Part shown: one piece after another, positions 1-35,311 of the stretch | How positions within the stretch are numbered: the stretch's first letter is position 1 | Layout: each line of letters starts with the position of its first letter | From: Verrucomicrobiia bacterium | GTDB lineage: Bacteria > Zixibacteria > MSB-5A5 > DSPP01 | Assembly (NCBI GenBank): GCA_035574275.1 | Contig: DATLYY010000031.1 | Span: forward strand, 1-35,311 | Reading direction: 5' to 3' | DNA length: 35,311 nucleotides | The notes under the pieces: generated by a model | Told to the model about the DNA's origin: nothing | Seen by the model: the letters and a program-made list of their open reading frames with translations, nothing else | Database searches by the model: none | Made by a program: the position numbers and the translations under genes

Positions 1-139
1 GAACGGCTGGATCGAAACGTACAACGAAACCTACCTGCACTCGGCCCTGGGCTACCAGCCGCCGAACAGGTTCGAGAAAACCTATAACCTCAGCCCGATG
101 ACTCCATATCAGGCCGCTTGACTAAAGGGGAGCAGTACA
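1..139 (+). mobile_element. Right end of an IS3-family insertion sequence
   Basis: The element enters from outside the window and carries the 3' end of its transposase gene. The likely terminal inverted repeat is ggggagcagtaca at 127-139. It ends in CA, as IS3-family right ends usually do, and reads TGTACTGCTCCCC outward. The left end and the target duplication lie outside the window, so the boundary is an inference from the terminal CA and from the abrupt start of an unrelated leftward gene. Confidence 0.75.
2..121 (+). CDS. IS3-family transposase, C-terminal 39 residues (5' end outside window)
   Basis: The reading frame beginning at base 2 encodes the end of a DDE integrase-core transposase (OrfB/rve type). 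The visible motif is W-I-E-x-Y-N-x2-Y-x-H-S-A-L-G-Y-x-P-P-x2-F. This is the standard IS3-family ending, in which a YN pair, a conserved histidine and the ALGY-PP block close the catalytic core. The final catalytic Glu lies before the window. The stop TGA is at 119-121, and the putative terminal inverted repeat follows within 20 bases. The protein would catalyse excision and insertion of its own element. Whether the element is still active cannot be judged from this fragment. Confidence 0.85.
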   Translation, partial: NGWIETYNETYLHSALGYQPPNRFEKTYNLSPMTPYQAA

Positions 140-637
140 GTTTTCCTGAATAGTATGCAAGTTGGCAACGGAGGCTGACAAATCGGAGTTTGCCTTACCG
201 TTAATTAGGATTGTTCGTAAGCCAAACCCGAGCCTTGCTGTATCTGGCAGGCTGTCGATGCTGTTAGGAGCTATCGAGGTAGCTAATGAAAGTGAGCCTG
301 TTTGCAGTACTGTGCCTATTAATCCCGCTTTATAATAATCATCGAATGTTAGATTCGGATGAGAGTAAAGCCAATATGGCGCTATCTCTAACGCGTAGTT
401 CTTGGGTAGAAAATCGCTTTGATTGACCGCGGATAATAGACTTGCCGCAAAGGCTTTTGGGGTATTGGGTCTCTCGATCGATGATGGCTCGACACCGAGT
501 AGGACAAAGGCCGGGGAGGGCGGCGTACGAAGATCATTAAGAGATACTTTTTGAGCTAGTCCGATCTTACTTAGAAATAGTATCAGAATAATAGCTTGAA
601 CGAGTAATCCTGCCTTCTTCGGATTTCTAATCAGCAT
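122..637 (-). CDS. Secreted protein of unknown function, truncated at its 3' end by the IS element
   Basis: The 171-residue frame starts with a signal peptide (K-K near residue 7, hydrophobic stretch about 10-28, cleavage near GLAQ). The remainder has alternating hydrophobic residues and stretches such as SLSLATS and LGFGLRT, suggestive of outer-membrane beta strands, but I do not recognise a family. The last five codons (C-T-A-P-L and a TAG) are the inverted repeat of the adjacent IS read backward. The native protein therefore diverges after about residue 166, and the true C-terminus is lost or lies beyond the IS. The start ATG is 11 bp downstream of the previous gene's stop in the same leftward operon, with no obvious ribosome site, so translation may be coupled. 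It is probably a broken gene. Confidence 0.6.
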   Translation of the reverse strand: MLIRNPKKAGLLVQAIILILFLSKIGLAQKVSLNDLRTPPSPAFVLLGVEPSSIERPNTPKAFAASLLSAVNQSDFLPKNYALEIAPYWLYSHPNLTFDDYYKAGLIGTVLQTGSLSLATSIAPNSIDSLPDTARLGFGLRTILINGKANSDLSASVANLHTIQENCTAPL

Positions 638-648
638 GGCATCGATAT

Positions 649-993
649 TTAGGCAATTAGTTTAAAGTTTGCACGATATATCACAGAGCCGCCTTCTTCG
701 TTAACCGTTGCATTTAGGTCATATCGTTTATCAACTTTTCCGCCTTTAAAGACGTATCCAACGCTGGTAAGATTCGTTTTGTCATTAACATCGGTTACGA
801 CCGTTTTTATAAAGAGCGTCTTGCCGGCGATATCAGACCCCCTCCCAATTGAGAGATTGTTGATTTGACCTATTCCGAGCTCGACATCGTTCAGCTTAAC
901 GAGTGAGCTTCCCAGTTGAGCCTCCCCAATTATTACGCTCAATGTTACTTTTCCGCTCGCTACTTCGTAAATGGTATCCAACTTAATAACCAA
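649..993 (-). CDS. Small protein of unknown function (114 aa)
   Basis: The start is TTG at 993-991, preceded by a very strong Shine-Dalgarno AAGGAGGTG (999-1007, minus strand) at 5-nt spacing, which decides this unusual start. There is no signal peptide or membrane segment. The sequence is rich in alternating V/I/L and T/S/D/N residues, as expected of an all-beta fold. An example is the segment with T-L-F-I-K-T-V-V-T-D-V-N-D, which resembles a beta-sandwich strand and turn. It is the fourth gene of the leftward operon, 126 bp behind the peptidase-hydrolase fusion and 11 bp before the IS-truncated gene. I do not recognise the family. A role as a cytoplasmic partner or substrate of the fusion enzyme is only a guess from position. 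Confidence 0.6.
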   Translation of the reverse strand: MVIKLDTIYEVASGKVTLSVIIGEAQLGSSLVKLNDVELGIGQINNLSIGRGSDIAGKTLFIKTVVTDVNDKTNLTSVGYVFKGGKVDKRYDLNATVNEEGGSVIYRANFKLIA

Positions 994-1119
994 TTGTTCA
1001 CCTCCTTACTGGCTCGCTTCCCACGGCCATCTCATATTCAGAATGTAGCAATGTCGCCTTTTGAGGTTGAGTGACTGAATCACGTCTTTACTTTCTCAAT
1101 GAATCTGGAAAGGGTAACA

Positions 1120-3054
1120 TTAGAAGCCACCTTCGGCAATCCCGTTCAGGATTTGCTCAACCTCGTATCTCGGTTCGTCGAATTCACCATGCCGAGTGGA
1201 AAAAGTGGCTGCAACTGGTTCTGCAAAATCAACGTGTTTTTCGAAATCTGTCCTGAGACCAAGTAATGGGACTCGTTTATTAGGACTTTCGAGATGATCG
1301 GCCACATAGGTGAGCAAGGAACTGGGATATATCTTAATGCTATCTCGCTCCTCGTTCTTTGGATTGAGCATATAGATACGGAAATCTTTTTTAGAAACAG
1401 CCCATCGTCGGTCAAGATAGAATGCCTCTTGCGTTCGCCTGATCGATAAGGCAGGGGCCATAAATTGTACAGAGGCGAGCTTGACGTTTGGGCTTTGCTT
1501 AAGGAGACCGGAGAGGACGTTTTGATAAAGCCAACCCAAATAAATACTGCCAGCACTATGGCCGATAAGATGAAGTTTAAACTTTGCGGACGGAGTCTCC
1601 TTCATCACGCCCAAGAGATTCTGTACAAAAAGATTCGCCCCACCGTTTTTAGAAGCGGAGCCTTCGGCGCGTCCTTTCATTTCATCCCAAAAGACCTCCC
1701 TGGCAATAGGAGCCAGTTTTTTCCCGAAGTATTTCTGACTGTCCCGAATGATAGTACCCGTCCCCTTTTTGATGTTTTCCCACACGTCGTGAAAGCTGAA
1801 CTTGGTTGGACCGGATGCGTCATCATCACTCCGCAGCCACCCTAACACTGACTCAGATATTCCCGTTTCCCATATGAAAAAGTAAGAGACAATACTTCTC
1901 TCGTTGCAAAACCCCCACAGGCGATTGGCCGTCTGAAGCGATGTAGCCTCCGAATTCAGTCCGCCGTGGGCGTACAACACAATGTGTCGGTAACCATCGG
2001 CGAGTTCCTTGGATCCCATCACCTTTCGAGCCATATCCGGGAGTTCTTCCTCTCGCGTTATCAGCCTCCCGCCAGTTGAAAGCTCCCCTCGGTCGCCCGT
2101 ATTGATTAAGTAAGGAAGAAGCAGGGGGTTTATGCCCAACCCTGTAACCACTGTCCCGGCCTTGCTTTCTTCGGCTCTGCCCACAAAACCAACTGTAAAA
2201 ATTCTCGGTTCACCTTTGGAATCAAGCGTTTGGGGGCCCAATCGGGCAACCCAGGCATCCTGTCGGTTCTCGAACCAGTCATCGTAACTGAGGAGCGCGC
2301 GTCCGTTGGCCCCCCAGCTTGGCCCCCATGAATTTTGGATTATAAACCCCTCTGGAGTGTATCCAACGATGGCAAAGGCATGCAGACCTTGTTTCCCGCT
2401 TTGGCGACGGATCTGCTTGAACGTACCCTTTGCGTCCAACAGATTCTCGTTCTGCCATCCCGAGTGAACCCAGGCGGAAGCCAGCACCGCGTCCGCCTCG
2501 GTTATGGCCGCTTGAACATGGCTCACGTCGCTGTCGAGAATCCGGTAGTAAGCGCCGATGGGCCGCCGGGCGGCATCCCTGGCTCGTTCAGGGGTGAACT
2601 CCTGGTCAATTACCGACTTTCTGCCGCGTTTGACCCTATACGGCCACAAATCTTCCGTGGCGACTCCGTGTTTGTGCCACCCCTTCATTGCTCCGCGCAG
2701 GCTTGTCCCTTCGTAGTTTTCACCCTGCCATTCGTCATATCGTCTCCCCATCTCGTAGAGCATTCTTGCGCTCACTTGTTCGGGTTTGGAGCCGTGTTCG
2801 TTCTTGGGCAAGCTGAGGAAGCGGCGGTGTAGAGAGACGTTTATTACTGTCCCGAGTGCGAAGCCGACACATGCCCCTTCATTTCCTTGGTCAAGGATTG
2901 GGACCTGTTCTGGGGGAATAAGAGAAGGGGCAAGTAGGGCAAGGAAGGGCTCGTAAACGTAGATATAATCCCGTGTATCTGTATCATCAGCTCGAACATC
3001 AAGAGTCCGGAGGGACGCTGGAAGCGTTCTGCTTGATAATATGAAGCTTGGCAT
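1120..3054 (-). CDS. Papain-like (C1) cysteine peptidase fused to an alpha/beta hydrolase
   Basis: This 644-residue protein has two catalytic domains and no signal peptide. Residues about 40-290 look like a C1/papain-fold peptidase. They contain the oxyanion Gln and nucleophile Cys in LDQGNEGACVGFA (Q56, C62), the catalytic His in GLHAFAIVGY (H225) and the Asn in IIQNSWGPSWGANG (N241). Residues about 355-640 look like a lipase-type alpha/beta hydrolase, with YAHGGLNS (361-368, oxyanion region) and the nucleophile elbow GHSAG (498-502, Ser500). His622 is a candidate triad histidine. The start has a good AGAGG-type ribosome site and lies 18 bp after the secreted protein gene. All visible catalytic residues are present, so both domains may be active. 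Substrates are unknown. The lack of a secretion signal points to cytoplasmic action or export by another route. Confidence 0.85.
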   Translation of the reverse strand: MPSFILSSRTLPASLRTLDVRADDTDTRDYIYVYEPFLALLAPSLIPPEQVPILDQGNEGACVGFALGTVINVSLHRRFLSLPKNEHGSKPEQVSARMLYEMGRRYDEWQGENYEGTSLRGAMKGWHKHGVATEDLWPYRVKRGRKSVIDQEFTPERARDAARRPIGAYYRILDSDVSHVQAAITEADAVLASAWVHSGWQNENLLDAKGTFKQIRRQSGKQGLHAFAIVGYTPEGFIIQNSWGPSWGANGRALLSYDDWFENRQDAWVARLGPQTLDSKGEPRIFTVGFVGRAEESKAGTVVTGLGINPLLLPYLINTGDRGELSTGGRLITREEELPDMARKVMGSKELADGYRHIVLYAHGGLNSEATSLQTANRLWGFCNERSIVSYFFIWETGISESVLGWLRSDDDASGPTKFSFHDVWENIKKGTGTIIRDSQKYFGKKLAPIAREVFWDEMKGRAEGSASKNGGANLFVQNLLGVMKETPSAKFKLHLIGHSAGSIYLGWLYQNVLSGLLKQSPNVKLASVQFMAPALSIRRTQEAFYLDRRWAVSKKDFRIYMLNPKNEERDSIKIYPSSLLTYVADHLESPNKRVPLLGLRTDFEKHVDFAEPVAATFSTRHGEFDEPRYEVEQILNGIAEGGF

Positions 3055-3072
3055 TTTCCTCTTTTGTGATAA

Positions 3073-4023
3073 TTAATACACCGCTACGATGATCATCTCA
3101 TAAGGCAAATCCCAATCCAGGGCCTCCGGACGGGTCTGACGGTTGTCGATTCTCCAGTCAATAAGTTTCAAGCTGATTCTGGGTATTCCAAGCACGTGGA
3201 GCCGGTCACCCGGCTTTAGGTCTTTAACTTTTAACTCGGGAGGAGAGTCTTTGATGAAAACCATCCTCCGATTGTACACCAGCATTTCTTCATCTAGATC
3301 CAAAACGGAAGCCATAACAAATCTCCCGTCGTCTACAACCTTTTGCTCTCCCGTAATTTCCATAATGAACTCGACGTAATTGTAGCCGGCCATAGAGGTC
3401 GTAATGGTCGTGGTTTTCTTTGAAGCATTGACCGAAAGATGGCATTTTATACTTTCGTACTTCGAAAAAGCGTCCTCGGCATTCTTGGTTTTGAACCCTT
3501 TGATTTTTTTGAGACTGCCCAGCAAGGAAGTGCCTTCGAGAGAGGTCACCGGATGGATTTCGAAAACATGGTCGGGGTTGGTAGTCGCGAACGGTTCCAG
3601 TGATGCTCCCTGAATCTGATGAGAGCTTCCGGCATGTTCGCACCAAATTCTCCATGCGCCGGAAGTCTTGGCAGGAGTACCCGTTCCTTCGAGGTTGTGA
3701 ACGAGATCGACGGACGGTTTCTCAAACTTTGCGTTCATGATCTCGGCAACCACCGGGAGCTCAATTTCTGGCGCTCTACCGGCGACATGCATATCCCCGT
3801 CCTTACTTGGCGAATTCGGCTTTGCATGGGCCTTGTCGACAGTGAATGTAGCTTCAATCGTGGCCCGGTCTTTGTACTCGTCGATAAACTTATTTTTCAA
3901 GGTGATTTCTATCTGAGCAGACGATACGGACGGAAGAAAGAATATCGTGACCAGAATCGACAACAAGATCGAAGCCAGCCACTTTCTGTTTCTAACGGTT
4001 TTTATCGCTTCGCCGAATTTCAT
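3073..4023 (-). CDS. Exported protein of unknown function (316 aa)
   Basis: The N-terminus is a classical signal peptide or anchor: basic K-x3-R-N-R-K, then a hydrophobic stretch at about 15-35 ending in VSSA-Q. The rest is soluble and mixed beta/alpha, and I recognise no family. Near the C-terminus the run LKPGDRLHVLG resembles a small beta-barrel turn. Two cysteines (in WCEH and KCHLS) could form a disulfide after export. The start ATG has an AGGAGG ribosome site 7 nt upstream. It is the second gene of the leftward operon, between a membrane TPR protein and the peptidase-hydrolase fusion. The context suggests an envelope component of one system, but no biochemical role can be assigned. Confidence 0.65.
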   Translation of the reverse strand: MKFGEAIKTVRNRKWLASILLSILVTIFFLPSVSSAQIEITLKNKFIDEYKDRATIEATFTVDKAHAKPNSPSKDGDMHVAGRAPEIELPVVAEIMNAKFEKPSVDLVHNLEGTGTPAKTSGAWRIWCEHAGSSHQIQGASLEPFATTNPDHVFEIHPVTSLEGTSLLGSLKKIKGFKTKNAEDAFSKYESIKCHLSVNASKKTTTITTSMAGYNYVEFIMEITGEQKVVDDGRFVMASVLDLDEEMLVYNRRMVFIKDSPPELKVKDLKPGDRLHVLGIPRISLKLIDWRIDNRQTRPEALDWDLPYEMIIVAVY

Positions 4024-4069
4024 CGAAAGTCCTCCTCGTGAGTGGTTAGCTATAATTCATGAGATAGCG

Positions 4070-4534
4070 TTATCTAGATAATAGATTTCTTTTCAACATA
4101 ACTGCTTGCCGGAGATTAGGCTGAATTTTGAGAACTGAGTCAGCCAACCGTACCGCGTTTGTCGTGTCCCCAATTGCGGCATTCGCCTTGGCAAATTTCA
4201 ATAAGACATCTGGATTCGCGGTTGGACGTTGCTCCAATTGCCTTAGATTAGTCTTAAGGGTATTGCGGGTCACCGAATCGCGGGGGTTGGCCTCAGCCTC
4301 TCCGGTCTGTTTTTCAACTTCCAGGACACCATCGCTATAACTGATTTTCTGGATGCTTGGATACCCGATCATTGCTATGGGCAGAAGGAAAAATGCAAGG
4401 AGGCTCTTGAGGGACCGTTTATGGATCGCGTAGTACACCAGAATGAAAAGCAGTACCGCAAACAGCACAGCCCCTAAAACCAGCAGAACCTTTTCGTGGA
4501 AAAGTAAACCGTCAAACGACGACAAAATCCCCAC
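4070..4534 (-). CDS. Small inner-membrane protein with C-terminal TPR-like helices
   Basis: This 154-residue protein starts at GTG (4534-4532), with only a weak ribosome site. Two hydrophobic segments lie at about residues 15-37 and 42-60. A short charged linker is followed by a helical region (about 95-154) with TPR-like spacing: N-P-D-V-L-L-K-F-A-K-A-N, then A-V-R-L-A-D-S-V-L-K-I-Q-P-N. It is the first gene of the leftward five-gene operon, 46 bp before the secreted protein gene, and about 155 nt downstream of a strong predicted promoter at 4698-4726. It may serve as a membrane scaffold. I cannot link it to a named family. Confidence 0.6.
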   Translation of the reverse strand: MGILSSFDGLLFHEKVLLVLGAVLFAVLLFILVYYAIHKRSLKSLLAFFLLPIAMIGYPSIQKISYSDGVLEVEKQTGEAEANPRDSVTRNTLKTNLRQLEQRPTANPDVLLKFAKANAAIGDTTNAVRLADSVLKIQPNLRQAVMLKRNLLSR

Positions 4535-4697
4535 CTTTTTGCTTTTTTCGGGTTTTTGAAAGTTTTTCCGACGAGAATTGACGCACCTACCCGTTCCTCC
4601 TATATCAACTTCTGTGTGCGACTAAAACCAGAGGTTCTGACAGCAAATAGTGGGGTTCCAAGTATTGCTGCCACCCCTTATCCTGCTTCGGAATGTC

Positions 4698-4726
4698 AAA
4701 ATAGTTTTGGCCATTTTCCTTGTCAA
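4698..4726 (-). promoter_or_regulatory. Sigma-70-type promoter of the leftward five-gene operon
   Basis: On the minus strand there is a perfect -35 TTGACA (4726-4721), a 17-nt spacer and a -10 TATTTT (4703-4698). It predicts a 5' leader of about 155 nt before the GTG at 4534. Confidence 0.55.
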
Positions 4727-4813
4727 CCCCTTTTTTTAAAAGATGAAAGAATCCTGGCTAAATATTTGTGACAGCATTATGACAAGTTATCTTTTTCACA
4801 AGCGTTATTTTTC

Positions 4814-4843
4814 TTGACAAGCTCTTTTCAGGCAAGGTATCTT
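4814..4843 (+). promoter_or_regulatory. Sigma-70-type promoter of the Cys-rich peptide leader
   Basis: A perfect -35 TTGACA (4814-4819) is followed by an 18-nt spacer and TATCTT (4838-4843). It is divergent from the promoter at 4698-4726. The predicted transcript begins near 4850 and enters the structured leader. Confidence 0.5.
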
Positions 4844-4849
4844 CTGGTC

Positions 4850-5008
4850 AAGTATTGGACGAACGATGGCTACGAACGATCGTGATTATTTCGTAGCGGA
4901 TCGAATCGACAACCTTGCAGGACAACCCGCTAACGAAAACTGCCAAAGGCGTTGTAATTTAGCTTTTTGAGTTTTTAAAGCCGGCCACAGATGAGCCGGC
5001 TTTTTTAT
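4850..5008 (+). ncRNA. Structured leader RNA or small RNA upstream of the Cys-rich peptide gene
   Basis: Between the promoter and the peptide gene lie about 160 nt without an ORF but with clear pairing potential. A perfect 8-bp stem GCTACGAA/TTCGTAGC (4869-4876 with 4890-4897) overlaps a second possible stem AGCGG/CCGCT (4895-4899 with 4927-4931), so the two are mutually exclusive. The stretch ends in a terminator-like hairpin. This layout fits either a free-standing small RNA or an attenuator controlling the downstream genes. No known riboswitch class is recognised. Confidence 0.4.
4978..5008 (+). terminator. Intrinsic terminator or attenuator hairpin
   Basis: The stem AAGCCGGC (4978-4985) pairs perfectly with GCCGGCTT (4995-5002) and is followed by a T-rich tail to 5008. 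It lies 24 bp before the ribosome site of the Cys-rich peptide gene, so termination here would prevent expression of that gene from the 4814 promoter. Confidence 0.75.
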
Positions 5009-5046
5009 TGTAAAACCCTTACTACCCACAGAGGAGGTGAGAAAGA

Positions 5047-5226
5047 ATGAAAAGAATTTTCGCAATCGTCCTGCTGGCTGTCTTTTTCGTTAGCTTTGGG
5101 GCGGGGTATTTCCTCTCGGTTCCTAAAGCCTGGGCCTGCGGCCCGCCATGTAACTGCACGCCGCAAAACTGCAGTGGAGATTGCATAGCAACTGGGTGCA
5201 GCGGTACGTGCACGAGATGCCTGTAA
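5047..5226 (+). CDS. Secreted cysteine-rich small peptide (59 aa)
   Basis: The gene has a near-perfect ribosome site AGGAGGTGA (5032-5040), 6 nt before ATG. The precursor has a signal peptide (K-R, hydrophobic core about 4-22, Ala-Trp-Ala near residue 30). The tail of about 29 residues contains eight cysteines (31, 35, 37, 42, 46, 51, 55, 58) separated by 1-4 residues, plus Gly, Thr, Pro and Ser. Cleavage at AWA-C would leave a Cys-first mature peptide. Such density suggests a disulfide-knotted or metal-binding exported peptide. I do not recognise the family. A bacteriocin, a redox substrate and a metal-binding peptide all remain possible. The next gene encodes a membrane-anchored CxxC thioredoxin-fold protein, an apt partner for a disulfide-rich peptide. 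Confidence 0.75.
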   Translation: MKRIFAIVLLAVFFVSFGAGYFLSVPKAWACGPPCNCTPQNCSGDCIATGCSGTCTRCL

Positions 5227-5240
5227 TGATTGATTAAAAC

Positions 5241-5272
5241 GCCCTCCTTCTCTAAAGCCGGAGAAGGGGGGC
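5241..5272 (+). promoter_or_regulatory. Strong intercistronic hairpin between peptide and thioredoxin-like genes
   Basis: Twelve bases GCCCTCCTTCTC (5241-5252) pair with GAGAAGGGGGGC (5261-5272) with one mismatch and an 8-nt loop. No T-tract follows, so it is less likely to be a full terminator. It may instead protect the upstream peptide mRNA or lower read-through into the next gene. Confidence 0.5.
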
Positions 5273-5352
5273 GGAACCATTACCTCAAATCTCTTGGATC
5301 AATTCTGCCTGAAAAGACGAGTTGACCAACATCGTTGATGGGAGGAAAGAAC

Positions 5353-5910
5353 ATGTCGGAAAATCTTCGAATCTCCAAAAAGACCATCGCCTTCATGCTT
5401 GTCGGAGTTCTAATAGCAGCTTTTTTGGGTATTGTCGCCGGAAGCTATTTTTTTAAGGTCCGATCCGCCGAGGCGCTAAAATCAGATCCAGTTCTTCGGT
5501 TGAGGATTGGTCAATACTTTCCAGAATTTAGGTTTACAGGTCTAGTCAGTGGGCAGCCAGATTTGTACCAATCTCTGGCCGGTAGGAAGTCAGTGGTCAT
5601 CTTCTTAACCACAGATTGCGAGGATTGCGTTCAGGCCGTCAGTCGTTGGGATAGTATGTATCCCAGTATCAGTCACGAGTATCAGGTGTTCGGCGTTTCG
5701 TACGAAACTATAGATCGGATGAATGCTTACCGAGCCGGGAAGGGCATAAAATTCCCCTTGTATAACGACCCAAACGGGAAATTCACCGCGGAACACCATG
5801 TTGAGCATTTTCCGACGATTGTAGGGATAAATGAAAAAAGGGAAATCGTTTTTATTGGTTTTAGTACCCGTTCTGAGGAGTCGGTGGGAAATTATTTGAA
5901 ACTTCTGTAG
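5353..5910 (+). CDS. Membrane-anchored thioredoxin-fold (redoxin/TlpA-like) protein
   Basis: The start ATG at 5353 is chosen because GGAGGAAAG (5341-5349) sits just upstream; an in-frame TTG and ATG at 5335-5340 would consume it. The 185-residue protein has an N-terminal membrane anchor (about 12-34) and then an AhpC/TSA-Redoxin type thioredoxin domain (about 50-185). The active site is T-T-D-C-E-D-C (C89, C92), and the cis-Pro motif is HFPTIVG. The anchored domain should face the periplasm, where the family reduces or exchanges disulfides. It follows the Cys-rich peptide by 126 bp across a hairpin. The neighbour suggests it maintains or isomerises the peptide's disulfides, but that is an inference. 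A general TlpA/ResA-like role is the alternative. Confidence 0.85.
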   Translation: MSENLRISKKTIAFMLVGVLIAAFLGIVAGSYFFKVRSAEALKSDPVLRLRIGQYFPEFRFTGLVSGQPDLYQSLAGRKSVVIFLTTDCEDCVQAVSRWDSMYPSISHEYQVFGVSYETIDRMNAYRAGKGIKFPLYNDPNGKFTAEHHVEHFPTIVGINEKREIVFIGFSTRSEESVGNYLKLL

Positions 5911-5925
5911 CGCGCTCTTAAGGTG

Positions 5926-6987
5926 CTAAGGCGAACTTGAAAAGATAGCAACGAGCATAGTTTTGATATATTCCTTGCTCATATTGATTGTGCTCTCATC
6001 AGTATCCGTATAAACTATGTTCATATATAAAATGATATCGACGAGACTATAAATACCGTCCTTGTTAATATCGAATCCCGCTGTTGGTCTCACAAAGCAG
6101 TTCGTGACAATAGAAAACGAAGCGTCTGACGCGTCGGAACTGACATTGCCCGCTGCATCGGAGACGATGACTTTAATTTTTGCGTTGCTGCTGTTCGCCG
6201 AACCTCCTGGAGTCCAATCATAGGAACCCGGATTCCCCGTAAGGTTGGCTAGCTGTAGCTCATAAGATACCCCACCATTTGTTCTGTCCAACCATACTTC
6301 CACTGTGGTTATTCCAACGTTATCTGAAGCATCCCAAGTTATTGTATAGGGGCAAGGTCTTGGCACCGACTCGCCCCCATTTGGGTCTGTAACTGTAACT
6401 AATGGAGAAATCGGGTCAACCGTTATCACTCCTTTCACAAAATTGACGGGGACGTCTCGGTCATTATTATTAACGAAACCCGTTTTGCCGAGAGCTATTT
6501 TCCCGGTATCCAGAACAATTCTTCCCGAATCTGTGTTAACCGTATCAAACTCAAATTCAAAAAACGCCTTGCGGGTAAGATTGGGGGGTTCAAGTGAAGC
6601 TGGATTGTCGGTTTCGAAAAAAGCGGCGATCGTGAAAGAATCGGGTGATACGCTATTGTATTTATTGGTGGCAAAAATAGACATTCCCTGCAAAGTCGAG
6701 GTTAGCCGTCGAACCGCGCCGCCGACGGTATCCTTACGGGGATACCCCAACGTCATATAAGCGTTGCCCGTCAGGGTCTTTTCAACGAGGGCAACTACAA
6801 CACCTGTCAGTGAGTCCTTATTTGTAATGTAAACGCGCACAACAACTGCAGGATTTCCAATCCCAGGTTTGACCGACCTGGACTCAATAATAACCGAGTC
6901 GCGAGGGTCGGGCGTTGAAAAGCTGGTGGAATATCCTAAGACGACGAGAGCGATTCCCTTACGGAATATTCTGTAAAAGTTTTTCAT
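5926..6987 (-). CDS. Secreted protein with Ig-like domain and C-terminal dockerin-like motif
   Basis: The start ATG at 6987 gives a signal peptide beginning M-K-N-F-Y-R-I-F-R-K and has GGAG 6 nt upstream. A longer upstream frame would overlap the preceding gene. The middle (about 70-200) resembles a cohesin-like or beta-sandwich region. Residues about 205-305 form an Ig-like domain with the common PNGGE...ITWDASDNVGI pattern and D-A-A-G-N. The end contains one dockerin/EF-hand loop, D-I-N-K-D-G-I-Y-S-L-V-D. Only one repeat is seen, whereas dockerins normally carry two, so it may be degenerate. It is the last gene of the leftward secreted cluster, 22 bp after the propeller protein, and converges with the thioredoxin-like gene. 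It is probably a surface or extracellular structural protein. Confidence 0.75.
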   Translation of the reverse strand: MKNFYRIFRKGIALVVLGYSTSFSTPDPRDSVIIESRSVKPGIGNPAVVVRVYITNKDSLTGVVVALVEKTLTGNAYMTLGYPRKDTVGGAVRRLTSTLQGMSIFATNKYNSVSPDSFTIAAFFETDNPASLEPPNLTRKAFFEFEFDTVNTDSGRIVLDTGKIALGKTGFVNNNDRDVPVNFVKGVITVDPISPLVTVTDPNGGESVPRPCPYTITWDASDNVGITTVEVWLDRTNGGVSYELQLANLTGNPGSYDWTPGGSANSSNAKIKVIVSDAAGNVSSDASDASFSIVTNCFVRPTAGFDINKDGIYSLVDIILYMNIVYTDTDESTINMSKEYIKTMLVAIFSSSP

Positions 6988-7009
6988 TATCCACTCCATC
7001 TCATCCGGT

Positions 7010-9115
7010 TTAGCAAGGTGGAAATGCGCCTTGAAAGACCATTTGCAGAAACAATACAGCATCGGCTGGACTGGCCCAGTTGTCGCAATTAATGTCTGCC
7101 ATTAAGTGATAATCGCCGTAGGGTGGAGGCGCGATATCCGAGAAAATAATTTTAAGCAAAAGTACAACGTCAGCTGGCGTATGAATACCATTGGCATCCA
7201 CGTCCCCTCGCAGACAGGTGGGCTTGCCGGGTCCCATAGAGCTTTTAACGAAATTCTCCGCCGGGTCGGTAATCCTTAGAAATAGACACTCGTCGCAATC
7301 CGTTGTTGGCATCCCGGGATTTCCTGCCCGCCCAACGTTGTTGGGAACCCCATAAAAAACGGAATCGGCCAAAGTGGAATAGCTGCCATATCCTGCGTGG
7401 CGGGAGTCAGCCCCCACAGACCCGCCGGAAGGAATAATTGTCCAGGTGTAGGTCAAAGGGTCATTGTCCGGGTCGGTTGCAGTAACCTTTACAAAATCAC
7501 CTCCCCAGTTGAGAGGTCCGAGCCCAATGCCGGAGTCGGAAGGGAAAAAGCAGGTCCATTCCGGATGTACGAACCTTGGAAATTGGGTAATGGTGGGACT
7601 ATGGTTGCGTAAGGTCGTATCAACGAACACCGTGAAAGAATCTATATCTACGGCATCTCCATAGAGCGAAGTTGAGGTTATCTTGACTTTATAGGTCCCG
7701 CTGTCGTTCGCCCCCACCACCCACAGCCCTCCGTAACTCGACTTGGGCGGTATTTCCACGTTGTTCGACACGGTTTGAACCAAAGTGTTTTGCGGCATTT
7801 TAAACACTTGTTCCGTAATCCGTACATAGTCGGTAAAATGATGCCACCAATTTACGGCATTGCCGGTACCCGAATCTCCTCTGGCTATGTATTTGAAACT
7901 ATCAACGTATGCCTCCACCCCAATCGAAAACCGCCGTATCCCCGTCGTCGGCCCCCAAGTTTCCGTCACGAAAATATCATGCAAATTCGCCAACGGATAC
8001 TGGTTGTTCGGGCAGCCCGGATTCCCGCCGCAGTGATCAACCCAGGCCCCGTGCTCGGCCTCGATGGCGTTGGGATAGTTCAATAGCGAATCCACTGTTC
8101 CAATCCCGCCCCAGCTTCCGACCAAAACCAGCGTATCCGAGCTGTTCATATAGGCCGGCCAAAATTTATAAACCATCCCGTTGTTAGAATCCAAAATCCA
8201 AAGCATCCCGTGATTATCCACCGTCGCTGAGGACAAAAAATAATTGGCCAATGCTTGCCCGGTAAAAACCAGCCAGTCAAAATCAAGCCGCACCGCTTTT
8301 TCCACAACAAGCTCGTTTGTGTAAAGCGCCGTATTGTTCATCTGCAGCCAATAAATATCCCCGTTCCCCTGGCTGACCACGTATAGATGGTTTTTCAGCA
8401 TACCGGTGGTTTTATCCCAAGCATAGGCAACGGCCGTCGGCTTATTAAATTGAAAACGGGTTTCCGTGGGACCCGGAAAAACTCGCCCTCCCGGAAAGAT
8501 TACTATCCGGTTATTTCCATAATCCGCCACCGCGTACATTTGCGCTACCAAGTTGGGATTAACGGAACCCTGAACTTTATACTCCACTTCATCAATCCCC
8601 CTCGGTTCTTTCAAAGGCGTGCCTTCGCCCAGCGAGTCAAAGCGCACAAATTGCACGTTCAACACATCGCATGCATCCACGGTGTAAACATGAGTTCGGT
8701 TGTTGTAAGCGTCCGATACATAAACCCCGCCCGTCCACCCGAATGCAATCCCTCGCGGACTGGCAAACTGAAAAGAATTGGTGCCATGTTCCCCCTGCCA
8801 AGCCATATCTTCCCCACCGCCATCTTTTTTATAGACCCAGCACCGGTCCCAATTGGCGTCGGCCACACCAATTAACTCTATATTTCCTTGCGTGCAGGTG
8901 GGGTCGTCGTTGTAAACGAACGCTGAAACCCCGTACGGGCGAGAAAATATCTGCGTATTGAAGCGTGCCTGGCTGGTCTGCGAGTTCATTCGAGAATACG
9001 CAGGAACCAAGTTTTTTGGTAATAAAAGCTTGGAACTGAAAGAGGGTAGGGTTTGGGCAAAAAGTAAGCTATCCCATAATAAGAAAGCAAAAAAATATAG
9101 AACAATCTTGTTCAT
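7010..9115 (-). CDS. Secreted beta-propeller (NHL-like) protein with C-terminal dockerin repeats
   Basis: The start ATG at 9115 is preferred over an upstream in-frame start because AGAGGTG lies just before it and the protein then begins with a signal peptide ending near LLFAQ. Of 701 residues, about 70-400 contain NHL/six-bladed-propeller-like repeats (FQFASPRGIAFGWTGGVYVSD; NNRIVIFPGG; FNKPTAVAYAW). A mixed beta region follows, with the Ig-like run TATDPDNDPLTYTW. The C-terminus has two dockerin-type loops, D-V-D-A-N-G-I-H-T-P-A-D and D-I-N-C-D-N-W-A-S-P-A-D. The second has Cys and Asn at usual Asp/Gly positions. The protein is probably extracellular. The dockerin may bind calcium and a cohesin-like partner, though such modules in non-cellulosomal bacteria often have unknown partners. 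Confidence 0.85.
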   Translation of the reverse strand: MNKIVLYFFAFLLWDSLLFAQTLPSFSSKLLLPKNLVPAYSRMNSQTSQARFNTQIFSRPYGVSAFVYNDDPTCTQGNIELIGVADANWDRCWVYKKDGGGEDMAWQGEHGTNSFQFASPRGIAFGWTGGVYVSDAYNNRTHVYTVDACDVLNVQFVRFDSLGEGTPLKEPRGIDEVEYKVQGSVNPNLVAQMYAVADYGNNRIVIFPGGRVFPGPTETRFQFNKPTAVAYAWDKTTGMLKNHLYVVSQGNGDIYWLQMNNTALYTNELVVEKAVRLDFDWLVFTGQALANYFLSSATVDNHGMLWILDSNNGMVYKFWPAYMNSSDTLVLVGSWGGIGTVDSLLNYPNAIEAEHGAWVDHCGGNPGCPNNQYPLANLHDIFVTETWGPTTGIRRFSIGVEAYVDSFKYIARGDSGTGNAVNWWHHFTDYVRITEQVFKMPQNTLVQTVSNNVEIPPKSSYGGLWVVGANDSGTYKVKITSTSLYGDAVDIDSFTVFVDTTLRNHSPTITQFPRFVHPEWTCFFPSDSGIGLGPLNWGGDFVKVTATDPDNDPLTYTWTIIPSGGSVGADSRHAGYGSYSTLADSVFYGVPNNVGRAGNPGMPTTDCDECLFLRITDPAENFVKSSMGPGKPTCLRGDVDANGIHTPADVVLLLKIIFSDIAPPPYGDYHLMADINCDNWASPADAVLFLQMVFQGAFPPC

Positions 9116-9169
9116 AATTTCACCTCTAATACTCCAATCAACAACTTTTCGCTTTTCCAAATTCTATTT

Positions 9170-9943
9170 TCACCGTTCTTTAGGTTTTGGAAGGGATTTT
9201 CTTGACTTCTCCCACAATTGATATTCCCTTCCGTTCCAACGATAAATTTTGGTCTCTTGAACGAACTCGGTATTTTGATAGGTTGAATCCATTGGAATCT
9301 CTAAACGCGACGACTCAATCACTTCGGCAATGCCATCACTGTCCATATCTTTAAAATAAATATCATTTCCTCCAATGGACGAATGTTCTTTGCCATCGTC
9401 GTCAAAAGGCAACAATACCGCTTCTCTTCCGTCCCAAGTATATATCTGTGCGCCAACGATGCTTCTATGTGGAAAAAATAACACGATTTCGTGTTTCCCG
9501 TCCTTGTTAAGGTCGTCAACAGTGTCAATTGAAGCGCCGGTCGAGGGCAAAAGCTGGCTTTCCCATTTGATGTGTTTTTTTCCTGTAGCGTCTCCTTTTA
9601 GAATCACGAACTTAGCGTCTTCAACTCCTCGATAAAATACAACATCCCATTCTTGATCTGTAGAATCTAACTGCCCATTCCAATATGTTTCGACGCGAAG
9701 CTCAGCTGTAGGAGTCAACGGCCCCTTACCTTCAGCTTTAAGCTTTTCTTTCTGAGCTTCGTTTCGGCTACGAAGGTCCTGGGGTGCATATTTAAGCAAT
9801 TCGCTCACAATTACCCTAACCTCTTCGGTAGACGCCGGAACATGTTGTTTAGGTTTTTTACTGCGCGCGATAGAAGAAAATAAAATGGTAAAGAATAAGC
9901 CGAAGATGATCAAAATGCTAATTGAACGATCTCTAATCTTCAT
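9170..9943 (-). CDS. Exported VCBS/FG-GAP-like repeat protein
   Basis: This 257-residue protein has an N-terminal hydrophobic signal (about 8-27) following M-K-I-R-D-R. Two calcium-loop-like motifs typical of VCBS/FG-GAP beta-propeller repeats are visible, D-D-L-N-K-D-G-K-H-E-I-V-L and K-D-M-D-S-D-G-I-A-E-V-I, with W-D/W-N-G-R-E strands beside them (IYTWDGREA, IYRWNGREY). The N-terminal third is charged and helical. GGGAGAA lies just before the ATG. It is the second gene of the secreted cluster, 20 bp after the lipoprotein and about 54 bp before the propeller gene. The family acts in ligand binding or as structural modules, and no enzymatic motif is seen. Confidence 0.75.
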   Translation of the reverse strand: MKIRDRSISILIIFGLFFTILFSSIARSKKPKQHVPASTEEVRVIVSELLKYAPQDLRSRNEAQKEKLKAEGKGPLTPTAELRVETYWNGQLDSTDQEWDVVFYRGVEDAKFVILKGDATGKKHIKWESQLLPSTGASIDTVDDLNKDGKHEIVLFFPHRSIVGAQIYTWDGREAVLLPFDDDGKEHSSIGGNDIYFKDMDSDGIAEVIESSRLEIPMDSTYQNTEFVQETKIYRWNGREYQLWEKSRKSLPKPKER

Positions 9944-9963
9944 TTAGTTCTCCCAATAAGAGG

Positions 9964-11433
9964 TTACCACGGCTCATAACCCGAAACTTTTCCCCAAACG
10001 AAATCTACATAGTTTTGAGCTGAGCTCCATATAAAAGTGCCATCTGAATTTTGTGGCGCACCCTTTCCTCCATTGTACTTCCCTAACGCTGTTTTCCACT
10101 GCAAGTTCCAGTCGCTAAATGATGTTCCGTAGTAGTCCCTCAAGTATCTTACCCACTTGGCACCGAAGGTGAGTCCCAATCGATCATTTGTGAACATTCG
10201 TTGTGGATTTAAATTGCCATAGCCAATATGGCTAGCTTCATCTGCAGCCGTTACGTATGTCATATGAAGTAGACCATAGCTCGCTGCGACCACAACTTGG
10301 GCGGTAAAATCGCTACCAGGTCTCGTTTCCCAGCCCAGATTTGGATTCTGGTCCCATAAATCCCAAGCAGAAATACCGAGTCCATCGCCTGTATGTATAT
10401 CCGAAATAACCACGTCAGGAGATGAGCGGTATTGCAAAGTAGTGTATTGGTTTTCGGGAAGAAATTGTATGGAGTCTCCATCGAACAGGAAAATGAAGCC
10501 GGATGAATTTTTACCAGCCAGAACATATCTTTTGTAAGGATCGCTCGTAAGTTTCCAAAGATGTCCCGAACCCTGCAAGCTATTCTCGTCAATGTTTTTC
10601 AATTCGTAACGATATCCTTTGTCTGCAAGATCAAATTTGCTCTCTTGATCAACTTGTGCTTTCAATATTTGAGGCGGAATCCAAAACTCATTGGCCACGT
10701 CAATAATAAGACCGTCAAGTGAGTTGTTGGTGTTACCCAAACCGATGGGGCGTTTTACGTCAATTTCGGCTGTGCATTTTCTCTGTTTACCACTCAATTC
10801 CGCCGCTCTCGCAGAACTCTTTTGTATATGAGCACCCACAATCTCGATATAAGAGCCATCGGAATTTTGATAAACTTGGTAAAGCCCACCCTTTAATAAC
10901 CATACAGAAGGGACGTCTCCGACATCGGAGCGACCACTTGAAGGCTCGACGGCGATATGAGCGGTATCCACATTAACAACCTTCAAGCGTAATGTATCAC
11001 CAAATAGCAACGGAATCGATGGCCCAGCAGCTGTTACAAAGGTCGGTAATGGTCCTAGGCTGAATAGCCGTTTAGAAATGACACCTACGTCCTGCTCATT
11101 TTCACAGACATGGTAAAAGACCTGATAGTTTCCGGGGGAAAGCGTGGAAATATCTGCTTGGAGTGTGGTATCTTTGACGATTGGTGAAGATTGGAAGTTT
11201 TCAAGTTTAACGGTATCGCCCACGAGAATGACCTCTTCATTACGCATTATACTCATATAAGCGAAAAGGGAGTCGTTGGCTGGAACTTCAACTCCTGATA
11301 GCTGTCCGGAGAGTACGGGTCCACATTGCTCTGGGCCGGTGGCATCACCTTTTCTATTTGGTATTTGTGCACAACCAATTGCAATAACCAGAGTACCAGT
11401 CAAGATAAGTTGACACTTCGTGAAATTACCCAC
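9964..11433 (-). CDS. Lipoprotein with C-terminal lytic transglycosylase-like (SLT) domain
   Basis: The GTG start gives a lipobox V-I-A-I-G-C (Cys21), so the protein is likely lipidated and anchored in the envelope. Residues about 40-230 are beta-rich and unrecognised. From about 240 an SLT/lysozyme-like domain appears. The candidate catalytic Glu is in ILKAQVDQESKFD (E264). The later family landmarks are SYGLLHMTYVTA (about 385), F-G-A-K-W-V-R-Y-L (about 423-431) and A-L-G-K-Y-N-G-G (about 449-456). About 115 residues separate the Glu from the GLL-x-M motif, far more than the usual 20-25, so the domain carries a large insertion. The family cleaves peptidoglycan glycan strands. It heads the leftward secreted cluster. 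Confidence 0.75.
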   Translation of the reverse strand: MGNFTKCQLILTGTLVIAIGCAQIPNRKGDATGPEQCGPVLSGQLSGVEVPANDSLFAYMSIMRNEEVILVGDTVKLENFQSSPIVKDTTLQADISTLSPGNYQVFYHVCENEQDVGVISKRLFSLGPLPTFVTAAGPSIPLLFGDTLRLKVVNVDTAHIAVEPSSGRSDVGDVPSVWLLKGGLYQVYQNSDGSYIEIVGAHIQKSSARAAELSGKQRKCTAEIDVKRPIGLGNTNNSLDGLIIDVANEFWIPPQILKAQVDQESKFDLADKGYRYELKNIDENSLQGSGHLWKLTSDPYKRYVLAGKNSSGFIFLFDGDSIQFLPENQYTTLQYRSSPDVVISDIHTGDGLGISAWDLWDQNPNLGWETRPGSDFTAQVVVAASYGLLHMTYVTAADEASHIGYGNLNPQRMFTNDRLGLTFGAKWVRYLRDYYGTSFSDWNLQWKTALGKYNGGKGAPQNSDGTFIWSSAQNYVDFVWGKVSGYEPW

Positions 11434-11844
11434 TAAAACTTTGCTCTCCCCCCAAATACTTATACGCCTGCTTTAGCGATTTTATTGGCTTGGTTAACCT
11501 TGCGGTTTTCATCCTGCCCTGTCTGCCTCCCCTAACTTCCCCGCCTTTTATTCGGAGTCGCTTGGGGCTTTAGATCGTTTCGGTGAACTCCCGGTCTTTA
11601 ACCTACTCAGTTCTGGCTCGCTGACCGCTCAAAAGGTAAAGTACCCTCTCTTTTATCGTGGATTCACATAATCCACTCAATCCGTGACAATAAATGGCCA
11701 CTCCTCCCTCGTTGTCAAGGAAAATTTTAAGAAATTTTTTTGGCATTGGATTTGCTTTGACCTTCAAATTCGAGAATAAGGTTCTTGACCCCTCCTTAAT
11801 AAAAGCGTTGATTGAGGGCCGTGAGGAAGGTATCCAACTTAAAA
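11434..11844. other. Intergenic region between divergent lipoprotein and glycosyltransferase genes
   Basis: No credible ORF or RNA gene is seen. It must contain the divergent promoters of the secreted cluster and the glycosyltransferase. A TTGTCA with A/T-rich sequence downstream occurs near 11713, and TTGACC occurs near 11757, but neither has a convincing -10 partner. The stretch 11640-11810 is AT-rich. Confidence 0.5.
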
Positions 11845-14169
11845 ATGCCCAAGGAACTGGATGAGGGGGACGGCATATTGAAAGGCCAAATTCTTACAAA
11901 AAAGACCCTATATCTGATTTTCGTTTTTGCCATATTTTGCCGCCTGCTATACCTTTCGCAGATTTACGACAATCCCACGTTCAAGTATCCAACCTTGGAC
12001 GCCCGTTACCACGATGAATGGGCGCAGGCCGTGGCCCAAGGCCACTTGACCCAGCCCCAGGCCTTTTTCCGCGCTCCGCTCTATCCCTACCTATTAGGGG
12101 GGGCCTATTATGTTTTTGGCCACAATTACCTTGCCCCCCGCATCGTGCAATATCTCCTCGGGGCGATTGGCGTGGTCTTGCTGGCGCTTTTGGCCGCCCG
12201 GCTGTTTGGGAAAAAGCTGGGCATCGTTAGCGGGCTCGTTTTTGCGACTTATGCCAGCGTTATCTATTTCGAAGGGGAACTGTTGCTCGACTTTCTCCTT
12301 CTCCCGCTCGATTTGCTCATTTTCATTTTTTTGTACAAAGCCAAAGAAAAGCCATCCCCGCTCAACTGGACACTGGCCGGTCTTTGGCTCGGGCTTTCCG
12401 CTATAACGAGACCGAACATTTTGATTTTCGTCCCGGTCGTTTTGTTTTGGATTTGGTACTGCTTTCACAAAAGCGAAATGCTGAAACGGCAACTAAAATT
12501 CGCCGCTTTCTTTCTCATTGGGGTTTTCCTGCCGATTCTGCCGGTGGCTATCCACAATTACCGGGCGGAAAAACCGTTGGTCTTGATTGCTTCGCAGGGG
12601 GGAATCAACTTCTACATCGGCAACAATCCGGCGGCCAACGGCTATACCTCGATGATGCCCGGGCGGTTGCAGACCAACTGGGAGTTGGCGGATATCCGCG
12701 CAATGGCCAAAGCGGAGACCGGAAGGGATCTTTCCTCGGCCGAGCTGTCCGATTTCTGGTATGGAAAAGGGTTGGAGTTCTGGAAAAGCCAGCCCCTTGA
12801 TGCCTTCAAACTCTTACTCAAAAAAACTTGTCTATTTTTTACCCGCTTCGAGATTTCCAACAATCAAGACATTTATCTTTTCTGGAAAAACTCGTCGCTC
12901 ATTCGATTCCTGCCCGTTGGTTTCTGGCTCATCGGACCTTTGGGGCTTTTGGGAATCGTCTTTTCCTTTGTGAATCGCAAGGCCCGCCTATTTTCCGCCT
13001 TCATCTTGATTTACGCCTTCTCTGTAATCCTCTTTTTCGTCAATGCCCGTTTCCGCCTACCGGTTCTGCCGTTTTTGACCTTGTTTGCGATTTACGCCGT
13101 CTTCGAATTGTGGAAACGGTTTCGCAACAAACAGAACCTGTTGCCCTTCGTTGCGGCCTTGGCACTTTTTTCATTCTTTGTGAATTCGAACTTCTACGGC
13201 TTTACAAAGAACATCAAACCGGCGGGCTTATTCCGATTAGGCAACGTCTTTCTGGAGCAGGGGAATTACGCCGAAGCGCGGCAGTTTTTTTGGCAAGCAT
13301 TACAATTGAACCCGGAATATAAATTTGGACATCTAAATCTGGGCGTAGTGGCAATGAGGCAAGGCGATTTGAAAACCGCCGAGGAGGAATTCAAAAGAGA
13401 ACTGGAAGTGGAACCCCAATCGGAAAAGGCGTTGACCAACCTCTCACTCATCCAACGCTTGCGGGGTTTTCCACGCTTAGCTGTCTTTTGGGCCGAGAAA
13501 GCGGCCGCCGCCAAGCCGTACTTTCAGGATGCCTATCTGAATTGGGCTTTGGCTTACCGTGCCCTGCAAATGCCGGACAGCGCGCTTTTGGTTCTCGAAC
13601 AGGGCCAAAAGAACTGCCCCAGCTTTCTTTTGGGACGTTTCCTTAAGGCCTCGTTTCTTTTGGAAGCCAAACGTTACGGAGCTGCGGAGCCGGTTCTGCT
13701 TGACCTTTTGGACAGCTTGAAGGACTACCAGCCCTCTTACGATCCCCAGCCCTTCTTCGTTTCCTCCCGCGAATTTGGCGAAAACATTGCCGATTTGAAA
13801 TCCCGCATTTACTACCGGCTGGGGCGCAGCCGTGGGGAACAGAACGATCTGGGAAAAGCCGTGGAATACTTTCAGCAGGCCTTAGAGGAAAACCCCAACA
13901 ATACCGACGCTGCCGCGGATTTGGGAACTGCTTTGGATTACCTCGGGCGCACGCAAGAGGCGTTGATCTACTTTGAAAGGGCCTTGGTCAGAAAGACCGA
14001 CAATTTCGCCCTTTATTATAATTACGGACTGGCTCTAGCCAAGCTAAGCGACTTCCTATCAGCCCGTGAGGCTTTTCGGAGATCACTCGAGTTAAATCCC
14101 AACTTTGCTCCTGCCAGAGAGAAATTGGCAATCACCGAATCCATCTTAAGGCAGAGGGGTTCTCCGTAA
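11845..14169 (+). CDS. Membrane glycosyltransferase (GT39/PMT-like, GT-C fold) with C-terminal TPR repeats
   Basis: The protein is about 774 residues from the ATG at 11845; a TTG at 11878 with a GAGGGGG site is an alternative start. After a short cytoplasmic N-terminus come about ten membrane helices (to about residue 445). The first periplasmic loop carries the acidic motif LDARYHDEWA. Next come FRAPLYPYLLGGAY and ARLFGKKLGIVSGLVFA, typical of PMT_2/ArnT-like GT-C enzymes, which move a sugar from a lipid carrier to an acceptor outside the membrane. Residues about 455-774 are TPRs (for example L-N-P-E-Y-K-F-G-H-L-N-L-G and N-P-N-N-T-D-A-A-A-D-L-G), likely periplasmic. Lipid donor and acceptor are unknown; protein O-glycosylation or surface glycan modification are both possible. 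Confidence 0.85.
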   Translation: MPKELDEGDGILKGQILTKKTLYLIFVFAIFCRLLYLSQIYDNPTFKYPTLDARYHDEWAQAVAQGHLTQPQAFFRAPLYPYLLGGAYYVFGHNYLAPRIVQYLLGAIGVVLLALLAARLFGKKLGIVSGLVFATYASVIYFEGELLLDFLLLPLDLLIFIFLYKAKEKPSPLNWTLAGLWLGLSAITRPNILIFVPVVLFWIWYCFHKSEMLKRQLKFAAFFLIGVFLPILPVAIHNYRAEKPLVLIASQGGINFYIGNNPAANGYTSMMPGRLQTNWELADIRAMAKAETGRDLSSAELSDFWYGKGLEFWKSQPLDAFKLLLKKTCLFFTRFEISNNQDIYLFWKNSSLIRFLPVGFWLIGPLGLLGIVFSFVNRKARLFSAFILIYAFSVILFFVNARFRLPVLPFLTLFAIYAVFELWKRFRNKQNLLPFVAALALFSFFVNSNFYGFTKNIKPAGLFRLGNVFLEQGNYAEARQFFWQALQLNPEYKFGHLNLGVVAMRQGDLKTAEEEFKRELEVEPQSEKALTNLSLIQRLRGFPRLAVFWAEKAAAAKPYFQDAYLNWALAYRALQMPDSALLVLEQGQKNCPSFLLGRFLKASFLLEAKRYGAAEPVLLDLLDSLKDYQPSYDPQPFFVSSREFGENIADLKSRIYYRLGRSRGEQNDLGKAVEYFQQALEENPNNTDAAADLGTALDYLGRTQEALIYFERALVRKTDNFALYYNYGLALAKLSDFLSAREAFRRSLELNPNFAPAREKLAITESILRQRGSP

Positions 14170-14421
14170 CCATCGTTTATTCCCGACTTCTTCCTTGACA
14201 CTCTGAATGTCCAGCGCTTAATTCACGAACGGAAGGGAAAATCCCCCGAAAGGAATGGAGGAAGGAGTTTTGAAACAAGAAAGGAGGCGGAGAAATAGGA
14301 GAGGCGGCTTTAGAAACACAAAAAAGTTGGCTCCAAAAAGGCCGCCAGATTCTCATACGAATTTAGTTTTTGTCATTGGCTAACTCGTTGTGGTACAACA
14401 AAGTCGCTTTTTTATGTGGCC
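14170..14421 (+). other. Intergenic region upstream of the tRNA-Arg remnant; contains one weak small ORF
   Basis: A 42-codon ORF (14255-14383, ATG to TAA) would encode a strongly basic peptide beginning M-E-E-G-V-L-K-Q-E-R-R-R-R-N-R-R-G-G. The only Shine-Dalgarno-like AAAGGA is too close to the ATG, so it is not called as a gene. At 14385-14397 there is a small inverted repeat, GTTGT/ACAAC with loop GGT. No 5' half of a tRNA is found here. Confidence 0.35.
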
Positions 14422-14469
14422 GCCTGACTACGGATCAGAAGGTTGGGGGTTCGACTCCTCCTGGGCGCG
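14422..14469 (+). pseudogene. 3' half of tRNA-Arg(ACG), 5' half missing
   Basis: From the anticodon stem to the discriminator base this matches a bacterial tRNA-Arg. It has anticodon loop CTACGGA (14428-14434, anticodon ACG), T arm GGGGG-TTCGACT-CCTCC and 3' acceptor strand TGGGCGC with discriminator G. The expected 5' acceptor strand and D arm are absent. The preceding 50 bases are unrelated and cannot pair with the acceptor strand. A break near the anticodon stem, keeping the 3' half, is the pattern left by tRNA-targeting integrases. The gene cannot give a functional tRNA as it stands. tadA follows 60 bp downstream. Confidence 0.75.
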
Positions 14470-14529
14470 CTTTTAAGATTCAATTTCTTGGCTACGGATA
14501 GGTTTGAAACCAGTTTTTTTGCAGACCTG

Positions 14530-15012
14530 ATGGCTATACTCCCCGCAATTGACGACAGTTTCTGGATGAAAAAAGCGCTGGTCGAAGCGCATTTAGCCGC
14601 TGAAAAAAAGGAAGTACCGGTCGGCGCCGTCGCCGTTTTCGAAAACAAAATCGTGGGCCGGGGGCATAATCAGGTGGAATCGCTGAAGGATGCCACAGCA
14701 CACGCCGAGATGATTGCACTCACCTCCGCCTCACAAACCGTGGGCGACTGGCGGCTTTCCGGCGTCACCCTTTTTTCCACCCTCGAGCCCTGCGTGATGT
14801 GTGCCGGGGCGGCCATCCTATCCCGGATCGACCGGCTGGTTTTTGCCGCCCGCGACCCCAAGGCGGGGGCCTGCGGCTCGGTGGTGGACATTCTGGCCAA
14901 TGGCAGGTTTAACCATCAGGTAAAAGTCGAGTTCAAACCGCTGCCGGAGGCGGAAGCGCTCTTAAAAAAATTTTTCAAAACTTTGCGTGACAAACCCGTA
15001 AATAAGGGGTAG
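14530..15012 (+). CDS. tadA: tRNA adenosine(34) deaminase TadA
   Basis: TadA deaminates A34 to inosine in tRNA-Arg(ACG), letting one tRNA read CGU, CGC and CGA. The start ATG at 14530 gives 160 residues beginning M-A-I-L-P-A-I-D-D-S-F-W-M-K-K-A-L, the normal start of the family; upstream extension would run into the tRNA remnant. The zinc/catalytic motifs are complete: A-H-A-E (H58, proton-shuttle E60) and P-C-V-M-C-A (C88, C91). The ribosome site is weak. It lies directly behind a 3' fragment of its own substrate tRNA gene, and its stop overlaps the region of the next gene's start. The enzyme normally forms a homodimer in the cytoplasm. Confidence 0.95.
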   Translation: MAILPAIDDSFWMKKALVEAHLAAEKKEVPVGAVAVFENKIVGRGHNQVESLKDATAHAEMIALTSASQTVGDWRLSGVTLFSTLEPCVMCAGAAILSRIDRLVFAARDPKAGACGSVVDILANGRFNHQVKVEFKPLPEAEALLKKFFKTLRDKPVNKG

Positions 15013-15014
15013 TG

Positions 15015-15500
15015 ATGCAGGAACTGATAACCCGGCAGATTTTTGAAGAGACCTTAAAGCGGGTTTTAATCTGGGGGATGCTCTTGAATTTGGGCGTTCC
15101 CACCGGCCTTTTGCTCGTTGCCTATTTTTTGACCGGCACCGGCACGGTTTTACACGTTTTGCCGGAAGTTCTGAACATCGCTTTTATCCTTTTTCTGCTC
15201 GTCTCGCTGGCTGATTTGGGAGTGGCGGCTTGGATGCGCTTCTTTCTTTTGACACCTTCCCGGATGGCCGCGCTGGCGGAAGCGCGCAAAGCCACCCTTT
15301 CCGGCGTGCTTTTGAGCACCACGATAACCATATACTTGCTTTGTCTGGTTTCCGCCGTTTTGGGATTTGCGTATTTTGTTTTGGGCGGGCAGGTGGAAAA
15401 GGGTCTTTTGCTTCTGGTTTTCAACCTGCTCGGCTACCAGTTTTTGCGCCCCCGGCCGGAGCTGGTGAAAAAGCTTTTGGGTTTTACGGGCGGCGCGTAA
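15015..15500 (+). CDS. Small integral membrane protein of unknown function
   Basis: The protein has 161 residues starting with ATG at 15015, with AAGGGG 5 nt before it. An overlapping GTG at 15012 would be the alternative. About four hydrophobic segments are visible (roughly 18-40, 49-68, 92-115, 118-142). The short loops contain a basic cytoplasmic patch (S-R-M-A-A-L-A-E-A-R-K). I do not recognise a named family, although it has the look of small uncharacterised integral membrane proteins. It begins 2 bp after the tadA stop, so the two genes are probably co-transcribed, and it ends 18 bp before tRNA-Ser. No catalytic motif is seen. Confidence 0.7.
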   Translation: MQELITRQIFEETLKRVLIWGMLLNLGVPTGLLLVAYFLTGTGTVLHVLPEVLNIAFILFLLVSLADLGVAAWMRFFLLTPSRMAALAEARKATLSGVLLSTTITIYLLCLVSAVLGFAYFVLGGQVEKGLLLLVFNLLGYQFLRPRPELVKKLLGFTGGA

Positions 15501-15518
15501 ATTCCGTCCGATTTTTCT

Positions 15519-15608
15519 GGAGAGGTGCCAGAGCGGTTGAATGGGGCGGTCTCGAAAACCGTTAGGCCCTTGCGGGTCTCGAGGGTTCGAATCCCTCCCT
15601 CTCCGCCA
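15519..15608 (+). tRNA. tRNA-Ser(CGA)
   Basis: This is a complete class II tRNA of 90 nt with encoded CCA. The acceptor GGAGAGG pairs with CCTCTCC, followed by discriminator G. The D arm is GCCAGAGCGGTTGAATG-like and the anticodon loop is CTCGAAA (anticodon CGA, reading UCG). A long variable arm is typical of serine, and the T arm is GAGGG-TTCGAAT-CCCTC. The AT-rich SIR2-like gene lies directly downstream, so this tRNA may mark an integration hotspot. Confidence 0.95.
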
Positions 15609-15631
15609 GAATTCTGTTTAAGAATTCTGGC
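15605..15631 (+). terminator. Perfect hairpin overlapping the tRNA-Ser 3' end
   Basis: GCCAGAATTCT (15605-15615) pairs perfectly over 11 bp with AGAATTCTGGC (15621-15631), with loop GTTTA. The left arm includes the tRNA discriminator and CCA. There is no T-tract, so it may be a processing or termination signal or part of a recombination site rather than a standard terminator. Confidence 0.45.
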
Positions 15632-15718
15632 CGAGCAATCGAGAATCGAAAATGGCTCCAGCCACGCCGTGTGCGTAGCGCCGTCTTTTCAGGAAAAGTG
15701 ATATATATTAGGTAATTG

Positions 15719-16759
15719 ATGAAAGTGTTTATTTTTGGTGCTGGAGCGTCTTTGGCTTCCCAAAACGATTCGAACAGGATTGGGGAAAGTCAAAAAGCGC
15801 CATTGGTCGATGACCTATTCAAACCACAATACTGGTCTTACGCTGAACAATTAGGTTTTACTGGCGATGATTTTGTTGAATACCACAATGCGGTTGTGTC
15901 CGGCTGTCCTCTTGAACAGTTATTAACAGATAAGTGGCAAGCTATTCTTCAGAAAAAACACAGAATGACAATGGATGCCGAGAGGAAAGATTTTGGAAGA
16001 ATTACATTTTATATTTGGTGGCTTTTGCAGAACGTATCAAGAACTTATAGCTCAGAAAATCTTTATAGGATTTTTTTTAAAAAGTTAAAAGACCGGGATG
16101 AACTCTTTGGGGTGATTAATTTCAACTATGATACCCTTTTAGACCGGGCACTGGAAGAGATTTACGGTAGAACCTTCTTAAGGATTGAGGACTATCTAAG
16201 TAGTTTTCCCTATCTGAAACCTCATGGCTCCGTGAATTGGTTTATTTTGAAGCGCACGAGTGACCCTGCAATACAGCAAGGCGAAGTGGCAATTGATATT
16301 AAGGCGAGAATTAGTGTGGCAAGTAGTCGATTTTTCTTTGACCCCCTTGAAATGGGCAACCCTGAAATGTGGCTCCCGTCTCACTCTGCTCTTAACGACT
16401 TGGATGTCATTGCTTCTTCCCGATTTAAAAACCAATATGCCTATCCCTTGGTTTTGCTTCCGTTGACAAGTAAAATGTATGAGCAATTTGTGGGATTTAA
16501 ACAACAAATAATCGATGCTGCGAAAAGAATTATTGCTGAAGCAACAGAAATCTACCTTGTTGGTTACCGAGCCGCAGATGAAGTAATAAAGGAAATTTTT
16601 GAAACCGTGAAACTTAATACCCCTTTGTATGTTGTAAATCGTGGTGATGAAACTCGTAAGATCGGAAACGATATTTTAACGTGGAAACGCGAACTGAAAA
16701 GTACAAAAGGGTGGGATACTGGTTTTGCGGGTTTTATCGAGGATTACTTCAAAACTTAG
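15719..16759 (+). CDS. SIR2-like domain protein, probable NADase (defence candidate)
   Basis: The protein has 346 residues from ATG 15719. The SIR2-like fold is shown by F-I-F-G-A-G-A-S at the N-terminus (NAD-binding Gly loop, residues 4-11), V-I-N-F-N-Y-D-T-L-L-D-R-A-L (N136, D138) and L-K-P-H-G-S-V-N-W (H169). Asn and His in these motifs are the catalytic pair in SIR2-type NADases of phage-defence systems such as ThsA and DSR. Here the protein stands alone and has no recognisable sensor, helicase or TIR partner beside it. The C-terminal part ends with the run I-Y-L-V-G-Y-R-A-A-D-E, also common in SIR2_2 proteins. The gene is visibly AT-richer than its neighbours and sits behind tRNA-Ser, suggesting acquisition. 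A deacetylase role is less likely. Confidence 0.8.
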   Translation: MKVFIFGAGASLASQNDSNRIGESQKAPLVDDLFKPQYWSYAEQLGFTGDDFVEYHNAVVSGCPLEQLLTDKWQAILQKKHRMTMDAERKDFGRITFYIWWLLQNVSRTYSSENLYRIFFKKLKDRDELFGVINFNYDTLLDRALEEIYGRTFLRIEDYLSSFPYLKPHGSVNWFILKRTSDPAIQQGEVAIDIKARISVASSRFFFDPLEMGNPEMWLPSHSALNDLDVIASSRFKNQYAYPLVLLPLTSKMYEQFVGFKQQIIDAAKRIIAEATEIYLVGYRAADEVIKEIFETVKLNTPLYVVNRGDETRKIGNDILTWKRELKSTKGWDTGFAGFIEDYFKT

Positions 16760-16776
16760 AGGGTGAAGCGGAAAAA

Positions 16777-18603
16777 TCAGGATTTGCTGTCTTTGTTCTT
16801 CTTGACCCACTCCTTGACCATCTGTTCAAGGATATTCAAAGGCACCGGGCCGCTGCCCAAAACCAAGTCGTGAAAGGCGCGGATGTCGAATTTCTCCCCC
16901 AAATCCTTCTGCGCCATTCCCCGCAATTCCGAAATTTTTAACTGCCCGATTTTGTAGGCCAGGGCCTGCCCGGGCCAAACGATGTAACGATCCACTTCCA
17001 CGGTAATGTCGTGTTCGGCCTTGCCGATGTTCTGCGTAAAATAATCAATGGCCTGCTGGCGGCTCCAGCCCTTCCAGTGCATCCCCACGTCCACCACCAA
17101 GCGGATGGCGCGCCACATTTCATAGGTCAACTGCCCAAATTTGGAGTAAGGGTCTTCGTAAAACCCCATATCGTATCCCAAACCCTCGGAATAAAGCCCC
17201 CATCCTTCGCCGTACGCCGTGTACCAGCCCCAGCGGCGGAATTCCGGCAGCTCCTCCAGCTCCTGGGCAATGGCGGTCTGCAAATGATGCCCCGGCACCG
17301 CCTCGTGCAAACTCAAGGCCTCCATCTCCCATTTGGGCCGGGATTTCAAATCATAGGTGTTGGCAAAATAGTAGCCGGGACGGCCCGCTTTGAGCGAACC
17401 CGGTTCGTAATAGGCGGTCGTCTGCGATTTTTCGGCATAGGCCGGTACCGGTTTGATGCCATACGGCAGCCGGGGCAAATGGCCGAAAAGCTTGATCAGT
17501 TCCGGGTCGGCCCTTTTGCAAATATCCCGGTAGGCTTTTAGCAAATCCTCCGGTTTGGTAAAGAAAAACTGCGGGTCCTTGCGCAAAAACTGGGAAAAGG
17601 CGGCAAAATCTCCTTTAAAGCCAGTCTCTTTGATAACCTTTTCCATCTCGGCGCGAATGCGCTTTACTTCGCTTTCCCCGACATTGAAAATCTCATCCGG
17701 CGTCATCGCCGTGGTGGTGTACGACTTGACCAGATAAGCATACCACTTTTTTCCGTTGGGAAGCTCCGACAAGCCGATGCCGGCTCGACAGCCGGGGATG
17801 TAGGTTTTTTCGAGATAATTCGCCAGCTCTTCAAAAGCCGGCACGATTTCACGGCTGTAAATCGAATGCGCCTCTTTGCGGAGTTTTTCCTGTTCGGCTG
17901 CCGGTATCGTACTGGGAAATTCCTTGAAGGCGACCAAAACCGGCGCTTCGGCCGGGTTTTTCACGATTTGATTCCGCACCTGCTGGGGAACATCCCGCAG
18001 AGTAACCTGCGGCGGGGTGACCCCTTCCTTCAAACCCTTTTCCAAAAGCGTTCGCACCTGGGCGACCAATGCAGGAACCGCTTTTAACCGGGACAGAATA
18101 TCCCGGTAATCCTTGACCGAATTGGCGGAACTGATGGTCAAAAGTTGGGCGATATCCTGCTGAACCCCGCCCATCTGGGAGATGGGCATCAGTTCGGAGG
18201 GGAACTCCGCCCCTTCGATATCCAAAACGATTCTATCCTTGAAAAGGTCGTAATTAAGCTGGTCGGTTTGGGAAAGTTTCTCTTTGGCGATGGAGTTGAC
18301 CGCCTCCATAATCGAAAGATTTTCCCGCTTGCGCCGCTCGATGGCGGCCAGCGACCGGTCGCCCCAGCGGTCGTTCAGCCCCGGATAGCCGATGTAGGTG
18401 GCCCATTCCGGGTTTTCCTCCATATTGTATTTCCAATACTCGTCAAAAAGCTGTTTCAAACGCGCCGAGTCGGCGGTTTTGCCTTTGGACTGAATGATTT
18501 CGGCCAGCTTTTTTTGGAAAGCGCTCATTTCAGTTTGCGCGGAAACCGGTGCGGGCAGCGCCATAAGAGAGCCCAATAATACAAATCCGAGAAGTTTTAT
18601 CAA
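16777..18603 (-). CDS. Exported DUF885-family metallopeptidase-like protein
   Basis: The protein has 608 residues with a signal peptide (hydrophobic 2-20, cleavage near VSAQ). The rest matches the DUF885 family, which is helical and resembles gluzincin peptidases. The zinc-type motif L-H-E-A-V-P-G-H-H-L occurs at about 432-441 (H433, E434, H439 or H440). Y-G-E-G-W-G-L-Y-S-E downstream supplies further likely metal or catalytic glutamates. N-terminal E-Y-W-K-Y-N-M-E-E-N-P-E-W-A-T-Y-I-G is also characteristic of the family. The length is normal. It converges with the SIR2-like gene (17 bp gap) and diverges from msrBA. A good promoter lies upstream at 18628-18656. Substrates are unknown; a periplasmic peptidase role is inferred from the motif. 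Confidence 0.85.
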   Translation of the reverse strand: MIKLLGFVLLGSLMALPAPVSAQTEMSAFQKKLAEIIQSKGKTADSARLKQLFDEYWKYNMEENPEWATYIGYPGLNDRWGDRSLAAIERRKRENLSIMEAVNSIAKEKLSQTDQLNYDLFKDRIVLDIEGAEFPSELMPISQMGGVQQDIAQLLTISSANSVKDYRDILSRLKAVPALVAQVRTLLEKGLKEGVTPPQVTLRDVPQQVRNQIVKNPAEAPVLVAFKEFPSTIPAAEQEKLRKEAHSIYSREIVPAFEELANYLEKTYIPGCRAGIGLSELPNGKKWYAYLVKSYTTTAMTPDEIFNVGESEVKRIRAEMEKVIKETGFKGDFAAFSQFLRKDPQFFFTKPEDLLKAYRDICKRADPELIKLFGHLPRLPYGIKPVPAYAEKSQTTAYYEPGSLKAGRPGYYFANTYDLKSRPKWEMEALSLHEAVPGHHLQTAIAQELEELPEFRRWGWYTAYGEGWGLYSEGLGYDMGFYEDPYSKFGQLTYEMWRAIRLVVDVGMHWKGWSRQQAIDYFTQNIGKAEHDITVEVDRYIVWPGQALAYKIGQLKISELRGMAQKDLGEKFDIRAFHDLVLGSGPVPLNILEQMVKEWVKKNKDSKS

Positions 18604-18627
18604 TGGCCATTTCCTCCCAACCGGGCC

Positions 18628-18656
18628 ATTTTACGATTATCCATCCGCTCTGTCAA
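18628..18656 (-). promoter_or_regulatory. Sigma-70-type promoter of the DUF885 gene
   Basis: On the minus strand there is a perfect -35 TTGACA (18656-18651), a 17-nt spacer and -10 TAAAAT (18633-18628). It lies 25 bp before the start codon, so the leader would be short. Confidence 0.6.
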
Positions 18657-18803
18657 TTGGAAAAAAGGAAGGAACAAAACCCGAATCCGTCCTGTTTGGG
18701 ATATTGCAAACCGGAATTTCAGCAGCGTTAAGAACGAAAAGTGGAACAAAAAATTCTCAAAAAACCCGGAACAAGCGGGGCTTTGGTGAAGGTTATTGCC
18801 GGT

Positions 18804-19772
18804 ATGAAAACATCCATTATACTTATGGGGCTGACGGCGGTTTTACTGGGGGTGTTCGGGCTGGTTTTATCGAAAGGTAAGAAGGAGGAAACCAAGAACG
18901 TGACTTACAATAAGTTGACCCCGGAAGAGGAGCGGGTAATCGTCCACAAAGGAACGGAAATGCCCTTCACCGGGGAGTATCTCAACAACAAAGCGAGCGG
19001 AACCTACACCTGCCGGCGGTGCGGGGCGGAGCTCTATCGCTCGGAGGACAAATTCGACTCACACTGCGGCTGGCCAAGCTTTGACGACGAAATCCCCGGC
19101 GCGGTCAAGCGAATTCCCGACCCGGACGGAATGCGCACGGAAATCATCTGCGTAAACTGCGGCGGACATCTGGGGCACGTTTTCACCGGGGAGGGGTTTA
19201 CCGACAAGGATACGCGCCACTGTGTCAATTCGATTTCCTTGAAGTTCGTACCGGCGGGTTCGTCCAAAACAGAGGGGAAAACAAAAATGCAGACACAAAA
19301 GGCCTATTTTGCGGGGGGATGTTTTTGGGGAACGGAATATTACTTGAAGCAGGCCAAGGGTGTAATTGATGTTAAAGTCGGCTATATGGGTGGGAACAAG
19401 AAAAATCCCACCTACAAGGAGGTTTGCAACGGCAACACCGGGCATATCGAGACCAACGAGGTGACCTTCGACCCCTCCAAAACCAGCTATGAAGAAGTGG
19501 CCAAGCTCTTTTTTGAAATCCACGATCCGACGCAGGTGAACCGCCAAGGGCCGGATGTCGGCGAGCAGTACAAATCGGTGGTTTTCTATGTGGATGAAGA
19601 GCAGAAAAAGACGACTGAAAAACTTGTTGGCTTGCTGAAAACCAAGGGATTCAAGGTGGCGACCGAATTGCGCCCGGCCAAGGAGTTCTGGCCGGCGGAG
19701 GATTACCATCAGGACTACTACGCGAAAACCGGTAAGGAACCGTACTGTCACCGCCCGGTTAAGCGGTTTTGA
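18804..19772 (+). CDS. msrBA: Membrane-anchored bifunctional methionine sulfoxide reductase MsrB-MsrA
   Basis: The start ATG 18804 gives 322 residues with an N-terminal membrane anchor (about 3-23). The MsrB domain comes first (about 35-155). It has zinc-type C-R-R-C and C-V-N-C pairs, H-C-G-W-P-S-F and the catalytic Cys in R-H-C-V-N-S. The MsrA domain follows (about 165-320), with catalytic Cys in G-G-C-F-W-G-T-E-Y-Y and family motifs G-Y-M-G-G and E-D-Y-H-Q-D-Y. Together they reduce both R and S diastereomers of methionine sulfoxide, repairing oxidised proteins. The anchor places the enzyme outside the cytoplasm, where it would need thiol reductant from a partner. An in-frame GTG at 18741 would extend the cytoplasmic side. 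The MsrB-MsrA order is the reverse of the more common fusion. Confidence 0.92.
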   Translation: MKTSIILMGLTAVLLGVFGLVLSKGKKEETKNVTYNKLTPEEERVIVHKGTEMPFTGEYLNNKASGTYTCRRCGAELYRSEDKFDSHCGWPSFDDEIPGAVKRIPDPDGMRTEIICVNCGGHLGHVFTGEGFTDKDTRHCVNSISLKFVPAGSSKTEGKTKMQTQKAYFAGGCFWGTEYYLKQAKGVIDVKVGYMGGNKKNPTYKEVCNGNTGHIETNEVTFDPSKTSYEEVAKLFFEIHDPTQVNRQGPDVGEQYKSVVFYVDEEQKKTTEKLVGLLKTKGFKVATELRPAKEFWPAEDYHQDYYAKTGKEPYCHRPVKRF

Positions 19773-19793
19773 TTCTCTCTTCAACCGGTAGCT

Positions 19794-19847
19794 CCCCAGT
19801 CTCTGCCGGGGGGTATTTTCCGGGAGCAGGGGCTCTGGGGCTTTTCC
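19794..19847 (+). terminator. Possible terminator after msrBA
   Basis: An imperfect branched stem, CCCCAG (19794-19799) with CTGGGG (19835-19840) and inner CTGC/GCAG and CCGG/CCGG pairings, is followed by CTTTTCC. The T-run is short, so this call is tentative. Confidence 0.35.
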
Positions 19848-19884
19848 AAGGAGATGCCCTGCTTGCTTCATTACTTTGACCCGC

Positions 19885-19912
19885 TTGACAACTTTCGTTG
19901 CCGCTTTAATTT
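19885..19912 (+). promoter_or_regulatory. Sigma-70-type promoter of the cupin gene
   Basis: A perfect -35 TTGACA (19885-19890) is followed after 16 nt by TAATTT (19907-19912), 35 bp before the cupin start codon. Confidence 0.5.
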
Positions 19913-19947
19913 TTATGCCCGAAAACCATGAACCAAAGGAGGTTAAA

Positions 19948-20457
19948 ATGAAACGATTGGCTGTTCTTACAATTGTTCTGGTGCTCGCGGCTCTTGCTTG
20001 GGCTTGGGCCGATGAGCAGAAGCAAATGGGGATGGCTTCCGGACAGAAGCCCGACCACATTATGCTGATTGAACCGGAGTTAAAATGGGTTGATGCTCCG
20101 CCGGCTTTGCCTTCGGGCGCCAAATTGGCCGTTTTGGAAGGGGACCCGGCCCAAGCGGGGCCGTTTACCATGCGGATTAAGGTGCCAGCCAATTACAAAG
20201 TTGCGCCGCACTGGCACCCGGCCGATGAGCATGTCACCGTCATTTCCGGTGGCTTCTATATGGGTTTGGGGGACAAGTTCGACGAAAAGGTGATGAAAGA
20301 GCTCACGCCGGGCGGCTTTGCCGTGATGGCCACCGGCACGCGGCATTTTGCGATGACTAAAAAAGAAACCGTGGTGCAGGTGCATGGCATTGGGCCCTGG
20401 GGCATCAACTACGTCAACCCGGCGGATGACCCCCGCCAGGCCAAGGTATCGAAGTAA
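19948..20457 (+). CDS. Secreted cupin-domain protein
   Basis: The start ATG 19948 is decided by AAAGGAGG just upstream and yields a signal peptide (K-R, hydrophobic to about residue 20, cleavage near AWA-D). The 169-residue protein has a single cupin barrel with metal-ligand motif A-P-H-W-H-P-A-D-E-H-V-T-V-I-S-G-G and, later, G-T-R-H-F-A, supplying the usual His/Glu/His set. This resembles the ChrR-like or DUF4437 type, often annotated as cupin domain-containing protein. The function is unknown; exported cupins of this kind may be dioxygenases, isomerases or ligand-binding proteins. It stands as a single gene between its own promoter and a strong terminator. Confidence 0.85.
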   Translation: MKRLAVLTIVLVLAALAWAWADEQKQMGMASGQKPDHIMLIEPELKWVDAPPALPSGAKLAVLEGDPAQAGPFTMRIKVPANYKVAPHWHPADEHVTVISGGFYMGLGDKFDEKVMKELTPGGFAVMATGTRHFAMTKKETVVQVHGIGPWGINYVNPADDPRQAKVSK

Positions 20458-20474
20458 TTTTTCCTTAAGCGTCG

Positions 20475-20504
20475 AAAGAGGCCGGTCACCCGGCCTCTTT
20501 TTTT
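20475..20504 (+). terminator. Intrinsic terminator after the cupin gene
   Basis: AAAGAGGCCGG (20475-20485) pairs perfectly over 11 bp with CCGGCCTCTTT (20490-20500), with a 4-nt loop, and continues into a T-run to 20504. Confidence 0.9.
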
Positions 20505-20556
20505 GCTGGCGGGAGCGGCGCAGATTGGTATATTTTCTGCCGAAAGTATAAAAAGA

Positions 20557-22449
20557 ATGGCTGAACTGTTAGTCGGACACATTGTCGGAAAATACCGCAT
20601 CGAGGAGAAGTTAGGCGAGGGCGGCATGGGGGCGGTCTATAAAGCGACCGACTTGACCCTTGACCGGCCAGTGGCCTTAAAGGTGCTTTTGGCGGAAATC
20701 ACGGAAGACCAAAAGCTGCGTGACCGGCTACGGCAGGAAGCGCGGGCTCTGGCCCGTTTCAACCACCCCAACATTGCCATCCTCTATGAATTCGACGAGG
20801 TGAACAACTTTCTGGCGATGGAGTTCATCCAGGGGCGGACCGTCGACCAGATGCTGGCAGCGGAGGGGGCGCTCAAGACCGAAAAGATTGTGGAGATTAT
20901 GAAGCAGGTTCTGCCGGCGCTTTCAATGGCCCACCAGGCGGGAATCATCCACCGGGATATCAAGCCCTCAAACATCATGGTCACCAACCAGGGACTGGTC
21001 AAAATCATGGACTTCGGCATCGCCAAGGTCTCCGGCTCCGGCGCCCAGACTTTGGCCACCACCAGCCGGATTGTCGGCAGCTATCTCTATATCTCCCCGG
21101 AGCAGATTGAGCACAAGCCGGTGGATGCCCGCACAGACATCTACTCGCTTGGGGCGACCTTGTACGAGATGGCCACCAACCACGTCCCTTTCGAAACGGA
21201 AAATCATTTTCTTCTGATGAAGGCGCACATTGAAGAGCCGCCGCCGCCCCCCTCCGACAAAAATCCGGAGGTCAGTTCCAGCCTGGAGCTCATCATCCTG
21301 CGGGCTTTGGAGAAAAATCCGGACGACCGCTTCCAATCGGCGGAGGAGATGCTGATTGCCCTCCAAGCGATGCCGCGGGAAAAAGTGAAGAAAAGGAAAG
21401 TTCCCAAGCCGAAAAAAGAGGGGGAGGAATCGCCCGCCCGCAAGTTTTTTGAGTTCAGTTTCAAGCGGGCGGCCGCGGCCGTTGCCGCGGTTTTGATCCT
21501 CGGTTCCATCGGGATCTTCGTGGCCTTGAAGATTGCCTCCCGTCCGGAAAACGACCAAAAATTCCGGGTGGTTCTTCCACCTGCGACTTTGATTCTGGAA
21601 AACTTTCCGGAAGGGGGAATTTTAAAAGTGGATGGCAAAAAAACGGATTATTCGCCGGAAGGAATTTCGTTGGCCGAGGGGAAATATCAGCTTGCCATCG
21701 AAAAAGAGGGGCAGGTCGTCTGGAAGGAAGGGGTGCAAATCGCTTCCGGGAAGAATCAGAAATTGGATGTTTCGGCCACCGGCGGGGCGCAGGCCGCCCC
21801 CTTGGCGGACCAGCCGGGAAGTTTTGCCTTGAACACGGAGCCGTCGGCGGCGCAGGTTTTTCTGGACGGCCAGCCGGTGGCCGTGGACAAGGCAGTCTCC
21901 GTTCCGCCCGGCCGGCATGAACTTCGCCTTTCCGCCAAGGAATACCGGGATACCACCATCCTGTTTGAACTGGCTCCCGGGGAGAGCAAAAACTTCGGAA
22001 ATGTGCGGCTGCCGGGGTTGGCCCAATGGATTACCTTAAAAGGGGTGCCAAAGGGGGCGCGGATTTTGTTGAACGATGTGCAGGTGGCAAACAGCGGCCA
22101 AAAGCTGGAGGTAGTTTCCGGCACCCACACGGTTTCCGTGCAGGTTCCCAACCGGACCGGATTCGTCCAGACCGTGCAGGTTCCCGCCGGCAAGCCGGTC
22201 ACGGTCACTTATACGCTGCCAAAAGGGGAATTAAGCCTGCGCGCCGTGCCCAAGGCCTCGTTTTTCATCGACGGCCGCCCGGCCGGAAGGGAAGGGCCGG
22301 CCTTCGACACCACTTTGGAATCCGGTTCCTACAAAATCAGCTTAAAGCACCCCGGTTTCGGCAAAGAACCGCTGGCCTTCGACACCACGGTTTTCATCGG
22401 GGACGGCAGTTCGGCCACCGTGCGGCACATTTTCCGGCCGAAAAAGTAA
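20557..22449 (+). CDS. Membrane Ser/Thr protein kinase with PEGA repeats
   Basis: The start ATG 20557 gives 630 residues. The N-terminal kinase domain (about 10-272) has every key element: G-E-G-G-M-G loop (20-25), V-A-L-K (K42), H-R-D-I-K-P-S-N (D134) and D-F-G (152-154). The S-P-E-Q activation segment end and D-I-Y-S-L-G are also present. A basic linker and one membrane helix (about 304-326) follow. The outside part (about 340-630) has several PEGA-type beta repeats (for example P-S-A-A-Q-V-F-L-D-G-Q and P-K-A-S-F-F-I-D-G-R). This is a bacterial Hanks-type kinase of the Pkn class, which senses envelope signals and phosphorylates cytoplasmic targets. No phosphatase or cognate substrate gene is adjacent. 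The ribosome site is weak. Confidence 0.95.
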   Translation: MAELLVGHIVGKYRIEEKLGEGGMGAVYKATDLTLDRPVALKVLLAEITEDQKLRDRLRQEARALARFNHPNIAILYEFDEVNNFLAMEFIQGRTVDQMLAAEGALKTEKIVEIMKQVLPALSMAHQAGIIHRDIKPSNIMVTNQGLVKIMDFGIAKVSGSGAQTLATTSRIVGSYLYISPEQIEHKPVDARTDIYSLGATLYEMATNHVPFETENHFLLMKAHIEEPPPPPSDKNPEVSSSLELIILRALEKNPDDRFQSAEEMLIALQAMPREKVKKRKVPKPKKEGEESPARKFFEFSFKRAAAAVAAVLILGSIGIFVALKIASRPENDQKFRVVLPPATLILENFPEGGILKVDGKKTDYSPEGISLAEGKYQLAIEKEGQVVWKEGVQIASGKNQKLDVSATGGAQAAPLADQPGSFALNTEPSAAQVFLDGQPVAVDKAVSVPPGRHELRLSAKEYRDTTILFELAPGESKNFGNVRLPGLAQWITLKGVPKGARILLNDVQVANSGQKLEVVSGTHTVSVQVPNRTGFVQTVQVPAGKPVTVTYTLPKGELSLRAVPKASFFIDGRPAGREGPAFDTTLESGSYKISLKHPGFGKEPLAFDTTVFIGDGSSATVRHIFRPKK

Positions 22450-22451
22450 AA

Positions 22452-23315
22452 TTAGTACTCGGCCCGCTTCAACTCGGCCAAGCCCATGCCAATCGAGAGG
22501 TCGATGGTGAGCCGGTTTTTGGCCCGGGTGTAGTTGGAACTCTCCCAAACGCCGTCGGAAACCTCGTCCAAATCAGGATCGAAATCGACCGAGGAAAAAG
22601 CCCCGTCCTTGTGCACCCGCACCCCCAGCTCCGGCGGGAAGCGGATTTCAATCGAGCCCAGCCCCACGGATATTTCGGCGTACCGGTCCCCTTCAAAGTC
22701 GCCGGAAAAATCGAGGGTGAAATCCCCCACCCCGCCGTCGAAATCGAGCCGTTGAAAACGGGCGTTTCCCAATCCAAAAATGACCAGCTCGGAGGCGCCC
22801 GCGTTGATTTCCAGCCTTTTCATTTCAACCGGATTGGGGGTGTTGAAAGCCACCTTGCAATCCCCGGCCCCCAAATCGAGGCTCAACTCTTCAACGGGAA
22901 GGTCGGAAAAGTCCAATGTCGCTTCGCAGGCGCCGATGTTGATTTCAAAGACGTGGGTCACTTCCGTGGAAAACCGGACATCCCATTCGTTGCGGGCGTC
23001 CCGGTCGGAAAAGAGTTTTTTAATCGAGTGGGTTTCCAAATCGAGCCGCCCGACCGTGCGGCTTGCTGAGTAGCGGACTTCCGGTTCAATCCTTCCTGGA
23101 CGGAAGGTGAAGCGGCCTTCGAAAAGGCTGGCGGAACTGCGGGTTGATTTCAGCTCCAGCTCCCCCGCGCCGAAATCGAGGGTTGTCTCCAGCGTTTTTT
23201 CGTTTTTAAGCGGGATGGTTTTTTCCTCGGTGACCGTGCGGCCGGCCCGGGCATTTTGCGCAAGCAGGGCCAAAGTCAGAAGTCCGGACACCGATAAAGC
23301 ACGCGAGATTTTCAT
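22452..23315 (-). CDS. Exported protein with toastrack-like (LiaF/DUF2154-type) beta repeats
   Basis: The protein has 287 residues with a signal peptide (M-K-I-S-R-A, hydrophobic to about 20, cleavage near ARA-G). The rest is a regular beta repeat with recurring G-A-G-E/D patterns: L-D-F-G-A-G-E-L-E-L, I-N-I-G-A-C-E-A-T-L, L-D-L-G-A-G-D-C-K-V, I-N-A-G-A-S-E-L-V-I and F-D-G-G-V-G-D-F-T-L. These are typical of LiaF-like toastrack domains. The family binds ligands or partners at envelope-stress regulators. It is the last gene of the sigma factor operon, and its start abuts the membrane protein gene (1 bp apart). It may act as an envelope sensor or structural protein, which is an inference from context. 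Confidence 0.8.
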   Translation of the reverse strand: MKISRALSVSGLLTLALLAQNARAGRTVTEEKTIPLKNEKTLETTLDFGAGELELKSTRSSASLFEGRFTFRPGRIEPEVRYSASRTVGRLDLETHSIKKLFSDRDARNEWDVRFSTEVTHVFEINIGACEATLDFSDLPVEELSLDLGAGDCKVAFNTPNPVEMKRLEINAGASELVIFGLGNARFQRLDFDGGVGDFTLDFSGDFEGDRYAEISVGLGSIEIRFPPELGVRVHKDGAFSSVDFDPDLDEVSDGVWESSNYTRAKNRLTIDLSIGMGLAELKRAEY

Positions 23316-23316
23316 A

Positions 23317-24630
23317 TTATGCTCCTGCGGGAGGGGTGGAAGGTTGTGGAAACACCGGCGCCGCTGGCGGCGGGGGCGGCACGGCGGCCGCGAGTTTGGT
23401 TCGGCCGCCGAAGCGGGTCAAAATGACGGCCCCGAAACCGACCATCCATAAAACCAAATTGAGCAGGCCTCCAAAAATGAGCAGGAAGATGGCCATCCCC
23501 ACGGCCGCCCCTTCCATAATCAGAAGCAAGGCCCCAAGAATGAAGGGGATTTCCAGGACCAAAAGGCCGGCGGCAATCAAAAAGATTTTGGACTCCGTCG
23601 TGAAGTTAAGCGTTTTTTTAATCCGTTCCCCGACGGCGAGGCATATTGACGTGTCCCCCAGAAAAGTGGCGAGGATGAGCGCGAGCGGAAGCACAATCAA
23701 GGCCACGGGGATGCCGATGATGGTCACCAAAAGCAAAATGAAAACGGGGAGGATGGCCAGAACCCCGAGAAAGCCGATGAAAAAGGATTTCAAAAAACCG
23801 CCCGTCAACTGGTTGCGAACCGTTTCCACCCGCTGCGGCACCAAGGCCCAGGTCAAAATGTATATCAAAAGCAAAACGCCTGTGGAGAGGATGGTGACGA
23901 CAAGAAAAATAGGGAGGTTGGCAAAGGGGGCGCCGTCGTCGTAAAAGTCATACCGTTTTCCCTTGTACACCAAAGCGGGGGGGGCGCCCTTGATGACACC
24001 GATACCCCGATCGGAAACCCCCACCGTAACCAAATTGCCGCGGATGACCGCCCCCTCCTCCTTGTCCAAACGCCCGGTGACCACGTCCCCGTCCACTTCA
24101 GCCCTCGGGCCCAAGTAGACCGATCCGAAGGGGACCACCACGTCGCCGTTGACCTTCCCCTCAATTCCCGCCCGGCCGAAGATGGCCACCACGTCGCCGG
24201 TTATTTCTTCATCCTCATCCACCCGGATGGTGCGGCCAAAGGTTACCCGGTCCCCGGTGGAAAGCCGGGACCGGTAGCTTTTTTCCACCTCCGGCGGCTC
24301 CTCCAAAAAGACAGAATCTCCCAGAACAAAGCCGCTTTTTTCATATTTTTTCTGGCCTTGCAAAGCTTTCAAACGGCTCATTTCCAACGCTTCCTCAGGG
24401 GGGATGGGGGGAATCGGAATCGCCTTGGTTTTCCCGTAGGGGGTTTCGACAATTATTTCATTTTCGCCGACAATCACCCGCACGGAATCGTTTTCGACGG
24501 TTACGGCGGGCGGTGTGGGGGTGATGCGGCCCTTTTTCCGGGTGGTCGGCCGGCTGGTGTCCTGCGCAAACACAAACCCTCCGAAGAGCAGAAGGGCAGG
24601 CAGGACATAGATAACCGCTCGTTTTGTCAT
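23317..24630 (-). CDS. Bactofilin/polymer-forming-like domain protein with C-terminal membrane helices
   Basis: The start ATG 24630 gives 437 residues and a signal peptide (M-T-K-R-A, hydrophobic, ending near VFAQ); a longer frame start is not needed. After a Pro-rich stretch, residues about 140-220 form a right-handed beta-solenoid like bactofilins and polymer-forming cytoskeletal proteins: repeated G-D-V-V patterns (I-T-G-D-V-V-A-I-F-G, V-N-G-D-V-V-V-P-F-G, V-D-G-D-V-V-T-G). Residues about 245-415 contain five or six membrane helices, and a Pro/Ala tail ends the protein. The solenoid plus polytopic membrane region recalls uncharacterised membrane proteins with outward-facing solenoids. It lies 71 bp behind the ECF sigma gene and just before the toastrack gene. 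It may regulate the sigma factor in place of a classical anti-sigma factor, but this is speculative. Confidence 0.8.
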   Translation of the reverse strand: MTKRAVIYVLPALLLFGGFVFAQDTSRPTTRKKGRITPTPPAVTVENDSVRVIVGENEIIVETPYGKTKAIPIPPIPPEEALEMSRLKALQGQKKYEKSGFVLGDSVFLEEPPEVEKSYRSRLSTGDRVTFGRTIRVDEDEEITGDVVAIFGRAGIEGKVNGDVVVPFGSVYLGPRAEVDGDVVTGRLDKEEGAVIRGNLVTVGVSDRGIGVIKGAPPALVYKGKRYDFYDDGAPFANLPIFLVVTILSTGVLLLIYILTWALVPQRVETVRNQLTGGFLKSFFIGFLGVLAILPVFILLLVTIIGIPVALIVLPLALILATFLGDTSICLAVGERIKKTLNFTTESKIFLIAAGLLVLEIPFILGALLLIMEGAAVGMAIFLLIFGGLLNLVLWMVGFGAVILTRFGGRTKLAAAVPPPPPAAPVFPQPSTPPAGA

Positions 24631-24701
24631 ACCACTATATATATCGAATTCCGAGTGCAATAAGTTGCATTTATTATCGGTTGTAAAAGACCCGTTTTCA
24701 T

Positions 24702-25277
24702 TCAATAACTTCGCAGCGATTTCAGTTTTTTTTTCAGCAGTTCCCGCGCCCGGAAAATCCGCGCCTTCACCGTGCCGACCGGAACTTTCAAAATGGCGGC
24801 GATCTCGTCGTACGGTTTTTCCTTCAAGTGCACCAGCTCGATGACCTCCCGGTACTTCGGGGGCAGGGAAGCAATGGCGTCCAGAATGGAAAGCCCCTTT
24901 TCCTTCTTTAAGGCATCCTCCTCCGGGTTGAAGGCGGTGTCGGCAATCTCCAGCCCCACCGTCCCCTCCTCAGTTTCCACCGGCTCGTCCAAGGACATCG
25001 CCTCGATTTTCTGCTTGCGCAAGGAATCGATGGCGGCGTTGGCGGCGATGCGGTAAAGCCAGGTGGTGAAGCGAAACTCCTCCCGATAGCTGGTCAGCGA
25101 GGCGAAGGCCTTCATAAACGTTTCCTGCACCAAATCATCCGCCTCCTCCCGGTTGCGCACCATTTTGAAAACGATGTGAAAAACGCCGGCTTTGTGGCGG
25201 GCCAAAAGGCGCTGGTAGGCGGCTTGGTCGCCGGAAAGCGCCTTTTTAATCAGCGCGGAATCATCTTCGTGCGGCAT
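24702..25277 (-). CDS. ECF-type RNA polymerase sigma factor
   Basis: The protein has 191 residues. Sigma region 2 spans about 20-90, with L-L-A-R-H-K-A-G-V-F-H-I-V-F, E-E-A-D-D-L-V-Q-E-T-F-M-K-A-F (-10 recognition side) and F-T-T-W-L-Y-R-I-A-A-N-A-A-I-D-S-L-R-K. Region 4 spans about 130-185, with L-P-P-K-Y-R-E-V-I-E-L and the helix-turn-helix Y-D-E-I-A-A-I-L-K-V-P-V-G-T-V-K-A-R-I-F-R-A-R. It is of the SigE/RpoE-like ECF class and directs transcription in response to envelope or oxidative signals. No zinc-containing anti-sigma gene follows; instead come the membrane solenoid protein and the toastrack protein. A possible promoter (TTGCCC, 16 nt, TATCTT) lies upstream. Confidence 0.93.
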   Translation of the reverse strand: MPHEDDSALIKKALSGDQAAYQRLLARHKAGVFHIVFKMVRNREEADDLVQETFMKAFASLTSYREEFRFTTWLYRIAANAAIDSLRKQKIEAMSLDEPVETEEGTVGLEIADTAFNPEEDALKKEKGLSILDAIASLPPKYREVIELVHLKEKPYDEIAAILKVPVGTVKARIFRARELLKKKLKSLRSY

Positions 25278-25381
25278 TCACCACCGGTCTTTTCTGGTTT
25301 TCACACGGCGCAAAGATAGGAAATATTCGCTTGAGGGCAAGGCGAGGAGGTTTTACCTTCGGATTGGTAAGGGCGGAGGAA

Positions 25382-26758
25382 CTAATCCTTGAACTTTTTG
25401 GCGAGGTAGTCGATCAAATCGATTTTGGAAACCAGCCCTGCGATTTTCCCCTGATCCACCACCACCACGGCGGTGTCCTGCCCGGCCACAAATTTCTCTG
25501 ACAGGGCGGAAATGGAGGCCTCGGGGCTTATCGTTTCGATGTTTTTTTCGACGATGACTTCAATCGGCTCGGAAATGCGATGGCGGCCGGTGACCATATA
25601 GTTCAGCAAATCCACTTCCCGAATCATTCCCACCAGTTTGCCGTTCTCCACCACCGGCAGTTGGGAAATGTCGTAACGCTTCATTTTGTCGATGACTTTG
25701 TGAACGATATCCTTGGTGCCGGCGGTGATGACTTTGTGCTTGCGCATAGCCAGAATGTCACGGACTCTTCCCAGCCGCGGCTCCTCTTCCAAAAAGCCGT
25801 TGTCGCGCATCCATTCGTCGGAAAAAACCTTGGAAAGATAGCGATTGCCGGAGTCGGGGAGAAGGGTAATCACCCGTTTGCCGGCCCCCAGTTCCTCCGC
25901 CACTTTCAAGGCCGCAAAGACCGCCCCGCCGGAGGAGCCGCCGGCAAAAAGCCCTTCCTCCCGGGCCAGCCGCCGGGCGGTGAAAAAACATTCCCGGTCG
26001 TTTACCTGGATGATGTCATCCACCACCGAAAAATCCATTGCTTTAACCAGCATATCCTCGCCAACCCCCTCGACTTTGTAGGCGTGAGGAGTGGGAAGTT
26101 TGCCGGTTTTGAAGTAGGTGTAAAAAACCGAGCCGACCGGGTCCACGGCAATGATTTTGATATTAGGATTTTTTTCCTTTATGAACCGGCCGATGCCGGA
26201 GAGGGTGCCCCCCGTGCCGATGCCGGCCACAAAGGCGTCGAACTTTCCCCCCGTTTCTTCCCATATTTCCGGGGCGGTCCAGCGGTAGTGTGCTTCTATG
26301 TTTTCGGGGTTGTGATATTGGTTCAAAAAGAAAGCTCCCGGCGTTTCGCGCACCAGCCGCTTGGCGGTTTCGTAGTACGAAAGGGGGGATTCAGCCGGAA
26401 CATTGGCCGGGCAGATGACAACTTTTGCTCCAAAGGCCTTCAGTAAATTCACCTTTTCGGCGGACATTTTGTCGGAGATGGTGATGGTGACCTTGTACCC
26501 CTTGAGCGCGGCGACCATGGCAATCCCCACACCGGTATTGCCGGAGGAGTTTTCGATAATCGTGCCGCCCGGTTTCAGAACCCCCTCCCGTTCGGCTTTC
26601 TCGATGATGTGCAACGCCATCCGTTCCTTGACGCTGCCGCCGGGGTTCAAAAACTCCGCTTTGGCCCAGAGTTCGGCGGCCCCCTCCGGCACCATCTTGT
26701 TCAAGCGCACCAAGGGGGTTCTGCCAATCGCCTGCAGGATGTTTTCCACCATCGCCAT
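25382..26758 (-). CDS. cbs: Cystathionine beta-synthase (PLP enzyme with C-terminal CBS pair)
   Basis: The start ATG 26758 gives 458 residues beginning M-A-M-V-E-N-I-L-Q-A-I-G-R-T-P-L-V-R-L. The fold-type II PLP domain (about 3-325) shows the PLP lysine in N-P-G-G-S-V-K-E-R, the substrate loop S-S-G-N-T-G and phosphate-binding G-I-G-T-G-G-T-L-S-G. G-G-S-S-G-G lies near the end of the domain. The C-terminal part (about 340-455) holds two CBS motifs. The enzyme condenses serine (or activated serine) with homocysteine or sulfide. The CBS pair favours cystathionine beta-synthase over cysteine synthase, and in some homologues it binds adenosyl ligands. The first step of reverse transsulfuration is likely. 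The gene is divergent from glyQS. An upstream in-frame extension has no ribosome site and is rejected. Confidence 0.9.
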   Translation of the reverse strand: MAMVENILQAIGRTPLVRLNKMVPEGAAELWAKAEFLNPGGSVKERMALHIIEKAEREGVLKPGGTIIENSSGNTGVGIAMVAALKGYKVTITISDKMSAEKVNLLKAFGAKVVICPANVPAESPLSYYETAKRLVRETPGAFFLNQYHNPENIEAHYRWTAPEIWEETGGKFDAFVAGIGTGGTLSGIGRFIKEKNPNIKIIAVDPVGSVFYTYFKTGKLPTPHAYKVEGVGEDMLVKAMDFSVVDDIIQVNDRECFFTARRLAREEGLFAGGSSGGAVFAALKVAEELGAGKRVITLLPDSGNRYLSKVFSDEWMRDNGFLEEEPRLGRVRDILAMRKHKVITAGTKDIVHKVIDKMKRYDISQLPVVENGKLVGMIREVDLLNYMVTGRHRISEPIEVIVEKNIETISPEASISALSEKFVAGQDTAVVVVDQGKIAGLVSKIDLIDYLAKKFKD

Positions 26759-26865
26759 AATTATTGCCCGCCGTTTTCGAATTTGCTCACGGGGGTGAAT
26801 GAAAGTTAAGGGGATACGGCAAAAAATCAAATGGAAAAGAGAATCAAACTTCGCTTTTATGCGCC

Positions 26866-26894
26866 TTGAAAAGGGGACGGGCTTCCTCTATATT
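26866..26894 (+). promoter_or_regulatory. Sigma-70-type promoter of glyQS
   Basis: TTGAAA (26866-26871), a 17-nt spacer and TATATT (26889-26894) lie 50 bp before the glyQS start. Confidence 0.65.
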
Positions 26895-26944
26895 GGCCCC
26901 TTCTGGCAACGATTCGAAATTTACGATTTATGAGAGGATAAAGA

Positions 26945-28249
26945 ATGGCAGAAAATACCGTGATGGAAAAACTTTCTTCCTTGGCCAAACGGCGGGGGTT
27001 CATCTTTCAATCCTCCGAAATCTACGGCGGTTTGAACGCCTGCTGGGATTACGGCCCAATGGGGGTGGAGCTTAAACGGAACATCAAGGAGTTCTGGTGG
27101 CGCTCGATGACCCTTCTGCGGGACGACATCGAGGGGCTGGACGCCGCCATCTTGATGCACCCCAAGGTCTGGGAGACCTCCGGACACGTGGCGAACTTCA
27201 CCGACCCGATGGTGGACTGCAAAAAGTGCAAGGGGCGCTTCCGCGCGGATGAAACCGTTTCCGGCCGCTGTCCTAAATGCGGGGGGGAGCTGACGGAGGC
27301 CCGGCAGTTCAACTTGATGTTCAAGACCTTTATGGGGCCGGTGGAAGAGGAAGCGGCCATCGTTTATCTGCGCCCGGAAACGGCGCAGGGGATTTACGTC
27401 AACTTTTTGAACGTGCAGGGGCCCTCCCGGCAAAAAGTTCCCTTCGGCATCGCCCAGATTGGCAAGGCGTTCCGCAACGAGATTTCCCCCGGCAACTTCA
27501 TCTTCCGGATGCGGGAGTTCGAGCAGATGGAGATGCAGTTTTTCGTCCATCCCAAGGAGGATGAAAAATGGTTTGAATTCTGGCGGCAGGAGCGGATGAA
27601 ATGGTACCATCAATTGGGAATCCGCCAGGAAAAACTCCGCTTCCACCAGCACAGCCCGCAGGAGCTGGCGCACTACGCCAAGGCCGCCTACGATGTCCAG
27701 TACGAGTTCCCCTTCGGCTGGCAGGAGCTGGAGGGGATTCACAACCGCACCGATTTCGATTTATCCCGCCATTCGCAGGCGACCGGCAAGGAGCTTTCCT
27801 ATTTTGACGAGCCGACCAAGGAGCGCTTCATCCCCTACATCATCGAGACCTCGGCGGGGTGCGACCGGACCTTGCTTACCGTTTTAATCGACGGTTACTA
27901 CGAGGAGGAAGTGAAAGGGGAGACCCGTTCGGTTCTGCGCATCGCCCCCCACATTGCCCCGTTCAAGGCGGCCATTTTCCCCTTGGTCAACCGGGACGGA
28001 ATGCCGGAGGTGGCCACAAAAATCTATAACGATTTGCGCAAAAAGTTCAAAATTTTCTATGATGACAAGGGGGCGGTCGGCCGCCGGTATCGAAGAATGG
28101 ATGAAGTCGGCACGCCTTTCTGCATGACCGTCGATTCGCAAACCCTGCAGGATGAAACCGTGACCCTCCGCGACCGGGACACGATGCAGCAAACGCGGCA
28201 CAAAATCTCCGAACTGGAAGGGATTTTGCAAAAGAAAGTGGAGATTTAG
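26945..28249 (+). CDS. glyQS: Glycyl-tRNA synthetase, single-chain alpha2 type
   Basis: The 434-residue class II synthetase charges tRNA-Gly with glycine. Recognition motifs are F-I-F-Q-S-S-E-I-Y-G-G-L-N-A-C-W-D-Y-G-P at the start, L-R-P-E-T-A-Q-G-I-Y-V-N-F (motif 2 region) and F-R-M-R-E-F-E-Q-M-E. S-A-G-C-D-R-T-L-L lies near motif 3. A zinc-ribbon insert has C-K-K-C and C-P-K-C. The anticodon-binding domain follows (about 330-434). The length is close to the usual 440-460 residues of this type, which differs from the tetrameric alpha2beta2 enzyme of enterics. The start has GAGAGGATAAAG upstream and a strong promoter at 26866-26894. The YjdF-like gene begins by overlapping its stop codon, so translation is likely coupled. 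Confidence 0.97.
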   Translation: MAENTVMEKLSSLAKRRGFIFQSSEIYGGLNACWDYGPMGVELKRNIKEFWWRSMTLLRDDIEGLDAAILMHPKVWETSGHVANFTDPMVDCKKCKGRFRADETVSGRCPKCGGELTEARQFNLMFKTFMGPVEEEAAIVYLRPETAQGIYVNFLNVQGPSRQKVPFGIAQIGKAFRNEISPGNFIFRMREFEQMEMQFFVHPKEDEKWFEFWRQERMKWYHQLGIRQEKLRFHQHSPQELAHYAKAAYDVQYEFPFGWQELEGIHNRTDFDLSRHSQATGKELSYFDEPTKERFIPYIIETSAGCDRTLLTVLIDGYYEEEVKGETRSVLRIAPHIAPFKAAIFPLVNRDGMPEVATKIYNDLRKKFKIFYDDKGAVGRRYRRMDEVGTPFCMTVDSQTLQDETVTLRDRDTMQQTRHKISELEGILQKKVEI

Positions 28250-28902
28250 TGGGCTTCACCACTTCCACCATGCGGGTGCAGGCGGATTTTCGGCAAAATC
28301 GCCTGCTGCAAATCCTTTTGGGCTGGTATCTGGTTTTCTGGATTGTAATGGCTATCAGTCCCCTCAACCGGCTGGACTGGTTCATCGAAAATCTTCTGGT
28401 CTTCGCCACGGTCGGCCTGCTCGTCGGCACGTACCGGATTTTTCCGCTCTCCGATATGTCCTACATCCTAATCACCCTCTTTATGAGTTTGCACACCATC
28501 GGCTCGCACTGGACCTATTCGGAAGTGCCGCTTGGATTCTGGATTCGGGATACCTTCGGTTTTTCCCGCAACCACTTCGACCGCATCGTCCATTTTTCCT
28601 TCGGGCTTTTGATGGCGTACCCGATTCGGGAGGTCTTTTTGCGGGTTGCCTCCGTGCGGGGGTTTTGGGCCTACTATCTGCCGTTCGACGTTACGCTCGC
28701 TTTTTCCGGTGCCTACGAAATTATGGAGTGGCTGATTGCCTCGCTCATTTCGCCGGAAGCCGGGGATGCCTGGCTGGGGACGCAAGGGGATATTTGGGAC
28801 GCCCAAAAAGATATGGGGCTGGCGGCCACCGGGGCGCTCATCAGCATGACCGCCACGGCGATTTTGAGAAAATGGTACCATAAAAAACCTGCGACGATAT
28901 AA
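28249..28902 (+). CDS. YjdF-like (DUF2238) integral membrane protein
   Basis: The protein has 217 residues, starting with GTG at 28249. Its G is the last base of the glyQS stop TAG, so reinitiation or coupling is expected; an ATG at 28270 is the alternative. About six membrane helices are visible. The conserved family motifs are T-I-G-S-H-W-T-Y-S-E-V-P-L-G, F-G-F-S-R-N-H-F-D-R-I-V-H-F, E-I-M-E-W and G-T-Q-G-D-I-W-D-A-Q-K-D-M. His, Asp and Glu within helices could bind metal or a substrate, but the biochemical role of DUF2238 proteins is unknown. It is followed after 10 bp by the arsenite transporter gene. Confidence 0.9.
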   Translation: MGFTTSTMRVQADFRQNRLLQILLGWYLVFWIVMAISPLNRLDWFIENLLVFATVGLLVGTYRIFPLSDMSYILITLFMSLHTIGSHWTYSEVPLGFWIRDTFGFSRNHFDRIVHFSFGLLMAYPIREVFLRVASVRGFWAYYLPFDVTLAFSGAYEIMEWLIASLISPEAGDAWLGTQGDIWDAQKDMGLAATGALISMTATAILRKWYHKKPATI

Positions 28903-28912
28903 AGAGTTTTAA

Positions 28913-29968
28913 ATGTCCGACTTGGAAAAGAAAAAACTAAAGCTTTTGGATCGGTTTTTGACCGGTTGGATACTGGCCGCCATGGTGGCGGGCGTGGCCA
29001 TTGGTTATTTCTCGTCGGGCGTCACGCAATTTATCGCCGGTTTGCAGATCGGGGCGACCTCGATTCCCATAGCGGTTGGACTCATTCTGATGATGTATCC
29101 GCCGCTGGCCCGGGTGAAGTATGAGGAAATGGGCCGCGTCTTCCAGAACAAGAAACTTTTGGCCATCTCTTTGGTTCAAAACTGGATTGTCGGGCCGGTG
29201 GTTATGTTCGCGCTGGCGGTTTTGTTTCTGCGCGGTTACCCGGAGTTGATGATTGGCGTGATTTTGGTCGGTTTGGCGCGATGCATCGCGATGGTCATCG
29301 TCTGGAACGAACTGGCGGGGGGAGACCGGGAGCTGGCCGTGGGGCTGGTGGCCTTCAACGCCGTTTTCCAGGTTCTGTTTTACGCCGTCTACATTTACTT
29401 TTTCATCACCCTTCTGCTCAACTGGTTCGGACTGGTGCCCGGCCTGGATGTCCGCATTTCGATATGGGAGGCGGCCAAAACAGTGTTCATTTATCTTGGA
29501 ATACCCTTCGCAGCTGGCGTCGTCACGCGCTTTTCGCTCATCCGACTCAAGGGGAAAGAGTGGTATGAAAGGGCGTTCATCCCAAAAATCAGCCCGATTA
29601 CCTTGGTGGCGCTTCTGTTCACCATCGTGGTGATGTTCTCGCTCAAGGGGGAGTACATTATCAAGCTGCCGCTGGATGTCTTGCGCGTGGCCGTTCCACT
29701 GGCCATCTACTTTTTGATTATGTGGTTTTCTTCATTTCTGATTTTACGAAAAATGGGCATCCCCTACGAGGGGGCCACGGCGGTGGCCTTCACCGCCGCC
29801 AGCAACGACTTTGAGCTGGCAATTGCCGTCGCCGTGGCGATTTTTGGCATCGCCTCCAACCAGGCCTTCGCCACGGTCATCGGCCCCTTGATTGAAGTTC
29901 CCGTACTGGTACTGCTGGTTAACGTGGCGTTGAAATGGAAGGGAAAATTCGCTTCACAAACCGCTTGA
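28913..29968 (+). CDS. arsB: ACR3-family arsenite efflux transporter
   Basis: The protein has 351 residues with ten predicted membrane helices. ACR3 motifs are present: [12 protein letters not shown] near helix 2, [14 protein letters not shown] with the conserved Cys needed for metalloid transport, and [14 protein letters not shown] near the end. These proteins expel As(III), and sometimes Sb(III), by proton antiport across the inner membrane. The start ATG follows the YjdF-like stop by 10 bp. A TIP-like aquaporin gene follows. No arsR repressor or arsC reductase gene is seen in the window, so regulation is unclear; expression may rely on the upstream glyQS promoter. Confidence 0.93.
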
Positions 29969-29995
29969 CGGATGGGGGAAAGGGAGTTGTATATT
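29965..29995 (+). promoter_or_regulatory. Possible promoter of the aquaporin gene
   Basis: TTGACG (29965-29970, overlapping the transporter stop) and TATATT (29990-29995) are separated by 19 nt, longer than ideal. Confidence 0.35.
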
Positions 29996-30037
29996 CCCCC
30001 CCGACAAGCAGTTTAACCGTCGCACAGAGGAGGTAAG

Positions 30038-30712
30038 ATGGAACGTTTGCGTCCGCTTTTAGCCGAGTTTATAGGAACTTTTATTCTAATTTTCATTGGG
30101 GCGGGGGCCGTCTGCACGGATGGCTTCACGGTCGGCGGCGTGGGGTTGGTCGGCATTGCACTGGCCCATGGGGTGGCGCTTTTCGTCATCGTTTCGATTT
30201 TCTCCTACATTTCAGGCGCGCACGTCAATCCGGCGGTCACGGTTGGTGTGCTTCTGGCCCGGAAAATCGACGCCGCAAAGGCCGTGGGCTATCTTATCGC
30301 CCAGCTTTTGGGGGCCGCCGTGGCGGCGTTTGTTCTGCGATTGATTTTCACGATGGATATCTGGGGGCCGGTCAATTTAGGGACGCCGGCGGTGAGTGAT
30401 TCGATTGGAGCGGGGAAAGCGATTCTAATCGAAGCGATTTTGACCATGTTCCTCGTGCACGTCGTTTTGGCCACGGCGGTGGATGAGCGGGGGCCCAAAG
30501 CGATTTTTCCCTTTTCCATCGGGCTGGTTCTCACCATGGATATCTTGGTCGGCGGGCCTTTGACCGGGGCGGCAATGAACCCAGCGCGGGCTTTTGGTCC
30601 CGCTTTAGCCGCCGGCTTTTGGGCCAATCACTATGTCTATTGGGTCGGGCCGCTTTTGGGGGGCATCGCCGCCGCGCTTATCTACAATAAATTTTTCGCC
30701 AAGAAAGCGTAA
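30038..30712 (+). CDS. Aquaporin (MIP family) with a TIP-like selectivity filter
   Basis: The 224-residue, six-helix channel has both signature loops, H-V-N-P-A-V and M-N-P-A-R-A-F-G-P. By position relative to these loops, the aromatic/arginine filter reads His (A-L-A-H-G), Ile (M-D-I-L-V region), Ala and Arg. This resembles plant tonoplast TIPs rather than E. coli AqpZ (Phe, His, Thr, Arg). The C-terminal N-H-Y-V-Y-W-V-G-P-L-L-G-G also recalls TIPs. Such pores may pass water and small neutral solutes including urea, ammonia or arsenous acid. The gene has a strong AGAGGAGG ribosome site and lies 69 bp behind the ACR3 transporter, suggesting metalloid handling. A strong bidirectional terminator follows. 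Confidence 0.93.
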   Translation: MERLRPLLAEFIGTFILIFIGAGAVCTDGFTVGGVGLVGIALAHGVALFVIVSIFSYISGAHVNPAVTVGVLLARKIDAAKAVGYLIAQLLGAAVAAFVLRLIFTMDIWGPVNLGTPAVSDSIGAGKAILIEAILTMFLVHVVLATAVDERGPKAIFPFSIGLVLTMDILVGGPLTGAAMNPARAFGPALAAGFWANHYVYWVGPLLGGIAAALIYNKFFAKKA

Positions 30713-30729
30713 CAGATTTCAGAAAGCGA

Positions 30730-30760
30730 AAAGCCGGGTCGTTTAAGACCCGGCTTTATT
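30730..30760. terminator. Bidirectional intrinsic terminator
   Basis: AAAGCCGGGTC (30730-30740) pairs perfectly over 11 bp with GACCCGGCTTT (30747-30757), with a 6-nt loop. T-rich flanks on both strands suit termination of both the aquaporin gene and the convergent LiaF-like gene. Confidence 0.85.
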
Positions 30761-30777
30761 ATTTGCGAGAGAGTTAA

Positions 30778-31347
30778 TCAGCGCGAGATTGTGATGTCGC
30801 CGAAGGCGGTGTGGGCGTGGACCCGCAGGCGCCTGGCCTGCGATTCGAAATTCGGGTCGGCTTTGGAAAGCTGGTTGCCGATTCCCTTCTCGGCCTGCCC
30901 CAAAATTTTGATATCCCCAAAGGCCGAGCCGCCGGAGGCGGAGACGGCTACGCCCTCCGGCACTTTCACCTCCACGTCCCCAAAGGCGGTGTGGAGGTAG
31001 AGGGCGTTTTCGCCGTCGGAAAAGCGGGCGCGGGTCAAGTCCAACTCCACATCCCCGAAGCCGGTGGAGACCTCCAGCCCGTTGGGGTCCAGATTTTCGC
31101 CGGAGAGTTTGACGTCGCCGAAGGCGCGGAAGATGTGCTTGTCCGTCATTCCTTCATTACCCGCGGCGGGCGGGCGGGGGCGGAAAAGGAGAAGAAATCC
31201 GATGGCGATCAAAAGCAGGGGGAAAAAGAGGGCCAGGGCGTCGCCGAAGTCAAAATCGATGACGTCGAAATTGTTCAGAATCCAGAGGATGCCGACGGCC
31301 AAAAGAAAAAGCCCCCAAAAGCCGCGCCAGAAGTTCCTGCGATTCAT
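30778..31347 (-). CDS. LiaF-like membrane protein with toastrack domain
   Basis: The protein has 189 residues. The N-terminus (about 1-56) carries two membrane helices of the LiaI/LiaF type (F-W-R-G-F-W-G-L-F-L-L-A-V-G-I-L-W-I-L-N-N and the following hydrophobic run). Residues about 70-189 form a toastrack beta domain with repeated A-F-G-D-V/I motifs: R-A-F-G-D-V-K-L, T-G-F-G-D-V-E-L, T-A-F-G-D-V-E-V, S-A-F-G-D-I-K-I and T-A-F-G-D-I-T-I. In Firmicutes LiaF modulates a two-component system that responds to cell-wall stress; no histidine kinase is adjacent here. The only neighbour on the same strand is far upstream, beyond a gene-poor stretch. A second toastrack-like protein lies in the sigma operon. 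Confidence 0.9.
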   Translation of the reverse strand: MNRRNFWRGFWGLFLLAVGILWILNNFDVIDFDFGDALALFFPLLLIAIGFLLLFRPRPPAAGNEGMTDKHIFRAFGDVKLSGENLDPNGLEVSTGFGDVELDLTRARFSDGENALYLHTAFGDVEVKVPEGVAVSASGGSAFGDIKILGQAEKGIGNQLSKADPNFESQARRLRVHAHTAFGDITISR

Positions 31348-31449
31348 CGGCTTAATTTACGCATAATTCGGGAAAAAAGTTGCCGGAAAAACAAAACTTC
31401 TCCCTGCCATTCCGAGCGAAGCGTGGACGAATTTCTAACCCCTATCTTT

Positions 31450-31473
31450 GTAGGAGCACAATATCTTGTGCCC
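31450..31473 (-). repeat. GTAGGGGC-type palindromic repeat, diverged copy
   Basis: GTAGGAGCACAA at 31450-31461 pairs with TTGTGCCC after a 4-nt loop (core stem GCACAA/TTGTGC). It belongs to the same family as the copies at 32018-32071, 34427-34452 and 34471-34496, in opposite orientation to the last two. Confidence 0.6.
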
Positions 31474-32017
31474 ATTTCCCCCATCAGCAAATTCACTACA
31501 ACTTCGGAGTGAAAAACGGGTGGTGGGCCTTTAGTAGAGGGACGTGGTTCGGGGTAATCCCCAAGCCGCCATCCCTCTCGTGCAAACGGGTCGGTAATGG
31601 CGCCGCATTGGGCGTGCCAATGCCGAACCCCGTAAGGACTAAGGGTGCCGGTATCAACCACAAAACACGGCCACCCTCCCTTCCGGGGTTGATTTCCCCC
31701 CAGTGGTTGAGGGGAAAGGACGGCTGACTTTTCTTACCAACCGGTAACCCCGCTTCATCCTTGAAAGGGATAAGCGGTTTTAGACCCAAAGCGCCTTCGC
31801 GGGGGCCTGCCGCGCGCAGGGCAGAACAAATACACAGGCGGGCCGCACGGAGAGGACCACCATACCGGGGAACCGATTCCCCGTATCAGCGTAGGTTCCG
31901 TCTCCCACTTTCACGGCCGTTTTAAAACCTGTCGCACGTAAAAAAAAGAAACAAAAAAAGGAAAGGCGAGAGGGCCGGGCCGCAAGGCCCGCCTCTCCCT
32001 TCCCTTAAAATAAAAAC

Positions 32018-32071
32018 GTAGGGGCGTACCTTCAGGTGCGTCCTTGGGTGAACCTAAAGGTTCACCCCTAC
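32018..32071. repeat. Double GTAGGGGC-type palindrome
   Basis: Two hairpins, GCGTACCT/AGGTGCGT (with G-T pairs) and GGGTGAACCT/AGGTTCACCC (perfect 10 bp, 32046-32055 with 32058-32067), lie back to back. They are flanked by GTAGGGG on the left and CCCCTAC on the right, so the whole block is an inverted pair. Confidence 0.75.
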
Positions 32072-32201
32072 AAAAACGCCTGCAAAATCCCCCCGATTTT
32101 GTAGCCGGTACAAAGTTACTGCTATAGCTGCGCCCAAAATTCTCAAAATCGCAAGCACAAGGCCTGCTTTTTTGTGGGGGAAAGCGGCGCGTCCGGCGGA
32201 C

Positions 32202-32834
32202 TTAAATCCGGCCTTTGAAGAAGATGCGTTTGGGGTTCCAGAAGTGCAAAAGCCGGGTCATAAATTCCTCCCCCTGCACGCGGGAGGCGAGCTCGCGCAA
32301 TTCCTCGTTTAACTTGTCCAGCTTTTTATCCTGCAGGCGTTCCAGGCCGCCGGCGGCGATGAAGAGCCGGATTCTATCCAGTTCGCCGGAATCCAGCCAG
32401 ACGCCGTGGTCGCCGCAGCGGTCGATGACGATGCCGGAGATTTTTGAAAAATTCTCCCGGTTCATATAGCGGCCGCAGCGGGGGCAGGAGACATATTGGA
32501 TGGGGCCAGTTTCGGGCTTGTGCCAGTGGTTTTTGGAATCGGCGAATTCTCTCGCCAATCTTTGCGGGTTGGTGGCGCGGGCGAAGTTTTGATAATCGAG
32601 CCAATATCCGCCGCAATTTGGGCAGGTTTCCAGTTCGTCTTCCCCTTCCGCTTTTACCTTTTTCAGTTCCACGCGGCAGCGGGGGCAGACGGGGGTTTCA
32701 ATCGTTTTGCCATCGTGAAACAGGGGGCCATTGCAGTGGGGGCAGGTGCGGGCCTTTGCGGAAACCGCGCCGCCGCAATGCGGACAGGTCAAATCGCTTG
32801 CCGTGTTTGGTCTTGCTCTTGCCTTAATTTCCAT
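32202..32834 (-). CDS. Zinc-ribbon protein with zf-TFIIB-like domains
   Basis: The protein has 210 residues with several C-x2-C knuckles. An N-terminal pair is C-P-H-C-G-G and C-P-H-C-N-G. Then comes a zf-TFIIB-type unit, C-P-R-C-R-V-E-L...C-P-N-C-G-G-Y-W-L-D (about 50-82). A second unit is C-P-R-C-G-R-Y-M-N...D-R-C-G-D-H-G-V-W-L-D-S-G-E-L (about 118-155), whose third ligand pattern uses C-x2-H. A helical tail follows. Such proteins bind two or more zinc ions. In bacteria their molecular role is unknown, with nucleic-acid or protein binding assumed. It is a monocistronic leftward gene; a gap of about 40 bp separates it from the next gene upstream. Confidence 0.88.
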   Translation of the reverse strand: MEIKARARPNTASDLTCPHCGGAVSAKARTCPHCNGPLFHDGKTIETPVCPRCRVELKKVKAEGEDELETCPNCGGYWLDYQNFARATNPQRLAREFADSKNHWHKPETGPIQYVSCPRCGRYMNRENFSKISGIVIDRCGDHGVWLDSGELDRIRLFIAAGGLERLQDKKLDKLNEELRELASRVQGEEFMTRLLHFWNPKRIFFKGRI

Positions 32835-32875
32835 TTCGCCCCCTTTTATTAAAACATCGGCAGAAGAGGGTAATT

Positions 32876-33562
32876 TTAAAGTCGTTCAATATCGTTATCT
32901 AAAAGTTCTGTCATCGCGATCCTCGCCTCGTCTGCCGAAGAAAGAGAGTGTCCACACCGTTGTAGCAGCGAGTTTTTGGCATTCTTTTTTAACCATTCAG
33001 CTTGTTGCTTCGCTGCTTCCCAACCCTCTGAACCATGAAGATGGTTCAACGAAGCGTACATAAGAATGGCCCGCAACTGTTCTTCATAATTAACACCGTT
33101 TACTTCTGCTGGCAGGTGCCCCTTTTCGACCATCGTTATTGCATCGCGTGAACGAAGAAGAGCAAACTCCCAATTTTTCTCCTTCTCGAAGGCCCTGGCT
33201 TCACGGTAGTAATAATAGACCTTCCAGTCTGGAGGCACTCCGGGACACCAGCGTGCCTTGGACCAAAAAGAGGAGGCAGCTCGGTGTTCGCCTAACTCTT
33301 CAACTATGTGCCCAATTAAATTGCAGGTTTCATGAGTTTCGAACTCTCCGAGCGCACGGCTCGCTATAACGAGGGCTTCAGTTTTTCGCCCCTCCTTGTG
33401 AAGTAGGTATGCTTCTTCGTACAATTTTTTGGACGATTCGAAGCGTTGACGACGATCCTTTTTTGATGAGAACCAACGACCCAAGAGGAAAATTCCAGCG
33501 CTTGCAAAAGCCATCACAAGGAGTAAGGCCCCAATGGAAACAAGCAAGATTAAGATGGTCAT
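32876..33562 (-). CDS. Membrane-anchored TPR-like protein of unknown function
   Basis: The protein has 228 residues. An N-terminal membrane helix (about 3-28) is followed by a basic stretch (S-S-K-K-D-R-R-Q-R). A helical region then has TPR-like spacing (K-L-Y-E-E-A-Y-L-L-H-K-E-G-R-K-T-E-A-L and following A-x-E-K-x-N-W-E-F-A-L-L-R-S-R-D-A). The cytoplasmic or periplasmic side of the domain is not certain. I do not recognise a named family. The gene is more AT-rich than its neighbours. The upstream gap (33563-33726) contains a perfect TTGACA on the minus strand (33661-33656) but no good -10 at the right distance. Confidence 0.65.
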   Translation of the reverse strand: MTILILLVSIGALLLVMAFASAGIFLLGRWFSSKKDRRQRFESSKKLYEEAYLLHKEGRKTEALVIASRALGEFETHETCNLIGHIVEELGEHRAASSFWSKARWCPGVPPDWKVYYYYREARAFEKEKNWEFALLRSRDAITMVEKGHLPAEVNGVNYEEQLRAILMYASLNHLHGSEGWEAAKQQAEWLKKNAKNSLLQRCGHSLSSADEARIAMTELLDNDIERL

Positions 33563-33726
33563 TTAGTTTGAAGTTTAACTCGACTCGTTGCCATAGCGAG
33601 ATACCTGACTATTCTTTCTATTCATTTGAAGTAATTTCTTTCACTTATCTTTAATTGTCAATCGATCTTTAGGTCGATATGATTTCTTTCTTATTTAACG
33701 TATCTCGGAACGGTTGGGTCGGCAGT

Positions 33727-34239
33727 TTAAGCAATGCCATCCCACGCCTCCCGCAAAAGTTCATAGATATACTCGTGAGAAGGGGAGCCCTTGAAAAAGT
33801 CGGCGTTTTCCTTGGTTTCGATTTGGACAAAACCGAGGCGCTCTAAAAGTGCGGCGGAACGGCCGTTGCGGGTGTCGGTCTCGGCGCGGATTACCTCGAC
33901 GCCGTAGGCGGTGAAAAGATGGGCAATAAGGGCGCGGACAGCTTCGGAGGCGTAGCCCTTTCCCCAATGTTGGGGGCCGAGTTCGTAGGCGACATAGGCC
34001 CGTTTGCCGGTTACGGTTGCCTGAACGGTGCCGAGATAGGCGCCGTCCTCCAATTTTCGGATGGCGAAATTGAGCCAGATGTCCTTGCCGTCCGCCGAAT
34101 GGCCGACGGAGAGATGCCCGTAGCGCTCGGTCAGCGCTTCCACCGATTTGGGCAGGTCGAAGGGGATGAAGGTGTAGATGGCGGGGTCGGAAAGCGTTTT
34201 GAACAACAAATGGGCATGACGGGGTTGCAGGGGCTCCAA
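33727..34239 (-). CDS. GNAT-family N-acetyltransferase (RimJ/RimL-like), apparent 5' frameshift
   Basis: From a TTG at 34239 the frame gives 170 residues of a GNAT domain. It shows A-Y-V-A-Y-E-L-G-P-Q-H-W-G-K-G-Y-A-S-E-A-V (acetyl-CoA loop Q-x2-G-K-G/A) and N-x-R-S-A-A-L-L-E-R-L-G-F at the end, of the type that acetylates protein N-termini or small amines. The start is suspect: the usual opening T-P-R-L-I-L-E-P-L would need six C bases at the C-run (GGGGG at 34248-34252 on the plus strand) but only five are present. Adding one would join the frame to an ATG at 34289 and give M-K-P-Q-E-P-L-P-L-E-L-K-T-P-R-L. This is either a sequencing indel or a real mutation. Confidence 0.8.
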   Translation of the reverse strand: MEPLQPRHAHLLFKTLSDPAIYTFIPFDLPKSVEALTERYGHLSVGHSADGKDIWLNFAIRKLEDGAYLGTVQATVTGKRAYVAYELGPQHWGKGYASEAVRALIAHLFTAYGVEVIRAETDTRNGRSAALLERLGFVQIETKENADFFKGSPSHEYIYELLREAWDGIA

Positions 34240-34342
34240 AATCAGGCGGGGGTTTTCAGTTCAAGCGGAAGGGGTTCTTGGGGTTTCATTTTGTTTTGCA
34301 ATATGGAATATAAGGAAAATGTTTGGTTTAACCTCCCCTTAA

Positions 34343-34365
34343 TCCCCTCCTTCGTAAGGAGGGGA
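34343..34365. repeat. Perfect palindrome in the repeat cluster
   Basis: TCCCCTCCTT (34343-34352) pairs with AAGGAGGGGA (34356-34365) with loop CGT. It belongs to a short run of G/C-rich palindromes between the acetyltransferase and rhodanese genes. Confidence 0.7.
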
Positions 34366-34397
34366 CAAAAAAATCACCCCCTCCGGCCTGCGGCCTC

Positions 34398-34418
34398 GTC
34401 CCCCTTGATAAGGGGGAC
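34398..34418. repeat. Perfect palindrome in the repeat cluster
   Basis: GTCCCCCTT (34398-34406) pairs with AAGGGGGAC (34410-34418) with loop GAT. Confidence 0.7.
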
Positions 34419-34426
34419 AAAAAAGC

Positions 34427-34452
34427 GGGCAGACACATCGGTCTGCCCCTAC
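34427..34452 (+). repeat. GTAGGGGC-type palindromic repeat
   Basis: GGGCAGAC (34427-34434) pairs with GTCTGCCC (34441-34448), followed by CTAC. The flanking CCCCTAC is shared with the other copies while the stem bases differ but still pair. Confidence 0.7.
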
Positions 34453-34470
34453 AGAAAACAAAGACAAAAC

Positions 34471-34496
34471 GGGCAACCACGGGGAGTTGCCCCTAC
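34471..34496 (+). repeat. GTAGGGGC-type palindromic repeat supplying the rhodanese stop codon
   Basis: GGGCAAC (34471-34477) pairs with GTTGCCC (34486-34492), followed by CTAC. On the minus strand the G-TAG-GGGC end contains the TAG (34495-34493) that stops the rhodanese gene. Confidence 0.75.
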
Positions 34497-34822
34497 TTGA
34501 AATAGCGGGGGACGGAGGGGTCGGCGGTTTGGGAATATAAATCGATGCCACCGGCCAAATGTTTGACGTTTTTGAAGCCGTGGCGTTTCAAAAGCTCCAA
34601 AGCCGTTTTGCTCCGGACGCCGTGGTGGCAGTAGGCAATGATTTCCCGGTCTTCCGGAATGTCCGGCTTTTCCATCACCAGCCGGTTCAAGGGGAAAAGC
34701 AGCGAGTCGGGGAAAGCCACTTTCTCGTTTTCCCAGGGCTGGCGGACGTCCAGAAGGATGAAGTTACGCGGGCCTTGCAACAATTTTTTGAGTTCGAGCG
34801 GGAAGATTTCTTCGTTTTCCAT
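34493..34822 (-). CDS. Single-domain rhodanese-like sulfurtransferase
   Basis: The protein has 109 residues. The rhodanese fold is shown by F-I-L-L-D-V-R-Q-P-W-E-N (about 21-32) and the active-site loop Y-C-H-H-G-V-R-S (Cys65). It closes with L-A-G-G-I near the end. The enzyme transfers sulfane sulfur from a donor through a Cys persulfide in the cytoplasm; the physiological acceptor is unknown. The gene lies 13 bp after the alpha/beta hydrolase gene, so they are probably co-transcribed. The stop codon TAG comes from a palindromic repeat, and the C-terminal tail (D-P-S-V-P-R-Y-F-K) may be slightly altered by that insertion. Confidence 0.92.
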   Translation of the reverse strand: MENEEIFPLELKKLLQGPRNFILLDVRQPWENEKVAFPDSLLFPLNRLVMEKPDIPEDREIIAYCHHGVRSKTALELLKRHGFKNVKHLAGGIDLYSQTADPSVPRYFK

Positions 34823-34835
34823 TTTTTAGGACCGT

Positions 34836-35311
34836 TTATTCGACTCGTCCATAGATACGGATAAAATCCTTCAAGCAAGAGTCGGCCATACTGTCGAACG
34901 GCGGTTGAAGACCATGGTCTGCACCTTGTACAGGACACCAGTGTTTTTGAGAGGAGGCTGCTGCGGCGAGCATCTTTTCGCCGAAATCAATTGGGACAAT
35001 CTGGTCTTTGGTGCCGTGTATGACAAGCAGTGGAGCCGACACATTCCGTATAATGTCGATTGGCTGCGGACGGCGGTTGCGGAGCTTTTCATCCGGTCTA
35101 ACGCGAACAAACCAGCGAAGCGGCCAAGGGAACAAACCACCCCACGTCGGAATGACGTCTTCGGCAGAAGAAAAGGGACCTTCCAAAATAACCCCCGCTA
35201 CGGGCCGGTGAGCCGCTACCTGGATGGCGGCAAGCGTTCCCAGAGAATATCCATAGACGAAAATGAGGCGGTTGGCAGAATTGCGGCGGGAGGCCAGAAA
35301 GTCGTAAACAC
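34836..35311 (-). CDS. Alpha/beta hydrolase, C-terminal part (5' end outside window)
   Basis: The open frame continues through the right edge of the window (first full codon at 35309-35307), so the N-terminus is missing. The visible part has the nucleophile elbow G-Y-S-L-G in I-F-V-Y-G-Y-S-L-G-T-L-A-A, the acid in V-I-H-G-T-K-D-Q-I-V and the histidine in Q-G-A-D-H-G. It thus has a full Ser-Asp-His triad of the serine-hydrolase family, resembling ABHD13/BEM46-like membrane-associated hydrolases. The substrate is unknown. It precedes the rhodanese gene by 13 bp on the same strand. The shorter frame starting at 35186 is only an internal start and is not used. Confidence 0.9.
   Translation of the reverse strand, partial: VYDFLASRRNSANRLIFVYGYSLGTLAAIQVAAHRPVAGVILEGPFSSAEDVIPTWGGLFPWPLRWFVRVRPDEKLRNRRPQPIDIIRNVSAPLLVIHGTKDQIVPIDFGEKMLAAAASSQKHWCPVQGADHGLQPPFDSMADSCLKDFIRIYGRVE

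What the first reader, a model, noticed from the sequence alone, without database searches (positions are those of the whole stretch)
1120..4534. Operon built around a papain-like peptidase fused to an alpha/beta hydrolase
A single 644-residue protein carries a complete C1 peptidase site (Q56, C62, H225, N241) and a separate lipase-type GHSAG nucleophile (Ser500). It is co-directed with a membrane TPR protein, an exported protein, a strong-SD 114-aa protein and a truncated secreted protein, all under one good promoter. I know of no described system with this gene set. Possible roles are an effector, a peptide- or lipid-processing system, or an envelope-defence module.
Basis: partly seen in the sequence, partly recalled or inferred. 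Interest (0 to 1): 0.72.

Follow-up and report, generated by a model that had tools for sequence, protein, structure and literature searches.

The report
Papain protease fused to lipase-like hydrolase
A bacterial gene encodes one protein that joins a protein-cutting enzyme to a fat-splitting-type enzyme; the same fusion recurs in distant bacteria, often beside other self-destruct-type enzymes, which suggests a controlled cell-damaging effector, although its neighbours in this genome are not a conserved set.

Summary
The 644-aa protein is real: an N-terminal xylellain-type papain (C1) domain and a C-terminal alpha/beta hydrolase (ABH) of a distinct family. The fusion recurs in Pseudomonadota, Bacteroidota and two other genomes of the window's class. 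The papain site (Gln56, Cys62, His225, Asn241) is intact in all 23 relatives aligned. The hydrolase site (Ser500, Asp571, His622) is intact in most but dead in seven. Three of those seven sit beside a GDSL-lipase/caspase fusion whose own motifs are intact. The same ABH family also occurs fused to, or next to, caspases, once behind two integrases. Rhizobial loci add trypsin-NucA, peptidoglycan hydrolases and a cyclooxygenase-like enzyme with a P450. The 114-aa and 171-aa genes are an independent pair (the latter cut by a transposase gene), the TPR gene occurs elsewhere with other enzymes, and the exported protein was found nowhere else in the phylum. Best explanation: a cytosolic, protease-controlled acyl hydrolase acting as an effector in peptidase-coupled conflict or cell-death systems, a papain counterpart of the known caspase-ABH pairing. 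Catalysis, autoprocessing, substrate and trigger are all untested.

The parts
1120..3054 (-). 644-aa C1-ABH fusion protein (ATG; SD-like GAGG upstream; no signal peptide apparent)
   Evidence: ORF; Pfam PF00112; full-length homologues
2230..2997 (-). papain-like (xylellain-type) peptidase domain, about residues 20-275
   Evidence: Pfam; phmmer to 3ois E 8.4e-13; Foldseek of AF2 model to 3ois E 1e-14
2869..2871 (-). codon of catalytic Cys62 (Gln56 2887-2889, His225 2380-2382, Asn241 2332-2334)
   Evidence: invariant in 23 of 23 aligned relatives
1123..2157 (-). alpha/beta hydrolase domain, about residues 300-644; family motifs HGGL, W-x2-MK, GHSAG, APA, E-x2-D, SLL, HG-x-FD
   Evidence: A1, A2; AF2 strand-turn-helix at Ser500; homologue L004 passes DUF900 cut-off
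1555..1557 (-). codon of Ser500 nucleophile (probable Asp571 1342-1344, His622 1189-1191)
   Evidence: invariant in A1 and A2; lost in 7 relatives
3073..4023 (-). 316-aa exported protein (signal peptide MKFGEAIKTVRNRKWLASILLSILVTIFFLPSVSSAQ), unknown function, 18 nt upstream of C1-ABH
   Evidence: no Pfam family above cut-off; only copy in 133 genomes of the phylum
4070..4525 (-). membrane-anchored TPR protein (probable TTG start at 4525); homologues elsewhere beside a calcineurin-like phosphoesterase, an AAA ATPase and a C70/C39 papain-like protease
649..993 (-). 114-aa protein (TTG, strong SD AAGGAGGTG); first gene of an independent two-gene module
122..637 (-). 171-aa truncated exported protein; full-length homologues 409-467 aa, C-terminal part missing
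1..121 (+). C-terminal end of a DDE transposase gene abutting the truncated gene
   Evidence: sequence

Best explanation
The protein is a cytosolic two-enzyme effector. An N-terminal xylellain-type papain protease is fused by a variable linker of about 40 residues to a C-terminal serine acyl hydrolase. The hydrolase belongs to a family that bacteria also use fused to, or next to, caspases. Proposed mechanism: the protein is held latent; a trigger (stress or an invader, in this window perhaps relayed by the membrane TPR protein) activates the papain domain; it cleaves its own linker or a partner and frees the lipase or esterase, which damages membrane lipids or releases lipid products, leading to growth arrest or cell death. 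Shown: the fusion, its recurrence, conservation of both active sites, absence of signal peptides, homology of the ABH to caspase-linked ABHs, and co-location with other protease/effector genes. Inferred: latency, proteolytic activation, lipid as substrate, the trigger, and a defensive outcome.
For: (a) Full-length homologues in a Gammaproteobacteria MAG, a Flavobacteriales MAG, two genomes of the same class and 11 plasmid records covering at least 80% of the query. C1 and ABH distances correlate across 15 fusions (rho 0.55, 0 of 5000 permutations). (b) C1 site intact in 23/23; ABH Ser/His intact in 15/15 fusions of the main type, with Asp missing in one. (c) The ABH is the same family as caspase-linked ABHs (hhalign probability 99.9, E 1e-37). 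It is fused to a caspase plus Amidase_2 in Kovacikia L112, lies next to caspases in L113, L143, L144, L145 and L146, and in L146 lies just behind two integrases. (d) C1-ABH neighbours: GDSL-caspase fusions in L098/L101/L108/L109; trypsin-NucA in L143; peptidoglycan hydrolases in L105/L106/L108/L143; S8 subtilase in L103; Tle1-like DUF2235 plus a subtilase-like gene in L002; an FRG-domain gene and, by sequence inspection, a type I CRISPR-Cas locus in L003. (e) Precedent: caspase-ABH pairing and NucA-trypsin systems (PMC7159879); protease-gated nucleases and canu (PMC12799240). (f) Where the ABH is dead in L101/L108/L109, the adjacent GDSL-caspase keeps its GDS motif, and the caspase Cys motif is kept in all three.
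Against: In the window and in its two same-class relatives there is no caspase, trypsin or known defence gene beside it. The island context comes mostly from Rhizobiaceae plasmids, a biased and related sample. The C1-ABH family has no PADLOC match. Seven relatives have a dead hydrolase, so hydrolysis is not always needed. No autoproteolysis site is conserved in the linker. The ABH model is weak (pLDDT 62, pTM 0.70, 3 sequences; best PDB match cutinase E 6e-4 with low TM). Co-location was not tested against a background rate.
Confidence: 0.42

Rival explanations
1. Lipid-mediator enzyme: the ABH releases fatty acids that neighbouring oxygenases convert to oxylipins, and the papain domain controls or matures it. 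Signalling or chemical defence rather than suicide.
For: In R. gallicum (L143) a C1-ABH gene is followed co-directionally by a P450 and a haem peroxidase whose best PDB relatives are prostaglandin G/H synthases (E 5e-53) and which has the YRWH motif; the R. etli locus L106 has the same pair next to C1-ABH. RoxA-like haem proteins lie near C1-ABH in L096 and L105.
Against: No such gene lies beside the window's gene or in L002, L003, L010, L011, L098-L102. The fatty-acid dioxygenase role is inferred from similarity only. The loci are all Rhizobiaceae.
Confidence: 0.14
2. The papain domain is the working part and the ABH is a regulatory or binding module; the hydrolase site is a relic or secondary.
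For: C1 site intact in 23/23, hydrolase site dead in 7/22; C1 is more conserved than ABH (mean identity 48% vs 35%); trypsin-C1-dead-ABH triple fusions L104/L110/L111.
Against: 15 fusions and 6 caspase-linked relatives keep the Ser-His pair, and dead copies cluster in the tree with one or two losses. In the window the triad is complete.
Confidence: 0.18
3. Antibacterial or anti-eukaryotic effector delivered by a secretion or contractile injection system.
For: Islands are rich in peptidoglycan hydrolases, Tle1-like, patatin, PLD and lysozyme genes typical of effectors; rhizobial hosts.
Against: No PAAR, VgrG, Rhs or other N-terminal delivery domain and no signal peptide in any fusion. Immunity genes were not recognised. 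Several hosts are environmental MAGs.
Confidence: 0.12
4. Housekeeping or metabolic enzyme that processes peptides and acyl esters, with no link to conflict.
For: In G044/G045, same class as the window, it stands among ordinary single genes; no defence-library match.
Against: Patchy distribution (3 of 133 genomes of the phylum), plasmid carriage, and recurrent caspase/protease/effector neighbours.
Confidence: 0.14

Closest known systems
Xylellain-type short C1A peptidases (PDB 3ois)
   Same: Same papain subfamily by sequence (E 8.4e-13) and model (Foldseek E 1e-14); N-terminal D-x2-D-x-RD-x2-Y segment
   Different: Xylellain is single-domain; here a second catalytic domain is fused. A recent papain-family survey set multidomain prokaryotic C1A proteins aside (PMC10380794)
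Caspase plus alpha/beta-hydrolase pairing of VMAP MoxR-vWA conflict systems (Kaur 2020, PMC7159879)
   Same: A protease paired with an ABH; the ABH family here is itself fused to or beside caspases in other loci. That it is the very ABH family of that paper was not tested
   Different: Protease is papain-type and in the same polypeptide; no MoxR, vWA or VMAP gene found next to it
NucA-trypsin 'System 3' (Kaur 2020)
   Same: Trypsin-NucA proteins share islands with C1-ABH in R. gallicum; predicted proteolytic release of an effector
   Different: Effector is a hydrolase, not a nuclease
Protease-gated nucleases HamM/Avs and canu (PMC12799240)
   Same: Proposed logic: protease activates a latent effector enzyme
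   Different: No nuclease; protease class differs; gating not shown here
DUF900 (PF05990) alpha/beta hydrolases
   Same: Homologue L004 matches above the Pfam cut-off
   Different: The window protein itself does not match; own family motifs HGGL, W-x2-MK, SLL

Membership tests
Peptidase family C1 (papain) | Gln-Cys-His-Asn catalytic residues in papain order | tested here: met
   Q56, C62, H225, N241; 23/23 relatives
Peptidase family C1 (papain) | papain fold and family profile | tested here: met
   PF00112 above cut-off; AF2 model best match 3ois, TMt 0.75
Peptidase family C1 (papain) | proteolytic activity | not testable with these tools
   needs enzyme assay
Alpha/beta hydrolase superfamily | nucleophile elbow G-x-S-x-G plus Asp and His | tested here: met
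   GHSAG Ser500, Asp571, His622 invariant in A1 and A2; Asp and His assignment inferred from conservation
Alpha/beta hydrolase superfamily | alpha/beta hydrolase fold | tested here: inconclusive
   strand-elbow-helix core predicted, pTM 0.70; best PDB match cutinase E 6e-4 with low TM
DUF900 Pfam family | profile match above gathering score | tested here: not met
   none for the window protein; met only by L004
VMAP/MoxR-vWA ternary conflict system | MoxR, vWA and VMAP genes adjacent | tested here: not met
   none among the eight leftmost proteins of the window searched in Pfam
Known anti-phage systems in PADLOC 2.0.0 | profile match of any component | tested here: not met
Protease-gated nuclease (HamM/canu) | MBL-fold nuclease gene beside the protease | tested here: not met
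   no nuclease domain in the five proteins
Secretion-system-delivered effector | delivery domain, signal peptide or cognate immunity gene | tested here: inconclusive
   no delivery domain in Pfam scans; N-termini read by eye; genome not searched for secretion systems

The most novel reading that the evidence does not exclude
C1-ABH proteins are protease-gated phospholipases of bacterial programmed cell death or immunity in which a papain takes the place of a caspase. In some loci the released fatty acids feed a bacterial cyclooxygenase-like enzyme and P450, giving an infection-triggered lipid-mediator pathway that parallels phospholipase - cyclooxygenase - P450 signalling in animals.
Probability: 0.1. 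Interest if true: 0.88.

Novelty: new variant of a known kind. Interest (0 to 1): 0.52.

Why it matters
Protease-activated effectors (trypsin or caspase with a nuclease) are a recent theme in bacterial immunity. A papain fused to a lipase-like enzyme, with the same lipase family also joined to caspases, would extend that theme to another protease class and to membrane lipids. It would give a single-gene system in which activation and effect can be separated by two point changes. The cyclooxygenase-like and P450 neighbours add a concrete test of whether bacteria couple such hydrolases to oxidised-lipid signals.

Tried and rejected
Five-gene operon as a conserved system: rejected. PADLOC and NCBIfam hits for the fusion: none. 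Similarity of the 114-aa protein to the 199-aa gene before the fusion in L003: none. Terminator or RNA element in the 126-nt gap: no (fold z 0.24; terminator-like sites at chance). Phages: no full-length fusion in annotated phages; viral contigs gave C1-only relatives and one ABH-caspase locus. A profile of distant ABHs could not be used for a contig scan, and a single-protein ABH scan found nothing. Similarity of the DUF900 protein in L105 to the window's ABH: none by BLAST. Surveys of other phyla with the genome search were not possible because 'of' accepts only genome handles, so the distribution is a lower bound.
Full report
Observation. The ORF at 1120-3054(-) encodes 644 residues. Residues 108-252 match Pfam Peptidase_C1 (E 2.5e-8, cut-off passed), and residues 23-269 match xylellain, PDB 3ois (E 8.4e-13). 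The hydrolase half has no Pfam match in the window protein, but its homologue L004 passes the DUF900 cut-off. In an alignment of five full-length proteins at 35-38% identity, Q56, C62, H225, N241, S500, D571 and H622 are all invariant.

Structure. AlphaFold2 on nine sequences gave pLDDT 64 and pTM 0.56; its papain half matches 3ois (Foldseek E 1e-14, TMt 0.75). The hydrolase half alone, with three sequences, gave pTM 0.70 and a strand-elbow-helix at Ser500; the best PDB match is cutinase at E 6e-4 with low TM scores. The papain fold is secure. The hydrolase fold rests mainly on family motifs and the catalytic elbow.

Distribution. Full-length fusions were found in a Gammaproteobacteria MAG and a Flavobacteriales MAG, in two other genomes of the window's class out of 133 searched in the phylum, and on plasmids of Rhizobium, Sinorhizobium, Microvirga, Ideonella, Eleftheria and Palleronia. 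In the window's phylum this ABH family was found only fused to C1 (3 of 3 genomes). Pairwise distances of the two halves correlate over 15 fusions (rho 0.55, 0 of 5000 permutations), consistent with inheritance as a unit. No fusion shows a signal peptide by inspection, so the protein is most likely cytosolic.

Active sites across the family. In 29 aligned proteins the papain residues are intact in all 23 that carry the domain. The hydrolase Ser and His are intact in 15 fusions (Asp missing in one, L143_7412) and in 6 caspase-linked ABHs. They are lost in seven: L101, L103, L108 and L109, where GHSAG became an x-D-G-A-G form, and L104, L110 and L111, which carry or are annotated with an N-terminal trypsin domain. 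The dead copies cluster on the C1 tree and need one or two losses. In L101, L108 and L109 the next gene, adjacent or overlapping, encodes a GDSL-lipase/caspase fusion that keeps its GDS motif and the caspase DSCHSG motif. This looks like a hand-over of the lipase role, but the three loci are one clade, so it is one observation.

The hydrolase family and caspases. A2 shows shared motifs (HGGL, W-x2-MK, GHSAG, APA, E-x2-D, SLL, HG-x-F) between C1-fused ABHs and ABHs fused to or next to caspases. Two non-overlapping alignments, C1-fused (A6) against caspase-adjacent (A5), give hhalign probability 99.9 and E 1e-37. Kovacikia L112 is Amidase_2 - ABH - caspase in one protein. In L113, L143, L144 and L146 the order is ABH - caspase - third protein; the third protein's N-terminal region is homologous in all four and in L143 and L113 carries trypsin plus NucA or PLD. 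L146 is an IMG/VR contig in which this trio lies just behind two tyrosine integrases.

Neighbourhoods of the fusion. R. gallicum L143: two C1-ABH copies with DUF2272, ABH - caspase - trypsin/NucA, P450 and a cyclooxygenase-like peroxidase. R. leguminosarum L098: caspase, YEATS-associated protein and trypsin-like protease. R. etli L106: Amidase_2, peroxidase and P450. S. fredii L105: CHAP/peptidoglycan-binding protein and a RoxA-like haem protein. Palleronia L103: S8 subtilase and haem peroxidase. Gammaproteobacterium L002: DUF2235/Tle1-like gene and a subtilase-like gene. Flavobacteriales L003: FRG-domain gene upstream and, judged from the ORFs and the repeat array rather than by a profile, a type I CRISPR-Cas locus downstream. 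Ideonella, Eleftheria, G044 and G045 show ordinary neighbours. No background rate was computed for these co-locations.

The window's own neighbours. The exported 316-aa protein has no other homologue in the phylum. The TPR protein has homologues in four other genomes, next to a calcineurin-like phosphoesterase (L140), an AAA ATPase (L139) and a C70/C39 papain-like protease (L141); a membrane-anchored adaptor for varied enzymes fits, but this is inference. The 114-aa and 171-aa genes form an independent pair in L136, L137 and L138, with homologues of both also close together in L135; the partner is 409-467 aa long there, and in the window it is cut short beside a transposase gene.

Interpretation. 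Kaur et al. 2020 reported that caspase domains in VMAP systems are always accompanied by an ABH gene and proposed that the two operate together; they also described alphaproteobacterial NucA-trypsin systems (PMC7159879). Tuck et al. 2025 showed protease activation of latent nucleases and a caspase-nuclease defence system (PMC12799240). The C1-ABH fusion fits this logic with a papain and an acyl hydrolase. What is shown here is anatomy, conservation, homology and context. Gating, substrate, trigger and outcome are inferred. Confidence in the anatomy is about 0.95, and in the effector mechanism 0.42.

Novelty. I found no paper describing this fusion in the held library, and a papain-family survey left multidomain prokaryotic members unanalysed (PMC10380794). 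The principle of a protease paired with an effector hydrolase is known, so I rate it a new variant of a known kind.

Noticed in passing
window 5048-5227 (+): 59-aa exported Cys-rich peptide (mature part CGPPCNCTPQNCSGDCIATGCSGTCTRCL) just upstream of a membrane-anchored AhpC/TSA-fold protein (5335-5910); possibly a redox-linked or modified peptide.
   Followed up: no
L143:7412-12475 and L106:8779-14661: C1-ABH next to a P450 and a haem peroxidase that matches prostaglandin G/H synthase 2 at E 5e-53 (L143 copy) and has YRWH in both: a bacterial cyclooxygenase-like enzyme beside a lipase-like gene.
   Followed up: partly
L146:4424-12242: Two tyrosine integrases followed by ABH, caspase and a third protein in an IMG/VR contig: a candidate mobile three-gene effector module, also present in L143, L144 and L113.
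   Followed up: partly
L098, L101, L108, L109: GDSL-lipase fused to a caspase, both motifs intact where checked; in L101, L108 and L109 it follows the C1-ABH gene whose hydrolase site is dead.
   Followed up: partly
L104, L110, L111: Trypsin - papain - degenerate ABH proteins, each divergent from a gene for a protein of about 2,300-2,420 aa (no Pfam match for the L104 copy, the only one scanned).
   Followed up: no
L139, L140, L141: Homologues of the window's membrane TPR protein sit beside an AAA ATPase, a calcineurin-like phosphoesterase and a C70/C39 papain-like protease; L141 also has a DUF6519 protein nearby.
   Followed up: partly
L135-L138 and window 122-993: Conserved two-gene module: small protein of about 115 aa plus exported protein of about 410-470 aa, no Pfam family found, function unknown.
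   Followed up: partly
window 5926-9160 (-): Exported Big_7 and NHL-repeat proteins with dockerin-like C-terminal repeats.
   Followed up: no
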